64,000 nt of DNA, taken from NCBI RefSeq assembly GCF_000196875.2, contig NC_014532.2, forward strand, positions 3,038,001 to 3,102,000, given 5' to 3'. The notes under the pieces are model-generated. The model searched no databases and was not told where the DNA came from. It saw only the letters and a list, made by a program, of their open reading frames with translations. Positions within the stretch are counted from its first letter, which is position 1. The number at the start of each line of letters is the position of its first letter. Made by a program: the position numbers and the translations under genes. The DNA comes from Halomonas elongata DSM 2581. GTDB lineage: Bacteria > Pseudomonadota > Gammaproteobacteria > Pseudomonadales > Halomonadaceae. Positions 1 through 64,000 of this stretch are shown one piece after another.

Positions 1-563
1 TCCTCGCCATAGAGCGGATTGATCGGCAGCAGCTCCTTGATGCCATTGATCAACGCCATGGCATAGGCACGAGTCTCGTCGTCCTCGGCATCGACCGGCT
101 CGCGCGGATAGCTGACCTCGACCAGATACGGCGGTTTCTTGGAAAGCCAGCGCTGAATGCGGAAGCGGCGCATGCCCTGGGCGATGAACTGCAACTGCGA
201 TTCCTCGCCCTGCAGCTTGTGCACCTTGACCGCGGTACCCACCACGGGGAAATCCTCGTGGCCGAGTTCTTCGACGCCGGTTTCACCGACGAAGGCCAAC
301 CCCACCATCTGGTGCGGCGTGTTGCCGACGCGGCGAATGGTCTCCTCCCAGCGCTCGCGATTGATCACCAGCGGCTGTACCTGGGCGGGGAAAAAGGGGC
401 GATTGTGGATCGGCAGCAGATAGACCCGCTCGGGCAGGGTGTCACTGGCCGGCACCACGGCCTGACCCGATCCGCTACCGGGCTGGAATCCCTCGTCTTT
501 CTCTTCGTCCTGGATCCACTCCAGGCCGTCCTGCTCGAAACCTCGATCGTTTTCGTCGCTCAT
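1..563 (-). CDS. lon: Lon-type ATP-dependent protease, N-terminal part, cut by the window edge
   Basis: Reading from the ATG at 563, the first ~187 residues are visible. After an acidic, low-complexity leader (about residues 1-42) comes a LON substrate-binding domain, recognisable by the stretch RVYLLPIHNRPFFPAQVQPL and a following region ending ISYPREPV-like. The family is a cytoplasmic hexameric AAA+ serine protease that degrades misfolded and regulatory proteins. The IPIHNRPFFPAQV form is typical of the second Lon found in Pseudomonas (AsrA-like) and Halomonas rather than the E. coli Lon. The ATPase and Ser/Lys protease domains lie outside the window, so activity cannot be judged. A heat-shock-like promoter sits just upstream. 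Confidence 0.85.
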   Translation of the reverse strand, partial: MSDENDRGFEQDGLEWIQDEEKDEGFQPGSGSGQAVVPASDTLPERVYLLPIHNRPFFPAQVQPLVINRERWEETIRRVGNTPHQMVGLAFVGETGVEELGHEDFPVVGTAVKVHKLQGEESQLQFIAQGMRRFRIQRWLSKKPPYLVEVSYPREPVDAEDDETRAYAMALINGIKELLPINPLYGE

Positions 564-612
564 GCGTACCTCATCCTGAAGGGCCGGGAGATTCGTCCCG
601 TGATGATCTCGG

Positions 613-640
613 AATGCGGGCGACGTGCGCGAACTTCAAG
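613..640 (-). promoter_or_regulatory. Candidate sigma-32 (heat-shock) promoter for the Lon gene
   Basis: On the minus strand, CTTGAAG (640-634) is followed after 13 bases by CCCGCATT (620-613). The family consensus is CTTGAAA, 11-16 bases, CCCCATNT. It lies about 50 bases upstream of the Lon start, overlapping no gene but abutting the stop of the DUF945 gene. lon is a heat-shock gene in E. coli. This is a pattern match by eye only. Confidence 0.4.
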
Positions 641-1882
641 TCATGGCAAGCGTTGGGAAAGCGATGGCAAGGGCCGGCCATTGATGCGCACCTTGCCTCT
701 CACCACGTCGATCTGCATGTCCTCGGTATCCAGCGGAAGCCCCAGCCATAGCGCTACCACCGCCGGCAGGTCGCGCCACAGGAAGTCGCCATCGAGGCGT
801 TCGCGCCAGGCGCTCCGACCCTCGCTGGATTCCAGTGCTTCCGGGTCGAGTTCTTCCAGGTCACGGGCATCGAAGATCAGGGCGCCCTCGCCCTCCAGCG
901 ACAACCCGAGCATGGGACTGTCCAGGTCGACCTCGAGCAGGTCCAGGCGGGGCGAGTCTCCCATCAGAGCACGAATCTGGGGGGCCAACAGGGATAACAG
1001 ATCGCGCCGCGTCACACCGCTACCGCCCCGGGCCGCCTCCGCCTTGAGGTGATTCAACAACGAACGCAAGGCATCGGCATTGATACGCGACAGCTCCCCC
1101 ACCACCTTGCCGGTCATCAGCACCTGGTCGGCGGACATCACCTCGCCCAGGCTCAGTTCGCTGCGAATGCGCAGTTCCTGTTCGTCGAGGTCGGTCTTGC
1201 TGTGCAGCACCAGTTCGTCGGCATCCAGCGAGAGACTCGGCGAGCGCCAGTGAACGCCGTTGACCTTGAGCAGGTCCCGCTGCGTGAAATGATAGGCGCC
1301 GTCGATGTAGGTATAGCGACTCTCGAGCGTCACCGGCCCGGCCTCGAGGGTCGTCTCGCCATCGTCGAGACGGGCCGACTCCAGGCGGGCGTTCAGTTTC
1401 CAGTCCCCGAATTCGCCCTGCAGCGCGAGCCGGGCACCATGCAGGGCCAGCGTACGCTCTTCCTGGCGCAGGACCAGGGGAGACAGCTTCAGAGTACCGT
1501 CGAAGGTTCCCGACAGGGGATGATAACGGGCCTCCCAGGCCGGCGGCTTGCGAGCGATCTCGACACGCGCCTGGCCGGTACGTTCACGATGCTGCTGGAG
1601 GTAGCCGTCCATGCGCGTACTCAGCAGGCCGTGACGGGCCCGGTAGGAGATATCCAGGTGCCAGCCATCGCCGAACAGCGGTGCCAGGTGAATGACGCCC
1701 GTGGAGGTGAGCCAGCCCTGATCGGTCTCGCTGCGCCAGATCGACAGTTCACCTCGTGCCTGCAGGTCCTGAATGGCGCGTGCCAGCTCGCGTTCGAACA
1801 TCAGGCTGGCGATCGTCTGCGCCACGGCCCAGGCCACGGCTACGGCCACGACCACCGGCACGATCAACCGTTCCTTGCGCAT
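641..1882 (-). CDS. DUF945 (YdgA-like) family protein
   Basis: 413 residues. An N-terminal hydrophobic segment (about residues 6-27, rich in V and A) should act as a signal anchor, leaving a long beta-rich body in the periplasm. The pattern of a single anchor, ISYRARHGLLSTRMDGYL-like and LxLDADELVLHS-like strands, and a C-terminus made of many short beta segments fits DUF945/YdgA, a poorly understood inner-membrane-anchored family. It stands between lon and pgpA on the same strand with 84 bases to pgpA, so it may be a separate transcript. No catalytic motif is seen and I assign no function. Confidence 0.7.
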   Translation of the reverse strand: MRKERLIVPVVVAVAVAWAVAQTIASLMFERELARAIQDLQARGELSIWRSETDQGWLTSTGVIHLAPLFGDGWHLDISYRARHGLLSTRMDGYLQQHRERTGQARVEIARKPPAWEARYHPLSGTFDGTLKLSPLVLRQEERTLALHGARLALQGEFGDWKLNARLESARLDDGETTLEAGPVTLESRYTYIDGAYHFTQRDLLKVNGVHWRSPSLSLDADELVLHSKTDLDEQELRIRSELSLGEVMSADQVLMTGKVVGELSRINADALRSLLNHLKAEAARGGSGVTRRDLLSLLAPQIRALMGDSPRLDLLEVDLDSPMLGLSLEGEGALIFDARDLEELDPEALESSEGRSAWRERLDGDFLWRDLPAVVALWLGLPLDTEDMQIDVVRGKVRINGRPLPSLSQRLP

Positions 1883-1966
1883 TCCCCCGCTCCTTGTCCT
1901 CTCTCGCGACGTCCTGTCACGACGACATCGTCCAGCCCCTACCGCAAGGCTCAGGTAGTCTGCGGC

Positions 1967-2440
1967 TCAATGCAACCAGAACCACAGGTGCATGGTACTC
2001 CAGGCATAAATGCTGGCCAGTACATCATCGATCATGATGCCGAAGCCGCCAGCGACGCGCCGGTCGGCCCAGCGAATCGGCCATGGCTTGAAGACATCGA
2101 AGACCCGGAAGACGACAAAGCCCCACAGGGCAGCCTCCCAGGAAAAGGGCACCGCGGTCATGGTCAGCCAGTAACCGACGAACTCGTCCCAGACGATGCC
2201 GGAGTGATCGTGAACCCCCAGGTCGCGGGAAGTCTTGTCGCACAGCCAGATGCCCCACAGAAAGGTCACCGCCACCACGACCAGGTACCAGCCCAGCGGC
2301 AGCTCGGACATCAGCCAGTAACAGGGAATCGCCGCCAGGGTTCCGAAAGTCCCCGGGGCAAAGGGCACGGCACCGCTGCCGAAGCCGAAGGCGAGAAAAT
2401 GGGCCGGACGACGCCAGACACTCTGCGGAGCTCGATTCAT
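1967..2440 (-). CDS. pgpA: Phosphatidylglycerophosphatase A
   Basis: 157 residues. It dephosphorylates phosphatidylglycerol phosphate to phosphatidylglycerol in the inner membrane. The family signature is visible near the N-terminus (GSGAVPFAPGTFGTLAAIP), and the second conserved acidic motif is DHSGIVWDEFVGYW in the middle, followed by two hydrophobic helices. I chose the ATG at 2440 because it forms an ATGA overlap with the thiL stop and begins just before the conserved region. It is the last gene of the nrdR-rib-nusB-thiL-pgpA operon, the order usual in gammaproteobacteria. Confidence 0.95.
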   Translation of the reverse strand: MNRAPQSVWRRPAHFLAFGFGSGAVPFAPGTFGTLAAIPCYWLMSELPLGWYLVVVAVTFLWGIWLCDKTSRDLGVHDHSGIVWDEFVGYWLTMTAVPFSWEAALWGFVVFRVFDVFKPWPIRWADRRVAGGFGIMIDDVLASIYAWSTMHLWFWLH

Positions 2441-3387
2441 GGCGTCTCTCCCGGAAAGTGCTGCCAGCCCGGTGACGACGCCTCGGCCCCCTTCAGGCCA
2501 GGCTCGGCGGTGATACGCCCGATCACCGTCAACGGCAGGTCCAGCGCCGCCAGGCGCTGCTGCGCCTCGTCGAGACATTCCGGCGGCAGGCTGATCAGTA
2601 GCTCGTAGTCGTCACCGCCGCGTAACGCCGCCTGCCGCGCGCCCTGCTCGCCCAACGCTGCCACGAGCCCATCGGCCAGGGGCAACGCCTCGGGCGACAG
2701 CTCCACGCCGACGCCGGAAGCATGGCGCAGGTGGCCGAGATCCGCCAGCAGGCCATCGGAGATATCGATGGCCGCACTGGCCAGGCCGCGCAGCGCCATT
2801 CCCGCCTCAAGCCTCGGCTGGGGCAGCAGGTAACGACGCAACAAGGGCATGGCGAGATCACGATCGCCAGCTTCCCAGCGGGCCAGGCCACCGGCCCCGC
2901 CTCCCAGCCAGCCGGTGACCGCCAGGCAATCTCCCGGTTTGGCGCCGGCACGGGTAAGCGCCGCGGCCGGTGGAACCTCGCCCATCACGGTGACGCCGAT
3001 GGCCAGCTCGCCGCGACTCACGTCGCCCCCCGCCAGCGCCACGCCGGTGGTATCGCAGAGGGCATGGAACCCCTTGGCGAAGGTCGACACCCAGTCGCCA
3101 TCGGCCTCCGGCAACGTCAGGGACATGACGCACCAGCGTGCGTGCGCCCCCATCGCCGCCAGATCGCTGAGGCTGACCGCCAACGCCCGGTGTCCGATGG
3201 CCTCGGCAGGCGCCTCAGCGGGAAAATGCACATCGGCCACCGAGGTATCGACACTGACCACCAGTCGCTCGCCTGGCGTGGGCTCGAACAGGGCGCAGTC
3301 GTCGCCGATCCCCAGTTCGACGCCGCCGGCGGCACCGGTCGATGCGGGCGCGAGAAAGCGGTTGATCAGATCGAATTCGCTATGCAT
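2437..3387 (-). CDS. thiL: Thiamine-monophosphate kinase
   Basis: 316 residues, the normal length. It phosphorylates thiamine monophosphate with ATP to give thiamine diphosphate, the active cofactor. It has an AIRS-type fold: the N-terminal GIGDDCALF segment and SVDTSVADVHFP carry the metal-binding acidic residues, and the C-terminal domain has AAIDISDGLLADLGHL. The gene overlaps pgpA by four bases and follows nusB by 14 bases, so translation is likely coupled within the operon. Confidence 0.96.
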   Translation of the reverse strand: MHSEFDLINRFLAPASTGAAGGVELGIGDDCALFEPTPGERLVVSVDTSVADVHFPAEAPAEAIGHRALAVSLSDLAAMGAHARWCVMSLTLPEADGDWVSTFAKGFHALCDTTGVALAGGDVSRGELAIGVTVMGEVPPAAALTRAGAKPGDCLAVTGWLGGGAGGLARWEAGDRDLAMPLLRRYLLPQPRLEAGMALRGLASAAIDISDGLLADLGHLRHASGVGVELSPEALPLADGLVAALGEQGARQAALRGGDDYELLISLPPECLDEAQQRLAALDLPLTVIGRITAEPGLKGAEASSPGWQHFPGETP

Positions 3388-3401
3388 CCGGTCAACAGCC
3401 T

Positions 3402-3902
3402 TCAGCGACGACGCGCTTCGACCTCGGCGGCACGCAGCCGAGCGGCCAGCTTGTCGAGAATGCCATTGACATACCTGTGCCCCTCGGTGGCGCCGAAGGA
3501 CTTGGCCAACTCGACGCCCTCGTTGATGACCGCCCGGTACGGAACTTCGAGACGATACGCCAGCTCATAGGTTCCGAGGCGCAGAATCGCCAGCTCGATG
3601 GCATCCAGATCCTCGAGGCGACGGTCGAGCACGGGCGCGAGTTGTTCGTCGATCTTCTCGCAGTGCTGTGCCACTCCGCTCAGGAGTTCATGAAACAGTG
3701 CCAGGTCGGCAAGCTCCATGACCTTGTGCCAGTTCTCGTGGTCCTCCAGGTCCTCATCGGCGACCTGGCCACGGAACTCCGCCTCCACGGTGGCGACCGA
3801 CTTGCCGGTCATCTCCCACTGGTAGAGCCCCTGGACGGCCAGCTCTCGAGCGGCACGACGGGACTGCTGGGCCCGGGAAGGTTCGCGCTCGCGTCCGCTC
3901 AT
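3402..3902 (-). CDS. nusB: Transcription antitermination protein NusB
   Basis: 166 residues. NusB with NusE (S10) binds boxA RNA in rRNA leaders and supports antitermination. The all-helical family is recognised from [17 protein letters not shown] at the N-terminus, and in the C-terminal half [10 protein letters not shown] and [16 protein letters not shown], which are its most conserved parts. The start at 3902 makes an ATGA overlap with the ribH stop. Nothing odd was seen; the tail after residue 155 is basic. Confidence 0.96.
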
Positions 3903-4396
3903 TGCTCACCTCCGTCGGACGGCGTGTCGAAGTGGCGCATCAACGAGACCATCTCCATCGCCGCCATGGCGGCTTCAGTACCCTTGTTGCCCGCCTTGGT
4001 GCCGGCACGCTCGATGGCCTGCTCGATGGAGTTGACGGTCAGCACGCCATTGGCCACCGGCGTCCCGAACTCGAGCTGCAAGCGGCTCAAGGCGGAGTTG
4101 CACTCGCCGGCCACGTGCTCGAAGTGCGGCGTGCCGCCGCGGATCACCGCGCCCAGGGCGATGACCGCATCGGGACGCACCACACGCAGCGCCCGCTGAA
4201 TCGCCAGCGGCAGTTCCCAGGCGCCGGGCGTGTGAACGATATCGATGTGTTCTTCATCCACGCCATGACGCACCAGGCTATCCACCGCGCCTTCCACCAG
4301 GCTATCGACCACATGATGGTTGAAACGACCGACCACGATCACATAGCGGCCGTCGACATCGACGAAGCTTCCTTCGACTTGAGAAATCGGTTGCAT
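3899..4396 (-). CDS. ribH: 6,7-dimethyl-8-ribityllumazine synthase
   Basis: 165 residues. It condenses the ribB product (dihydroxybutanone phosphate) with the pyrimidine made by RibD to form lumazine, the penultimate riboflavin step. It shows [12 protein letters not shown] at the N-terminus, [13 protein letters not shown] for the ligand pocket, and [17 protein letters not shown] with the catalytic histidine. A good ribosome site (AGGAAAG) precedes the ATG. It is translationally coupled to nusB by a four-base overlap and lies 72 bases after ribBA. Confidence 0.97.
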
Positions 4397-4468
4397 GGTT
4401 CTTTCCTGATGAATCCGATCATGCGCGCCCCCGAGGGGGCACGCTTGCGTGTATCCGACGCGGGGCGT

Positions 4469-5635
4469 TCAGATGCCGCCCTCGTCATTGTGCGTCGACG
4501 TCTCGCCGGGCTCGACCCGCTCGACCACCTCCAGGTCGAAGCCGGACAGCGCCGAGAAGCGCCAGGGCGAACTCAGCAGGCGCATGCGTCCGACGCCCAG
4601 ATCGCGCAGGATCTGCGAGCCGGTGCCGATGGTCAGGTAATTGCCCGCGCCATCGGAATCGGTGGTGCGTGGCGCCCGGCGGCGTTCGAGAAAGAGATCG
4701 AGCAACTCGTGAAGATCCTGCCGGGGACGACCATCGTCGAGCAGCACGAAGACGCCGTGTTCGGCCTTCGCGATCTCGGCCACCGCCTCGTGGGCCGCCC
4801 AGCTGTCGTGCTCGCCCTTCTGCAACGACAGCAGGTCCCGCATGACGTTGACCAGGTGGACGCGCACCGTGGTGGTCGCTTCGGGACTCGGCTGGCCCTT
4901 GACCAGGGCCAGGTGATGCGCGCCCTGGATGCTATCCCGGAAGACGTGCAGGGTCAGCTCTCCATGCGGCGTCTGTACAGGCATGGCTTCCACGGGCTCG
5001 ACGGTCTGCTCGTTGTGGATGCGGTAGTGAATCAAATCGGCAATGGTGCCGATCTTCAGGCCATGCTCCTGGGCGAAGCGCTCCAGCTCCGGCCGCCTGG
5101 CCATGCTGCCATCCTCGTTCATCACCTCGCAGATGACCCCGCTGGGATCCAGCCCGGCCAGGGCAGACAGGTCGCAGGCCGCCTCGGTGTGACCGGCACG
5201 CCGCAGCACACCGCCCGGCTCGGCCATCAGCGGGAAGATGTGGCCAGGCTGGACGATATCCTCGGACTTGGCATCACGCGCTACCGCCGCCTGCACCGTA
5301 CGCGCCCGATCGGCAGCCGAGATGCCGGTCGTCACGCCCTCGGCCGCCTCGATGGAGAGGGTGAACTTGGTACCGAAACCTGAGCCGTTGTCGTTGACCA
5401 TCAAGGGCAACTGCAGGCGTTCGCAACGCTCGCGCGTCATCGGCAGGCAGATCAGCCCGCGAGCATGACGCGCCATGAAGTTGATGTGCTCGGCCTCGAC
5501 CTTCTCCGCGGCCATGATGATGTCGCCTTCATTCTCGCGATCCTCATCATCCATCAGGATCACCATCCGCCCTTGGCGGATATCCTCGATCAGCTCGGGA
5601 ATGGGGGAAAGGCCCCCGGAAGATGAGTGCACCAT
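4469..5635 (-). CDS. ribBA: Dihydroxybutanone-phosphate synthase with a degenerate GTP cyclohydrolase II domain (RibBX type)
   Basis: 388 residues. Residues about 10-205 form Rib[19 protein letters not shown] carries the acidic metal-binding loop and [13 protein letters not shown] the second conserved motif. RibB converts ribulose 5-phosphate to the four-carbon precursor of riboflavin. Residues about 210-370 align in position with GTP cyclohydrolase II, but the zinc-site cysteines (the C-x10-C-x-C pattern of RibA) are absent: the matching stretch reads [19 protein letters not shown]. The second half is therefore expected to be inactive as a cyclohydrolase, and a separate ribA is presumably elsewhere. 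I looked for and did not see an FMN riboswitch in the 148 bases upstream. Confidence 0.93.
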
Positions 5636-5783
5636 GGAGTCTCCGTAATTGAGCGTGGCGGCTGTCGCATCGGGAAGACGCGTGGGTCGCCATCGGGCGT
5701 CGCCCGACTCGAAACCGCGTCAGGGTACCGTGGCAGGAACGCCGGCGCCAGTAAATCGGCTCGTGGATGCAGCAGGCGTGGCG

Positions 5784-6938
5784 TCAGGACGACGCCACAG
5801 CCGGGTCGCACCGACGGGGAACGGCGGTGATCCGCCAGTCGTCACCGACGGCACGGATATCGCGGATATCCAGCGGTCGCTGCTCGTCCATGCGCGTCAA
5901 ACCCGGCAGTTCGAAAAGTGGCCGGGCCTCGCCGCCGAGCAGGGTCGGCGCCACGAACAGTTGCATCTCATCGACCAGGCCGGCATCCAGCATCGCACCG
6001 GCCAGGGTGGCGCCCGTCTCCAGAAGCACTTCATTGGCCTCCTCGTGACTGGCCAGATAGGACAACAGCGCTTCCAGATCGACACGACCGCCCTCTTCCG
6101 CCGGCAACACCACGACCTCGGCCCCGGCCTGCTCCAGCTTCTCACGATGCTCATCATCGTGCCCGTCCACCGTCGCCACCAGGGTACGCCCCGGTTCGCG
6201 CAGGCAGGCCGCCGCCAGCGGCAGGCGCAGGCGGGAATCCACCACCACGCGCATCGGCTGGCGGCTGGCGATCGCCTCGGCATTGTCCAGCTCGAGTTGC
6301 TCGGCGCGCACGGTGAGCCGCGAGTTGTCGAAGATGACCGATTCGACGCCGGTCATCACCACGCTCGAACGCGCCCGCAGGCGCTGAACCTCACGCCGGG
6401 CGCAGGGGCCGGTAATCCACTGGGACTCCCCGGAGCGCATCGCCGTGCGGCCATCGAGACTCATCGCCATCTTCATGCGCACGAAGGGACGCCCCCTGGC
6501 CATGCGCGCAATGAAACCGGAATTGAGCGCATGGGCCTCGGCTTCGAGCACGCCCTCCTCGACCTCGATGCCCGCCTGGCGAAGACGCTCGATGCCGCGC
6601 CCGGCCACCTGGGGGTTGGGATCACGCATGGCCACAACCACCCTGGCCACCCCAGCCTCGACCAGCGCCACCGCGCAAGGGCCGGTTCGCCCCTGGTGGG
6701 AACATGGCTCGAGGGTCACATAAGCCGTGGCACCCCGCGCCGCTTCCCCGGCGTTGCGCAAGGCATGGATCTCGGCATGGGGCTCGCCGGCACGCTCATG
6801 CCAGCCTTCGCCGATGACTCGCCCTTCCTTGACCAGGACACAACCGACACGAGGGTTGGGCGCGGTGGTATAGAGCCCATGGCGAGCCAGCCGGAGCGCG
6901 CGCGCCATCCAGCGTTCGGGCGGTGTAGGCGACATCAT
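5784..6938 (-). CDS. ribD: Bifunctional riboflavin deaminase/reductase RibD
   Basis: 384 residues. The N-terminal deaminase domain (about 1-145) has the zinc motifs HAEIHAL and [16 protein letters not shown]. The C-terminal reductase domain (about 150-375) begins [17 protein letters not shown] and continues with [17 protein letters not shown]. Together they deaminate and reduce the GTP-derived pyrimidine. The start overlaps the nrdR stop by four bases. The next gene downstream should by usual synteny be riboflavin synthase (ribE/ribC), but 148 bases later ribBA begins instead. Confidence 0.96.
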
Positions 6939-7420
6939 GATTCTCCCGATTCGTCCGGACGAAAACTGGGCTCCTGGGCCAGGCGATCGATTTCGGCGCG
7001 AAATTCATCGATGTCCTGAAAACTGCGATACACGGAAGCGAAGCGAATGTAGGCCACCTGATCGAGACGCTTCAGGGCATGCATCACCTCCTCGCCGACA
7101 TCCCGAGCATGCACCTCGCGCTCGCCTCGCGCCCTGAGGGTCTGGCGAATGCGCTCTACGGCAGCCTCGATGGACTCGGCGCTGACCGGCCGTTTTTCCA
7201 GGGCGCGAAGCATGCCGGCACGCAGCTTGCGCTCGTCGAAGAGCTCCCGGGAACCATCCGACTTGATCACCCGCGGCATGACGAGCTCGGCGGTTTCATA
7301 GGTGGTGAACCGCTCGCCGCAGCCCGCGCACTGACGACGGCGACGGACCTGATCGCCATCCGCTACCAGACGAGAATCGGTCACTCTTGTGTCATTGGCG
7401 CCGCAGAAGGGGCAGTGCAT
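6935..7420 (-). CDS. nrdR: Transcriptional repressor NrdR
   Basis: 161 residues. It is an ATP/dATP-sensing repressor of ribonucleotide reductase genes. The zinc ribbon is at the N-terminus ([13 protein letters not shown], then [12 protein letters not shown]), followed by an ATP-cone (about residues 49-139, beginning [18 protein letters not shown]). I chose the ATG at 7420, which places the zinc-ribbon cysteine at residue 3 as in the family, over an in-frame GTG three codons upstream. It is the first gene of the rib operon. Upstream lies the polysaccharide cluster rather than glyA, which neighbours nrdR in some gammaproteobacteria. Confidence 0.95.
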
Positions 7421-7555
7421 GGCGATCACCCGGCATCGATTTGAGGACGTGACGTGTCGCCGTATTGTAACGGCTTGGCGCCGAAGCGCCCAGTTGCGCG
7501 CTCGCCCCCAGCCATGTCACTGCATGGCCTGGACGATGCAAACCACATCGATCGA

Positions 7556-8560
7556 TCAGCAATACCCATCGGCATTCATCGACTGCCAACGCCAGGTATC
7601 CGCCATCATCTCATCCAGGGTTCTTTCGGCTGTCCAGCCAAGCTCATCTTTGGCCTTGGTCGCATCGGCCCAAAAACTGGCCAGATCTCCTGCTCGACGC
7701 TCGCCGAAGCGATATGCGATGTCCACCCCGGTGACCCGGGTAAAGCTGTTGACCATTTCCATGACCGAAATTCCCTTGCCGGTTCCCAGGTTATAGATCG
7801 ACACCCCTGACCGGCTCACCTGAAGCGCCTTGAGGTGCCCCACGGCCAGATCCACGACATGGAGATAATCTCTTTCGCAAGTGCCATCGGCCGTCGGATA
7901 GTCATTACCGAAAATCGTCAATTCCTCACGCCGGCCAACCGCCACCTGGGCAATGAAAGGCATCAGATTATTGGGAATGCCTCGAGGATCCTCACCAATG
8001 AGGCCGGATGGATGCGCACCGATAGGGTTGAAATAACGCAGTAGCGTCACCGACCAACTAGGGTCAGCATCGGCCAGGTCTTCCAGTACACGTTCGACCA
8101 TTCCCTTGGAAGTGCCGTATGGGTTGGATGTCGTCCCTCGCGGCATGTGCTCCAGATAGGGAACCGGAGCCTCGATACCGTACACGGTCGCCGAGGAACT
8201 GAAGACGATGCGATATACGCCTGCCGCCGCCATGGCCTGACAGAGCACCAGGGTGCCATTCACGTTGTTTTCGTAGTAGGCAAGTGGCTGCTCAACGCTT
8301 TCGCCGACTGCCTTGAGCCCGGCAAAATGAATCACGGCGTCGATCTCATGCTCGCCGAACACGCTATCCAGGGCATCGCGATCACGAATATCACACTCCA
8401 CGAAAGCGACGGGCTTTCCCGCAATGCGTTCGACCCGGGAGATCGCTTCCCGAGAGCCATTGCACAAGTTATCCACCACCACGTCGTGACCTGCCGCAAG
8501 CAACTCGACAACGGTATGTGATCCGATGTAGCCCGCGCCCCCCGTCACCAGAATTTGCAT
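7556..8560 (-). CDS. galE: UDP-glucose 4-epimerase
   Basis: 334 residues. It interconverts UDP-glucose and UDP-galactose using NAD. It has the Rossmann motif GGAGYIGSH at the N-terminus, SSATVYG with the catalytic serine, and YGTSKGMVE with the Y-x3-K pair. I placed the start at the ATG at 8560, right before MQILVTGGAGYIG. It lies last in the polysaccharide locus and supplies UDP-galactose to the neighbouring UDP-galactopyranose mutase. Confidence 0.96.
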   Translation of the reverse strand: MQILVTGGAGYIGSHTVVELLAAGHDVVVDNLCNGSREAISRVERIAGKPVAFVECDIRDRDALDSVFGEHEIDAVIHFAGLKAVGESVEQPLAYYENNVNGTLVLCQAMAAAGVYRIVFSSSATVYGIEAPVPYLEHMPRGTTSNPYGTSKGMVERVLEDLADADPSWSVTLLRYFNPIGAHPSGLIGEDPRGIPNNLMPFIAQVAVGRREELTIFGNDYPTADGTCERDYLHVVDLAVGHLKALQVSRSGVSIYNLGTGKGISVMEMVNSFTRVTGVDIAYRFGERRAGDLASFWADATKAKDELGWTAERTLDEMMADTWRWQSMNADGYC

Positions 8561-8595
8561 AAATTGTTCGCCTTTGTTCGGTCGTTCTTGCCGGC

Positions 8596-9984
8596 TCATC
8601 GAGCGTTGGGATGAAAGATGCCGCGCCATACTGTAAGAAAGAGAATCTTGAGATCCAGCCAGACCGACCAGTTATCGATGTACCAGAGATCATGCTCGAT
8701 GCGTGCTTTCAGATCCGTGTCCCCTCTCCAGCCATGCACCTGAGCCCAACCGGTAATACCCGCCTGCACCATGTGTTTCTGCATGTAACCGGGAATCTCG
8801 TGCTTGAATCGCTCGACGAAAACGGTACGTTCAGGACGAGGACCGACCAGCGACATCTCGCCCTTGACCACATTGATCAACTGCGGCAACTCATCGAGAC
8901 TGGCGCGTCGCAAAAAGCGTCCCACCGGGGTGGCCTGCTTGCCCTCCGCATTTCCCCAACTCACTCCATCACGCTCGCTATCCACCGCCATGCTGCGAAA
9001 CTTGAGCATCTGAAAGCGTCGCCCGTTCCAGCTCATTCGTTCCTGGCGATACAACACCGGCCCCCGCGATGTGAGCTTGACAGCGAGTGCAATGACCAAC
9101 ATCAGCGGCGACAGCAGGACCAGCGCCACTCCGGCTAGTAGCTTGTCCTCCATGAGCTTGATGAAACGCGCCCTTCCGCTCATGGGACTGCAACTCATAT
9201 CGAACGCATACAGCCCAGCCACCGTGGAGATATCATGATTCAGCAGGCGGATGCCCTGCATGTCCGGCATATAACGGATATTGCCGATGCAGTGATCTAG
9301 GTCGTTGAGCAGCCGCTCGACCAGGTTGCCCCGTGACAGCGGCAGGCACACCCAGATCTCGTCACAGGCCAGGCTGGCATCCGCCTCGCTGTCGAACGTG
9401 CGACAGTCATCGACGTTGAAACGCTCGCAGCCGCTGGCATCCATCAGGCGCACGGCTCGGATGTCGAAGCCCGCCGACGGCTGAGCGGTGATCTGTCGGT
9501 GCGCCCTCAGACAAGATTCCAGGTCACCGATCAGAATGACGCTCTTGCGGTTGCGGCCATGACTTCTCAACCGATTCAGCAATGGATAGGCAACAGTCCG
9601 AATGCCGACGCTCATGACGAAGGCACTGAGCAGCCACATCCCGAGCCATAGACGCGAGAACTCGGCCCCGGTCTTGGTGAAGTAGAGATACGTGAAGATG
9701 GTACCGCCCAGGATGACAAAAGCGTGCACGATCCTCACCACCAACTTGACACGCACCGCGCCACGCCAGGAACGATAGAGACCGCAAGAGCCGAAGATCA
9801 CCATACCCAGCAACATGCCGGACAACATCATCCACTGGTAACGCTCGACCATGCTTTCGAGAGAACCGAAACGCAGCCAGTAGGCCAGGAAGCCGCCGGC
9901 CAGTAACGAACACGCATCAGCGAAACGTGCCGCTATATGGGAATAGGCTTCGAAGCCCGAGAGAGTCTTGGCGGTTCTTGGCAT
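8596..9984 (-). CDS. Undecaprenyl-phosphate sugar phosphotransferase (WcaJ/WbaP-like)
   Basis: 462 residues, normal for the large polyisoprenyl-phosphate hexose-1-phosphate transferases. Four hydrophobic segments lie in the first ~130 residues, then a CoA-binding-like domain and, after a membrane hairpin near residue 285, the catalytic domain: GPVLYRQERMSWNG, FKFRSM-type LKFRSMAVDSERDG, SLDELPQLINVVKGEMSLVG, GPRPERTVF and GITGWAQVHGWRGDTD. It puts the first sugar phosphate (probably glucose or galactose) on undecaprenyl phosphate. One base separates it from the upstream GT2 gene. The sugar specificity cannot be read from sequence. Confidence 0.93.
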   Translation of the reverse strand: MPRTAKTLSGFEAYSHIAARFADACSLLAGGFLAYWLRFGSLESMVERYQWMMLSGMLLGMVIFGSCGLYRSWRGAVRVKLVVRIVHAFVILGGTIFTYLYFTKTGAEFSRLWLGMWLLSAFVMSVGIRTVAYPLLNRLRSHGRNRKSVILIGDLESCLRAHRQITAQPSAGFDIRAVRLMDASGCERFNVDDCRTFDSEADASLACDEIWVCLPLSRGNLVERLLNDLDHCIGNIRYMPDMQGIRLLNHDISTVAGLYAFDMSCSPMSGRARFIKLMEDKLLAGVALVLLSPLMLVIALAVKLTSRGPVLYRQERMSWNGRRFQMLKFRSMAVDSERDGVSWGNAEGKQATPVGRFLRRASLDELPQLINVVKGEMSLVGPRPERTVFVERFKHEIPGYMQKHMVQAGITGWAQVHGWRGDTDLKARIEHDLWYIDNWSVWLDLKILFLTVWRGIFHPNAR

Positions 9985-9985
9985 A

Positions 9986-10978
9986 TCAGGGATACCGCCT
10001 TGTCAGATCATCATGCGAACAACCCGGATGCCTGCGCAGGCCATCGCGAAATGCCTCCCCGCATAGCCTCAGATACCGCCGTTTCTGCGGGTAATGGCGC
10101 GCGGCCCACAGCCAGCTAAGCATCTTGACCGGTACGACCAATGGAAACCAGCCTCCCGCCGCAATTCGGTACATCACCAAGCCATTGCGATAAGCATAAA
10201 ATGCCTTCCATAGCGGCGTGATCCGGGCAGTACCTCGTAGATCAGCCGAGCAATCATGCACGAACCGCACGTGTGGCAGAAAGACATGACGCCCCCCAGC
10301 CTTGCGCAAGCTCAATGTGTAGATGACATCGTCGCCATAGATGAATAACTCGCCTCGCGGCAAGCCAATTCGCTCCACCGCTTCCGCACGTATGAAGCAC
10401 CCCACGAAGGAGGAAGAATCAATTTCCAGTGGCTTTCCTTCGACATAGTGACGATCCGCCAGATGAAACCCTTCACGGGCTCGACCGGTCAACGTGCCCA
10501 GCAGCGTTCGCCACAGCAGTCGCCCATGCCAGAACGGGTTCCAACTGGGCCGGTTCATTTCGCAGATGCCGCCATCCGGGTAGTAGACTGCTGCCGCAGC
10601 TCCATCGATATCACCCAGGTCCTGCTCCATGAAGGCACGAAGCGCATCAGGTGCCGGGCGCGCATCGTCGTCGAAACACACCAGCCAATCAGCCTGAAAG
10701 GTTTCGAGCGCTACCTTGAAACCAAGTTCGAAACCTCCGGCTCCTCCCAGGTTGCGTTCGGGGGTCACCACTTCGAGACGCGGCTCATCCAGGCTGGCCA
10801 GCCATTCCCGACTGCCGTCGGTGGAACCGTTATCCACCACCACCAGCCCGGCAACAGGCTCATCAAGCACCGCCGCAATGCCCTGCTTGAGATGCTCGCA
10901 ACGATTAAAGGAAACGATGACGGCCACCAGCCGGATGGAGGCCGGTGGCGGCATCGGGGTCGTCTTTTTGTCAGCCAT
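9986..10978 (-). CDS. Family 2 glycosyltransferase, possibly a galactofuranosyltransferase
   Basis: 330 residues. A GT-A fold is seen from VAVIVSFNRCEHLKQGI, VVDNGSTDGSREWL and WLVCFDDDARPAPDAL, whose DDD is the nucleotide-sugar/metal motif. The middle has a segment SSFVGCFIRAEAVERIG and GDDVIYTLSLRKAG typical of the GlfT1/rhamnosyltransferase-like subgroup. Because glf is immediately upstream (17 bases), transfer of galactofuranose from UDP-Galf is the likeliest role; this is context inference. A GTG nine bases further upstream is an alternative start. It is soluble or peripheral, with no clear membrane segment. Confidence 0.85.
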   Translation of the reverse strand: MADKKTTPMPPPASIRLVAVIVSFNRCEHLKQGIAAVLDEPVAGLVVVDNGSTDGSREWLASLDEPRLEVVTPERNLGGAGGFELGFKVALETFQADWLVCFDDDARPAPDALRAFMEQDLGDIDGAAAAVYYPDGGICEMNRPSWNPFWHGRLLWRTLLGTLTGRAREGFHLADRHYVEGKPLEIDSSSFVGCFIRAEAVERIGLPRGELFIYGDDVIYTLSLRKAGGRHVFLPHVRFVHDCSADLRGTARITPLWKAFYAYRNGLVMYRIAAGGWFPLVVPVKMLSWLWAARHYPQKRRYLRLCGEAFRDGLRRHPGCSHDDLTRRYP

Positions 10979-10995
10979 TCCGTCCACTATATGGC

Positions 10996-13238
<2,243 letters not shown>

Positions 13239-13241
13239 AAG

Positions 13242-15167
13242 TCACCTAAAAGCCTTTCCCGAAAACCAAAACTTCGCCTTTCGGTACACATACAAAGACC
13301 TAAAATAAAACTTACTCAAGACCATTCTCCCACGGCTACCGTGAGGAAAAGCTTTATTAAAAAACGGTTTCAAAAAACTGCGAAACCTTTCTTCTTTGCT
13401 CAAAGATTTTTTTGGAACTTCATGCACAACTTTTTTATCATGCAGCTTTCCGGTAACAAGGGTGCTGACACGCTCTTCATACCAAGGCGTCCCTCGTAGT
13501 GCATTCCAATACATATCAGAAAAGTCTACGCTTGGATTATTCCAAGGTTTCTGGTCGCCAGCATAATGAACCATGGAAGGGTTCTTGCGCGCTTCCAGGA
13601 ACTCGGAAAATGTAGAAAAATTCAGCCCTGGAAAGAAATCAAAAGTATTACCATTTCCATGAAAAACATTCCAACTCAGCGGTAGATACCTGACTCTTCC
13701 TTCGAAAACCTTGTTCATGATATCTTGATCAAGAAACCAATAAGGCTTTAACCTCAGCGCCTCCATAAGATGATCAAAAGTACCTTCCTCTCTCATCTTA
13801 TCGAGATTAAACATGATCAACCCTGCCTGAAAGTACCCCACCCCATCTTTCAGTCCAAGATAGTCTGTCAAATAGTCCCTGGCTTCCAGAGCCCCTGTAT
13901 GATGATCTGAAATCGCCTTAAACTTGACGAAGCCTTCCATCACGATATCTTTTACCGCAGCAACAAGATTGTCTTCGAGATCGACATCAAACAGGTTCGC
14001 AATATCATCATTGACTACAGTATCCGCATCAATGAATAGAACCTTTTCTTGCTCTTTAAAGACTTGAGGTATAAAAAGCCTAGCATATGTGGCAGGACTA
14101 AAATGCGCTCTGGTATGAACGTCTTTTATTTCATCAAAAGCGTTTATATTAAAAAATCTTATATTGAAATTATCGCAACCATCAAACAGGCTCTTCAATC
14201 TCGCTTTATTTCTGTTCGATACCCCATTCTCCAGAACAAGGATATCGTAATTCTTATCGGGATTAGCGTTATTCTTTATCGAATTAAGGAGCGCGCCGCC
14301 GGAGTGCGAGTAATTATCATCAAAACATATAACAACCGGGTGATTATTTTCACCATACCAAGGGACAACCCCACCATTGAACCCTTCCTTAGATAGAAAA
14401 GTTCTACCGACTTCTTTTATATTTAACCCTTCATTCCGCTTCTTCGTGAAATAAATCCCAAGCAGTCGTTCTGAAATATGGCCAAAAACACGACTCTGCT
14501 GTTGGTTATAGCCTTGCAAGGAGAGCTTATCCTCCAGCTCATCCAGGATATCAAACAGCCACCGAGAGTAGTCGTCAAAAATGTCGCGTTTCATCACGAA
14601 CATATTTGTATAATAACCCAACGGACTACCATTGTACTCTTTTACTGCATCATAAAAATCCGGATGCTGTTTAAGCAGGGCATTCACAGCTTCCTGATAA
14701 TCACTTATAAATAAATCAGGCGAATTCCCATAATGCTCATAGTTGTTTTTACTTCCTGCATTTCTCACATCCCACTTTTCAGGAAGAATGACATCACAAT
14801 TACCAAGCTTTTCAAGCACGGCATCTCTATTTAATCCATGCTTGGCTTGGTAAGCCTCATCCAGTTCCTCTTCTACAATGACACCCCACTGATCTCTCCT
14901 GAAACCATCGGGTTCAGAAAAGCTCAAATGCCTTCGGTAATGCATCAAGCCAACATAATCAGAGGTAAGATCATTCTTCCATATCCAATACTGAGCTGTC
15001 AGCTCGCAATAATACGGGTTTTTCAGGGAAATATTACAGCCAGTGTCATCCCCTCTGCAGCCAATATCGTTGTAGCTATTTGCCTTTCCAACGTGGATAG
15101 GGCAAAAAACACTATCAGCAAGAAAAGCACTTTCTTTATGGTGGCATGTATAAATACTAATTTCCAT
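13242..15167 (-). CDS. Two-domain glycosyltransferase: DUF4422 plus GT8, AT-rich gene
   Basis: 641 residues. The N-terminal part (about 1-240) is DUF4422-like: DDTGCNISLKNPYYCELT, YWIWKNDLTSDYVGLMHYRR and a PYY/Wxx pattern typical of that family, often found in polysaccharide loci. The second part (about 265-560) is glycosyltransferase family 8: HPVVICFDDNYSHSGGALL, then KVLFIDADTVVNDDI with the D-x-D motif, and YFQAGLIMFNLDKMREEG. The C-terminus is basic. The ATG at 15167 is preceded in frame by a GTG. The gene is AT-rich like its downstream neighbour, which suggests joint transfer. It probably adds two sugars, or one domain serves binding. Confidence 0.83.
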   Translation of the reverse strand: MEISIYTCHHKESAFLADSVFCPIHVGKANSYNDIGCRGDDTGCNISLKNPYYCELTAQYWIWKNDLTSDYVGLMHYRRHLSFSEPDGFRRDQWGVIVEEELDEAYQAKHGLNRDAVLEKLGNCDVILPEKWDVRNAGSKNNYEHYGNSPDLFISDYQEAVNALLKQHPDFYDAVKEYNGSPLGYYTNMFVMKRDIFDDYSRWLFDILDELEDKLSLQGYNQQQSRVFGHISERLLGIYFTKKRNEGLNIKEVGRTFLSKEGFNGGVVPWYGENNHPVVICFDDNYSHSGGALLNSIKNNANPDKNYDILVLENGVSNRNKARLKSLFDGCDNFNIRFFNINAFDEIKDVHTRAHFSPATYARLFIPQVFKEQEKVLFIDADTVVNDDIANLFDVDLEDNLVAAVKDIVMEGFVKFKAISDHHTGALEARDYLTDYLGLKDGVGYFQAGLIMFNLDKMREEGTFDHLMEALRLKPYWFLDQDIMNKVFEGRVRYLPLSWNVFHGNGNTFDFFPGLNFSTFSEFLEARKNPSMVHYAGDQKPWNNPSVDFSDMYWNALRGTPWYEERVSTLVTGKLHDKKVVHEVPKKSLSKEERFRSFLKPFFNKAFPHGSRGRMVLSKFYFRSLYVYRKAKFWFSGKAFR

Positions 15168-15202
15168 CACAAATTCTCAATCACCCAAAAAACAAAAACA
15201 GA

Positions 15203-15853
15203 TCAAAGCTCAATTTTCCGCTCACAAATCCTATCCACTTGCGCTTGCGAATGTGATACAAGCAGAACAGTCTGGTCCGAGTGAATCTTACTCATCATCT
15301 CTTTTTCTGCCTTTTCCTTGAACTGCTTATCGCCTACGCTCAACACTTCATCCAGAAGCAGGACATCAGGCGTCATATACATGGCCACTGAAAAACCCAG
15401 ACGAGCCCGCATCCCCGAAGAATACGTTTTGACCGGCTCATCCATGAAGTTACCGAGTTCCGAAAATTCAGCAATATCATTCAGCTTCTTTTCCACTTGT
15501 CTTCGGGTATATCCCATCAACATACCACTGAGGATAGCATTGTCGGTACCAGGCAGCTCAGCATCGAACCCAGCCTGCAAAGCTAGCAAGGAGACGGTGA
15601 CACCATGGTTGATGACTTCGCCACTATCCGGTTGAATGATACCGGCAACGACTCGTAGCAGAGTCGATTTTCCAGCACCATTTCGCCCCAGAATCCCCAG
15701 GGTTTCTCCCCTATGTACATCGAAGTTCAGCCCTTCCAGGGCCTGGAAATATTCCGGTTTTTGAAACAGCCCACCGCGTCGCTTATAGCGAACGCCCACA
15801 TTCCGAAGGGAGATGATGACCTCTCCCCTGTTTTCTGATACTGCATCACTCAT
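15203..15853 (-). CDS. ABC transporter ATPase for polysaccharide export (Wzt/KpsT type)
   Basis: 216 residues. Walker A is GRNGAGKST; the signature is YSSGMRARLGFSVA, characteristic of Wzt/KpsT/TagH exporters; Walker B is DVLLLDEVLSVGD. The length shows the short form without the C-terminal carbohydrate-binding domain that Wzt of O9a-type systems carries. It should power export of the finished, lipid-linked polymer across the inner membrane with the permease encoded just upstream. I chose the ATG at 15853, which makes a four-base ATGA overlap with the permease stop, over longer in-frame starts inside that gene. Confidence 0.93.
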   Translation of the reverse strand: MSDAVSENRGEVIISLRNVGVRYKRRGGLFQKPEYFQALEGLNFDVHRGETLGILGRNGAGKSTLLRVVAGIIQPDSGEVINHGVTVSLLALQAGFDAELPGTDNAILSGMLMGYTRRQVEKKLNDIAEFSELGNFMDEPVKTYSSGMRARLGFSVAMYMTPDVLLLDEVLSVGDKQFKEKAEKEMMSKIHSDQTVLLVSHSQAQVDRICERKIEL

Positions 15854-17340
15854 TCGATGACAACCCTCGGGAAGATAGGCTCGAAACGTCGATACAGAAA
15901 GACCACAAGTAACAGTCCTAGCCCGCATCCCAAGGCCACCCAGCCAAGGCCACTCCAGTCCGGCCATTGGTTTTCCACCAATACCAACCGATACTGATAG
16001 AGAATATTGGCCATGGGGTTGAGAAAGAACAACGACCGCCATTCTTCCGGAATGCGCTCAGTGGTATAGAAGATACCACTAGCAAACAACAGGAACTGGA
16101 TACCGGTGGGTACCAGATTAATCAGGTCTCGCACGAAGGGGACCAACATAGCCAACAGACAACTTACAACCGTCATCAACAGCAATTGCACTAGAACAAC
16201 GGGAATAAAGGCCAACCAATGAATGGTAGGTGGCAAACCGTAAAGAGTCAGGAAGATCCCCAACATGGCAAAGACCAGAAATTGTTTTCCGGTATTCTGC
16301 ACAACACCTACTAGCGGAAAGAACAGCGGCGAGATTCGGACTTTATGCATCAACCCCTTCCCCCCCACTATGGAATTTGATGTATGTTGAACTGTCTTGG
16401 CAAACCATTGAAAGGGCACTAGCCCTGTCAGCAAGTAAGCGATGAACCCTTCCCCTCCGCGCTCCATCAACAATCCAAAGACGACATAAAAGACTGTCAT
16501 GTAGAGCACAGGGTCAAGAATCCACCATAGATAGCGCAAATGATTCTGACTGGCTTCACTCTTCAGGTTCAAACGCGCCTTCGTCCAGACAAGATCCCAG
16601 AACATCCTCAGAGTTCTGCGGCGAGGAGGATTAATCACTTCGCCCGCATCTTCTGCTTGGTTGGCTTCCTTCTCGAGCCAATCATTGCCATATTCCTGGG
16701 CCAGCTTTAACTGTCGCGAGTATCGCACTTGCCCCATCGCCTCGGCCGCCTCCGCCGCACGAATATACCCCTGGGCATGATCGGGAAAACGAGAACGCAC
16801 ATCTGCCCAACGCTCCAAGGCCGTCGGCCAATCGCGCGCTTTCATGGCCATCTCGGCATATTGCACCCATGGCAGTGGACGGTCGGGACAATGTTCCCGG
16901 GCATGACGGTTCATGGTTACCGCCTCGTCATGTCGACCAAGTCGCTCCAGTACATCTGCGGCCCTGGCCCACCCAACGACATGCCCGGGAAAGTTGTCTC
17001 GCAACATCTTCAATCGTTCTAGCGCTGATGCGAGATCATCGCGGTCGATGTCCAGCTCACTCCACTGGGCAAGAACACTAGCGTTGAGAGGAAAACGCTC
17101 CCAGGCTTCACGAAGGAGCCTTTCGCTTTCTTCATATTCTTTTAACTGACGATGTGCGATACTCGACTGTACCCAAACAGCGACACCATTCGGGTAAAGG
17201 CGACGCAAAACATTCCATCTTTCGATGGCAACGCGCCACTGGCGCTTTTGCATCGCTTCCATGCCCCAGTCGACCACGTTCTCCAAAGGAGGGAGCGAGT
17301 CGGTCATCGACGCTTCGTCGGTTGATGAACTATCTTTCAT
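15850..17340 (-). CDS. Polysaccharide ABC exporter permease with an N-terminal TPR domain (Wzm-like fusion)
   Basis: 496 residues. About residues 33-205 form five 34-residue TPR-like repeats, each with a W or L at the first helix and an F/YP before the turn (LRRLYP, WERFPL, LRDNFPG, AREHCPD, VRSRFPD). A linker containing a basic patch (PPRRRTLRMFWDLV) leads into an ABC-2 permease domain (about 245-490) with six hydrophobic segments and the typical LWWILDPVLY and FLNPMANILYQYR motifs. Wzm permeases are normally about 260 residues with no such extension. The TPR half should be cytoplasmic and may dock a glycosyltransferase or chain-length control protein. First gene of the locus. Confidence 0.9.
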   Translation of the reverse strand: MKDSSSTDEASMTDSLPPLENVVDWGMEAMQKRQWRVAIERWNVLRRLYPNGVAVWVQSSIAHRQLKEYEESERLLREAWERFPLNASVLAQWSELDIDRDDLASALERLKMLRDNFPGHVVGWARAADVLERLGRHDEAVTMNRHAREHCPDRPLPWVQYAEMAMKARDWPTALERWADVRSRFPDHAQGYIRAAEAAEAMGQVRYSRQLKLAQEYGNDWLEKEANQAEDAGEVINPPRRRTLRMFWDLVWTKARLNLKSEASQNHLRYLWWILDPVLYMTVFYVVFGLLMERGGEGFIAYLLTGLVPFQWFAKTVQHTSNSIVGGKGLMHKVRISPLFFPLVGVVQNTGKQFLVFAMLGIFLTLYGLPPTIHWLAFIPVVLVQLLLMTVVSCLLAMLVPFVRDLINLVPTGIQFLLFASGIFYTTERIPEEWRSLFFLNPMANILYQYRLVLVENQWPDWSGLGWVALGCGLGLLLVVFLYRRFEPIFPRVVIE

Positions 17341-17640
17341 ACCCGAATATTCAACTTTGAATTCAAGACTCTAACCCCGTGAACCGTCATATTCATGGCA
17401 AGCCATTGCCAATCAATCATCCTCTGCCTGCCCGAGAAAATGTCCAGCAGGTGAAAGATAGCTGACTTATACTGCCTTAATGGATAACCAGCCGCTTCAT
17501 TAGCATTAAAAGCGAATCGATATTTGCAGCCTAATATTCACGAGCCCAAAAGGTACAAACCCTTCAGGATACCACTCCAAACCTCATAGGCCTATTGTGG
17601 GTAGCTAGTGCACCGCCTTCCTTGCAAGGCAGGGAACCAA
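17341..17640. other. Intergenic region before the polysaccharide operon
   Basis: About 300 bases between the permease start and the glyA terminator. It is clearly more AT-rich than the surrounding genes and must hold the promoter of the leftward polysaccharide operon, but I could not pick a convincing -35/-10 pair. A 16-bp palindrome (17396-17411, TGGCAAGCCATTGCCA) is the only regular structure and is a possible operator. No open reading frame here resembles a known protein. Confidence 0.4.
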
Positions 17641-17677
17641 AAGCATCGGGGCCCAGCATGGCAGGGCCCCGATGCTT
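17641..17677 (-). terminator. Terminator after glyA
   Basis: A perfect 14-bp stem (AAGCATCGGGGCCC and its complement) with a nine-base loop, followed on the minus strand by TTGGTT so that the run after the stem is T-rich. It begins 30 bases past the glyA stop and separates glyA from the polysaccharide operon. Confidence 0.85.
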
Positions 17678-17707
17678 TCGGAGAAGGGTCAGTGATCGTG
17701 GTGCCTA

Positions 17708-18973
17708 TCACCGATACACGGGCAACCGGGTGCACACCTGCTCGACCTTGGCCTTCACCTCGGCCTCGATGGCGGCGGTGTCTTCACCCTTGACCATGAC
17801 GTCGAGGATATCGCAGATCCAGCCGGCGAGCTCACGGCACTCGGCTTCACCGAAGCCACGAGTGGTCACTGCCGGCGTGCCGATGCGCAGCCCGGAGGTC
17901 ACGAAGGGGCTCTGCGGGTCGTTCGGCACGGCGTTCTTGTTGACGGTGATATGAGCACGGCCCAGGGCGGCGTCCGCGTCCTTGCCGGTCAGGCCCTGCT
18001 TGACCAGCGACAGCAGGAAGAGATGGTCCTCGGTGCCACCGGAGACGATGTCGAAGCCGCGCTCGACGAACACGCCGGCCATCGTCTGGGCGTTCTTCAC
18101 CACCTGCTGCTGATAGGTCTTGAAGTCGGGCTCCATAGCCTCCTTGAAGCAGATCGCCTTGGCGGCGATGACATGCTCCAGGGGACCGCCCTGCCCGCCG
18201 GGGAAGACGGCGGATTGCAGCTTCTTCTCGATCTCGGGGTCATTCTCGCTGGAGAGAATCAGGCCGCCGCGGGGGCCACGCAGGGTCTTGTGGGTAGTGG
18301 TGGTCACCACATGGGCATGGGCCATCGGGCTCGGATAGACACCGGCGGCCACCAGGCCGGCGATGTGGGCCATGTCGACCAGCAGATAGGCGCCGACCTC
18401 ATCGGCGATCTCGCGGAAACGGGCCCAGTCGATGATCTGCGAGTAGGCAGAGAAGCCGGCGATGATCATCTTCGGCTGGTGTTCGCGCGCAAGCCTGGCG
18501 ACTTCGTCATAGTCGATGCGGCCGCTCTCGTCGATGCCGTACTGCACGGCATTGTAGTGCTTGCCGGAGAAGTTGGGGCGGGCACCGTGGGTCAGGTGAC
18601 CACCGGCGTCCAGGCTCATGCCGAGCACCGTATCGCCCGGCTTGACCAAGGCCTGGAAGACGGCGCCGTTGGCCTGGGAGCCGGAGTGCGGCTGGACGTT
18701 GGCGTAACTGGCGCCGAACAGTTCCTTGGCGTAGTCGATGGCCAGTTGCTCGACGATATCGACATACTCACAGCCACCGTAGTAGCGCTTGCCAGGATAG
18801 CCTTCCGCATACTTGTTGGTCAGCTGGCTGCCCTGGGCTTCGAGCACCCGGGGGCTGGCGTAGTTCTCGGAGGCGATCAGTTCGATGTGAGCCTCCTGAC
18901 GCGCGCTCTCCTTCTGCATCGCATCGAACAGGACATCATCGAAACCGGCAATCTGCATATCACGGCTGAACAT
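17708..18973 (-). CDS. glyA: Serine hydroxymethyltransferase
   Basis: 421 residues. A PLP enzyme that interconverts serine and glycine and charges tetrahydrofolate with one-carbon units. It aligns along nearly its whole length with E. coli Gly[43 protein letters not shown], and [16 protein letters not shown] with the PLP lysine. The start at 18973 ([11 protein letters not shown]) matches the family start; longer in-frame ATGs lie in an upstream non-conserved stretch. It is monocistronic, with a strong terminator. Confidence 0.98.
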
Positions 18974-19116
18974 CGGCGCAAGACCTCGCATCACGGGAAA
19001 ATCGGAGGCGCTCATCATACCCCAGCCCATGACGGCTTTCACATGAAAGGCCGTCATGGTTGAGCGCATCATTTCTCATGCGAGCTTGAGAAATTCTGAA
19101 GGTACCTTCCGCGCGG

Positions 19117-20538
19117 TCAGCGGGTATGCACTTGCATCGACAGCTTGCTCGGCAGCACCAACGGGTCGTCGGCCAGGGCGTCCAGATCCTGCTCGTCGCC
19201 TTCCGGTAGGGTGAAATGCACGACCAGCTCACTGGCCTTGCCTTCCATCATGTCGACCAGGCCACCGAACAGAGTGGCGAACTCCGGGCCGAACAGGCTA
19301 CCGAGCCCCTTGGCCTGGGTACGCGCCTGCGCCATGAACTCTTCCTCGCTCATGCCCTGGCTGGTCGCGATCACCGCCGGTAGGCGGCCGAACAGGCCAA
19401 GATCGGTCAGTGTCGTCTCGACCTCGCCGCCCAGCAGAGTGACATCATCGAGGCCCTTCACCTCGGCGAAATAGGTCGACGGATCGACACCCTCCGGCAG
19501 ACGGGCCGGGGTCTCGCTGTCGAAGGTCCAGCGGAAAGCATCGTCGGCGGTCACCCGGCTCTCGCCGAGCAGCATCGCCCGGCGGTCGTCCAGCGACTTC
19601 CATTGCCCATCGAAAGCGGCATCGAGCGTCAGGCGACCGTTGCCGCCGGTAAGCACGTTGCTCATCATGCGTAGCCGGGTACGTTTCTCGGCCGGTGCCA
19701 GCTCGATCATCCGCGCCAGGTCGAGATCGAGCGATTCCAGCCACAGGCCGCCGGCGCCATCCGCCATGTCACCGTCGACCAGCAGGCGTTCGAGGGTTGC
19801 CACCAGGCGCTGTGCTTCGATGTCCAGGTTCTTCAGCTCCACGCGGTCGGCCCGCGCCTCGGTCTGGCTCTTCAGGTCGTGCAATCCCTCGATGTTCAGG
19901 GCGCCCAGCGTGAATTCGCCATCGCCGATCTCGCCGAAGGCCTCGCCGCTGCCGGCGATATCGGTCGCTTCCAGGCTACCGATGGTATCCGGGGCAAGAT
20001 CCCTGACATGCAGGCGCTCGACCGTCAGGCGGGGATTGGTGACGCTGCGCGGTGCCTCGCCGGCCGTATCGAGCACGGTGCGGCCACTGCGCGCGATCAC
20101 CAGTTCTTCGGCGGTCAATTCGGCAGCCTCGAGGCCATCGGCCAGCACGCCCCGGGGAGAAAGCACCGGGCGAGAAGGCTCGACGACCACCAGGCGATGC
20201 GCGGTAATCGTCCCCGTCTGCCCGTCCTCTTCCTCGGTGACTTTCAGGCCCTCCAGAACCACTCGGTCGGGATCGTCGTAATCCCCTTCGACGACATAGC
20301 GATCGACATGCACCCGCTCGCCCCGCTCACTAACGTACTCCAGGCCTTCCGCACGGGTTTCACCGCCCAGCAAGCTCTCGGAAACATCCCCGATGGTCAG
20401 CTCTCCCGGTTGGTCGGCGAACAAGGCACGCAGATCCGCCTCGAGCTTCTCGGCATCCGCCAGGGCAGGCCCGGCGATCGGAACGGAAAGCACCATGGCT
20501 AACGCCAGGCGGGACAGGAAAGCACGGCTAAGACGCAT
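19117..20538 (-). CDS. Secreted protein of unknown function
   Basis: 473 residues. A clear signal peptide (basic MRLSR, hydrophobic core, cleavage near GPALA-DA at about residue 28). The mature part is acidic and consists of alternating short beta segments with repeated phrases such as VVLEGLKV, RLHVRDLAPDTIGSLE, LGALNIEGLHDL and VELKNLDIEAQRL. This spacing resembles the beta-rich repeats of DUF945/AsmA-like periplasmic proteins, but I cannot place it in a family with confidence. It stands alone between glyA and the ybbP gene on the same strand. Confidence 0.6.
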   Translation of the reverse strand: MRLSRAFLSRLALAMVLSVPIAGPALADAEKLEADLRALFADQPGELTIGDVSESLLGGETRAEGLEYVSERGERVHVDRYVVEGDYDDPDRVVLEGLKVTEEEDGQTGTITAHRLVVVEPSRPVLSPRGVLADGLEAAELTAEELVIARSGRTVLDTAGEAPRSVTNPRLTVERLHVRDLAPDTIGSLEATDIAGSGEAFGEIGDGEFTLGALNIEGLHDLKSQTEARADRVELKNLDIEAQRLVATLERLLVDGDMADGAGGLWLESLDLDLARMIELAPAEKRTRLRMMSNVLTGGNGRLTLDAAFDGQWKSLDDRRAMLLGESRVTADDAFRWTFDSETPARLPEGVDPSTYFAEVKGLDDVTLLGGEVETTLTDLGLFGRLPAVIATSQGMSEEEFMAQARTQAKGLGSLFGPEFATLFGGLVDMMEGKASELVVHFTLPEGDEQDLDALADDPLVLPSKLSMQVHTR

Positions 20539-20654
20539 GATGGGATTACCTCCTCTGTAATCTGGGCAGAATGCGTCCTGCCAGTCTAGGCTTTGTTCGC
20601 ACAGTGTCTACGCTCGGTTATACGACGTTGAAACTCTGCTCAACATGCTCCGGG

Positions 20655-23228
20655 TCAGGTCTCGCCGAGCAGGCCAAGGCTCGCCGCCGGCGCTCGACGC
20701 CGCAGCCCGCGCGAGAGCCACTGACCGATCCCCCCGACCAGCAGCACGCCGCCCAGCGGCAACCAGGCCCACAAGGCGGGATGCCAGCGTGGTGCCAGGT
20801 CCAGCCAGGCCATGTAGATCCCGGCGGCGGCCAACTCCGCCAGCACGGCGGCCAGCAGGCCGCTGGCCAGTCCCAGCAGGGCGAACTCGGCCCCCTGAAT
20901 GCGCGACAACAGCCGGTCGCCGGCGCCGAACACACGCAGCAGCCCCGCCTCATGCGCCCGGACCGGCAGGCTCGCCACCAGGGCGGCGTAAAGGACGCTG
21001 ACACCGGCCAGCAGCACGAAGACCAGCACCAGTTCCACTGCCCGGGTCACCTGGTCGAGCACCTCGCAAACCCGCGACAGGATCGACTCGACATCGAGCA
21101 GTGTCACCGCCGGGAAGTCACGCATCAGCTCCCGCAGGATGCCGCGTTCGCCATCATCGAGATGGAAGGCGGTGATGTAGCTGTGGCCGAATGCTTCCAG
21201 TACGCCAGGCGGGAAGATGACATAGAAGTTGGGGCGGAAACTGTCCCAATCCAGATCTCTCAGGCTGGCGACGCGCCCCTGCAATGTTTCGCTGCCGATC
21301 GTGAAGGTCAGGGTATCGCCGAGCGTCAGCCCCAGGCGCTCGGCGAGTCCGCTCTCCAGCGAGATCGGCGCGACGGGATCGGCGGCGACGGCACCCAGCC
21401 AGCCTTTGGCCGCTGATGTCGACGGCAGCGAGAACCATTCGCCGGCCACCAGCCGATTGCCGGTCGGCAGCTCGTCACTCCAGGTCAGGTTGAGCTCGCG
21501 GCGCAGGGCATTGTCGCCACGCGACGCTTCCGGAACCACTTCGCTCGGCGGCTGCCCCTGGATGGCGGTGATACGCCCGCGCACCATGGGGTATAGCGCA
21601 CTGCGCGACTCGGTGGCCCCGGCCAGCGCTGTCTCGAAGGCATCGCGCTCGGTGGGTTGAATGTTGATGGCGAAATGGTTCGGTGTATCTTCGGGCAATT
21701 GCGCCTGCCAGGTATCGAGCAGATCGCCACGTACCAGGGCGATCATGCCCATGGCGAACAGTGCCGTCGCGAAGGCCAGCAACTGACCGAGACTGGCCGT
21801 GCGACGCCGCGCCAGTTGCTGTCCGCCCAGCCTCAAGGCTCGCCACAGGCCATCGTGGGATACCGTCTGGCGTGGCAGCCGTGCGCAGAGCCTGGCCAGC
21901 AGGGCGAGCAATGCGCTGCCCAGCCCCCAGAGCACCAGCAAGGCCGCCAGCCCGCCGAACAGCAGCCCCATGGCCAAGGCGATATCGCCGGAGTACAGCC
22001 ACAGCAGGCCGCCGAACACACCGGCCGCCACGATCACCACCCACCAGGCCGAAGCCGGCAGCGGATCGAGCTCCCGGCGCAGCACCTTCAGGGCGCTGAC
22101 GCGGCGCAGTCGCAGCAGGGTCGGTCCGGCGAAGCCCGCCAGCACTGCCAGCGCAGTAAAGACGCCCATGCCCAGCGGCAGAATGCCCGGCGGCGGCAGC
22201 TCGATCGGCATGACCGCACCCAGCCGGGCCAACAGCGCCGCCTGCCCGGCCAGCCCCAGCACGGCGCCGAGCAGCGAGGCCGCCAGGGCCAGCCACAAGA
22301 GCTGCAGCACGAAGATCCACACCAGTTCGCGTTGGCTGGCACCAAAGCAGCGTAACAAGGCCGCGGTGTCCAGATGTCGCTCGACGTAACGACGCGTCGC
22401 CATGGCCACGGCGACCCCGGCCAGGAGTACCGCAGCCAGTCCTGCCAGACTCAGATAACGGTCGGCACGCTCCAGGGCGCTGCCCAGCCGGGGCCGATCC
22501 TGGCGTACGTCCCGCACCTCGACGCCTTCGCCGCGCAATCGCTCGAGCAGCGGCACGACCTGTTCCACCGACTGCGCCGGCCCTGCGGCCAGCAGCTCAT
22601 ACTCGATGCGCGAGCCTTCCTGCACCAGCCCGGTGGCCGGCAGGTCATCGACATGCATCATCAGGCGCGGGTTGAAGCTACCGAAGCCAGCCGAAGGATC
22701 GGCCTCGCGCTCGATCACCGCGCCGACGCGGAACTCCCCGCTTCCCACCCGCAGGCGGTCACCGGCCTCGACATCCAGCAGCATCGCCAGACGAGGCGCG
22801 ACCCACACTTCGCCACGCGGCGGCCCGGCGGCCACTTCCTCGACCTCGCCGCCCCGCGAGATGCGCGAGACGCCATAGTGCGGATAGACATCATCCACTG
22901 CCTTGAGGCTGACCGATTGAAAGGCATCGCCCCGGCTGACCATCGACACCATGTCGACCTGGTCGGACAGCGTCAGGCCCGCCGCCTCCAGCGTCTCGCG
23001 CAGCTCGGCCGCGAAGGGGCGGGACTGTTCGAGCACCACATCACCGCCCAGCAGTTGGCCCGCCTGGCGGGTCAGCCCCCGGTCGAGGCGATCGAGGAAG
23101 AAGCCGATCATGGTCGAGGCGGCCACCGCCAGCGCCAGCGCCACGAACAACGCTCGTACATCGCCGGCTCGCAGGTCGCGCTTGAGGCCGCGCCAGGAAA
23201 GGCGCAGCAGACGGGTCGGATCGTTCAT
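20655..23228 (-). CDS. ybbP: ABC transporter permease YbbP (FtsX/MacB-like)
   Basis: 857 residues. A hydrophobic segment near residues 25-45, a large periplasmic domain, three membrane helices around 260-380, a second cluster near 400-470, another periplasmic domain, and three C-terminal helices (about 735-840). This double FtsX arrangement is that of YbbP. FtsX-type complexes are often mechanotransducers or extract lipophilic compounds rather than true transporters. The gene overlaps ybbA by four bases, and the ybbA-ybbP pair is divergent from tesA as in E. coli. The substrate is unknown. Confidence 0.92.
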   Translation of the reverse strand: MNDPTRLLRLSWRGLKRDLRAGDVRALFVALALAVAASTMIGFFLDRLDRGLTRQAGQLLGGDVVLEQSRPFAAELRETLEAAGLTLSDQVDMVSMVSRGDAFQSVSLKAVDDVYPHYGVSRISRGGEVEEVAAGPPRGEVWVAPRLAMLLDVEAGDRLRVGSGEFRVGAVIEREADPSAGFGSFNPRLMMHVDDLPATGLVQEGSRIEYELLAAGPAQSVEQVVPLLERLRGEGVEVRDVRQDRPRLGSALERADRYLSLAGLAAVLLAGVAVAMATRRYVERHLDTAALLRCFGASQRELVWIFVLQLLWLALAASLLGAVLGLAGQAALLARLGAVMPIELPPPGILPLGMGVFTALAVLAGFAGPTLLRLRRVSALKVLRRELDPLPASAWWVVIVAAGVFGGLLWLYSGDIALAMGLLFGGLAALLVLWGLGSALLALLARLCARLPRQTVSHDGLWRALRLGGQQLARRRTASLGQLLAFATALFAMGMIALVRGDLLDTWQAQLPEDTPNHFAINIQPTERDAFETALAGATESRSALYPMVRGRITAIQGQPPSEVVPEASRGDNALRRELNLTWSDELPTGNRLVAGEWFSLPSTSAAKGWLGAVAADPVAPISLESGLAERLGLTLGDTLTFTIGSETLQGRVASLRDLDWDSFRPNFYVIFPPGVLEAFGHSYITAFHLDDGERGILRELMRDFPAVTLLDVESILSRVCEVLDQVTRAVELVLVFVLLAGVSVLYAALVASLPVRAHEAGLLRVFGAGDRLLSRIQGAEFALLGLASGLLAAVLAELAAAGIYMAWLDLAPRWHPALWAWLPLGGVLLVGGIGQWLSRGLRRRAPAASLGLLGET

Positions 23229-23944
23229 GCGCCGACCTCTTCGCGGGCCATCTCGACGAGCCGGCCATCCACCAGACGCAGGCAGCGATCGCAGCGACGC
23301 GCCAGGGCATGGTCGTGAGTCACCAGCACCAGGGTGGTGCCGGCCTCGTGATTCAACTCGAACAGGGTGTCGATGATGCGCTCGCCGGTCGCCGGATCGA
23401 GGTTTCCGGTGGGTTCGTCGGCGAAGACCAGTTCGGCGCCCGTAACGAAGGCCCGAGCCAGGGCGACGCGCTGCTGCTCGCCGCCGGATAGCTGCTTGGG
23501 CAGATGATCGAGGCGTTCTCCCAGGCCGACCCGGGTCAGCCAGTCCCGGGCCCGCGACTCGGCATCCGTCACCGCCGTGAGCTCCAGTGGCATGAGCACG
23601 TTCTCCAGCGCCGTCAGGGTCGGCAACAACTGGAAGTTCTGGAACACGAAACCGACCCGACCGGCGCGCAGCCGTGCCCGACCATCCTCGTCCAGCTCAT
23701 TCAGGGCCTGGCCGAACATCGCGAGCCTGCCGGCGCTGGGCGCGTCGAGCCCGGCCAGCAGGCCAAGCAGGGTCGACTTGCCTGCCCCGCTCTGACCGAG
23801 GATGGCCAGGCTCTCGCCGGGCAACACCGCGAGATTCAGATCCTTCAGGATGGTCAGATGCCGTTCGCCGCTGACGACCTGCTGGGTCAGGCCCTCGGCG
23901 TGTAGAATCGGCTCAATGGCATTCTCGTGCGAGGAGATGGACAT
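23225..23944 (-). CDS. ybbA: ABC transporter ATPase YbbA
   Basis: 239 residues, of the LolD/MacB-type ATPase family. Walker A is GQSGAGKST, the signature [15 protein letters not shown], Walker [14 protein letters not shown]. It partners the YbbP permease encoded directly downstream with an ATGA overlap. Its start codon overlaps the start of tesA on the other strand by two bases, so the two promoters must lie inside each other's genes or in a very short shared region. Confidence 0.94.
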
Positions 23945-24629
23945 GCGGCAGCGTTCCCCCGTTGATCGAGTTCACAACCCCCATCGGCGGCTTCTATGGC
24001 GCATCTGTCTGGCCCTGATGCTATGCCTGATGGTGGGCCCGGTACTGGCTGCGCCACGCCCGCTGATCCTGGTGATGGGCGATAGCTTGAGCGCCGCCTA
24101 CGGTATCGAACGCCAGGACGGCTGGGTCAGCTTGCTGACCGATCGCCTGGCAGGCAAGGCCCGGGTCGTCAACGCCAGCATCAGCGGCGAGACCACCGCC
24201 GGCGGCAAGACCCGGCTGCCCGAGCTGCTGAGACAGCATGACCCGGACATCGTTCTGCTCGAACTGGGCGGCAACGACGGCCTGCGCGGGCTGCCGCCCG
24301 CCCAGATGCGCAGCAATCTGGCGGACATGATCGAGGCCAGCCAGGCATCCGGCGCCGAGGTGGCACTGCTTGGTATCGACATTCCGCCCAACTATGGCCA
24401 GGCCTATCGCGAGGCCTTCACCGGGGTCTTCACGGCGCTCGCGGAGCGTTACGAGGTTCCCCTGCTGCCCTTCATGCTCGACGACGTGGCCCTGCACGAC
24501 GAACTGATGCAGGACGACGGCATCCACCCCACCGCCGCCGCCCAGCCACAGATACTCGACAACGTCTGGCCGGTGCTTGCCCCGCTGCTGGAGAACTCGG
24601 GTGCCGAACTCGCCGAGCGCCAGGGCTGA
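23943..24629 (+). CDS. tesA: Multifunctional acyl-CoA thioesterase I / lysophospholipase L1 (SGNH hydrolase)
   Basis: 228 residues. A signal peptide (basic start, hydrophobic residues about 18-36, cleavage after VLAA) sends it to the periplasm. The SGNH blocks are seen: GDSLSAAYG (nucleophile Ser48), a glycine in SISGETTAGG, ELGGNDGLRG (Asn111), and DDGIHPT (Asp192, His195). It hydrolyses long-chain acyl thioesters and lysophospholipids. ATGs exist at 23937 and 23943; I chose the second. It is divergent from ybbAP. Confidence 0.95.
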   Translation: MRQRSPVDRVHNPHRRLLWRICLALMLCLMVGPVLAAPRPLILVMGDSLSAAYGIERQDGWVSLLTDRLAGKARVVNASISGETTAGGKTRLPELLRQHDPDIVLLELGGNDGLRGLPPAQMRSNLADMIEASQASGAEVALLGIDIPPNYGQAYREAFTGVFTALAERYEVPLLPFMLDDVALHDELMQDDGIHPTAAAQPQILDNVWPVLAPLLENSGAELAERQG

Positions 24630-24660
24630 GCCCATCCAGGCCGAACTTCAAGACCGAACG

Positions 24661-25557
24661 TCAAGATTTAGCCTCGGCAGGCTCGGCCGGTGTCTTCTGC
24701 CGTTGCTGCAGGCCGAGTCCGCCGAGGATCAGTACCAGCCCCAGCAGCGTCGAGGGCAGGACCGGCTCGCCGACGATGAAGAACAGCAGTACCAGCGAGA
24801 TCGGCGGCGAGAGGAAGATCAGGTTGGAGATCCTGGCGGTACGCGAGACCGTGCGCATCGCCAGTTGCCATAGCACGAAAGCGATGCCCATCTCGAACAA
24901 CCCCACATAGATGCCGGCGGCAAGCCCGGTGGCACCGACCCACTCCACCTCGGGGCCCAGCAGCAGGATCAGGGTGAGCACCGGCACGCCGACGCTGAAA
25001 TTCTGCCATTGCGCCACCAGCGGCGAACGCCGGTCGCGGGTGTTGAGCAACCAGTACAACGCCCAGATCAGCGTCGAGACCAGCGCCAGGCCGACGCCCA
25101 GCGGATCGGCGAAATCCACGTCGAGCACGCGCCCCCGGGTGGCGATCACCCAGACCCCGGAATAGGCGATCAGGCCGGCCAGCACGTCCATGCGCGTGAG
25201 TCGCTGACCGAGTATCGGTACGGCGAGAAAGGCCATGGTCAGCGCCCAGGTGTAGTTGAGCGCCATGGCTTCCTGGCCCGGCAACCGGTCATAGGCCGCG
25301 AACAGCACCAGATAATAGGCCACCGGATTCATCAACCCGGCCCAGGCGGCGGTCCCCCAGCCATGGCTCAGGGCTTCCCGAAGCTGCCCGCGACGCAGCA
25401 CCAGCATACCGATCACCGCCCAGGAGACCAGTGAGGCGATCCACATCAGGGTCAAGGGCGACATGTGGCCAAGCGCCACCTTGAAGGCCGTGGCCACTGT
25501 CGACCACAAGCCGACGGCTCCGATGCCATAGAGAATGGCGCGACGATCCGCTGTCAT
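24661..25557 (-). CDS. EamA/RhaT family (DMT superfamily) permease
   Basis: 298 residues with ten predicted membrane helices in two halves of five, the standard EamA duplication. It has ILYGIGAVGLWSTVATAFK in the first helix and LSPPISLVLLFFIVGEPVLP near the end of the second half, the typical ending of the ninth helix and loop. The family exports metabolites such as amino acids or drugs, but this member's substrate cannot be inferred. It is convergent with tesA, 31 bases apart, with no clear terminator between. Confidence 0.88.
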   Translation of the reverse strand: MTADRRAILYGIGAVGLWSTVATAFKVALGHMSPLTLMWIASLVSWAVIGMLVLRRGQLREALSHGWGTAAWAGLMNPVAYYLVLFAAYDRLPGQEAMALNYTWALTMAFLAVPILGQRLTRMDVLAGLIAYSGVWVIATRGRVLDVDFADPLGVGLALVSTLIWALYWLLNTRDRRSPLVAQWQNFSVGVPVLTLILLLGPEVEWVGATGLAAGIYVGLFEMGIAFVLWQLAMRTVSRTARISNLIFLSPPISLVLLFFIVGEPVLPSTLLGLVLILGGLGLQQRQKTPAEPAEAKS

Positions 25558-25632
25558 GAGTCTCTCCCTGTTCAGATATCAACGCTCAAGCCCACAAGGT
25601 CCCTCTCATGGCGCTTCGCGCGTAACTCGTGG

Positions 25633-25690
25633 CCCGTAGCCCGTAGCCCGTAGCCCGTAGCCCGTAGCCCGTAGCCCGTAGCCCGTAGCC
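25633..25690. repeat. Tandem 7-bp repeat, eight copies of CCCGTAG
   Basis: Eight perfect copies of CCCGTAG (25633-25688) followed by CC. It ends just past the stop codon of the selenoprotein-W-like gene and lies upstream of the DMT permease start by about 75 bases. It is a variable-number type repeat; its unit is not a multiple of three, but it lies outside the coding sequences, so it could only alter spacing or transcription. Confidence 0.9.
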
Positions 25691-25691
25691 A

Positions 25692-25961
25692 CTATCGATC
25701 GACATGCCCCAGGTCGCGTTCCGGATCCAGCCGGTCGCGCACCATCCGCTTCAGAACCTTGCTGTCGGGAAAGCCGCCGTCGCGCTTGCGCTCCCAGAGG
25801 CTCTCGTCATCGAAGAAGATCTCGAAATGGCCGCCGTGGGAAGGCGCCAGCGCCACTTCCTCGAGCGCCTCGCCGAAGGTGGAAAGCAGCTCCTGCGCGT
25901 ACCAGGCACTGCGCAGCAACCACTGGCACTGGGTGCAGTAGTGAATGCGTATACGGGACAT
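25692..25961 (-). CDS. SelT/SelW/SelH (Rdx) family protein, cysteine form
   Basis: 89 residues, the usual size. The N-terminal C-x-x-C (Cys9, Cys12 in IRIHYCTQCQWLLRSAWYAQ) corresponds to the CxxU site of selenoprotein W; here both are cysteine. The thioredoxin-like fold continues with GGHFEIFFDDESLWERK. The family is thought to be redox-active, though its bacterial role is not settled. Genes of this family occur in many Halomonas and Pseudomonas genomes as single genes. The tandem repeat follows the stop. Confidence 0.93.
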   Translation of the reverse strand: MSRIRIHYCTQCQWLLRSAWYAQELLSTFGEALEEVALAPSHGGHFEIFFDDESLWERKRDGGFPDSKVLKRMVRDRLDPERDLGHVDR

Positions 25962-26190
25962 ACAACCTCGACTGCCGTATGGATTTCACTCCATGTTACC
26001 GCCAAGCGGAGACACCGGCACAGCGACAATCAAGCTCTTTTCGGCCACCTCGTCGCGTGCCGTTCTACAACAGGGCTTGCACTGTGCGAGATCTCGTCTT
26101 ATATAGCCGGCAGATGCCCACGTTGATCGCCGGCTTGAGGCCCGGCACAGCGGGTGGCAAAGCCAGCGATTGGCCATGGGAGGAGTTCGC

Positions 26191-26388
26191 ATGCGCCCCG
26201 ATTCCCTTCACGACGAGTACTACGACGATTCCGAACAGGACGTCGACAACGATGCCGAAGCCACCCCAGAGCGACCGACCAGCCGCGCCGAGCGATTGCG
26301 TGCCCGACGCCGCCTGGAAGACCTGCTGGAGGAGCGACGCCTGCGCCGCGCCATCGGGGACGACTGGGACCTGGACGAAGAGGAATGA
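26191..26388 (+). CDS. Small acidic PA3496-like protein
   Basis: 65 residues. The ATG at 26191 has a strong ribosome site (GGGAGGAG, six bases upstream). The N-terminal half is acidic (EYYDDSEQDVDNDAE), the second half has a dense basic helix RAERLRARRRLEDLLEERRL and an acidic tail. The RRRLEDLLEERRLRR pattern is like the small PA3496 family annotated as putative envelope-integrity proteins in Pseudomonas. No signal peptide. I infer a conserved but uncharacterised protein; ettA begins 142 bases further on the same strand. Confidence 0.65.
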   Translation: MRPDSLHDEYYDDSEQDVDNDAEATPERPTSRAERLRARRRLEDLLEERRLRRAIGDDWDLDEEE

Positions 26389-26530
26389 CGACCGCCCCTC
26401 CATGGAAGGAGCGGTACGGGATATACGGACGCCCCACAGACGACGCGGTCTAGCCTTTCCATCGCCCGACCACTATCATCGGGGACCAGTGAGTGCTCCA
26501 ACCCCGAACCTCCAACCCTAGTGAGATTCC

Positions 26531-28192
<1,662 letters not shown>

Positions 28193-28244
28193 CCGGCTTC
28201 GCCGGTCGGCAGCCTTACGCGATAAGCTTCAAGCTGTGAGTTGA

Positions 28245-28275
28245 CCCCCAAGGCCTCGTGCCTTTGGGGGTTTTT
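28245..28275 (+). terminator. Terminator after ettA
   Basis: A GC-rich stem (CCCCCAAGGC paired with GCCTTTGGGGG, one bulged T) with a five-base loop, directly followed by TTTTT. It is an intrinsic terminator 53 bases past the ettA stop. A shorter stem, GACCGGC/GCCGGTC, overlaps the stop at 28192-28208. Confidence 0.9.
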
Positions 28276-28353
28276 CATGGTTACCGACCCAGGTGGCTCG
28301 CCATGACAGTCGCCCATTCATCCGGCCCGCTGTCATTCATCGCTGTGCCGTAA

Positions 28354-28518
28354 CAACCGTACTCACCCGACGGTGACCGCATATGGCGTTCCCTTGCGGT
28401 GTATACCGCCTGCGTCATGGTCCTGCATTGTCTGTCGCTGTTCGTCTACTTCATCCACAGCGTGTCACAGTCGATTCAGATCGATGCCGTCATCACCGGC
28501 CTGCATGCCGAACGGTAA
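28354..28518 (+). pseudogene. Remnant of a DUF2254 membrane protein gene
   Basis: Between the ettA terminator and the acyltransferase stop, the forward frame reads a short membrane-like stretch: VYTACVMVLHCLSLFVYFIH then SVSQSIQIDAVITGLHAER and a stop. The FxYFIHxxxxSIQxxxVI arrangement is a hallmark of DUF2254 proteins, which are about 400 residues long. A stop codon lies right before it and no start with a ribosome site is seen, so it looks like a decayed fragment. The remaining bases of this 300-base gap show nothing recognisable. Confidence 0.5.
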
Positions 28519-28578
28519 CCACCGCCCCATCGATCCACGGCATAGCGCTATCTGCCTGCTATGGAGTGCGCTCCTGGC

Positions 28579-29499
28579 TCACACATCGTATAGCTTGGGC
28601 TCGCCTTCGGGGCGGGTCTTGAAGCGCCGGTGCAGCCACAGGTACTGCTCGGGATGGCGGCGGATGGCGGCTTCGATGACGGCATTGATGCGGGCGGCGT
28701 CTGCCACATCGTCGCCGGAGGGGAAATCTTCCAGGGCCGGCAGGTATTCCAGGCGATAAGTGTAATCGTCGGGATTGCGATGAAAGATCAAGGGCATGAC
28801 CGGCGCTCCGGTCATGCGGGCGATCTTGGCGGTGAGCTTGATGGTCGCCGCTTCCACGCCGAAGAAGGGAGCGAACACACTGGCCTCGCGACCGAAGTCC
28901 TGATCCGGCGAATACCAGACATGATGTCCCGTCTTGATGCGGCGTACCACGCCCCGCAGGTCATGTCGGTCGATGGCGGTGCCGAAGATGCGGTTGCGCG
29001 CCCGGGTCATGAAACGCTCGAACAGGGCGTTGTCGTGGGGCCGATAGACCACGTCGGCGGGAAAGAACAGCGAATGCAGGGCGCCGCCGAGATCCAGCGT
29101 CGAGAAGTGAATGCCGATGATCAGCGCGCCCTTGCCCTCGGCCTGCACCCGGGCCATGTGTTCCTGGCCTTCGAAGACGACGCGATGACGCAGGTGCTCG
29201 GGGTCGCGGCACCAACCGGTGGCCGTCTCCAGAATGCCGATGCCGTTGGCGATGAAGGCATCCTTGACCAGCCGCTGCTGCCGCGCCTCATCGAACTCCG
29301 GAAAGCACAGCTGGATATTGGTCTCGGCAATGCGGCGTCGCCGCTTGGCAAAGCGCCAGGCGGCAAGCCCGATGAGCTTGCCGACCCAGAGCTTGAGTCG
29401 CCAGGGCAGCCAGGCGCCGACATGCATGGCACCGATCGCCAGCCAGGTCGGCCAGTAACGGGGATGAAGAAAGCGACTCGAGGAAGCTTGCTCGGACAT
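28579..29499 (-). CDS. Lipid A biosynthesis lauroyl/palmitoleoyl acyltransferase (LpxL/LpxP family)
   Basis: 306 residues, the usual length. It transfers a secondary acyl chain from acyl-ACP to Kdo2-lipid IVA at the inner membrane. An N-terminal membrane segment is at about 15-40. The H-x4-D catalytic motif is IGIHFSTLDLGG (His about 129). It also has RPHDNALFERFMTRARNR, WYSPDQDFGREASVFAPFFG and the C-terminal RRHPEQYLWLHRRFKTRP, all LpxL-like. LpxL and LpxP cannot be told apart by eye. It follows alr on the same strand by 19 bases. Confidence 0.92.
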   Translation of the reverse strand: MSEQASSSRFLHPRYWPTWLAIGAMHVGAWLPWRLKLWVGKLIGLAAWRFAKRRRRIAETNIQLCFPEFDEARQQRLVKDAFIANGIGILETATGWCRDPEHLRHRVVFEGQEHMARVQAEGKGALIIGIHFSTLDLGGALHSLFFPADVVYRPHDNALFERFMTRARNRIFGTAIDRHDLRGVVRRIKTGHHVWYSPDQDFGREASVFAPFFGVEAATIKLTAKIARMTGAPVMPLIFHRNPDDYTYRLEYLPALEDFPSGDDVADAARINAVIEAAIRRHPEQYLWLHRRFKTRPEGEPKLYDV

Positions 29500-29518
29500 G
29501 GGGCTCTCACACTCGGAT

Positions 29519-30619
29519 TCAGCCGCTATGATACCGCCTGGGCACCCTCGGCAGCACCCCGGTCAGCAGCGTATAGCTGATGGTATCGCAATGGCGGGCC
29601 ACCTCGTCCACCGAGAGCACCTCGCCATTGGCGGCACGGCCCCATAGCACCACCTCGCTGCCGATATCGGCCTCGGGAATATCGGTGAGATCCACCGTGA
29701 GCATGTCCATGGAGACCTTGCCGACGAGGGTCGTACGACGCCCGGCGACCAGAGCCGGTGTGCCGTCGATGGCATGACGGTCGTAACCATCGCCATAGCC
29801 GCAGGCCACCACACCGATGCGCGACGGGCGCGGTGCCCGCCAGCGCCCGCCATAGCCGACCGGCTCGCCTTCATCGAGGTCACGCACGGCAATGAGCTGT
29901 GAACGCAGGGTCATCACCGGCTCCAGCTCGCGACTCGCCGAGTTGGAGGCCTCGAGGGGATCGCTGCCATAGAGCATGACGCCAGGACGATTCCAGGCTC
30001 CATGACTCTCCGGCCGGGCCAGGGTCGCCGGCGAATTGGCCAGGCAGGTAGGCGCATTCAGTGTCTCGGCAAGTGCGTTCAGGGTGCGCATCTGGTGCTC
30101 GAAGTAGGCCGTGTCGGCATGATCGGCGGTAGCGAAGTGGCTCATCAGATGCAGATCGCACGCCTGCGCCGGGGCCGCGCTCAGGCGCGCCCAGACCGAC
30201 GCCGCCCGTTCGGGAGCAAATCCCAGGCGATGCATGCCGGAATCGACCTTGACCCAGGTGGGAATCGGCTCCGCCGGTCGATGGGAGAGCAGCGCCTCGA
30301 CCTGCCAGTCGCTGTGCACCACCGTCCCCAACTTCAGCGCTTCCACCCGCGCCAGCTCATCGGCCGAGAAGATCCCCTCCAGCAGGACGATCGGTGCCGT
30401 GATGCCACCTTCGCGCAGGGCTTCCGCCTCTTCGAGGCAGGCCACGGCAAAGGCCGGCGCCAGCCCTTCCAGCGCTCGGGCGCAGGGCACCAGGCCGTGG
30501 CCGTAGGCATCGGCCTTAAGGACCGCCAGCGACCGGCTGGTCGGCGCCAGGTCCCGGGCGAGACGGTAGTTGTGGCACAAGGCATCGAGGTCGATGTCGG
30601 CACGCAGGGGTCGAGCCAT
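29519..30619 (-). CDS. alr: Alanine racemase
   Basis: 366 residues. A PLP enzyme that makes D-alanine for peptidoglycan. The PLP lysine is in LAVLKADAYGHG; the second catalytic residue, a tyrosine, is in EGEPVGYGGRWRAP; the C-terminal beta-domain has VGKVSMDMLTVDLTDIP. The start codon has a GGAG site. The Alr/DadX forms cannot be separated from sequence alone; there is no dadA beside it, which slightly favours the biosynthetic Alr. Confidence 0.95.
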   Translation of the reverse strand: MARPLRADIDLDALCHNYRLARDLAPTSRSLAVLKADAYGHGLVPCARALEGLAPAFAVACLEEAEALREGGITAPIVLLEGIFSADELARVEALKLGTVVHSDWQVEALLSHRPAEPIPTWVKVDSGMHRLGFAPERAASVWARLSAAPAQACDLHLMSHFATADHADTAYFEHQMRTLNALAETLNAPTCLANSPATLARPESHGAWNRPGVMLYGSDPLEASNSASRELEPVMTLRSQLIAVRDLDEGEPVGYGGRWRAPRPSRIGVVACGYGDGYDRHAIDGTPALVAGRRTTLVGKVSMDMLTVDLTDIPEADIGSEVVLWGRAANGEVLSVDEVARHCDTISYTLLTGVLPRVPRRYHSG

Positions 30620-30782
30620 GAGTTACTCCAGTGGGGCGGGATATTTGTTCGATGCTTCCCTAATCGGCGATCGTGCATCAGCATGCCACGCCTGCTGCCG
30701 AACAAGGATCCAAATTCTCTACGCCATACAGGACATAACACCAATATTACAAAAAATGCCAGACCATCATTCTTTTAAAAAC

Positions 30783-30811
30783 AAAAAAGCCAGGACATAG
30801 CCCTGGCTTTT
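30783..30811 (-). terminator. Terminator after rpoS
   Basis: On the minus strand AAAAGCCAGG, a seven-base loop, then CCTGGCTTTTTT and a further T-rich run (TGTTTTT). A classical intrinsic terminator 22 bases past the rpoS stop; the A-rich left arm may let it work in both directions, though alr on the other side also reads leftward. Confidence 0.93.
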
Positions 30812-30832
30812 CCGCTTTATCTTGGCGCGAGA

Positions 30833-31825
30833 TCACTCGAAGATGGCGTCCAGATCGAGCCCTTGCTTGTCGAGCATGCGGCGCAGTTTCTTCAGCGCCT
30901 CGACCTGGATCTGGCGCACGCGCTCCCGGGTCAGGCCGATTTCCTCGCCGACCTGTTCCAGCGTCGAAGCCTCGTGGCCACGCAACCCGAAGCGTCGTAC
31001 CACCACTTCGCGCTGCTTGTCCGTCAGCTCGGCCAGCCAGTCGTCGACATGCTGCTTGACATCGCCGTCCACCAGGGTCGATTCGGGGCCCAGGTCGTTG
31101 TCGTCGGTAAGCGTCTCGATCAGGGGCTTGTCGCTTTCGCTGCCCACCGGGTAATCCACCGAGGACACCCGCTCGTTGAGTCCCATCATCCGCTTGACGC
31201 TCGCCACCGGCTTGTCGAGATGATCGGCGATTTCCTCGGCGGTGGCTTCGTGGTCGAGCTTCTGGGTCAGCTCACGCGCTGCCCTCAGGTAGATGTTGAG
31301 TTCCTTGACCACATGGATGGGCAGACGAATGGTGCGGGTCTGGTTCATCAGGGCCCGCTCGATGGTCTGGCGAATCCACCAGGTGGCGTAAGTGGAAAAG
31401 CGGAAGCCTCGCTCGGGATCGAATTTCTCGACGGCGCGAATCAACCCCAGATTGCCTTCCTCGATCAGGTCGAGCAGGGTCAGGCCACGATTGAGATAGC
31501 GCCGCGCGATCTTGACCACCAGACGCAGATTGGACTCGATCATCCGCGAACGCCCCTGCGGGTCGCCCTGGCGAGCGAGACGCCCGTAGTGGACCTCCTC
31601 CTCGGGCGTCAGCAGCGGCGAGAAGCCGATCTCGTTGAGGTAGATCTGCGTGGCATCCAGGCTGTGATGGTGGTGGCGATCCTCGCGGCTGAGCGCCTTC
31701 TCGAAAGCCTCGTCACTGTCATCGGCCGCGCCGGCTTCTATCTCTACCGTCTCGACGGCATCGTCATCCGCCTCGGCGGCCGATTCCAGATTCACATCCT
31801 GAAGGTCCCGTTCAAGCATGCTCAT
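30833..31825 (-). CDS. rpoS: RNA polymerase sigma factor RpoS
   Basis: 330 residues, normal. The general stress and stationary-phase sigma factor. Acidic N-terminus, then region 1.2 ([20 protein letters not shown]), region 2 ([52 protein letters not shown]), region 3, and region 4.2 helix-turn-helix ([20 protein letters not shown]). It follows nlpD on the same strand with 268 bases between. In E. coli the main rpoS promoter lies inside nlpD; the intergenic stretch here shows no obvious promoter to me. In a halophile it would also serve osmotic adaptation. Confidence 0.98.
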
Positions 31826-32093
31826 CGATTACTACCCCATGGTTGCGGCTGGACATCGTTCATCACGCTGATCACGATCAATGCCCGAGATTATTATTGT
31901 ATGACGCTCCGGTGGCGATACGAGGGAAACACTGTATAAACGCCTACGCATGCAAGTCGCTGCGTTACGCGGTGCTCAAAAGCTCGCCTAACCTCATGTT
32001 ATGTCTCGCTTTCTGTGCTCCGAGCGTCTTGCGCTTCACTATGCTCGGCTATTTATTCAGCATTTCCCGAGAGAGGCTCGCTGGACACGCCAT

Positions 32094-33200
32094 TCAACGT
32101 GCAGGCAGATACTCCAGGGGATCCTGAGGCTGGCCGTCCTTGCGAACCTCGAAATGCAGCCTGACATCCTGGGCATCGCTGTCGCCCATGGTAGCGATCA
32201 CCTCGCCGGCCTGGACAACGTCATTCTCCTTCACACGCAAGGTGTCGTTGTGGGCGTAGGCACTCAGGTACTCGTCGTTGTGCTTGAGCAGAATCAGGTT
32301 GCCGTAACCGCGCACCCCGCTTCCCGCATAGACCACGATGCCTGGCCCGGCTGCCTTGACAGGTTGCCCCTTTTGACCATCGATATCAATGCCGGCGGTG
32401 ATACTGTCGCCTTCACCGTAATTGCCCACGACACCGCCATCGGTCGGCCACTGCCAGGGCACCTCGTCCACCGGGGTATAACGACGCGGCTCATTGCTTT
32501 GCGTGTCCTGGGAAGCCGTGGCGGACTCGGTGCGCTCCTCGGTCGCGGCGGTCTCGCTCGACGAGGACTCGGTATCGGCGCTCTCGTCGGTTTCGGAGCC
32601 GGTGGACTCGCTGTCACCGCTTTCGCCTTCGTCGTCGGCCGTCGCGCTGTCATCGGAGGCCGCGTCATCCTCGGCGGATGCCACCTTTTCGCCATCCTCG
32701 TAGACGGGCCCGGGTGCACCGGCATTCGAGCCATCCGCGTTCGCCGAGCCGTCGGAGGCGGCGTCCTCGGGCAGCAGCCAGTCCAGCGAACCATCCTCGC
32801 CGCCACTGGTGCTCCCGCTCTGGGTGCCGCTGGTCACGGCACCGGCGGCCGCCACGCCACTGGCCACGGCTGTTCCCCCATCGGCACCGCTCCCGGCTTC
32901 GCTCGACGCAGTCGCTCGACCGGCCGAGCCACCATTGCCGCCCAGCACCAGCCGCTGACCAGGCTGGATATTGTAGGGCGGGCCGATGTTGTTCATCTCG
33001 GCCAGGTCGCGATAATCCATGTCGTGTCGCCAGGCGATCCCGTACAGGGTGTCACCGGACTTGACGGTATATTCGGCGGGTGTCGACGCCGCCCGGCCGG
33101 CCGACAGGTCCTCGACCTGTACCGGCGGTGCCTCGCTCTGGGATGTGGCACAACCGGCCAGTGCCAGCGCAAGCCCCGAGATCAGCAGCCCCTTATGCAT
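32094..33200 (-). CDS. nlpD: Murein hydrolase activator NlpD
   Basis: 368 residues. A lipoprotein signal (MHKGLLISGLALALAGC, lipobox LALAGC) anchors it to the membrane. A LysM domain follows (about 44-95, YTVKSGDTLYGIAWRHDMDY). A long linker, very rich in S, D, E and T, leads to a C-terminal M23/LytM domain (about 255-368). The LytM zinc residues are incomplete (GIDIDG, RLHFEV), as in E. coli NlpD, which activates AmiC instead of cutting murein. I took the ATG at 33200, spaced correctly from AAGGAGG, over an ATG nine bases upstream that abuts it. Overlaps the DUF368 gene by eight bases. Confidence 0.94.
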   Translation of the reverse strand: MHKGLLISGLALALAGCATSQSEAPPVQVEDLSAGRAASTPAEYTVKSGDTLYGIAWRHDMDYRDLAEMNNIGPPYNIQPGQRLVLGGNGGSAGRATASSEAGSGADGGTAVASGVAAAGAVTSGTQSGSTSGGEDGSLDWLLPEDAASDGSANADGSNAGAPGPVYEDGEKVASAEDDAASDDSATADDEGESGDSESTGSETDESADTESSSSETAATEERTESATASQDTQSNEPRRYTPVDEVPWQWPTDGGVVGNYGEGDSITAGIDIDGQKGQPVKAAGPGIVVYAGSGVRGYGNLILLKHNDEYLSAYAHNDTLRVKENDVVQAGEVIATMGDSDAQDVRLHFEVRKDGQPQDPLEYLPAR

Positions 33201-34179
33201 TGGAACCATCCTCCTTGTCCTTGTCTACGCTATCACGCCCACCGGCTCGTGGGGTATCGGTGCCGCGGTTGAAGCGATCAACGCACAGCACCAGCCCGGC
33301 GCCGACCAGCATCAATGCCAGCACGGCCGGTAACTGGACGGGATCACCGGTGACCACACCGAAGTTTCCCGGGGTCAGATAATGATACTCCAGCGGGATC
33401 ATCTGCCCATCCGGCCCGAGCTGGTAAGACGCCAGTTGACGCCAGGGCCAGAGGGTCGGCAATGATCCCAGAATAAAGCCAACCAGCATCTGCAGCGTGG
33501 CGCCATGGCAATGCCGAAGCAACCAGGACAGCAGACGCGAGAAGACGAACAGCCCGAGCAGGCAGCCGCCGCCGAACACGGCGAGCAAGCCCACGTCGAA
33601 ATTCCGCACGCCTTCCATCACGGTGCCATAAAGCCCCATGGTCAGCAGCAGAAAACTGCCGGAAACTCCCGGCAGCAACAATGCGCTGATGGCGATGGCG
33701 CCTCCCGCCGCCAGCATCAGGTTCATACTGCCCAATTGCGATACCCAGGGCATCAGGGCAGGCAGCCATTGCGCCAGCAGCAGTCCGAGGACCAGCGGCA
33801 CCAGGTACCACCATCGCCACGCCACGGGATGACGCCAGACCACCAGCGCCGAGGCCGCCACCAGGCCGAAGAAGAAACCGTCGAGCAAGCGTGGCTGCGC
33901 CTCCATCAACCACACGACCAGATGGGCGACGCTGACCAGGCTGAGTGCGATGCCGACCAGCAGAGGCACCAGAAAACGCAGGTTGAGATACTCGACCAGA
34001 GCGGCCAGCCCCTGGCGGCGCCATACGACGATGGCCTCCGGGCCGAAACACTTGATGGTGTGGATCAACTCTTCGTAGATACCGGTAATGAAGGCGATGG
34101 TACCGCCCGAGACTCCGGGCACCGCATCGGCGGCTCCCATGCCGGCACCCTTGAGCAAGAGACCAAGATGACGCTTCAA
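33193..34179 (-). CDS. DUF368 family integral membrane protein
   Basis: 328 residues with about eight hydrophobic helices. The N-terminal MGAADAVPGVSGGTIAFITG and later PGVSGSFLLLTMGLY are the two PGVSGG/S motifs that define DUF368. Related proteins (PopT/DedA-unlike) have recently been linked to undecaprenyl-phosphate recycling; that role here is inference from the family. I chose a TTG start at 34179, because GGAAGGAG precedes it by seven bases and it forms a TTGA overlap with the pcm stop; upstream ATGs lie inside pcm. Confidence 0.85.
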   Translation of the reverse strand: MKRHLGLLLKGAGMGAADAVPGVSGGTIAFITGIYEELIHTIKCFGPEAIVVWRRQGLAALVEYLNLRFLVPLLVGIALSLVSVAHLVVWLMEAQPRLLDGFFFGLVAASALVVWRHPVAWRWWYLVPLVLGLLLAQWLPALMPWVSQLGSMNLMLAAGGAIAISALLLPGVSGSFLLLTMGLYGTVMEGVRNFDVGLLAVFGGGCLLGLFVFSRLLSWLLRHCHGATLQMLVGFILGSLPTLWPWRQLASYQLGPDGQMIPLEYHYLTPGNFGVVTGDPVQLPAVLALMLVGAGLVLCVDRFNRGTDTPRAGGRDSVDKDKEDGSNA

Positions 34180-34856
34180 CGAATGACTCCTTCCAGCAAC
34201 GGTACGAAACGTACCGGCTCCAATCTCTCTCGCTCGAACTGATTCCCGTTGCGGCGTACCCGCACGAGCCACTGTCGACCGCCCTTGTCCGCCACCGGGG
34301 CGATCATGACACCGCCATCGGCCAGTTGGGCCAGCAACGGCATGGGCATCTCGCTGGCGCAGGCCGTCAGCAGGATGACATCGAAGGGGGCCGCCTCGGG
34401 CCAGCCGTGTCCTCCATCGGCCAGTCGCAACTGGACATTGTCCGCTGCGAGCAAGCGCAGCCGTTCGCCGGCACGGCGGTGCAGTGCATTGATTCGCTCC
34501 ACCGACCAGAGTTCCTCGACCAGCCGTGCCAATATCAGTGTCTGGTAGCCGGAGCCGGTGCCGACTTCCAGCACCCGACTCGGCTCGGCCTGGACGACCA
34601 GCTCGCTCATGCGCGCCACGATCCAGGGGCGCGACAGGGTCTGGCCGTGGCCGATGGGCAGGGACGTATCCTCGTAGGCGCGGTGGGACAGCGCCTCATC
34701 GAGGAAGAGATGACGCGGTGCCCGGGTCATCACCTCCAGCACACGCTGATCGCGGATGCCCTGGTAGGCCAGGCGCTCCACCATGCGGTTCCGGGTCCGC
34801 TGCGAGGTCATGCCGATCCCCTGCAGCAGAGCGGGGCGAAAATCAGGTGAGTGCAT
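34176..34856 (-). CDS. pcm: Protein-L-isoaspartate O-methyltransferase
   Basis: 226 residues. It repairs isoaspartyl residues with S-adenosylmethionine. It shows [17 protein letters not shown], the family region [35 protein letters not shown], and the SAM motif [16 protein letters not shown]. The ATG at 34856 overlaps the surE stop by 14 bases; an ATG at 34811 (MTSQRTR) is a plausible shorter start with an AGGGGAT site. Pcm with surE and nlpD-rpoS is a stationary-phase survival cluster. Confidence 0.95.
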
Positions 34857-35589
34857 TCAGCCAGTCCTGCACGTCGTCGCGCGCTGCATGCCGGGTCAGG
34901 TCAGTCTGCAGCGGCGTAATGGACACGAAGCCGGCCTCCACGGCGGCGAAATCGGTATCCGGGCCATCATCGGCGTTCTCGCCCACCGGAGCAATCCAGT
35001 AACGCTTGTGGCCCCGCGGATCTTCCACTTCCAGGGGACGAGCCGCCGGCCCCCGGTAACCCATTCGGGTCACCCGGAAGCCACGCAGCTCCTCCCAGGC
35101 CAGGTCGGGCACGTTGACGTTCAGCAGGCTGCGGGGCGGCAACGAGAGCTGATCGGCGGCACCGACCAGGCTCGCCGCCACCCGACCGGCCGTATCGAAG
35201 TGATGGCGCCCCACCAGCGACATGGCAATGGCCGTCATGCCCAGGTTGCGACCTTCCATGGCCGCCGCGACGGTGCCGGAATAGAGCACGTCGTCACCGA
35301 GGTTGCCGCCATGGTTGATGCCGGAAATCACCAGGTCCGGACGCTCCGCCCAGACGCCGTTGACCCCCAGGTAGACACAGTCCGCCGGCGTGCCGTCGAC
35401 GCTGTAGAAGCCGTTCTCCAGGGCGGACAGCGCCAGCGGCCGCGTCAGGGTCAGCGAATTGCTGGCACCGCTCTTGTCGCGGTCGGGCGCCACCACGCGC
35501 AGGCGGGCGTGCGAGACCAGTGCATCGTGCAGCGCCCTCAGGCCAGGGGCATGGACACCATCATCATTGGACAGCAGCAGTCGGCGCAT
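34843..35589 (-). CDS. surE: 5'/3'-nucleotidase SurE
   Basis: 248 residues. A metal-dependent phosphatase acting on nucleoside monophosphates and short polyphosphate. The N-terminal [20 protein letters not shown] holds the metal-binding DD, and [20 protein letters not shown] the second conserved block. It overlaps truD by 26 bases at its start, a tight arrangement typical of this operon. Confidence 0.96.
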
Positions 35590-36691
35590 CCGAAGCTCCT
35601 CGTTCGTCGTCCCCGGACGGGGACGGCTGGAAATTCAGGGTCGGGTGATCGATCAGTTCGCGCAATACCGAGGTGGCATAGGCCCCGGGCGGCAACTCGA
35701 ATGACAGCCATATCGCCCCTTCGGCATCACGCTCGAGGCCTGGAGAGGCTAGACGCAGACGCAAGGGACGCCGTGCCATGCGTGCCCCGGCGCGTTCCAG
35801 GCCCTCGCAGAGCGGCTGGTGCGCCGCAAGCGCATCGCGCTCGAACGCCAGGGCCGCCTCCCGGGCCACCGATTCGCCGCATCCCCACAGCACCCCGCTG
35901 GGGTGGATATCCAGGCGCGCCGCCCTGTCGCGCAACTCTTCGTCGAGCCGTTCGATGACGAACTGGCTGCTCGAGCCCTCCAGGATCACGGCCTCGCCCT
36001 CGAGCGGCGAGCCCCATGAATCCCGCTCGATGCGCGCCGCCAGTTGAACGTTGAACAGATAGCTGCGCGCCGCCGAGAGCAGCATCCCCTGGGGGTCGTC
36101 ACGCTTTCGCCAGCCGCGCGCCAGCAGCGATGCCGCCCGGTGCAGGTTGCGGCCATCGGGGCCGAAACGCTGGGGGCCGAAATAGTTGGGCACACCGTGC
36201 CGGCACAACCACGCCCAGCGCTCGTCCAGCCCGGGCGAGGTCGTGACCTCTCCGGTCAGCCGCAACCGAAAGCGATTGCCACGATGCGCGCCGCGTTTCA
36301 GTTTACGCGGATGCCGATGGGTCTCCAGCAGCGTCAGGGGCTGCCCCGCCAGGCGCGCCGGCAGGTCGGCCGGCATCTCGCGACCGGGCAGATGGACCGA
36401 GAACCACTGCCGGGTCACGGCAACGCGGTCCTTCAGGCCCGCATAGCCGATCGCGCGAGGCGCGACCTCGCAGGCCCGCGCCAGCTCCCGCGCCACCATG
36501 GCGGTGGTCATGTCGCGCTTCTCGACCCATAGCCAGAGATGCTCCCCCTGCCCTTCCGGCGCGAAGCCGAGGACTTCCTCCACCTGGAAATCCTCGGGGC
36601 GTGCCCGGTAGGCTCCGGGACAAGGCGGACCGAAACGGGCATCGAGGGCCCGCGGCCAGCGTGGCGGCCAGGCGGGACGCGTCTCAGTCAT
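35564..36691 (-). CDS. truD: tRNA pseudouridine(13) synthase TruD
   Basis: 375 residues. It makes pseudouridine 13 in tRNA-Glu. The catalytic aspartate is in [34 protein letters not shown] and the TRUD insertion domain (residues about 155-310) are present. The C-terminal ~25 residues are polar and low in conservation. Its start overlaps the ispF stop by eight bases. Confidence 0.95.
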
Positions 36692-37169
36692 GCGCGCGCT
36701 CCGTCAGCAGAACCACCGCCTCGGCGGCCACGCCTTCTCCACGGCCGGTGAAGCCGAGCCGCTCGGTGGTGGTCGCCTTGACGTTGACCGCATCGCGCTC
36801 GATTCCCAGGTCCTCGGCGACATGGGTGACCATGGCGTCGATATGCGGCGCCATGCGTGGCGCCTGGGCGATCACCGTGGCATCCAGGTTGCCGACCTGC
36901 CAGCCCCGCTCGGCGACCAGCGCCATCACATGGCGCAGCAGCGCTCGGCTGTCGGCACCGGCCCAGGTCGGGTCGTCATCCGGGAAATGGCGGCCGATAT
37001 CGCCCAGGGCGCAGGCGCCGAGCAGGGCATCGCAGACCGCGTGCAACAGGACGTCGCCATCCGAGTGGGCAACGAAGCCATGCGAGTGGGGAATGGCGAC
37101 ACCGCCGATCTTCAGGTGGTCACCTTCGCCGAAGCGGTGCACATCGAAACCGTGGCCGATTCGCATCAT
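36684..37169 (-). CDS. ispF: 2-C-methyl-D-erythritol 2,4-cyclodiphosphate synthase
   Basis: 161 residues, normal size. The fifth enzyme of the MEP isoprenoid pathway, a zinc trimer. The motif [14 protein letters not shown] with D and H ligands is at the N-terminus; [18 protein letters not shown] and [17 protein letters not shown] follow. I chose the ATG at 37169; a second ATG follows at once. It lies four bases after ispD. Confidence 0.96.
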
Positions 37170-37173
37170 GATG

Positions 37174-37902
37174 TCAGCGGCACTCCTCATGGCCGGTTGG
37201 AACCGTCCCCGACGCCTGGGCGGCCAGGATCTGCCCGGCCAGGGCCAGGTCTTCGGGATGGGTGATCTTGAGATTGTCGCGACGCCCGGGGACCAGTCGC
37301 GGCGACAGCCCCAGGGCTTCCACCGCCGAGGCCTCGTCGGTCACCGCCACGCCTTCGGCATGCGCGCGTGCCAGGGCTCGGCGCAGCACCCCCAGGCGAA
37401 ACCCCTGGGGCGTCAGGGCATGCCACAGGCCGGCACGCTCCTCGGTGTGCGCTACCCGGCCGGCAGCGTCGTCGCGCTTCATGGTGTCGGCCACCGGTGC
37501 GGCCAGCAGGCCACCGACGGGATCGTCGCGTACCACGGCGAACAGCCGCGCCAGGTCGGAGGCATCCACGCAGGGGCGTGCCACGTCATGCACCAGCACC
37601 AGCGCCTGGTCATCGGCGCCCTCGGCAACGATGGCCTCCAGGGCATTGACCACCGAGTCGACACGTTCCGCGCCGCCGTCGACCCGGCGCCAATCGCTGA
37701 ATGGCACCCAGGCGGGGTCGAAATGGTCGTCCTCGGCATCCAGGCACAGGCACAGGCGCGCTTCAGGAAAGGCGGCATGCAGGCGTGACAGGGTATGCGC
37801 CAGGACGGTTTGCCCTCCCAGCGTCAGATACTGTTTGGGCCGATCGGCGCCCATGCGACGACCGCATCCCGCGGCGGGGACCACCAACCACGGTGTCGGC
37901 AT
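37174..37902 (-). CDS. ispD: 2-C-methyl-D-erythritol 4-phosphate cytidylyltransferase
   Basis: 242 residues. The third MEP-pathway enzyme, transferring CMP to methylerythritol phosphate. The nucleotide loop is [31 protein letters not shown] and [11 protein letters not shown] are conserved. The ATG at 37902 shares one base with the ftsB stop (TGATG); a GTG immediately upstream is less likely. The ispD-ispF pair after ftsB is standard in gammaproteobacteria. Confidence 0.96.
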
Positions 37903-38198
37903 CACCGAGCCGCCTCCCCATCTCCCGCATCGGGCACCCAGAAGAACTGCTCGTCGCTGCGCACCATGCCCACTTCATTACGCGCGCGTTCCTCGATGGC
38001 ATCCAGGCCAGTCTTGAGATCCACGACCTCGGCGGCCAGGCGCTCGTTGCGCGCCCGCAATGGAGCATTCTCGGCTTCCAGGTTCTCCACGCGTTGCCCC
38101 ACGTCGGCGAGCTCGCGCACACTGCCCTCGCCCAGCCACAGGCGATACTGCAACAGCGCCAGCAGTGCCACGAGCACGACGGCCAACCATTTGAGCAT
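37902..38198 (-). CDS. ftsB: Cell division protein FtsB
   Basis: 98 residues. A single N-terminal membrane helix (about 4-20, LKWLAVVLVALLALLQYRLW) followed by a coiled coil (about 28-75) with periodic leucines, the layout of FtsB, which joins FtsL and FtsQ in the divisome. It is the first gene of the ispD-ispF-truD-surE-pcm-nlpD-rpoS run here. In most relatives eno precedes it; in this genome the amyloid-like operon does. Confidence 0.92.
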   Translation of the reverse strand: MLKWLAVVLVALLALLQYRLWLGEGSVRELADVGQRVENLEAENAPLRARNERLAAEVVDLKTGLDAIEERARNEVGMVRSDEQFFWVPDAGDGEAAR

Positions 38199-38297
38199 GC
38201 AAGAATTCCGTCAGCAGTTTGCAATGGCGGCATTATGCCATCTTCCCCCGCCGGCCTCATCCACGAAACGGCGCTCTCTGCCCCACCAGACGCAAGA

Positions 38298-38325
38298 CGG
38301 CGACCAGGATATGTCCTGATCGCCG
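38298..38325 (-). terminator. Probable terminator after the amyloid-like operon
   Basis: An imperfect hairpin: CGGCGACCAGGA, a four-base loop, then TCCTGATCGCCG, with one mismatch. It lies 65 bases past the last gene of the operon and before ftsB. The T-run after it is weak (TCTTGCG on the minus strand), so efficiency is uncertain. Confidence 0.5.
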
Positions 38326-38389
38326 TGGTGACATCGTGCTTCACACCGTCACGTCTCGGTTGCCACAGCCCGAGCGTCATACCCGAATG

Positions 38390-39460
38390 TCATAGCTGGA
38401 AGGGCATACGGAAGGTCAGGCTGATGTCGGACGCGTCATCGGTCAGACCGATGCCCAGGTTGGTCACGATGGAAGTCGAGTCGTTCAAAGCATAGGTACC
38501 GCCGATATTGAAGACACCGACATTGGCATCACTGTCGATGACCTTGCTGGTACTGCCATTGGAAGTGATCTCAGATTTGCGAATATGCTCGTGGGAGTAG
38601 GAAAGCGCCAGGCTGAGTCGCTCATTGAGCGCGAAGGCCGTACCGAAACCGACCTGGATACTGTCGCCCAGGTCAACATCGCCGGGTTGATCGCCCGAGG
38701 ATGCCGAAATATCGTCGAAGGATTCCTCGAAATTGTAGGTATATCCCAGACTACCGAAGACGATGGCCGGATCCAGCGTCTTGAGTAGCGATACACTGGT
38801 TGTCGCCGCCCAGACGCCATTACCGGTAGGCAGCTCGGTCGGCACTATCAGATTCGTGTTGTCGTCCTCGCGCAGACCGATGCCGTAAGGATCCTTGCCG
38901 GTCGGCGCACGAACCCCCGCACTGATCACGACATCGGGACGTGTCGGGGTTTCCGGCAGCAATCGATAGGATAATGTCGCCGAAATATCGCCCAATGCCG
39001 CTTCATCGACATTCACTTCGCTTTCCCGCTCCGTGGAAAGATCATCGCCGATGGACTGATAGGTCGTGCTGCGATACACGAAAGGTATCGTCACCCCCAA
39101 CTCCAGGCGGTTGGAGAAGCCATAGCGCATGTTGAGATCGAAGGTGGTGATATGCGTTTCCACCCCGTCCAGGTTCAATTCTCCCAAAAAGATCGCATCC
39201 AGGGCGAGAAAGCCCCTCAGCGCCAGTTTGGAACGATCGGAATAGGAGTAATTGATGCTCGGCTCGATGGAGAACCGATTATCGAACAGGGTATGCTCCT
39301 CGCGCAGCACGTCTTCAACGCTCTTGCTGGGTCGCGCCTCGCGAACGACCCCACCGTCACCTTCTTGTGCCACGGCCGGTGTGGCCGAGAGCCCCGCAAT
39401 GCCGATGGCGACCAGGCTCCATTTCACCCTTGCTTCCTGGGCTGACATATTATTATTCAC
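38390..39460 (-). CDS. Outer-membrane beta-barrel protein in the FapF position
   Basis: 356 residues. I chose a GTG at 39460 because AAGGAGG precedes it by six bases; a longer ATG start lacks a ribosome site. Signal peptide with cleavage after ATPAVA (about residue 31), a short helical part (SVEDVLREEHTLFDNRF), then alternating beta strands ending in phenylalanine/leucine (LTFRMPFQL), the mark of outer-membrane barrels. Phrases such as NRLELGVTIPFVYRST and the GVRAPTGKDPYG-like turn resemble the porin-like Phenol_MetA_deg family. In Pseudomonas fapF, last gene of fapABCDEF, encodes the barrel that secretes amyloid subunits; the equal position suggests the same role here. Confidence 0.7.
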   Translation of the reverse strand: MNNNMSAQEARVKWSLVAIGIAGLSATPAVAQEGDGGVVREARPSKSVEDVLREEHTLFDNRFSIEPSINYSYSDRSKLALRGFLALDAIFLGELNLDGVETHITTFDLNMRYGFSNRLELGVTIPFVYRSTTYQSIGDDLSTERESEVNVDEAALGDISATLSYRLLPETPTRPDVVISAGVRAPTGKDPYGIGLREDDNTNLIVPTELPTGNGVWAATTSVSLLKTLDPAIVFGSLGYTYNFEESFDDISASSGDQPGDVDLGDSIQVGFGTAFALNERLSLALSYSHEHIRKSEITSNGSTSKVIDSDANVGVFNIGGTYALNDSTSIVTNLGIGLTDDASDISLTFRMPFQL

Positions 39461-39594
39461 GATCACCCTCCTTCCCCTCGGAATATGATCCCAGGCATAC
39501 CATTCGAGCACCCCGCCGGATGTCGGGGCATGCCTTCCTGAATCAGCCTAGTAGTCCCTGGAAAATTAGTTCGCCCACCTCTTTTACGGTGTCT

Positions 39595-40392
39595 TCAACG
39601 ACGCAATTGCGAAGCCATCCTCATGGCACTTCTGATCCCCATCGATCGCTCTATCGTCGGCCGATTGTTCATGTAGAGTTGCAGGCGAGTCAGGTTATGC
39701 ACCCGCTGCAGGCTGCTGGACAGCTGGATACGCTGATGCAGCCCCTGCCCCGGCAGGATTGCCTGTGATACATGGCCGATTCCAGGCACCTTCATGTCGA
39801 CACTGAAGTCGTTGCCCGACGCACTGACCGCGACGCGTGTCCCCGAGGTCAAGTGCCGCTCGACGCGAGAAACGCCTGCCGACCCCGTCGGCACGGAAGT
39901 GCCGGCGGCATCCAGGATATCGACCTGCAACTCGTTGGCCGCCGTGTTGAAATCCCCCCCGGCCTGGATCGACTGCACGACCCCTCTGGCATTGGGCGTC
40001 CCGCCATCGACCACGACGGCGCCATTGCCCACCGAAGCCGCCAGGCCGGGCCCGTCGACCACCGAAATGACGGGCTCGAACGAGACACGTGGCGTGCCGC
40101 CACTGAGATCGCCCATCACCCCCGCCCTGGCCCGGATATGCTCACCGGCGGCCGTTCGCCATTCACTCGACATCTGCACCCCGAAGTACATGAGCCGCCC
40201 TCGATCCACGAAGCGCCCTCGCATGATGCTCAGTTCATCATCACTGAGCTGCCGGGCCTCGGAGAACGGCTCGAAGCTCGAGGTAGCCGCCTGGGCCGAA
40301 GGTATGCCCGCTTGCGACATCGCCAACAGCAGCGGCGTGGAGAAAGCTAAAATACGCCAGGTATTCGTGCCCCTTTTATATTTGCCGATCAT
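39595..40392 (-). CDS. FapE-like secreted protein of the amyloid operon
   Basis: 265 residues. Sec signal peptide (hydrophobic about 12-28, cleavage near PSAQA-A, residue 35). Directly after, LSDDELSIMRGRF (residues 49-61) and VDRGRLMYFGVQMSSEW (62-78). The rest is beta-rich with many glycines, and a C-terminal part QRIQLSSSLQRVHNLTRL. Position between the C39 peptidase and barrel genes matches fapE, a minor component of Pseudomonas Fap fibres. The first motif resembles double-glycine-type leader motifs (see findings). Function inferred from context only. Confidence 0.6.
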   Translation of the reverse strand: MIGKYKRGTNTWRILAFSTPLLLAMSQAGIPSAQAATSSFEPFSEARQLSDDELSIMRGRFVDRGRLMYFGVQMSSEWRTAAGEHIRARAGVMGDLSGGTPRVSFEPVISVVDGPGLAASVGNGAVVVDGGTPNARGVVQSIQAGGDFNTAANELQVDILDAAGTSVPTGSAGVSRVERHLTSGTRVAVSASGNDFSVDMKVPGIGHVSQAILPGQGLHQRIQLSSSLQRVHNLTRLQLYMNNRPTIERSMGIRSAMRMASQLRR

Positions 40393-40437
40393 GACCGTAT
40401 CCCCTTGAGTGACATACCAAACCGACGAGCCCGCAGC

Positions 40438-41166
40438 TCAGAACAGCTCGGCGTGCCGAAAACCGAAATCGATCAGTTGGTCTCGCGGTGCTGGAGAGAA
40501 GACGTCCTGCAGACGATGCGCGGTCAATGGCTGACGCGGATCGAGCAGGACCGTATAACGGTCATAACCTTCCCCCACCACGGCAAAGATGATGTTGTTC
40601 CACGCAGTCATGAAGTCGTCGCGCGACATCACGCGATTGCCCAGCGCCGGATCACCGACGTAGACGCGATCCCCCCGAGCCTTCTTCATCACCACGAAAT
40701 GCTTGTAGCCTTCCAGATCGAGCAGCACGATCACCGGAATCGATATTTCATCCAGCGTATCGGGATCGACCTCATAGCCACGTCCTCGGTATCCGTTCGT
40801 TTCCACATAGCGCTTCAGGTCAAGCAAAGAAAAGCCGCGCTGACGCACGACTTCGGGATCGGATACTTCGAGCATGCCCGCCAGGACATCATTCTCGGTG
40901 ATTTCCGCACGGCCATAGGCATACTTGAGTACCGTGGCCAGGGCCGCGGCCCCACAGGAAAAATCGGTATGCTGTTCGACCAGGTCCTCGTAACGCCTCT
41001 CGCGTATGGATTGGACGTCCTTGCGTACCATGGTGTCGGACAGGACATTGCCCAGGCTCATGCTGGCTGCCAACGCCATATCGGCAGATGCCACGCTGAT
41101 ACAGATGCCCGTCACCATCGCCGTGAATAGCCGCAAACGCTTGAAACTCATGCGCTTGAAATTCAT
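40438..41166 (-). CDS. fapD: C39-family cysteine peptidase, FapD-like
   Basis: 242 residues. I took the ATG at 41166, with GGGAG ten bases before. A signal peptide or anchor at about 10-34 (cleavage near ALAA) places it in the periplasm. The C39 site is complete: Gln65 and Cys71 in VEQHTDFSCGAAALATVLKY, His156 in GYKHFVVMKKARG and Asp172 in VYVGDPALGNRVMS. In Pseudomonas FapD is needed for Fap export, and it lacks the ABC transporter parts of bacteriocin C39 proteins, as here. It stands third in the BCDEF order. Confidence 0.88.
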   Translation of the reverse strand: MNFKRMSFKRLRLFTAMVTGICISVASADMALAASMSLGNVLSDTMVRKDVQSIRERRYEDLVEQHTDFSCGAAALATVLKYAYGRAEITENDVLAGMLEVSDPEVVRQRGFSLLDLKRYVETNGYRGRGYEVDPDTLDEISIPVIVLLDLEGYKHFVVMKKARGDRVYVGDPALGNRVMSRDDFMTAWNNIIFAVVGEGYDRYTVLLDPRQPLTAHRLQDVFSPAPRDQLIDFGFRHAELF

Positions 41167-41230
41167 GGTGCGCTCCCGGTACCCCATCGCCGGAGACACG
41201 CTGGCAGCGTCGCCCGACGAAGAATAGAGT

Positions 41231-41257
41231 CTCCCGACCCGCATCGCGGGTCGGGAG
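41231..41257 (-). other. Strong hairpin between the FapC-like and FapD-like genes
   Basis: A perfect 12-bp stem (CTCCCGACCCGC and complement) with a three-base loop, in the 140-base gap between the two genes. It is not followed by T residues on the minus strand (ACTCTATTC), so it is more likely an mRNA processing or stabilising element, or a partial terminator, than a full stop. It could raise the amount of FapC over downstream products. Confidence 0.7.
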
Positions 41258-41306
41258 TGTTGACCTGTCATCACATCTCGCTGGAGGTCATGCAGCGACG
41301 AGCGAA

Positions 41307-42515
41307 TTATTCGCTGCCGCCACCAGCCCCGCCACCTGCGGCGGACGATGCAATGGACAGGGAGTTGCGCTGCAGGTTGTTGGTACCGGCGGCGACGTTG
41401 ACGCCGATGTTGCCGACCGCACCACGCAGGGCGTTGCCGCCCAGCTCGGCGTTGTTCTCGTTGGCCACGTACACGGTATTGGTCGCCGTGACGCTACCGG
41501 AGAGCGTGCCGCCCATGGCCATCAGGCCCGCTTCGCGGAAGCCCAGCCGGCCACGATATTGCCCTTCTGTGGTGCCGTCCTCGTTGAAGGCAAAGGCCCC
41601 GCCATCACCATTGAGGTCCTGGGCAAATTGTGCATCGGAGTCAACGTCGATGTGGCCGGTAGAAGTCCCTCCGGTATGCGTTGCACCACTCCAGGTATCC
41701 AGATAGACATCACCAATCTGGTCGGACTGGCCGGTATACGTGCCATTGTAAGTACCGGACTCACGACCGCGACCGACACCGGCATAGCCGCCCACCATCA
41801 CACCGGACACCGTAACGTCAGTGGTGTTGGTGAAGGTCTCGGTATGGCCACTATTGGCGGTGTGGTTGCCATAAGTGGTCTGTACTCCACCGGTCGTGGC
41901 ATCAGCCGAGCCGCTGGAGGTATTGACCGCAGCCGCCAGGCTGTTCTGCTGGCCATTGCCGACACCGGCGGCAACGTTCACCCCAATGTTGCCGCTGGCG
42001 CCAAGCAGAGCGTTGCCACCCATGCGAGCGTTGTTCGGGCTGCCACTGTTGATGGTCACGTTGTTCGAGCTGGACTGAGCCGAGAAGGCAGCAGCCTGAC
42101 CGAACACACGAGCCGCATCCGAAGCGGCAAGTGCCGCATCATTGGCTTGCTGGTTGTTGTCGCCCGCCGCCACGTTGACGCCGATATTACCGGCGGCATT
42201 GCGCAAGGCATTGCCATCCAGGTCGGCGTTGTTGGTGGAGACGGTATTATCGACACCGTTGCCATTGATCAGCTGCTTGCTGTCCACGGTGGCACCGGCA
42301 TAGTTGGGATCACTGGTCCGCACCCTGACATCGACCTTGAAGTCCTTGTAGGTATCGCTGTCATGGTTGAGTTCGACATCGATGTTGTTATCGAACTTGG
42401 AATCGATCTCGCTATCGGTATCGAAGTCATTGCCCGAGTTCCAGGCAAATGCCGCGGGAGCAGCCATCAGTGCGGCGACAGCCAGAGCGAGCGGAGCTTT
42501 TTGGAATGTTTTCAT
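41307..42515 (-). CDS. fapC: FapC-like functional amyloid subunit
   Basis: 402 residues. A signal peptide (1-24, APAAFA cleavage) then an acidic, Asp-rich segment. Three imperfect repeats share NxAxxxGNALxxAxGNIGVNVAAGxxNxQxN at about residues 95-125, 161-191 and 354-384; GNIGVNVAAG is identical in all three. Linkers are about 35 and 160 residues, the second rich in G, T, S and N. This is the build of Pseudomonas FapC, whose repeats form the cross-beta core. Unlike Pseudomonas FapC it contains no cysteine, so no C-terminal CxxC. AGGAGAAGG precedes the ATG at 42515. Confidence 0.85.
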   Translation of the reverse strand: MKTFQKAPLALAVAALMAAPAAFAWNSGNDFDTDSEIDSKFDNNIDVELNHDSDTYKDFKVDVRVRTSDPNYAGATVDSKQLINGNGVDNTVSTNNADLDGNALRNAAGNIGVNVAAGDNNQQANDAALAASDAARVFGQAAAFSAQSSSNNVTINSGSPNNARMGGNALLGASGNIGVNVAAGVGNGQQNSLAAAVNTSSGSADATTGGVQTTYGNHTANSGHTETFTNTTDVTVSGVMVGGYAGVGRGRESGTYNGTYTGQSDQIGDVYLDTWSGATHTGGTSTGHIDVDSDAQFAQDLNGDGGAFAFNEDGTTEGQYRGRLGFREAGLMAMGGTLSGSVTATNTVYVANENNAELGGNALRGAVGNIGVNVAAGTNNLQRNSLSIASSAAGGGAGGGSE

Positions 42516-42568
42516 GGTCCTTCTCCTGAATGAGCCGTTGTAATGCATTTTTTGCTTCTTGATTTACG

Positions 42569-43234
42569 CTACTGCCCCAGCGCCATGTTCATGCGGAAGC
42601 TGTTGCGCGTAGCGTTTCCCTTACCGGCTGACTGGTTGACCTGAATCACCCCGCGAGCACCGCCGAAGGTCGTGTTGTCTATCTCGACCCTGCGACTGGC
42701 GTCCTCGGCGGAATCATCACCGCCACCGTTCAGCCCCTGCTGACTCGCCAGCACCTGTTGCAGGTTCCTGTCATCCAGGCTGCTGACGTTGATGCCCAGA
42801 GCCATGCCGAATGCATTGCTCTGCACATTTCCTTGACCCGCCGCCTGATTGATCGACATCCAGCCGCTCGCCTGACGGAAGGCCTTGTCCTGTATCTGCA
42901 CGTCGTTCTGCAGGCTGATCAGGCTCTCGTCGATACGCGCCTGCTGAACCAGTTGACCGGACGTGCTGGACGCTCTCCCGATGGATAGAGCGCCGCTGTT
43001 GGCTTGCCGGTTACCTTCCCCGGCCGCCATGTTGGTATTCGCCACGCCACTGACATGGCTCAGGGCACCGCCCTGGAGAACCGTGCTGTTGCGTAGCCCG
43101 ATGTCCTGGGCATCGGCCGTATCGAAACCGGCCATCATCAGCCCCAGGCAAGTGGCGAAGAGCGTGTGCCGCACGAGAGCTCGCGCTTCGAGACGCCCGG
43201 CCATCGGTTGAGGTGTCGCGATGAGTCGCAGCAT
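42569..43234 (-). CDS. fapB: FapB-like repeat protein
   Basis: 221 residues. Signal peptide with cleavage near TADA-Q (about residue 42). Three looser repeats at about 49-80, 110-140 and 186-211 share the ending hNxxAGxGNxxxN (ANTNMAAGEGNRQAN, SINQAAGQGNVQSN, QVNQSAGKGNATRN). FapB is a nucleator for FapC in Pseudomonas and has similar repeats. It follows the preceding gene by two bases and is 54 bases before fapC. The identification rests on the repeat pattern and order. Confidence 0.75.
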   Translation of the reverse strand: MLRLIATPQPMAGRLEARALVRHTLFATCLGLMMAGFDTADAQDIGLRNSTVLQGGALSHVSGVANTNMAAGEGNRQANSGALSIGRASSTSGQLVQQARIDESLISLQNDVQIQDKAFRQASGWMSINQAAGQGNVQSNAFGMALGINVSSLDDRNLQQVLASQQGLNGGGDDSAEDASRRVEIDNTTFGGARGVIQVNQSAGKGNATRNSFRMNMALGQ

Positions 43235-43236
43235 GA

Positions 43237-43779
43237 TCAGCGCTCCCCCGTGAGAGGCGACAATGCGCCTTTGACGGTATCGGCCAGCCCCGAAGTGATA
43301 CCGACCACGCCACCACCTACCGAGCCGCCGCCAAGGCTACCCGCAGCCTGCCCGGACCTGGCGGCGCTCGAGTACCCCGACGCATCGGTCCCAAGCCCCC
43401 GATGCAACTGGGGCATTCCCAGGCTCTTGCCACTGCTGATCCCCGCCGCCCGCGCATCGGTCAAGGCCACGGCCCTGACACCGGAAAGCTGGCGCTGCGT
43501 CTCCTGCGTTACCGTTTCATTGAGCTCGGTATTGCGACGCAGATCCGCCCGGGCCCTGATCGGCCCGCCGACACGGTCCGACTGGCCAAAGGCCGCCGGC
43601 TCGACCTCGCGCAGGATGATCACCTCGCCAGGCCTGACCCCGGGGCGAAGATTCTGCTGCCCCAGGGCCTCCTCGACTCCCGGGCCCACCAGCATTGCTG
43701 CGACCATGCCGACTGCCCCCAGCACGATTCGCCCCCTCACGACACGGACGGTGCTGCTTGTCATCCCCTGCGTTGTCAT
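43237..43779 (-). CDS. Secreted protein in the FapA position
   Basis: 180 residues from the ATG at 43779 (AGGTG six bases before). A hydrophobic signal segment is at about 17-37. The mature part has PGVRPGEVIILREVEPAAFG, a polar helical middle (RADLRRNTELNETVTQETQR), and a glycine/serine-rich tail (SGQAAGSLGGGSVGGGVVG). FapA of Pseudomonas is a small chaperone-like protein encoded first in the operon. Here the gene stands just before the FapB-like gene, so the same role is possible but not shown by sequence. Confidence 0.55.
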   Translation of the reverse strand: MTTQGMTSSTVRVVRGRIVLGAVGMVAAMLVGPGVEEALGQQNLRPGVRPGEVIILREVEPAAFGQSDRVGGPIRARADLRRNTELNETVTQETQRQLSGVRAVALTDARAAGISSGKSLGMPQLHRGLGTDASGYSSAARSGQAAGSLGGGSVGGGVVGITSGLADTVKGALSPLTGER

Positions 43780-43791
43780 GTCGTTCACCTG

Positions 43792-44139
43792 TTATTTATT
43801 GTCTCGTTGACTCATGGTGTGGTTACGCTGCAGGTTGCCAGCGCCTTCCATCAGTTGTGCTTGCCCGCCACGATCGACGCCCCCCGCATCGTGTCCGGGA
43901 CGTTCATCCCAGAGGATGACCTGCCCCGCGCGCCGCACCTGCCATTCCGGCGTATAGCGCCCCTGGATCCCGTCGAGAGCTTCGTTCGTCAGCGCCACCT
44001 GGTGCACGGACGCCGACTGCTCGAACACCTCGGGTATTTCCGGACCACGCTGTTCGGCCGCGACGCTCGATGCCATGCCCAGTCCCGCGAGGACGGCATA
44101 CCGCCATAGCCAGCACGTCTTGCGAACTCGATGAGTCAT
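43792..44139 (-). CDS. Small secreted protein opening the amyloid-like operon
   Basis: 115 residues from the ATG at 44139 (GAGGA site). Signal peptide with cleavage near SSVAA (about residue 28). It then contains ALTNEALDGIQGRY (49-62), which aligns with LSDDELSIMRGRF of the FapE-like protein, and near the C-terminus MEGAGNLQRNHTM (97-109), which recalls the repeat ending AAGTNNLQRNSLSI of the FapC-like subunit. It is the first gene after the sigma-54 promoter. No family is recognised. It could be a minor fibre subunit, a cap, or a target of the C39 peptidase. Confidence 0.65.
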   Translation of the reverse strand: MTHRVRKTCWLWRYAVLAGLGMASSVAAEQRGPEIPEVFEQSASVHQVALTNEALDGIQGRYTPEWQVRRAGQVILWDERPGHDAGGVDRGGQAQLMEGAGNLQRNHTMSQRDNK

Positions 44140-44189
44140 GGTGGTGTCCTCGCATCTGCCAGGGTCCAGCATCGTGTCTCCTTGTATGG

Positions 44190-44205
44190 AGCAAGGAGTG
44201 TGCCA
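44190..44205 (-). promoter_or_regulatory. Sigma-54 promoter of the amyloid-like operon
   Basis: On the minus strand TGGCACACTCCTTGCT (44205-44190) against the consensus TGGCACG-N4-TTGCW: the GG and GC dinucleotides have the exact spacing and only one of the other conserved bases differs. Transcription would start near 44179, giving a 40-base leader before the ATG at 44139. A sigma-54 activator gene is the next gene upstream. Confidence 0.88.
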
Positions 44206-44255
44206 AACATGATTTCCCTTTATTTACAGACGGTTAGACAAAACGTGCGGAGAGA

Positions 44256-44368
44256 AAGTGTTAACCCCATGAAACATTCCAGGCTCGAGGCGTCGCCCCG
44301 AACCGGGGGAGTCTTATCAATGCCTTGTTGAATCAACGCATTACGATAAGTGTTAGGGGATTGAAACA
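44256..44368. promoter_or_regulatory. Pair of 21-bp direct repeats, candidate activator (UAS) sites
   Basis: AAGTGTTA-N6-TGAAACA occurs at 44256-44276 and again at 44348-44368, starts 92 bases apart, about 51 and 143 bases upstream of the sigma-54 element. Each copy is a partial dyad (TGTT...AACA). Enhancer-binding proteins normally bind paired sites at such distances. Apart from these and the hairpin at 44407, nothing else was seen in this 310-base gap. Confidence 0.6.
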
Positions 44369-44406
44369 ACGGCGGGTACGAGACAGGGGAAAAGGACACA
44401 ACGCAC

Positions 44407-44434
44407 GACGCCCGCCGAGAAAATGGCGGGCGTC
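44407..44434 (-). terminator. Hairpin after the sigma-54 activator gene
   Basis: A perfect 10-bp stem, GACGCCCGCC paired with GGCGGGCGTC, loop of eight. It lies 50 bases past the activator's stop and would insulate the operon promoter from read-through. The T-rich part (CCTTTTCCCC) is some 14 bases downstream, so termination may be incomplete. Confidence 0.6.
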
Positions 44435-44482
44435 AGACATGATGGGGAATGGAGGATTTGAGCGGCGAATGCTCGATACAAA

Positions 44483-45907
44483 CTACAGGTGTGCCGAGGA
44501 GGTTGATCTCCCAAGCCCACTTGCCGACTCCCCCGGTGAGCGGGGAATGCCATGCTTGTTGAGCAATCGATACATCGTGACGCGCGACACACCGAGTTCG
44601 GCAGCGGCAGGATGAATTCGATACTTGTTGCGCGCCAGGGCTGCCAGCAGGGAATCGCGCTCGGCACGCTCCCGCGCTTGCTCCAGCGTCAGCACATGAC
44701 GATGGATACGGCGACGCTCGATGCCCAGGTCCTCGGGCTGAATCAGCCGACCTTCGCACATCACCATCGCGCGCCTCACCCGGTTGATCAGTTCACGGAC
44801 ATTGCCCGGCCAGGCATATTGCTGCATCACAGCGAGCGATTCTCGGGAGAAGCCCTTCAGGCATGCCGGCTTGTCGCCGGCAAAGCGCTTGAAGAAGAAG
44901 TGGGCCAGAATCTCGATATCTTCGGGATGCTCCCGCAATGCAGGCACCGTGATCTGCAGGACATTGAGTCGGTGGTAGAGATCTTCACGAAAGCGCCCTT
45001 CGTCGACGGCCTTGGCGAGATCGACATGGGTGGCGGCAAGAACCCGCACATCCACGCTGATCTCGTTCAGTCCACCGACGCGTTGCAAGCGTCGCGTCTC
45101 GAGAAAGCGCAGCAGGTTGACCTGGAGCTCCAGAGGCAGATCCCCGATCTCGTCGAGAAACAGCGTGCCTCCACTCGCGGCCTCGATACGCCCGATCTTG
45201 CGCTGCCCGGCTCCTGTGAAGGCTCCCTTCTCGTGGCCGAACAGCTCGGATTGAATCAGATTATCGGGCAAGGCGCCGCAGTTGATCGCATGGAAGGGCC
45301 CGTTTGCCCTGGGAGAACGTTCGTGAATCGCCTGGGCGGTCAGTTCCTTGCCGGTACCCGACTCGCCATGAATGCAGACGGAAGCATCCACTGCTGCAAT
45401 CTTGCGAATCGTCTTGAACAACTGCCACATGGCCGGCGTGGTGCCGACCATCTCATACTCGCCCGAATCCGCACCCGCCTCGGTCGCAGCCTGCTTCTGA
45501 GACTCGCTCTCCCGTCGTTGCAGGCGCATCAGGTCGGCCGCTGTCCATAACAACCCCTCGATCCGGTCGGCATCCACGGGCTGCATCGCATAGCCCAGGC
45601 AAAGATTGATGATCAGCCGACGCGTATCGCCATCGGCCAGTCCCGACTCGTCCACCAGGCCGATCCATGGGCAACGGCTCTTGATCATCGAGGCCTCGAG
45701 TCGCCGCAGCTCATCGGACGACAGGGCATCGAGCATCATGAGCCCCACCTCGTTCTCCGTGACATGTTCATGGCAGCAACAGACGCCGGATGACTCGAAA
45801 ATAGTGTCGTTATGTACCTGCCAACCGCGTTGTCGCAACGTATCGCCAAGTGACGCGTCCCGGTCACTATCCCTGCAGAACAGCCTCACACTTGCTGGAG
45901 ACTCCAT
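44483..45907 (-). CDS. Sigma-54-dependent transcriptional activator
   Basis: 474 residues. The N-terminal part (about 1-125) has the strand pattern of a receiver-like domain ([33 protein letters not shown]) and resembles VpsR-type activators. The AAA+ domain spans about 150-390: Walker A GESGTGKE (181-188), the sigma-54 contact loop GAFTGA (228-233), Walker [11 protein letters not shown] Fis-type helix-turn-helix ends the protein ([20 protein letters not shown]). There is no sensor kinase gene beside it. Location suggests it drives the adjacent amyloid-like operon in response to a small molecule or phosphorylation. Confidence 0.93.
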
Positions 45908-46006
45908 CGATCACCCCTCCCCGCGAGCCGGGTGAATCATGAGGCACGCCCACTCGCTGTCGGATATGCCTCGTAGAGCGTCAGGAATGCACTGCGCCAA
46001 GGCCAT

Positions 46007-46026
46007 TGTGTGAAATTCGTCACACA
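46007..46026. promoter_or_regulatory. CRP/Vfr-type binding site upstream of the sigma-54 activator
   Basis: TGTGTGAAATTCGTCACACA is a perfect palindrome of seven-base arms around six bases and contains the exact CRP core TGTGA-N6-TCACA. It is centred about 110 bases before the activator's ATG. The gene on the other side ends here, so only the activator can be the target. The rest of this 340-base gap (45908-46247) shows no gene. Confidence 0.7.
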
Positions 46027-46247
46027 GCGACGCGAGAAACCCGCTGTACAGGTCCTGACTTATTGTTATTTATCGTTTGCCCGCCTTGTGGCTCATCGTC
46101 TCGCCCATCACGACGCACAGCGATTCACCACATACTGTCGCGGCCAAGTGGCATGTCACTGGTTTTCTAGACCACTTGGAGCGCACTCGCCACCCATGCA
46201 GAGCAAACTCATTTTCATACTAGCCCTTGTACAGCACCCATCATTGT

Positions 46248-47381
46248 TTAAATTTTAAACGGCAGTGCCCGCGCGGCCGCGTCATGGTAAGCCGACACGT
46301 GAGCGCTTTCCTCGTCGCAGAAGCGCGCCACGCCATCGCGCAGGCGAGGATCCGCGATATGGTGGAGCGATGTCAGTCGGCGCGGCGCGAACCCTCTGGT
46401 CAGCTTGTGTTCGCCCTGGGTACCGGGATCAAACAGGGTCAGGCCCGTTGCCAGACAATGCTCGATGCCCTGGTAATAACACGCCTCGAAATGCAATCCA
46501 TCGGCCATCACTTCGCTGCCCCAGTAGCGACCGTAGAGGGTCCGGGTCCCCTGCAGACACAACGCCGCCGCCACCGGGCGCCCCGCCAGGCGGGCCTGGA
46601 CCAGCAACAAGGATTCGGGCAGGTCGCGGCGCAGCCGCTCGAAGAAACTCTCATCGAGATAGCCACGCTGCCCACGTTCCAGGTAGGTGAGCTGATAGCA
46701 GCGAAAGAAGTGCGCAAGATCCTCGTCACCGATCTCGTCGCCCTGGAGACGGTGCAGACTCAGCCCTTGTTCGGCGATGCGTCGGCGTTCCCGCCGAATG
46801 GCCTTGCGGCGCTTGGAGGTCAGGCTCGCCAGGAAGCCCTCGAAGTCGCCGAACCCGCGATCTTGCCACTGAAACTGGACACCATGGCGGGGAATCAACT
46901 CGGGACACGCCTGTCGCCAGGCATCGACCTCGGCCTGCTCGGCGAACAGCAAATGCCAGCTCGAGACATCCTCCGACTCCCAGGCCTCGGCCAGCAAGCG
47001 ACGCGCCTGCAGCGGGTCGATGTCCTCGGCCAGCAGCAGTCGAGGCCCCGGCGCCGGGGTGAAGGGAATGGCGCTGAGCGCCTTGGGATAGTAACGTCCC
47101 CCGGCACGCTCCCAGGCATCGGCCCAGGCCCAATCGAAGACATATTCGCCGAAGGAGTGATACTTGAGATAATGCGGCAGGACACCGACCAGCTCGTCTC
47201 CCTGCCACAGGGTCAGGTGACGCGGAACCCAGCCGGTATCGGCGCTCACGGCCCCGCTATCCTCCAGGGCGGACAGAAACTCGTGGCGCAGGAACGGGTA
47301 GTCATCACCGACCAGGGCATTCCAGGACGCCGGTGGTATCGCCCCGATGGGTGACGGCGTTCCAAGGCGTAATCGAGTCAT
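46248..47381 (-). CDS. GNAT-like acyltransferase (COG3146/DUF482)
   Basis: 377 residues from the ATG at 47381 (GGAG site). The protein has the FemAB/GNAT-like arrangement of two acyltransferase halves typical of COG3146, with YPFLRHEFLSALEDSGAV near the start, VGVLPHYLKYHSFGEYVFDW, and FEACYYQGIEHCLATGLTLF with FDPGTQGEHKLTRGF in the second half. Members are widespread in proteobacteria but the substrate is unknown. It stands alone between the activator gene and edd, which is divergent. Confidence 0.85.
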   Translation of the reverse strand: MTRLRLGTPSPIGAIPPASWNALVGDDYPFLRHEFLSALEDSGAVSADTGWVPRHLTLWQGDELVGVLPHYLKYHSFGEYVFDWAWADAWERAGGRYYPKALSAIPFTPAPGPRLLLAEDIDPLQARRLLAEAWESEDVSSWHLLFAEQAEVDAWRQACPELIPRHGVQFQWQDRGFGDFEGFLASLTSKRRKAIRRERRRIAEQGLSLHRLQGDEIGDEDLAHFFRCYQLTYLERGQRGYLDESFFERLRRDLPESLLLVQARLAGRPVAAALCLQGTRTLYGRYWGSEVMADGLHFEACYYQGIEHCLATGLTLFDPGTQGEHKLTRGFAPRRLTSLHHIADPRLRDGVARFCDEESAHVSAYHDAAARALPFKI

Positions 47382-47619
47382 GGTGTCTCCATAGCGGTGG
47401 ACGAGCCGGCTGACAAGCAACCAGCGCAACGCCTACATTGTGCGTAGCCCCACCCAGGTCTCGCCACCCGCCACCCTCGCGAACATCGCGACGATGCGGC
47501 GACCCGGGACGCCATTTTCCGACCATCGAGGGAAAGGCACCATCGCCTCATCCTTTTGGGTAAAATAATTACAAAAATCATCTCAAAGGCCCTATCATGG
47601 CCGAGTGATTGGCAAAATT

Positions 47620-47635
47620 TTTGTTAAATTTACCA
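47620..47635 (+). promoter_or_regulatory. Candidate HexR operator before edd
   Basis: TTTGTTAAATTTACCA. It matches the 16-bp element before zwf at 14 of 16 positions and fits the HexR pattern TTGT-N7-ACxA known from Pseudomonas. It ends 31 bases before the edd ATG. A further AT-rich motif (GGGTAAAATAATTACAA, 47558-47574) resembles the Shewanella-type HexR site. Confidence 0.65.
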
Positions 47636-47666
47636 AAATTTATTGATAACGCTGCCGAGGTGCCCC

Positions 47667-49553
<1,887 letters not shown>

Positions 49554-49561
49554 GACGCCCC

Positions 49562-50530
49562 ATGACCCGACCCGCTCTGATCGGCGACATCGGCGGCACC
49601 AACGCCCGCTTCGCGTTGGTGACGCCGGGCGCCTTCGCGCCCCACGACATCCATAGCCTGCCCTGCGCCGACTATCCCGGCATCGTCGAGGCAGCTCGCG
49701 ATTACCTGACCCGCGTCGGCGCCACCGGCGACCAGGCCCCTCGCGAGGCCTGCCTGGCCTTCGCCTGCCCGGTGCATGACGAACGCGTGGTGATGACCAA
49801 CAACCACTGGGACTTCACCAAGACGGCCGTGCGCGAAGCGCTGGGCCTCGATCTGTTCAAGGTCATCAACGACTTCATGGCCCAGGCCCTGGGCGTGCCC
49901 CACGTCGCCGACGACGAACTGGTCACCCTCCAGCAAGGCACGACAGCCCCGCACGCCGCACGCCTGGTGATCGGTCCCGGTACCGGCCTCGGCGTGGCCG
50001 GGGTCTTCCCCGGGCGCCACGACTGGATCCCGCTGCCCACCGAGGGCGGGCACGTGACCTTCGCCCCCACCGACGAGCGCGAACAGAACCTGCAGCGCCA
50101 CTTCCGCAACCGCTATGGCCGCATCTCGGTGGAGCGCCTGCTCTGCGGCCAGGGCCTGCTGGATCTGTATATCGCCCACTGCTCGCTGAAGGGCGCCAAC
50201 CCACGCTACCAGAAGCCCGCCGAGGTCACGGAAGCAGCCGGCAGCGGCGACCCGGTGGCACGTGATACCCTGCTGCGTTTCCTGAAGATCCTCGGCGACG
50301 TCAGCGGCGATGCCGCGCTTACCATGGGCGCACGCGGTGGCGTCTATCTGTGCGGCGGGATACTACCGCGCCTGCTGGACTGGCTGCCGGAGAGCCGCTT
50401 CCTGGAGGCCTTCGCCCACAAGGGCCGGATGAGCGCCTACACCGCGGAGATCCCGGTGCACGTGGTCACCGCCCCCTGGACGGGCCTGCTGGGCGCCGCC
50501 GAGGCTCTGCACAATCCAGAGGTCGAATGA
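49562..50530 (+). CDS. glk: Glucokinase
   Basis: 322 residues. ATP-dependent phosphorylation of glucose, of the Glk family related to E. coli rather than the ROK family. The phosphate-binding motif is GDIGGTNARFALV; NDFMAQALGVP and GPGTGLGVAGVF with PLPTEGGHVTFAP are conserved. It follows edd by eight bases. It feeds glucose into the Zwf-Pgl-Edd-Eda route. Confidence 0.96.
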   Translation: MTRPALIGDIGGTNARFALVTPGAFAPHDIHSLPCADYPGIVEAARDYLTRVGATGDQAPREACLAFACPVHDERVVMTNNHWDFTKTAVREALGLDLFKVINDFMAQALGVPHVADDELVTLQQGTTAPHAARLVIGPGTGLGVAGVFPGRHDWIPLPTEGGHVTFAPTDEREQNLQRHFRNRYGRISVERLLCGQGLLDLYIAHCSLKGANPRYQKPAEVTEAAGSGDPVARDTLLRFLKILGDVSGDAALTMGARGGVYLCGGILPRLLDWLPESRFLEAFAHKGRMSAYTAEIPVHVVTAPWTGLLGAAEALHNPEVE

Positions 50531-50546
50531 CCCTCGAGGAGGTCAC

Positions 50547-51545
50547 ATGATTCCCGAAACACTGCGCGCCCTGCTGGATGCCACCCAGGGCCAACGCCGC
50601 GCCGAATGGGCCGGGCGCGAAGTCTGGCTGGCCAACGAAGCCTGGGGCGAACTCGCCGTGTCGCTCCAGGGCGCCCAAGTTCTGCACTATCTACCAGCGC
50701 CCGAAGCCGCGCAAGCTGAAGGCTCTTTACCAGCGCCCGAGGCCGCGCAAGCTGAAGGCTCTGTACCAGCACCCGAAGCTGCGGCAAGCGAAGACGCACA
50801 ACCGACCGAAACGCCGGAAGGCATGGTGGCCGGTGGTTGGTTGTGGGTGACGCCCACGCCCCAGGAACTGCCCGGCGCGATCCGCGGCGGCATCCCGCTG
50901 TGCTGGCCCTGGTTTGCCGACGAACGTACCGCCGACGAATCCCCCGACCGCTCGGGTCCCATGCACGGCCCGGCGCGCACGGCCGACTGGCGCCTCGATG
51001 CCGTGGACGAGCACGAGGAAGGCGTGGAGCTGCATCTCAGCCCGCTCGAGCGCCTGCACACCCAGCTCGTGCCCCGCGCGGTGATCCAGGCCAACGCCCA
51101 GCGCCTGCACGTCGAACTGATCACCGAGCATACCGGGGAGACCCCGGTGAAGATCACCGGCGCCCTGCACAGCTATCTCGCGGTGGCCGATGCCTTCGCC
51201 TGCCGCGTCGAAGGCCTGACGGGCGCCCGCTATCTCGACAAGCTCAAGGACTTCGCCGAGAGCGAACAGCAAGGCGAACTCGGCGTGCGCAGCGGCATCG
51301 ATCGCATCTATCACAGCAACGAAGAAAGCGTGCTCGACGATGGCCACCGACGCCTGCGCATCGCCCGCCAGGGCAGCGACTCGGTGGTGGTGTGGAATCC
51401 CGGCGATGCGCCGCCCGACGACACCTCGCTGGCCGCCGCGCGGCGTTTCCTGTGCGTCGAATCGGCCAACACCCGGCTCGACCCGGTGTGGCTGGTGCCC
51501 GGCGCCCAGCACCTGCTGGGCACGACGCTGTCGCGGGCGATCTGA
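50547..51545 (+). CDS. D-hexose-6-phosphate mutarotase (YeaD family) with a repeat insertion
   Basis: 332 residues, against about 290 usual. Aldose 1-epimerase fold: GGIPLCWPWFADER, SGPMHGPARTADW with the catalytic histidine, HSYLAVADAF, and a C-terminal VWNPGDAPPDD. Residues about 49-85 are an insertion of 12-residue repeats (LPAPEAAQAEGS twice, then a diverged third copy), encoded by a 36-bp tandem repeat and missing from typical relatives. A strong ribosome site (GAGGAGG) precedes the ATG. It equilibrates glucose 6-phosphate anomers for Zwf. Confidence 0.9.
   Translation: MIPETLRALLDATQGQRRAEWAGREVWLANEAWGELAVSLQGAQVLHYLPAPEAAQAEGSLPAPEAAQAEGSVPAPEAAASEDAQPTETPEGMVAGGWLWVTPTPQELPGAIRGGIPLCWPWFADERTADESPDRSGPMHGPARTADWRLDAVDEHEEGVELHLSPLERLHTQLVPRAVIQANAQRLHVELITEHTGETPVKITGALHSYLAVADAFACRVEGLTGARYLDKLKDFAESEQQGELGVRSGIDRIYHSNEESVLDDGHRRLRIARQGSDSVVVWNPGDAPPDDTSLAAARRFLCVESANTRLDPVWLVPGAQHLLGTTLSRAI
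50691..50796 (+). repeat. In-frame 36-bp tandem repeat inside the mutarotase gene
   Basis: Copy 1 is 50691-50726, copy 2 is 50727-50762 (two base differences), and a diverged third copy continues to about 50796. The unit encodes LPAPEAAQAEGS. Being a multiple of three, copy-number change would alter length but not frame. Confidence 0.9.
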
Positions 51546-51609
51546 TCGCCTCGACGCCGTCACGGCGATCACTACTCCCGACAATCACAAGCTAAGAGGG
51601 ATACCCCCG

Positions 51610-52557
51610 ATGCACCGACTGATCGCCTTCGGCGAGGCCCTGGTCGACATGCTCTCCAGCCGGCTGGGCGACACCCATGAAGGACCGGAAACCTTCACGC
51701 CCTATGCCGGCGGCGCCCCGGCCAACGTCGCCGTGGCCTGCGCCCGGCTCGGCCTGCCGAGCCAGTTTCTCGGCATGCTCGGCGAGGACTACTTCGGCGA
51801 CTTCCTGGCCGACGAGTTGGCCGCCCATGGCGTCGATATCTCCGGCGTGCGGCGTACCCGCGAGGCGCGCACGGCACTGGCCTTCGTCTCGCGCGATGCC
51901 AATGGCGAGCGCACCTTCGACTTCTATCGTCCGCCCGCCGCCGATCTGCTGTATCGTCTCGACCACCTCCCCGCCGGCATCTTCGGCGAATCCGCCCTGC
52001 TCCACCTGTGCAGCAACAGCCTGACCGAACCGGACATCGCCGAGACCACCCTGGCCATGGCCGACATGGCCCGCCGCGCCGGCTGTCTGGTCAGTGTCGA
52101 CGCCAACCTGCGTCACAACCTCTGGGCAAGCGGCGAGGCGGACATCGGCCTGGTCACCCGGCTGCTGGACAGCGCCGACCTGCTCAAGCTCTCCAGCGAT
52201 GAGCTCGATTACCTGCGTGCCGATCATCCCGAGGACGACTGGCTCGCCCAGCGCCTGGCCGCCGGCACCAAGGCCATCGTCATCACCGACGGGCCCGGCG
52301 AGGTCAGGCTCAAGCGGCTGGAGACCGAGACCCGTGTGGCCCCGCCACGCGTACAGGCGGTGGACACGACCGCCGGCGGCGACGCCTTCATCGGCGGTCT
52401 TCTGGCTCGGCTCGCCGAACGCTACCACGACGACTGGCATCGCGACGCCGACTTGCTGGAGGATGCCCTGACATTCGCCTGCCGCTGCGGCGCCCATGCG
52501 GTGGCCCGCCCCGGCGCCTACTCGGCCCTGCCGAAACGGGCGGATGTGGAGTCGTAG
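51610..52557 (+). CDS. Fructokinase, PfkB (ribokinase) family
   Basis: 315 residues. N-terminal IAFGEALVDMLSSR and YAGGAPANVAVACARLG; SVDANLRHNLW; and the C-terminal PfkB signature DTTAGGDAFIGGLL with the catalytic aspartate. This fits fructokinases (ScrK-like) but other sugar kinases of the family cannot be excluded. The ATG at 51610 has AGAGGGAT upstream. As the last gene of the edd operon it would feed fructose 6-phosphate, which can enter the Entner-Doudoroff route after isomerisation. Confidence 0.9.
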   Translation: MHRLIAFGEALVDMLSSRLGDTHEGPETFTPYAGGAPANVAVACARLGLPSQFLGMLGEDYFGDFLADELAAHGVDISGVRRTREARTALAFVSRDANGERTFDFYRPPAADLLYRLDHLPAGIFGESALLHLCSNSLTEPDIAETTLAMADMARRAGCLVSVDANLRHNLWASGEADIGLVTRLLDSADLLKLSSDELDYLRADHPEDDWLAQRLAAGTKAIVITDGPGEVRLKRLETETRVAPPRVQAVDTTAGGDAFIGGLLARLAERYHDDWHRDADLLEDALTFACRCGAHAVARPGAYSALPKRADVES

Positions 52558-52626
52558 ACCGCAAGGCCGAGCTCCCGAGCTGACCCGCAAATCATCGACA
52601 GGGGCTCGCGGGGCTCGAGGACTCGC

Positions 52627-52652
52627 ATCCCGGGCCCGACCGGGCCCGGGAT
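52627..52652. terminator. Bidirectional hairpin between convergent genes
   Basis: A perfect 11-bp stem (ATCCCGGGCCC and complement) with a four-base loop, located between the fructokinase stop and the stop of the leftward permease gene. No T-run follows in either direction, so it may rely on stem strength. Confidence 0.65.
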
Positions 52653-52671
52653 ATCGTTGACGGTCCACCCG

Positions 52672-53973
52672 TCAGGCAAGAAAGGTCAGCGTCAGGTTGA
52701 ACACCACCGCGACGACGAATCCCAACGGGGCGGCACGAAACAGCAAGCCGTTGAGCAAGGTATTGCGCTCCTTTTCCAGCGGGGCTGAGCCGAGAATCAA
52801 GCTGCCGCCGGAGGAGAAGGGAGAAATTGCCGTCGCCTGGGCGCCGACCACGATGCACACGAAGATGATCATCGGATCGATCATCAGTGTATTGGCAATC
52901 GACGGAACGATCGGGAACAGTGCCGGCGTGACAACGCCCAGCGTGCTGGCAAACAACGACATGAAGGCCGACACCACCCCGAACACCACCGGCACCAGCA
53001 CAACGGGAATACTAGTGCCGATCCAGGAAGCCAACTGATCGATCGCCCCGGCCTCGATGGCCACCGAGATCAACATGCCCACACCGCAGATCATGATGAT
53101 CGTGCCCCACGGCAGCGCGGCCACGGCCTTTTTTTCATCTCCGAGCTTCATCAGCAGCGCAATCACCGAGAAAATGCTCGCAATCAGCCCGATATTGACC
53201 CGGGAGTTGATGAAGGCAATCACCTCATTGCCTGGTGCCAGAAGCTGCAGTATGGGAGGCAGCAGTACGCAGGTCATCATGATCAACGTCAGCGTCAGGG
53301 TGGCTTTCTGCTCGCGAGTCAAGGGAGTCGGCCTGGCAATATCACTCAAGGAGTCGGCCATGGCTTCCTTGCTGCGAGTAAAGAACACAAGGCCGGTAAT
53401 CACGATCAATGGAATGACGGTAGTACTGGCAAAGATGGCCAGACCATTGATGAAGGCCTCACCCTCCGAGAAACCCGCATTGACCATCAGGCCCTGGAAG
53501 ATGATACCGCTCTGACTGGAGACGAAATTGGCCCCGGCGAGCGCGCCATAGTTAACGGACATGCCACCGGCAATCAGACTCAGCCGGGTTCTTTCGCACA
53601 GCAACAAGGTAACCGGTGCCATGAACGCCAGCACCGTGTAGTAACCCGCCCCCATCGCGGCAATCAGCAAGGAGGCCAGAAAAATGGCGTAGGGCATCAT
53701 GTGCGGGAAGCGCCGGCAACGATACATCATGTGCTCGGCCAGTTTTTCGAGCGTGCCATTGACGATGGCAAAGCCATAGAACAGACATACCGAGAAGATG
53801 ATGAAGAATATCTTCAGCGGCCACATCAGAATGATATCGGTAGGCTTCAACCCCATCCCGAAGCAGCCAATCAAGTAGGCGAAGGCAATCGCGAACAGCC
53901 CGATGTTGATTCGGGTGCGATAGCCCAGCGCGATGGACGCCACAATGGCGGCGACAACAATGGCACTCATCAT
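52672..53973 (-). CDS. SLC13-type permease with MatC-like N-terminus
   Basis: 433 residues with about eleven hydrophobic helices. The N-terminal IASIALGYRTRINIGLFAIA matches the MatC (dicarboxylate carrier) N-terminal domain; GAGYYTVLAFMAPVTLLLCE and NYGALAGANFVSSQSG may line the substrate site. MatC-type carriers move malonate or other dicarboxylates. I took the first of two adjacent ATGs, 53973, with AGGAG nine bases upstream. It lies 40 bases after the amidohydrolase gene on the same strand, so the two probably form one operon for uptake and hydrolysis of an organic acid or lactone. Confidence 0.85.
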   Translation of the reverse strand: MMSAIVVAAIVASIALGYRTRINIGLFAIAFAYLIGCFGMGLKPTDIILMWPLKIFFIIFSVCLFYGFAIVNGTLEKLAEHMMYRCRRFPHMMPYAIFLASLLIAAMGAGYYTVLAFMAPVTLLLCERTRLSLIAGGMSVNYGALAGANFVSSQSGIIFQGLMVNAGFSEGEAFINGLAIFASTTVIPLIVITGLVFFTRSKEAMADSLSDIARPTPLTREQKATLTLTLIMMTCVLLPPILQLLAPGNEVIAFINSRVNIGLIASIFSVIALLMKLGDEKKAVAALPWGTIIMICGVGMLISVAIEAGAIDQLASWIGTSIPVVLVPVVFGVVSAFMSLFASTLGVVTPALFPIVPSIANTLMIDPMIIFVCIVVGAQATAISPFSSGGSLILGSAPLEKERNTLLNGLLFRAAPLGFVVAVVFNLTLTFLA

Positions 53974-54013
53974 GAGGCGGTACTCCTGAATGGATCCGTG
54001 CAGTGCAAGATGT

Positions 54014-54835
54014 TCACAGCCCAAATATCTCGCGCGGGTTATCGACCAGAATCTTCCGCCGCAGCGACGGATCCATGACCAATCTTTCCAGCAACTGCCA
54101 CTGGCCCCGATAGTTCTGCTGCGCCTCATGGCGCGTATGCGGCCAGTCGCTGCCCCATAGCAGGCGCTCTTCCGCGAGCCCCGCTCGCAACATCTCCTCC
54201 AGCCACTCCCCTGCCCGCTCAAGCGTCAGGTCACTGCGATACATCGCCGATAGCTTCACCCAGACCCGATCATCGGCAAGCCGTTCGAGGAAGGCTCGAT
54301 GGCCATTGGTCGTCCCCTTCCGCATGTCGGCGGGAAGACCAAAGTGGTCGACCACCACCGCGGCGCCGGATGGCAACACCATCTCCATGACTTCGGAGAG
54401 ATCATCGATCTGGCGCTGAATCTCGATCTGCCAGTGACGTGCCGCTACACGCTCGAACAGCCGGCGCCACTCGACTCCGGTGTAATCCGAAAGCGACTTG
54501 CCGACCAGGTTGAGGCGAATACCGACCACACCGACGGTATCCAGTTCGTCCAGGACACTGTCGGTGACATCCGGCGCCACCACGGCCACCCCTCGCAACC
54601 GCCGGGGATGCGCGCGCAGGGACTCGACCATGAAGCTGTTGTCGGTGCCCAGAAAGCTGGGCTGGATCAGGACGCCATGCGACAGGCCAGCATGATCCAG
54701 GTGAGCCAGATAGCTATCCACCGATGCCGAGTAGTCAGGGTTGTAGCGTCGATCTGCCGCCAGCGACAAACCGGGCTGGAAGACATGCGCGTGACTGTCC
54801 ACGCCAGTGACTGAGGGAAATGGTGCAGGCCCCAT
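54014..54835 (-). CDS. Amidohydrolase family protein (2-pyrone-4,6-dicarboxylate lactonase-like)
   Basis: 273 residues. A metal-dependent TIM-barrel hydrolase of the Amidohydro_2 type: VDSHAHVFQPG near the N-terminus, VVVDHFGLPAD in the middle, and LLWGSDWPHTRHE near the C-terminus, which supply the usual histidines and aspartate. The closest known members (LigI-like) open lactones of aromatic breakdown, but the substrate here is unknown. It is first in the unit with the permease and divergent from a GntR regulator gene. Confidence 0.87.
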   Translation of the reverse strand: MGPAPFPSVTGVDSHAHVFQPGLSLAADRRYNPDYSASVDSYLAHLDHAGLSHGVLIQPSFLGTDNSFMVESLRAHPRRLRGVAVVAPDVTDSVLDELDTVGVVGIRLNLVGKSLSDYTGVEWRRLFERVAARHWQIEIQRQIDDLSEVMEMVLPSGAAVVVDHFGLPADMRKGTTNGHRAFLERLADDRVWVKLSAMYRSDLTLERAGEWLEEMLRAGLAEERLLWGSDWPHTRHEAQQNYRGQWQLLERLVMDPSLRRKILVDNPREIFGL

Positions 54836-54883
54836 GAAAACCTATCCTCCGTAGGGTAAGCGCTTGCAGCGTCAAATTCATAT

Positions 54884-54907
54884 ATTCATATATTCATCTA
54901 TATGAAT
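54884..54907. promoter_or_regulatory. Inverted repeat in the amidohydrolase/gntR intergenic region
   Basis: ATTCATATA-N6-TATATGAAT is a perfect nine-base dyad. Half-site TCATATA recurs in the second dyad (54988-55007) and once more overlapping at 54876. Candidate operator for the divergent GntR regulator. Confidence 0.7.
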
Positions 54908-54987
54908 AGCACCCTACCAAAGATATGGCCCCAGAAGTCGAGGACTACGACTAAAGGTGGTAACGTCAGTATCACCCTGCTGCCTTG

Positions 54988-55007
54988 TCATATGGATATC
55001 TATATGA
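54988..55007. promoter_or_regulatory. Second inverted repeat, overlapping the gntR start
   Basis: TCATAT-N8-ATATGA, sharing the half-site of the first dyad. It covers the ATG at 55004, as an autoregulatory operator would. Confidence 0.55.
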
Positions 55008-55741
55008 AAACCCGTACGTTACGCGCCGATGAGCGGCTACCGCTGTATCAGCGGCTGCGCGAAGAAATTCAGGCGCGTATATCCTCCGGCGAATGGAAGC
55101 CCGATACCCCCATCCCGACGGAAGCCGAGCTTGCGCGAGAATATGGCGTAGCCGTAGGCACCGTACGCAAGGCAGTGGACACTCTGGTCAACGACGGATT
55201 GCTGCAACGTAACCAGGGGCGCGGCACCTTTGTCAGGCGCCCGGATTTCGAAAGTTCCTTTCTGCGCTTCTTTCGTCAGACCAATGCCGCGGGTGAGCGC
55301 ACTGTTCCGGAAGGTCAGGTGATCGAACGCCGCATTGCCGTACCTCCCGGCTATGTCAGTGACGCACTCGACCTCCCACCGCAAGCCGAAACCATCCATC
55401 TCAAGCGCATCAGACGCATCGAGGGAATCCCGACCCTGTGCGAGGACATCTGGCTGCCCTACAGCCGGTTCCAGGCACTGGCCGAGATTCCGTTGCAGTC
55501 CTTCGGCAACCTGCTCTATCCCTTCTATGAGCACGAATGCGGTCAATTGATCGCGGCGGCCAAGGAATCACTGCGCGTTTCATGCGCCGACCGGCAGACC
55601 GCTACCGCTCTGGAGATCACCGTGGGTTCCCCCGTGGTGATCATCGACCGTATCGCTCAGGGCTATGACCATACGCCGCTCGAATACCGGCGCTCCCGCG
55701 GCGGCGCCAGCACCTTTCATTACCAGATAGATATTTCCTGA
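55004..55741 (+). CDS. GntR-family transcriptional regulator (HutC subfamily)
   Basis: 245 residues. N-terminal winged helix: LPLYQRLREEIQARISSGEW, PTEAELAREYGVAVGTVRKAV and NQGRGTFVRR. The C-terminal UTRA-like domain (about 85-245) contains the LCEDIWLPYSRFQ and RIAQGYDHTPLEYRRSRG segments typical of the HutC effector domain. ATGs at 54992 and 55004 are both possible; neither has a strong ribosome site. It is divergent from the amidohydrolase-permease unit, which it probably represses until its effector, likely the substrate, is present. Confidence 0.9.
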   Translation: MKTRTLRADERLPLYQRLREEIQARISSGEWKPDTPIPTEAELAREYGVAVGTVRKAVDTLVNDGLLQRNQGRGTFVRRPDFESSFLRFFRQTNAAGERTVPEGQVIERRIAVPPGYVSDALDLPPQAETIHLKRIRRIEGIPTLCEDIWLPYSRFQALAEIPLQSFGNLLYPFYEHECGQLIAAAKESLRVSCADRQTATALEITVGSPVVIIDRIAQGYDHTPLEYRRSRGGASTFHYQIDIS

Positions 55742-55840
55742 CCCAAGTCGGCTTTATACGGTCGTCAGGTTCGCGAAAGCATCGTCAGGCGCGAGCCACA
55801 CCGCCCCCTGAACCACGGGGACCGTCGAAAGATCAGCGAT

Positions 55841-55866
55841 AAAAAAAGCCGGCCCTGAGGGCCGGC
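55841..55866 (-). terminator. Terminator after eda
   Basis: On the minus strand GCCGGCCC, three-base loop, GGGCCGGC, then TTTTTTT. A textbook intrinsic terminator, 64 bases past the eda stop. Confidence 0.96.
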
Positions 55867-55929
55867 AAGAAAGAGACAGCTCCAGGCTGCCGAGAGAGAT
55901 CGTGGAACCACGATTCAGATCATCGCGGT

Positions 55930-56592
55930 TCAGTGGTGAAAACGTTGCGCCGCTTCCTTGGCCAGCTCACGGATGCTGTTCCAGTCTCCGGCTTCGACCA
56001 GCGGAGTCGGCGTCAACCAGGAACCGCCCACGCACATCACGTTGTTGAGCGCCAGGTAGTCATCGGCGTTGTCCAGGGTGATGCCGCCGGTGGGGCAGAA
56101 ACGAGCCTCGGGAATCGGTCCGGCGAAGGCCTTGAGCGCCTTGACGCCGCCACTGGCCTCGGCCGGGAAGAACTTGAAGCGGCGGTAGCCGAACTGCCAG
56201 CCGATCATCAATTCGGAGACGGTGGCCACGCCGGGCAGCATCGGCACCGGGCTGCTCACGCCATGGCGATACAGCGCCTCGGTGGTGCCCGGTGTCACCA
56301 CGAAATCGGCACCGACCTGCTCGGCCTGACGGTACTGGGCGGGTGTCAGCACCGTACCGATCCCGACGCTGGCCTGGGGCAGCGCTTCCTTGATGCGACG
56401 CGTGGCTTCCAGGGCGCAGTCGGTGCGCAGGGTGACCTCGAGCACGCTCAGCCCCCCTTCGACCAGGGCCTTCGCCAGCGGCACGGCATCTTCCACGCGC
56501 CGGATGGCCAGCACCGGAATCACCTCGGCCTTGAGGCAGATGCTGTCGAGTTCGGTGGTTCGCGTGGACGGCAGTTGCTTGTCGATGGTCAT
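55930..56592 (-). CDS. eda: KDPG/KHG aldolase
   Basis: 220 residues. Splits 2-keto-3-deoxy-6-phosphogluconate into pyruvate and glyceraldehyde 3-phosphate. The Schiff-base lysine is in GYRRFKFFPAEASGG; EVTLRTDCAL, GIGTVLTPAQ and FCPTGGITLDNADDYL are conserved. Start at the ATG 56592, with GGAG before it. Last gene of zwf-pgl-eda, with 37 bases from pgl and a strong terminator behind. Confidence 0.97.
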   Translation of the reverse strand: MTIDKQLPSTRTTELDSICLKAEVIPVLAIRRVEDAVPLAKALVEGGLSVLEVTLRTDCALEATRRIKEALPQASVGIGTVLTPAQYRQAEQVGADFVVTPGTTEALYRHGVSSPVPMLPGVATVSELMIGWQFGYRRFKFFPAEASGGVKALKAFAGPIPEARFCPTGGITLDNADDYLALNNVMCVGGSWLTPTPLVEAGDWNSIRELAKEAAQRFHH

Positions 56593-56629
56593 GTGATTCT
56601 CCGTGATGCGGGGCCGGTGACGGTATGGT

Positions 56630-57304
56630 TCAAGGGGCCCAGTAGATACCCAGCGGGCTGGCCAGAAAGGCACGGATCGGCAACGCCCGGGTGTCATCGC
56701 CGGCCAGCGCCTTGCCCAGCACATCGCGCTTCGACTCGCCGGTGATGTGCAGGAAGTGTCGGTATGCCTGATGCAGCCTGTCGGCGCTCAGGCTGATGCG
56801 GGGCTGCGGCTGGCTGGGCGTGCGCACTGCCACCACCGGCTCGGCGGTGGACAGCGCCAGGTCCAGCTCGCGACTGTCCGGAAACAATGAGGCGGTATGG
56901 CCGTCGCCACCCATGCCCAGCACCACGGCACTGGCCGGCCAGGCCAGGCCGCTGACGCGCTCGGCCACCTCGGCCACGCCTTGCTCGGGCGTGGCGGCCT
57001 CGCTGGTCAGGGGCACGAAACGCGCCTGACGCGCCTCGCCGCGCAGCAGGTGCTCACGCACCAGCCGTGCATTGCTGTCATCGTCGCTCTCCGCCACCCA
57101 TCGCTCGTCGGCAAGGGTCACCTCGACGCGCGACCAGGGCAGCGGCATATCCGCCAGGGCGCGCAGGAAAGGCACCGGGGTCGAACCGCCGGATACCACC
57201 AGCAGCACCTTGTCCCGCTCCGCCAGATCGCTCCTCAGGGCCTCGGCCACGGCTTCGGCGAGCTGGCCGGAGAGTCGTTCGCGTGGAGCCTGCTCGAGTG
57301 TCAT
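56630..57304 (-). CDS. pgl: 6-phosphogluconolactonase
   Basis: 224 residues. Hydrolyses the lactone made by Zwf. It has the DevB-type signature: VVSGGSTPVPFLRAL and TLADERWVAESDDDSN, then VLGMGGDGHTASLFPDS. I took the ATG at 57304, one base after the zwf stop, with GAGGA before it; upstream in-frame ATGs are inside zwf. Confidence 0.96.
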   Translation of the reverse strand: MTLEQAPRERLSGQLAEAVAEALRSDLAERDKVLLVVSGGSTPVPFLRALADMPLPWSRVEVTLADERWVAESDDDSNARLVREHLLRGEARQARFVPLTSEAATPEQGVAEVAERVSGLAWPASAVVLGMGGDGHTASLFPDSRELDLALSTAEPVVAVRTPSQPQPRISLSADRLHQAYRHFLHITGESKRDVLGKALAGDDTRALPIRAFLASPLGIYWAP

Positions 57305-57305
57305 G

Positions 57306-58817
57306 TCAGTAATCCTCATACCAGCTACGGCCATCCTGGGTGATCATGGCGATCGAGGCCACGGGCCCCCAGGAACCGGCCGGATAGCGACGGGGCAATT
57401 CATCGCGCTCCCGCCAGGCGTTGATCAGGCTGTCGCACCACTTCCAGGCATGCTCGACCTCGTCGCGGCGCACGAACAGATACTGCTGTCCCTTCATTAC
57501 TTCCAGCAACAGACGCTCGTAGGCATCGGGAATCCGCGTCTTGGAAAAGGCGCTGTTGAAATCCAGGTGAAGCGGGCCGGGGCGCAGCCGCATGCCCTTG
57601 TCCAGGCCGCTATCCTTGGTCAGCACCTGAAGGGCGATTCCTTCGTCCGGCTGCAGGCGGATCACCAGCTTGTTGGCGGCCAGGGCGCGCTGGTCGGGGT
57701 CGAAGATATAGTGCGGCTGCTGGCGGAAGTGAATGACGATCTGCGAGAGCTTCTCGGGCATGCGCTTGCCGGTGCGCAGGTAAAAGGGCACGCCCGCCCA
57801 GCGCCAGTTGGACACTTCGGCCTTCATCGCCACGAAGGTCTCGGTATGGCTCTCGGTATTGGCATCGGGCTCTTCGAGATAGCCCGGCACATTGACGCCA
57901 TCGCTGGTGCCGGCGATGTATTGGCCGCGCACCACGTCGCGCCCCAGCATGTCGTCGGTGAACGGCTTGAGCGCCTTGAGCACCTTGACCTTCTCGTCGC
58001 GAATGGCATCGGCATCGAGGTTAGCGGGCGGATCCATGGCGATGAGGCAGATCAGCTGCAGCAGATGGTTCTGCACCATGTCGCGCAGTTGGCCGGCCTG
58101 GTCGAAGTAGCCCCAGCGACCCTCGATGCCAACCTTCTCGGCCACGGTGATCTCCACATGGGAAATGTGGCTCTGGTTCCACTGGGTGCCGAACAGCGGA
58201 TTGGCGAAACGCAGCGCGATCAGGTTCTGGACGGTTTCCTTGCCCAGGTAATGATCGATGCGATAGATGCGGGACTCGGGGAAGACCGCGCCGATGGCGT
58301 CATTGATCTCGGCGGAAGACTCCAGGTCATAGCCGATCGGCTTCTCGACCACCACGCGACTGCGCTCGTCGAGACTGCCACTGTCCTGGAGATAACGGCA
58401 GATATCGCCATACAGGCTGGCACCCACCGCCAGGTAGATGACCATGGGGCGTTCGCCGGCACCCTGACGCCATTCGCGGATCTCTGCATAACCTTCGGGC
58501 TGGGTGGCGTCCAGGCAGCGGTAATCGAGCCGGGTCAGGAAGCGCTTGAGCGAGGCACGATCCAGTTCCTCGCCGGGAACGTACTGCTTGAGCGCCGACT
58601 CCACGCGGGACTTGAAGCCATCGAGGCTCTCATCCTGGCGCGCCACGCCAAGCAGCCGGGTGCTCGTGGCCAGCAGGTTCTCCCGCTCGAGATGATACAA
58701 CGCGGGGTACAGCTTGCGCTGCGACAGATCGCCCAGCGCGCCGAACAGCACGAAATCGACCTCCGTTCCGGCAGCGTCGGAGGACCGCGCCGACCGGGAC
58801 CGCGTGTCTTGACTCAT
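57306..58817 (-). CDS. zwf: Glucose-6-phosphate 1-dehydrogenase
   Basis: 503 residues. Oxidises glucose 6-phosphate to 6-phosphogluconolactone with NADP or NAD. N-terminal nucleotide motif [17 protein letters not shown], and the active-site signature [20 protein letters not shown] chose the ATG at 58817, preceded by GGGGGCG, over one 12 bases upstream without a ribosome site. First of zwf-pgl-eda; the gene starts right behind a promoter and HexR-like operator and diverges from hexR. Confidence 0.97.
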
Positions 58818-58830
58818 GTCCGCCCCCATC

Positions 58831-58876
58831 TGGTTAACTTAACAAAATAATAGCGCATTTCAGCGCTAATCGACAA
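58831..58876 (-). promoter_or_regulatory. zwf promoter with HexR-like operator
   Basis: On the minus strand TTGTCG (58876-58871), 18 bases, TATTAT (58852-58847), directly followed by TTTGTTAAGTTAACCA (58846-58831). The last element repeats the one before edd and would cover the start point, a good place for repression. A further AT-rich element, TGTAAAATTACTA, lies at 58885-58897 on the plus strand and may serve hexR itself. Confidence 0.65.
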
Positions 58877-59051
58877 AAATATTCTGTAAAATTACTACTA
58901 AAGACAAAGCGTTCATCACCCGTTCAGTGACTCACTATGGCCTCTTCTTGCGCTGCCGCGCTAGGATACCGAGCATAATGTAGTTAAATCACCACCTGGG
59001 TGGTGCCGTCAGTCCGGGCATCGGCCCGCCATCATGGAGACTTTTCTGCCC

Positions 59052-59909
59052 ATGGTCAGTCACGATCTGCTGGACCGCATTCGTCACCGACTCGACGAGC
59101 TCAATCGCTCCGAGCGCAAGGTCGCCGACGTCATCCTCGCCGACCCGGGCGCCGCCACCAGCATGAGCATCGCCAGTCTGGCGCATGCCGCTTCGGTCAG
59201 CGAGCCCACGGTCAACCGGTTCTGCCGCAGCTTCGATGCCAAGGGCTATCCCGACTTCAAGATCAAGCTGGCACAGAGCCTCGCCGGCGGCACGCCCTAT
59301 GTCAGCCAGGCGGTGGAACCCGGCGATAGCGCCGAGGGTTACACCAGCAAGATCTTCGGCGCCACCATCGCCGCCCTCGACCTGGCCCGGCGCGAGACCG
59401 ACTCGGCCCGGGTCGAGCGCGTCGTCGACTACCTCACCCAGGCCAAGCAATTGCACTTCTTCGGCCTCGGCGCCTCCGGGGCCGTGGCCCAGGATGCCCA
59501 GCACAAGTTCTTCCGCTTCAATATTCCCGTCTCGGCCTATATCGATGTGCTGATGCAACGCATGGTAGCCGCCGCCTGCCATACCGGCGATGTCGTGGTC
59601 GTGCTCTCCTACACGGGACGTACCCGCGAGCTGGTCGACATCGCCGCCCAGGCCCGCGCCAATGGCGCCATCGTGCTGGGCATCACCGACCCGAACTCGC
59701 CATTGGCCGACCAGTGCACCGAGATCCTGGCGGTCAGCGCCCCGGAAGACACCGAGCACTACATGCCGATGACCTCGCGCATGATCCAGCTGGCCTTGAT
59801 CGATGTCCTGGCCACCGGCGTCACCCTGCGGCGCGGTGAGGACTTCCTGCCGCATCTGAAGAAGATCAAGGACAGCCTGAAGGAAACGCGCTACCCGGCA
59901 TCGCGTTGA
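59052..59909 (+). CDS. hexR: Transcriptional regulator HexR (RpiR family)
   Basis: 285 residues from the ATG at 59052; an ATG at 59034 would add six residues. The N-terminal helix-turn-helix reads [33 protein letters not shown]. The C-terminal SIS domain has [20 protein letters not shown] and [17 protein letters not shown]. HexR senses KDPG and represses zwf, edd, eda and others in Pseudomonas and Shewanella. Divergence from zwf and the shared operators fit that role here. Confidence 0.96.
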
Positions 59910-59975
59910 GGGCCGCTTGCCAAGTCATCGGCGAGCCACAACAATGACGTCTTCTTTCCTTTCAGGAGACCGCCG

Positions 59976-60833
59976 ATGCGCTGGATCGCCGCCACCGCCG
60001 CTGCCCTGGCCCTGCTCGCCCAAGGGGCGCAGGCCGAGGAGACCTTCCGCTTCACCGCCATTCCCGACGAGGACCAGTCGCGTCTGGTCGAACGCTTCTC
60101 GAAGGTCGCCGACTATCTCGAGGAGCAGTTGGACGTCGAAGTCGAGTACGTGCCGGTGAAGTCCTACGGCGCTGCGGTCACGGCCTTTCGCAACGATCAG
60201 GTGCAACTGGCCTGGTTCGGCGGCCTCTCCGGCGTTCAGGCGCGCCGCCTGGTGCCGGATTCCCGGGCGCTCGCCCAGGGCAAGGAGGATGCCGAGTTCA
60301 AGAGCTATTTCATCGCTCACCGCTCCACCGGCCTGGAACCCGCCGACGAGCTGCCGAGCGACATTCATGATCTGAGCTTCACTTTCGGCTCCAAGACCTC
60401 GACCTCCGGCCGGCTGATGCCCGAGCACTTCCTGCGCCAGCGCTTCGACGAGGCGCCCGAGGCGATCTTCTCGCGGGTCGGCTTCTCCGGCGACCATTCA
60501 CGCACCATCTCCCTGGTCGAGTCCGGCACCTACGAGCTCGGCGCCGTCAACTACGCCGTCTGGGAGGCCGCCGTCGAGGACGAGCGCGTCGATACCGACA
60601 AGGTCGAGGTGATCTGGTCGACACCCAGCTACCCGGACTACCAGTGGACCCTGCGCGGCGATGCCGATGAGCGTTTCGGCGATGGCTTCGGCGACCGGGT
60701 CCGCGATGCCCTGCTGTCGATGGACGATCCCGAGCTGCTCGAGAGCTTCCCGCGTTCGGCCTTCATTCCCGCGGACAACGCCATGTACGCGCCCATCGAG
60801 CAGGTGGCGGAATCCCTCGGCCTGCTGCGCTGA
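59976..60833 (+). CDS. ABC importer substrate-binding protein, PhnD-like / putative selenate type
   Basis: 285 residues. Signal peptide with cleavage near AQGAQA-E (about residue 21). The mature start FTAIPDEDQSRLVERFSKVA, then YVPVKSYGAAVTAF, VQLAWFGGLSGVQARRL and FGSKTSTSGRLMPEHFL fit the PhnD family, closest to the branch annotated in databases as putative selenate-binding. Whether the ligand is selenate, phosphonate or another oxyanion cannot be told. AGGAG precedes the ATG by seven bases. First of three genes. Confidence 0.85.
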   Translation: MRWIAATAAALALLAQGAQAEETFRFTAIPDEDQSRLVERFSKVADYLEEQLDVEVEYVPVKSYGAAVTAFRNDQVQLAWFGGLSGVQARRLVPDSRALAQGKEDAEFKSYFIAHRSTGLEPADELPSDIHDLSFTFGSKTSTSGRLMPEHFLRQRFDEAPEAIFSRVGFSGDHSRTISLVESGTYELGAVNYAVWEAAVEDERVDTDKVEVIWSTPSYPDYQWTLRGDADERFGDGFGDRVRDALLSMDDPELLESFPRSAFIPADNAMYAPIEQVAESLGLLR

Positions 60834-60834
60834 C

Positions 60835-61581
60835 ATGCCGGAACGTCACGCCCCGCTCCTGGCCCTGGAAGGCATCGACCTCGGCCACGGCGACCAGGTG
60901 GTGCTGCCGCGCCTGAGCCTGACCCTGCGCCCCGGCGAGCGCGTCGCCCTGCTCGGCCCCAGTGGCGCCGGCAAGTCGACGCTGCTGGCAGCACTGCGCG
61001 CCCGGCTGGGCGATGACGTTGCCTGGTGCCCGCAACATCATGGCCTGGTGCCGGGGCTGGCGGTGTATCACAACATCTACATGGGGCGTCTGGCCGAACA
61101 TTCGGCCCTGGCCAACCTGTGGAACTTGGTGCGCCCGTTGCGCGGGCCCTGGCGAGAAATCGCCGAACTCTGCGGGCAACTCGGTATCGCCGAGCTGATG
61201 CGGCGTCCGGTGGGGCAACTGTCCGGCGGCCAGCGCCAGCGCACCGCCATCGGCCGCGCCCTCTACCAGCGACGCCGCCTGTTCCTTGGCGACGAGCCGG
61301 TGGCCAGCGTCGACCCTCACCAGGCGCTTCGCCTGCTCTCATTGATCGATGCGCAGCACGACACCTGCGTCATCGCCCTGCATCAACGCGAACTGGCGCT
61401 GTCCCATTTCGACCGGGTCTGGGGGCTGCGAGACGGCCGTCTGGCGCTCGACGCGCCGGCCGACGAGTTGAACCTCGACGATCTGGATGCACTTTATCCC
61501 GACGCCGAGACGCCGGCGCGTTCCGTCCAACAGGAGACGCCGGCGACGCGCCCGCTGCCCTGCTACCGGGGGCGCGTGTGA
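60835..61581 (+). CDS. ABC importer ATPase, PhnC-like
   Basis: 248 residues. Walker A is GPSGAGKST, the signature LSGGQRQRTAIGRAL, Walker B RRLFLGDEPVASVD. The phrase YHNIYMGRLAEHSALANLWN is typical of PhnC-type ATPases. One base separates it from the binding-protein gene. The C-terminus after residue 215 is proline- and glutamate-rich and not conserved. Confidence 0.92.
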   Translation: MPERHAPLLALEGIDLGHGDQVVLPRLSLTLRPGERVALLGPSGAGKSTLLAALRARLGDDVAWCPQHHGLVPGLAVYHNIYMGRLAEHSALANLWNLVRPLRGPWREIAELCGQLGIAELMRRPVGQLSGGQRQRTAIGRALYQRRRLFLGDEPVASVDPHQALRLLSLIDAQHDTCVIALHQRELALSHFDRVWGLRDGRLALDAPADELNLDDLDALYPDAETPARSVQQETPATRPLPCYRGRV

Positions 61582-63095
61582 GCTCGAGCGCCACCCCGCC
61601 CGCTCGTCCGCGCTGGCTCACCGGCAACGCCCAGGGGCCTCGCCTGGCCCGCCATACCCTGACGCTGGTGGCACTGGCGCTGCTCCTGCTGCCCCTGGCG
61701 GACCTCTCGGTGATCACCCGAGAGCCATGGACAGAACTCGCGCGCATGGTCCAGGGGCTCGCCTGGCCGGCCTGGGGCGCCGTGGAATCGCCCATTCATG
61801 CCCTGGGCCTGACCATCGCGGTCGCCCTCTGGGGCACACTGGCCGGGGTGGTGCTCGGCTTTCCCCTGGCATTGCTTTTCGCCCGGTCGCGCCTGGTGCG
61901 CGCCGGCTGTGCCTTCCTGCGCGCCATTCACGAGCTGTTCTGGGCCTTGCTGTTCCTGCAGGTGTTCGGGCTCTCGGCCCTCACTGCCCTGGCCGCCCTG
62001 GCCATTCCCTACGCCGGCATCTTCGCCAAGGTCTATGCCGAGATCCTCGAGCAGACGCCCCGGGCACCCGGCGATGCCCTGCCCCCCGGGGTCGGCCGGC
62101 TCGTCCGCTTCGCCTATACCGAGTTACCGCTGGCCTGGCCACGACTGGCCGCCTATACCCGCTACCGCTTCGAGTGCGGCCTGCGCGCCAGCGTGCTGCT
62201 GGGCTTCGTCGGCCTGCCGACCCTAGGGTTCCAGCTCGAGACCGCCTTCCGCGAAGGCCGCTACCACGAGGCCGGCGCCCTGCTCTGGCTGTTCTATCTG
62301 CTGATCGCCAGCCTGCCCTGGTGGAGCCACCGGCGCTTGTTGCCGGTACTCGCCATCGGTGGCGCCTTGTTGCTCGGCCCCTGGCCGTCGGTGGACGGCG
62401 CCTTGCTATGGCGCTTCGTCAGCCAGGATATCTGGCCCCGCCCGCTGCTCGAAGGCGACTGGCCGGGGCTCGTCACCTGGCTGACGCGGATCCCCGACCT
62501 GGCTCCGGCCATCGGCAACACCCTGCTGCTCGGCCTGCTGGGGACGGTGGGCAGCCTGCTGGTGGCACTCGCCATGTGGCCGCTGGCCAGCCGCCACTTC
62601 GGCAATCGCGTCTCGCGGCTGGCAGGCAAGGGGCTGCTGGTGCTGCTGCGTTCCACGCCGGAGCTGATGCTGGCGTTCATCTTCCTGCTGCTGCTGGGCC
62701 CCTCGATGCTGCCGGCCTGGCTGGCGCTGGCCCTGCACAACGGCGCCCTGATCGCCTTTCTCATCGCGCGTCATGCCGACAGCCTGACGCCCGGCATGGC
62801 CAACCTGCCCGCCTCGGGGCGCCTGGCCTACGAGCTGCTGCCGCGCCTCTACCCGAGCCTGCTGGCACTGCTCTACTACCGCGCCGAGGTGATCCTGCGC
62901 GAAACGGCGATACTCGGCATGCTGGGCGTGGCCACCCTGGGCTACTACATCGACGAGAACTTCCAGTACCTGATGTTCGACGTAGCCTGCTTCCTGCTGC
63001 TGGTGACCGCCGCTCTCAATATCGCCGTGGACGCCCTGTCGCGACGCTTCAGGCCGAAGGAAGCTCCACTGGAAGTACCCGGGATGGATGCTTAG
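61578..63095 (+). CDS. ABC importer permease with two fused permease domains
   Basis: 505 residues. I chose a GTG at 61578, overlapping the ATPase stop as GTGA, because the frame has no good ATG there. Two BPD-type permease halves are seen, each with several helices: about 75-250 ([20 protein letters not shown]) and about 300-480 ([20 protein letters not shown]), with EAA-like loops ([20 protein letters not shown] and [20 protein letters not shown]). PhnE-type permeases usually have one half and form dimers; here one chain should form the whole channel. Ends four bases inside the convergent RidA gene. Confidence 0.88.
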
Positions 63096-63451
63096 GCTTT
63101 TACCAGGGCAGTAACCGTGATCTCCACCTTCAACTCATCGGCGGGCATCGGCGCGCAGACACAGGTGCGAGCCGGGGCGTGACCTTCGGGCACCCAGGCG
63201 TCCCAGACGGCGTTCATGGCGGCGAAGTCGCCGCCATCCTTGAGATAGATGGTGGCCGAGAGCAGGTGCTCGCGGTCGGAGCCGATCTCGGTCAGCAGGG
63301 CATCGACGCGGGCCAGCATGCTTTCGGTCTGGGCGGTGATGTCGCCATGGCGCGCCTCGGGACCGGCCACCTGGCCGCACAGATAGGCGACGCCGTTGTG
63401 GATGACGGCGCGGCTCATGCGGGCCTTGGTGTCGTGGCGTTGAATGCTCAT
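63092..63451 (-). CDS. RidA family protein
   Basis: 119 residues. The family removes reactive enamine/imine intermediates made by PLP enzymes. The start at 63451 ([20 protein letters not shown]) fits relatives; [34 protein letters not shown] and the C-terminal [20 protein letters not shown] are conserved. In strict RidA an arginine lies before the C-terminal acidic residue; here the matching part reads PARTCVCAP, with the arginine present. The subgroup is not certain. Confidence 0.88.
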
Positions 63452-63577
63452 TCGGTTTCTCCTGGATAAAGTGGGTCGAGGCGGCATATTACCCTAGAAA
63501 AGCACGAACAAGCAGCGCACATCACCCGCTCAATCGGCACAGTCGATGCATTTCAATGCCAGCGGATCTCAGTTCAG

Positions 63578-63712
63578 GTGCTTGGCGCCGATCCACTCGC
63601 CGCACTCAAGGTGACACAGCTCTATCTTCTGCCCTATGTGGCGGCGCTGCTGGCCGGCGGCTGGGGAATCGCCCAGCCGGTACTGGCCACGCCGGACACC
63701 CGGGGCGCCTGA
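63578..63712 (+). pseudogene. Possible C-terminal remnant of a membrane transporter gene
   Basis: In the 268-base gap between RidA and the universal stress gene, one forward frame reads a 44-residue membrane-like tail (KVTQLYLLPYVAALLAGGWG then IAQPVLATPD) ending in TGA. It has no ribosome site and no likely start. It could be the end of a transporter whose body has been deleted. I do not recognise the family. The rest of the gap shows nothing. Confidence 0.35.
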
Positions 63713-63719
63713 CGCTCAT

Positions 63720-64000
63720 CTAACGCAACAGCAATACGGGCACCTCGGCCCGTTGCAGCATGACCGTGGTGGTGCTGCCCACCAGCAGGTGCCGGATGCG
63801 GGAATGGCCGTAGGCGCCCATCACCAGCAGGTCGATGTTCTGTTCTTCCTGATAGGCGTGCAGGGTCGGCTCGACATCGCCGGCACGAATGGCGCCTTCT
63901 GCCTCATGGCCGGCGTCGCGCAGCGTCTTCAGGGCCCAGTCGAGTTGCGAGCGGTTGTCGCCGGTTTCGGCGCCGACGATCACCACGTGCACCGGGATGC
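63720..64000 (-). CDS. Universal stress protein, C-terminal part, cut by the window edge
   Basis: At least 93 residues are visible, running off the right end. It holds the ATP-binding pattern G-x2-G-x9-G-S/T in MGAYGHSRIRHLLVGSTTTV and ends VPVLLLR, the UspA-type C-terminus. The visible part starts in the middle of a beta strand (IPVHVVIVG), so it is probably the second domain of a tandem Usp of about 280 residues. The family responds to stress and nutrient lack. Confidence 0.88.
   Translation of the reverse strand, partial: IPVHVVIVGAETGDNRSQLDWALKTLRDAGHEAEGAIRAGDVEPTLHAYQEEQNIDLLVMGAYGHSRIRHLLVGSTTTVMLQRAEVPVLLLR

Follow-up and report, generated by a model that had tools for sequence, protein, structure and literature searches.

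A complete-looking Fap functional amyloid operon in Halomonas elongata with a conserved seventh gene and a candidate FapD recognition leader common to FapE and the seventh product

The locus examined here raises two questions: namely, whether a leftward operon resembling Pseudomonas fapABCDEF in Halomonas elongata DSM 2581 is an amyloid system of a new kind, and what its additional first gene, here called g1, would do in such a system. The window, i.e., the whole stretch of 64,000 nucleotides (64 kb) analysed in this study, comes from a genome of a single contig (4.06 Mb). A preliminary description had read seven leftward genes at this place, and the ORF coordinates bear this out; all seven ORFs run leftward in the order g1-fapA-fapB-fapC-fapD-fapE-fapF (38390-44172, minus strand) as follows.

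43792..44139 (ORF readable from 44172), minus strand: g1, an unnamed seventh fap gene; no Pfam or NCBIfam family, homologues in fap operons
43237..43788, minus strand: FapA, predicted periplasmic chaperone; NCBIfam NF058617 at 1.2e-4, below cut-off, and conserved position
42569..43234, minus strand: FapB, minor or nucleating amyloid subunit with three repeats; NCBIfam NF058557 at 3.6e-27
41307..42515, minus strand: FapC, major amyloid subunit with three repeats; NCBIfam NF058558 at 1.8e-55, and AlphaFold model
40438..41166, minus strand: FapD, Sec-exported C39 peptidase; NCBIfam NF058616 at 1.4e-82, invariant catalytic columns, and LahT (6mpz)
39595..40392, minus strand: FapE, minor extracellular component; NCBIfam NF058559 at 3.2e-34, and AlphaFold model
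38390..39511, minus strand: FapF, outer-membrane beta-barrel secretion channel; NCBIfam NF058560 at 3.3e-112, and PDB 5o65 at 7.9e-85

When the seven proteins were searched with profiles, six matched the NCBIfam Fap models in the standard order, in agreement with the Fap identity proposed earlier, and the extra leading gene noticed in the preliminary description, g1, matched none. The low identity to Pseudomonas claimed there was too strong a statement, given that every gene except g1 is recognised by profile. All six Fap proteins miss the NCBIfam equivalog cut-offs, FapC coming nearest (188.9 versus 195), and by this cut-off rule they would be classed as Fap homologues and not as Pseudomonas equivalogs. 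Three imperfect repeats can be read in each of FapB and FapC, and the repeat columns of FapC are invariant among 57 FapC sequences. In an AlphaFold model built on 57 relatives, furthermore, FapC shows one strand pattern three times over with a pLDDT of about 80-88 over the repeats, and the top PDB hit of the model is the cryo-EM structure of FapC itself (9u4u; prob 1.00, TM by target 0.56); FapC is hence predicted to fold as stacked repeat layers, just as had been expected of it.

The operon and Pseudomonas fapABCDEF have in common six homologous genes and their order, the three repeats in FapB/FapC, a catalytic FapD and the FapF barrel, whereas the present operon differs in the extra first gene, in sequences scoring below the equivalog cut-offs, in an activator gene located upstream instead of downstream, and in a FapF without coiled coil and linker. 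Indeed, the residues before the FapF barrel number about 57-105 in halomonads, a figure that includes the signal peptide and over-long starts, versus about 133 in Pseudomonas, and the periplasmic coiled coil, a Pseudomonas feature that is not definitive for Fap, is absent in halomonad FapF. Membership in Fap is about as certain as sequence allows, and the locus is a complete-looking Fap functional amyloid operon: a further member of Fap and not a new amyloid class. To regard the locus as the best candidate for something undescribed was thus an overstatement, with six genes recognised by profiles and 1602 Fap clusters in GTDB already listed by earlier screens (PMC12822426).

The operon was compared with about 100 relatives, and close loci are those of Halomonas eurihalina and H. 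elongata. Of the 201 halomonad genomes sampled, about 25 encode a close FapF (at least 58% identity). In one halomonad clade, the activator gene and the operon are inserted precisely at the junction of a GNAT-type gene and ftsB, which adjoin each other with a gap of about 65-140 bp in genomes having no fap at this site; the suggestion that the operon interrupts the ftsB neighbourhood is hence corroborated. Other halomonads have fap at other sites, with the activator gene convergent and located after fapF. Upstream of the operon in the window, the following features were found.

44483..45907, minus strand: gene of a sigma-54-dependent activator comprising an N-terminal domain of VpsR type, an AAA+ core and an HTH of Fis type; Pfam Sigma54_activat 1e-69, VpsR 1e-8 and HTH_8 2e-6
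44407..44434, minus strand: 10-bp perfect hairpin 3' of the activator gene, putatively terminator-like; inverted repeat GACGCCCGCC/GGCGGGCGTC
44190..44205, minus strand: sigma-54 (-24/-12) promoter TGGCACACTCCTTGCT, an exact match to TGGCAC-N5-TTGCT, conserved before homologous operons

The sigma-54 promoter proposed in the preliminary description was found as the sole perfect match in the 64 kb window (44205-44190; 0.04 expected), and a perfect or one-mismatch site precedes nearly all g1-bearing halomonad operons. Most Pseudomonas fapA genes have a fixed C/TGGCAC-N5-CTGCT at about -68. As for the claim that the system has its own regulator, a sigma-54 activator does adjoin the operon, but an activator with the VpsR domain adjoins fap at most loci examined, Pseudomonas included, and neither the activator nor the promoter is special to the window genome. 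In the Vreelandella-type operons examined, g1, the promoter and the adjacent activator are all missing together.

According to a 2025 review, the Fap operon has a fixed set of six or five genes (PMC12822426), and neither g1 nor the FapE/g1 leader described below was mentioned in the literature that we searched; further papers may exist. The g1 product is composed of a signal peptide, a C39-type leader, a conserved [V/I]ILWDERPG segment, a Gly-rich linker and a C-terminal GxxNxQ half-repeat, and matched no family in Pfam and NCBIfam. Its homologues, which carry invariant residues and a conserved V-x-LWDE segment, occur in most halomonad operons, in Methylohalomonas, Amphritea, Marinobacterium, Acidiferrobacterales and other gammaproteobacterial genomes, and in one Oryzomicrobium, usually as the first or nearly the first gene directly behind the sigma-54 promoter. 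At the loci examined, g1 was not found in Pseudomonas, and fap without detectable g1 was also seen in Vreelandella, Porticoccaceae and others. When Pseudomonas and other g1-less loci were scanned for LWD or a loose leader, no hidden g1 was found except at one locus (L136), which has a g1 copy with the LWDE segment and no leader in its reading frame. The absence at some loci could be missed homology. On the FapD tree, g1 is present in deep branches as well as in halomonads and Oceanospirillaceae, and it occurs in several separated clades, requiring at least nine changes; with a root placed by midpoint only, this distribution suggests that g1 was present early and then lost repeatedly.

The GxxNxQ tail was found in 34 of the 44 g1 sequences versus 4% of shuffled tails, and resembles half of the FapB/FapC repeat; this half-repeat is short and scores weakly by HMM. 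This pattern alone does not make g1 an amyloid. Mature g1, about 54 residues comprising the VILWDERPG segment and the half-repeat, would most likely be a fibre-associated starter, cap or anchor, a role in the fibre that is a guess. Three other ideas on g1 were discarded: a diverged FapA, because the two are found as neighbours and are matched by distinct profiles; a protein with a full FapC repeat, because the HMM scores are too weak; and a presence tracking the loss of the FapF coiled coil, because g1 is found with long FapF too. Alternatively, the locus might be an ordinary Fap operon in which g1 is a lineage-specific accessory without a role in fibre assembly; the standard operon and gene order, together with Pseudomonas, Vreelandella, Porticoccaceae and others that manage without detectable g1, would be consistent with this, but we consider it unlikely, since g1 spans the deep FapD-tree branches as well as halomonads and Oceanospirillaceae, and is usually the first gene straight after the promoter with its invariant residues retained.

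Beyond what the preliminary description had noticed, the extra gene is conserved, and FapE and g1, which are otherwise dissimilar, carry a common leader that is a candidate for recognition by FapD: [LIVM]x4[LM]xx[hydrophobic]-R-G-[R/K]^[Y/F], also written [LIVM]x4[LM]xx[LIM]RG[RK][YF]. In the window, it is located as follows.

43957..43992, minus strand: g1 leader LTNEALDGIQGR, residues 50-61; conserved motif, predicted FapD cut R61/Y62
40213..40248, minus strand: FapE leader LSDDELSIMRGR, residues 49-60; invariant RG, predicted FapD cut R60/F61

The motif was found in 97 of 98 unique FapE ORFs, the sole miss being a fragment of a broken gene, and in 29 of 44 g1; it was absent from the FapA/B/C/D/F and regulator ORFs, and its rate was 12/10,710 in other ORFs and 0.5% in shuffled FapE. 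Column by column, FapE has L/V/I/M at -12, D at -10 (85/97), E at -8 (82/97), L/M at -7 (97/97), mostly L/M/I at -4, R at -3 and G at -2 (both 97/97), R/K at -1 (97/97) and Y/F at +1 (91/97); the g1 variants without R/K still carry the -12, -7, -4 and -2 positions. Only 11 residues are invariant in an alignment of 64 FapE sequences, R58 and G59 being two of them, with RG at this column in 64/64. Of 18 FapE from a second sample across the phylum, which shares a few genomes with the first set, 16 have the motif, and the other two have the near-variants LADDELSDMHGKF and VDDDVLATQTGKY; Pseudomonas FapE carries the leader too. In the AlphaFold model of FapE, for which the fold search gave no significant PDB match, the leader forms a helix (residues 51-62) directly before a beta domain starting at residue 66, so that a cut at 60/61 would free the domain.

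The consensus of C39 leaders is L(-12)xxxE(-8)L(-7)xxxxG(-2)G(-1) with a helix from -10 to -4 (PMC6959990, PMC6363468). According to the column counts, FapE and g1 have the hydrophobic residues at -12, -7 and -4 and Gly at -2, but not the Gly/Ala/Ser at -1, where R/K is found in all 97 FapE and in most g1. The leader thus resembles the double-glycine leaders of PCAT/AMS transporters (ComA, PCAT1 and LahT substrates) in its -12/-7/-4 hydrophobics, Glu at -8 and Gly at -2, and differs from them in Arg/Lys at -1 and an aromatic residue at +1; also, the Fap peptidase is free and periplasmic, and its substrates are Sec-exported. Judged from these alignments, it would work like, but is not, a double-glycine leader, and Arg/Lys at -1 is its new element.

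Is this leader, then, the target of FapD? The catalytic Cys of FapD is required for FapC secretion (PMC5557850), and the target of FapD has been described as unclear or undetermined, the Fap proteins having been said to have no canonical C39 sequences (PMC5557850, PMC6173800). In published proteomics, complete N-terminal processing was seen for FapE alone among the Fap proteins, and catalytic FapD is required (PMC5557850); a later review names FapE and FapF as the proteins that FapD is thought to act on (PMC12822426). In our alignment of the family, Q65, C71, H156 and D172 of FapD are invariant, and among solved structures its nearest relative is LahT (6mpz), a double-glycine motif protease. 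We consider it probable that FapD cuts FapE after RG(R/K), and g1 is, with somewhat less assurance, a likely second substrate. Some observations speak against such a cut: P1 is Arg/Lys, while published work describes the C39 cleft as very narrow and specific for double glycine; the proteomic gap in FapE reaches about residue 70, past the predicted Pseudomonas cut near residue 40; and the motif is lacking at the more distant FapD-like loci described below. An acidic residue six positions before the catalytic His is present in most fap-type FapD and is more often Asn in RGG-type peptidases; as a weak lead, it might face the P1 Arg/Lys.

Alternatively, the RG(R/K) segment could be a structural or FapF-targeting element that FapD does not cut, with g1 docking on the same channel. 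The modelled helix 51-62 does adjoin the beta domain and could thus serve for docking, and Rouse et al. suggested that the N-terminus of FapE may target it to FapF (PMC5557850); nonetheless, the segment agrees with C39 leaders in spacing and in residue classes, the motif accompanies C39 peptidases in its canonical GG form at non-Fap loci, and FapE and g1 retain the leader in halomonads, where FapF has no periplasmic coiled coil, and we regard this possibility as doubtful. Far less probable still is that FapD has its conserved target in the linker of FapF, or at GG/GA sites within FapE, as was suggested in 2017 from the GG/GA motifs and missing linker peptides of Pseudomonas FapF (PMC5557850): a target in FapF does not generalise because halomonad FapF has lost the coiled coil/linker region, and FapE has no conserved GG/GA position (22/64 at best, versus 64/64 for RG).

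Cleavage of the leader by FapD, our preferred reading, also bears on related loci. A second C39/FapF system, which the window genome lacks, is found in many halomonads; in it, a long protein with ...RGGF (LRGGF) and often also a short one with ...RG[RK]EG in the same register are encoded beside the peptidase. This system and Fil-type loci (e.g., L057 6820-12855) resemble Fap in having a sigma-54 activator, a FapF-like barrel, a periplasmic C39 peptidase and a long, often also a short, leader-bearing protein; unlike Fap, they have a GG leader in the long protein, a different Gly-rich putative fibre protein and a FapF only about 33% identical. The motif was then tried prospectively on 20 previously unseen FapD-like loci. 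An RGGF protein lay beside the peptidase at 9/9 further non-Fap C39/FapF loci with a FapD score above 200, and the tenth fresh locus is a partial Fap locus carrying g1; among the distant loci (score below 170), the motif was found in 0 of 9-10, and its chance rate in this test was about 2 in 1080 ORFs. With all nine closer loci having RGGF and the distant ones none, the motif goes together with this one branch of the C39 peptidases. That the window system is curli or another amyloid or pilus can practically be dismissed: Fil pilus models are weakly matched by FapD and FapF, but for FapB to FapF the Fap models score far better than any other, and Pfam and NCBIfam profiles detected neither a curlin family match nor CsgG/CsgA-type proteins among the operon products.

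Overall, the locus is probably best explained as a seven-gene Fap operon in which FapD matures FapE and g1. The adjacent VpsR-type activator would turn on the sigma-54 promoter, and Sec would carry all seven products across the inner membrane. FapA would hold FapB and FapC soluble, while the periplasmic C39 peptidase FapD would recognise the leader helix on the pro-proteins FapE and g1 and cut after R-G-R/K. Mature FapE and g1 would then exit via the FapF barrel along with FapB and FapC, and the latter two would stack into the fibre. Of this picture, the gene identities, the promoter, the conserved g1 and the common leader are read from the sequence, while cleavage, g1 secretion and what g1 does are inferred.

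In this mechanism, g1 would be a new Fap component. The candidate cut site of FapE, residue-exact and present in nearly all FapE examined including that of Pseudomonas, makes the FapD-target question testable by point mutation; a common cutting signal would show which proteins FapD cuts, a question open since 2017, and the leader motif predicts the cargo at related C39/FapF loci of unknown function. More broadly, we lean slightly toward the idea that a periplasmic C39 peptidase and a FapF-type barrel make up a class of secretion systems for the maturation of Sec-exported pro-proteins that carry a C39-type leader with R-G-(G/R/K) at the cut, of which FapE and g1 would be the Fap substrates, g1 being probably ancestral and lost in Pseudomonas. 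If this is true, Pseudomonas, the model organism, is missing part of the Fap machine.

In most of the Pseudomonas loci compared (L142-L177), a C/TGGCAC-N5-CTGCT site is conserved approximately 68 bases upstream of fapA, and a sigma-54 activator with a VpsR-type domain lies convergent with fapF. Site and activator together suggest that fap in these Pseudomonas is also under sigma-54 control. FapF itself differs in architecture; compared with the Pseudomonas protein, FapF of the window (38390-39511) and halomonad FapF generally lack the periplasmic coiled coil and the linker.

Many halomonads also carry a second C39/FapF-like system (L046, L047, L048, L051, L055-L061, L115, L119, L123, L125, L128, and L132; for example, L057 at 6820-12855), which is possibly a further fibre system and is absent from the genome of H. 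elongata DSM 2581. This system is composed of a sigma-54 activator, a FapF-like barrel, a C39 peptidase, a long protein with the leader end RGGF, and a short one with RG(R/K); in L057, a 395-aa Gly-rich protein is additionally present. Near a distant FapD-like peptidase, furthermore, a secreted-looking 116-aa protein (L266, 4169-4519) contains LNENQMDSVTAGY, another spacing of the C39-type leader.

The fap locus itself is variously arranged. In a Rhodospirillales MAG, putatively an alphaproteobacterium (L137), the operon is ordered fapC-fapB-fapC-fapD-fapE-fapF. Halomonas sp. NO4 has g1 (the unnamed seventh fap gene)-fapB-C-D-E duplicated in tandem with a single fapF (L102, 5655-15600; L041 is the same region). 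In genome G005, only g1 and a 97-aa fapF fragment remain (L056, 7316-9345), the other fap genes being missing, and the adjoining activator is intact. In genome G111, where no FapF match was found, the GNAT-type gene beside ftsB is followed by an activator gene (L183), possibly an orphan. In genome G084 (L040, 8218-12087), g1-fapA and fapC-fapF are intact with a shortened fapB between them, and fapD and fapE were not detected; this locus may represent a natural test of the consequences of losing FapD and FapE.

Follow-up and report, generated by a model that had tools for sequence, protein, structure and literature searches.

In the window analysed here, a 64,000-nucleotide stretch of the Halomonas elongata genome, two copies of an imperfect 18-bp dyad lie in the gap between an activator gene and an ORF1-fapA-F operon, both on the minus strand. 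We hold with high confidence that the BrfA-like, VpsR-type sigma-54 activator encoded at 44483-45907 uses both boxes as upstream activating sequences for the ORF1-fapABCDEF promoter. Since the same pair occurs at the same places before this operon in related bacteria, the boxes are very probably docking sites of the activator. They would provide a concrete operator and a spacing rule for the control of Fap amyloid in two bacterial families. The features of the locus are as follows.

44483..45907, minus strand: VpsR-type sigma-54 enhancer-binding protein of 474 aa, putative box binder (BrfA-like); Pfam VpsR, Sigma54_activat and HTH_8
44407..44434, no strand: perfect 10-bp inverted repeat 3' of the activator gene, a possible transcript end without a T run
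44351..44368, minus strand: distal box TGTTTCAATCCCCTAACA (operon sense), dyad centred some 155 bp upstream of the -24 GG
44259..44276, minus strand: proximal box TGTTTCATGGGGTTAACA (operon sense), dyad centred some 63 bp upstream of the -24 GG
44190..44205, minus strand: sigma-54 -24/-12 element TGGCACACTCCTTGCT, consensus match; transcription start predicted near 44179
43792..44139, minus strand: ORF1, which opens the operon and encodes a small protein with a signal-peptide-like start; further in-frame ATG at 44172
43237..43788, minus strand: FapA-like (NCBIfam chaperone_FapA, E 1.2e-4, below cut-off)
42569..43234, minus strand: FapB-like amyloid subunit (E 3.6e-27)
41307..42548, minus strand: FapC-like amyloid subunit (E 1.9e-55)
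40438..41274, minus strand: FapD C39 peptidase (E 2e-82)
39595..40392, minus strand: FapE (E 3.2e-34)
38390..39511, minus strand: FapF outer-membrane channel (E 3.3e-112)

The six NCBIfam fap models match fapA-F in order, each below its curated cut-off and FapA most weakly. A family scan of ORF1 gave no match; tblastn recovered this gene in 14 of the 22 genus loci with a tandem activator and in Bisbaumannia. Given the transcript start predicted from the sequence, translation of ORF1 likely begins at the ATG at 44139. No canonical terminator was found near the end of the activator gene, and an Rfam scan of 43700-46300 returned no match.

The first-pass annotation had described a repeat, AAGTGTTA-N6-TGAAACA, occurring twice upstream of a sigma-54 element. 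Both copies are present, at 44256-44276 and 44348-44368, with no mismatch over the 15 specified bases, and the element that they precede, at 44205-44190, matches the consensus well. The window holds no further match with up to 3 mismatches (chance expectation 0.24). The genome scan that had been proposed returned only these two copies at 0-2 mismatches in 4.06 Mb; at 3 mismatches there are 8 other matches, against 15 for the reversed-pattern control. The pairing of the repeats is thus real, but an 18-bp frame fits better than the 21-bp one: what is conserved is the dyad at 44259-44276 and 44351-44368, which reads TGTTTCA-N4-(G/C)TTAACA in the operon sense, with TGT and ACA at its ends. The start-to-start distance of 92 bp is correct, but its description as close to nine helical turns was loose, as it amounts to 8.76 turns at 10.5 bp per turn. 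Searched genome-wide with up to 1 mismatch, the 18-bp form TGTTTCA-N5-YTAACA finds both copies and one AT-rich site (L229), while the control gives 1. This third match was rejected as an extra target, because it lies inside an ORF and the count is at control level. The predicted regulon in this genome is essentially one operon.

Shuffled 64-kb windows (n=20) yielded 0-3 gapped repeat pairs each (8 bp + gap + 7 bp, within 200 bp; mean 0.5), so that the pair on its own is suggestive and its conservation is the convincing part. Such a yield is what a functionless chance repeat would lead one to expect, but sequence and position are conserved across two bacterial families; chance is in practice already refuted as an explanation, and we give it next to no weight.

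The conservation before homologous operons was examined at all 28 FapD loci detected at E≤1e-60, which come from 27 of 90 genus genomes. To these were added H. halmophila, one fap locus that lacks FapD (G016a) and, from other genera, four loci, giving 34 promoters. One genome (G002), in which no -24/-12 scored 10 or more, was set aside, leaving 33 promoters, 32 of fap and 1 of curli. The search matrix was built from 37 Pseudomonas-type sites only, and a box was counted if it was among the top three matches. In 32/33 Halomonadaceae promoters a proximal box lies 60-66 or 72-76 bp from the -24 (shuffles: mean 3.82, maximum 10), and in 28/33 a distal box lies 150-157 or 162-169 bp from it (mean 4.75, maximum 12). 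Both boxes occur together in 27/33, compared with a mean of 0.36 and a maximum of 2 in 300 shuffles; because the promoters share descent, these counts are not independent. The proximal box is weak in G028, G065a, G016b and G214. The promoter set aside in G002 (L050) has a good proximal box and an -24 in which GG reads AG, before a fap operon that otherwise looks intact.

Observed positions are 61-65 or 74-75 bp from the -24 for the proximal box and 151-156 or 163-168 bp for the distal box. The spacing between box and promoter is therefore either constant or moved by about one helical turn. In G025, whose activator is 96% identical, 11 extra bases separate the proximal box from the promoter and the rest is kept, both boxes included. 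Loss of the repeats in close relatives had been named as the sign against a function; the four nearest relatives (activator 72-96% identical) retain them, and they persist across the Halomonadaceae and in Pseudomonas. When the Halomonadaceae promoters are aligned on the proximal box (n=32; G055 left out because its promoter is identical to that of G043), base 2 (G) and base 17 (C) are invariant. Mean information per column is 1.04 bits inside the box and 0.12 in the flanks, in an alignment that, being centred on the box, is biased towards it.

The activator gene stands upstream of fap in tandem in 22 genus loci. Eight Halomonadaceae loci carry fap and boxes without a tandem activator: 7 of them have a convergent one at the far end; the eighth, G026, lies at the end of a contig, and its activator gene is on another contig. 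Since boxes are kept at loci without a tandem activator, they follow the fap promoter and not the activator gene. Two further arrangements were observed. One genome (G065; L048 2739-12221) has two consecutive fap operons, both of which have a -24/-12 element and a box of their own. In another (G094; L174 10768-11420), both boxes and the -24/-12 are kept with a FapF fragment alone downstream, likely a relic of fap deletion.

The same class of box precedes fap in Pseudomonas. We examined 44 of 67 Pseudomonas-type FapD places, the assignment to Pseudomonas being inferred from FapD above the cut-off. Two loci (L205 and L222), in which no -24/-12 scored 9 or more, were left out, giving a set of 42 promoters. 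TGT-N12-ACA is found 70-76 bp from the -24 in 37/42 of them (shuffles: mean 0.07, maximum 1), with additional boxes at 131-161 and 226-235 bp. L222 does carry dyads; L205 has neither box nor promoter element. A homolog of the window activator is convergent downstream of fap in 38/44 loci, and none was found within the stretch examined in the other 6/44. The Pseudomonas-type box is more symmetric, TGTNTCA-N4-TGANACA.

In P. fluorescens PF07, brfA adjoins fapA-F downstream in reverse orientation, and deletion of brfA or rpoN is reported to lower fap expression (PMC9207406). The fapA -24/-12 promoter was mapped by 5'-RACE (PMC9207406, PMC13101488), and BrfA is said to regulate fapA directly and to sense c-di-GMP (PMC13101488). 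The H. elongata locus resembles this system in having a sigma-54 enhancer-binding protein that adjoins fap, a -24/-12 promoter and upstream TGT-N12-ACA boxes, the latter as observed here in Pseudomonas-type genomes. It differs in that the activator gene is upstream and in tandem, not downstream and convergent, and in that the boxes are asymmetric (TGTTTCA...TTAACA), the proximal one being centred about 63 and not about 73 bp from the -24. A description of the box in Pseudomonas may already exist; a literature search by title and abstract found none of the boxes in Halomonas or of the Fap/curli replacement presented below.

The earlier proposals that an enhancer-binding protein uses the repeats and that the neighbouring activator is this protein both gained support. 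The -24/-12 lies downstream, the dyads are roughly 80-200 bp upstream of the start, and these positions are fixed in relatives. Support for the neighbour as the putative binder is strong. This VpsR-type enhancer-binding protein carries a GAFTGA motif as well as a Fis-type HTH, its VpsR N-terminal domain (PF20161) scores above the gathering threshold (E 1.1e-8), and boxes of the same class precede fap in Pseudomonas, where BrfA is the reported direct activator. The protein is about 44% identical to its Pseudomonas homologs. In a quick tree with a midpoint root, the Pseudomonas proteins form their own clade, and the fap- and fil-linked Halomonadaceae proteins cluster together. By its predicted domains, linkage and operator the window activator is BrfA-like; in the tree it does not come out as a simple ortholog of BrfA.

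We also considered that another regulator, either a different enhancer-binding protein or a factor of another kind, binds the boxes while the neighbouring activator works elsewhere. A search of the genome with the activator protein gives 13 matches at E≤1e-50, one of which is the activator itself, and TGT-N12-ACA dyad geometry is known from other Fis-type HTH activators, e.g. TyrR. As the recognition-helix motif SRVTxYRL is common to the Halomonadaceae paralogs, another paralog, where present, could bind the boxes. Against this, activator, boxes and promoter remain together even after fap loss, and the boxes accompany fap in two families in which a VpsR-type activator flanks the operon. In addition, fap of Pseudomonas, which is preceded by the same class of box, has BrfA as its reported direct activator (PMC9207406, PMC13101488). 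A different binder thus appears unlikely, and the boxes are best read as the target of the neighbouring activator.

In the mechanism that we propose, the activator would sit on both dyads, about 63 and 155 bp ahead of the -24/-12, as dimers of its C-terminal Fis-type HTH. With IHF presumably bending the DNA close to the boxes, the AAA+ ring would then assemble. The ring would loop to the sigma-54 RNA polymerase at 44205-44190 and open the ORF1-fapABCDEF promoter. The trigger is probably c-di-GMP, by analogy with BrfA. Candidate sites for IHF were called with WATCAANNNNTTR, which we take to be its consensus:

44331..44343, plus strand: IHF-like site AATCAACGCATTA between both boxes, exact consensus match
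44315..44327, plus strand: second IHF-like site TATCAATGCCTTG, exact elsewhere in G025 and G022 only

When up to 1 mismatch is allowed, 16/33 Halomonadaceae promoters have an IHF-like site 131-136 bp from the -24, the place of the window site at 44331-44343 (shuffle mean 0.09), and 21/33 have one 12-15 bp from it; in Pseudomonas-type promoters one lies 26-28 bp from the -24 in 30/42 (shuffle averages <0.1 in both cases).

A distal and a proximal site could also support a repression loop, and the boxes would then be operators of a repressor or silencer that blocks the sigma-54 promoter. Neither box, however, lies over the -24, their centres being about 63 and 155 bp further upstream, and a sigma-54 promoter needs an upstream activator. 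Moreover, fap expression falls when brfA is lost (PMC9207406). We regard repression as highly improbable and retain activation as the function of the boxes.

Fap is not always what follows this set of activator, boxes and promoter. In Halomonas halmophila (G032), the activator (72% identical), both boxes, the -24/-12 and ORF1 are kept and fap is absent. A curli cluster, csgD-E-F-G-B-A, occupies the place of fapA-F (L068 8938-13736). The genes after ORF1 match the CsgD, E, F, G and B families; the CsgA-like ORF (12990-13736) is named by its repeats alone. Beyond curli stand FtsB-, IspD-, IspF- and TruD-like ORFs, named by eye, as in the window, where such ORFs follow fapF. The gap between ORF1 and csgD yielded no sigma-70-like promoter or terminator, but its approximately 185 bp leave room for one. 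Two curli loci with a tandem activator (L184 and L185) have no such box or promoter, so that H. halmophila is a single case. On balance we favour, with modest confidence, the idea of a portable matrix-amyloid switch, made up of activator, paired boxes, sigma-54 promoter and ORF1 and driving Fap in most halomonads having it and a complete curli cluster in H. halmophila. If so, one amyloid machine was swapped for an unrelated one at the same locus and under the same regulator. The replacement would constitute a natural experiment on which of the two, regulators or matrix cargo, is better conserved in biofilm programmes.

Two other systems invite comparison. BerB of Burkholderia cenocepacia, which involves sigma-54 and c-di-GMP, is similar in being a VpsR-like enhancer-binding protein of a biofilm matrix gene with mapped upstream sites, and differs in its reported targets, berA and an exopolysaccharide (PMC5552954). 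The window activator is about 48% identical to a B. cenocepacia homolog, which we do not equate with BerB. The published berA -24/-12 was not found in the locus searched (L226). VpsR of Vibrio cholerae shares the N-terminal domain family PF20161, and solved VpsR chains match by sequence. Unlike the window activator, with its sigma-54 promoter and GAFTGA motif, VpsR is reported to act without RpoN (PMC5552954). A search of PMC6890996 for the published VpsR binding consensus did not find it.

The specificity of the boxes as against paralogs was examined at 15 loci where a VpsR-type gene stands beside a Fil-like cluster. None had a box together with a promoter upstream of the filC match (0 of 15), a weak negative, since the real promoters of those loci may lie elsewhere. 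One Fil-like locus (L181) has a lone dyad. Matrix islands with more than one VpsR-type activator each were seen at L231, L232, L064, L076 and L077, and one with a single activator at L235. All six also hold CsgD-like regulators and a Fil-like cluster (FilC/FilB relatives), often with fap or curli alongside.

Two other repeats were observed in the window. At 25628-25690 the 7-bp unit CGTAGCC occurs nine times head to tail in near-perfect form, a possible slippage site, and a 36-bp in-frame tandem repeat of 2.8 copies lies at 50692-50793, inside the ORF at 50547-51545.
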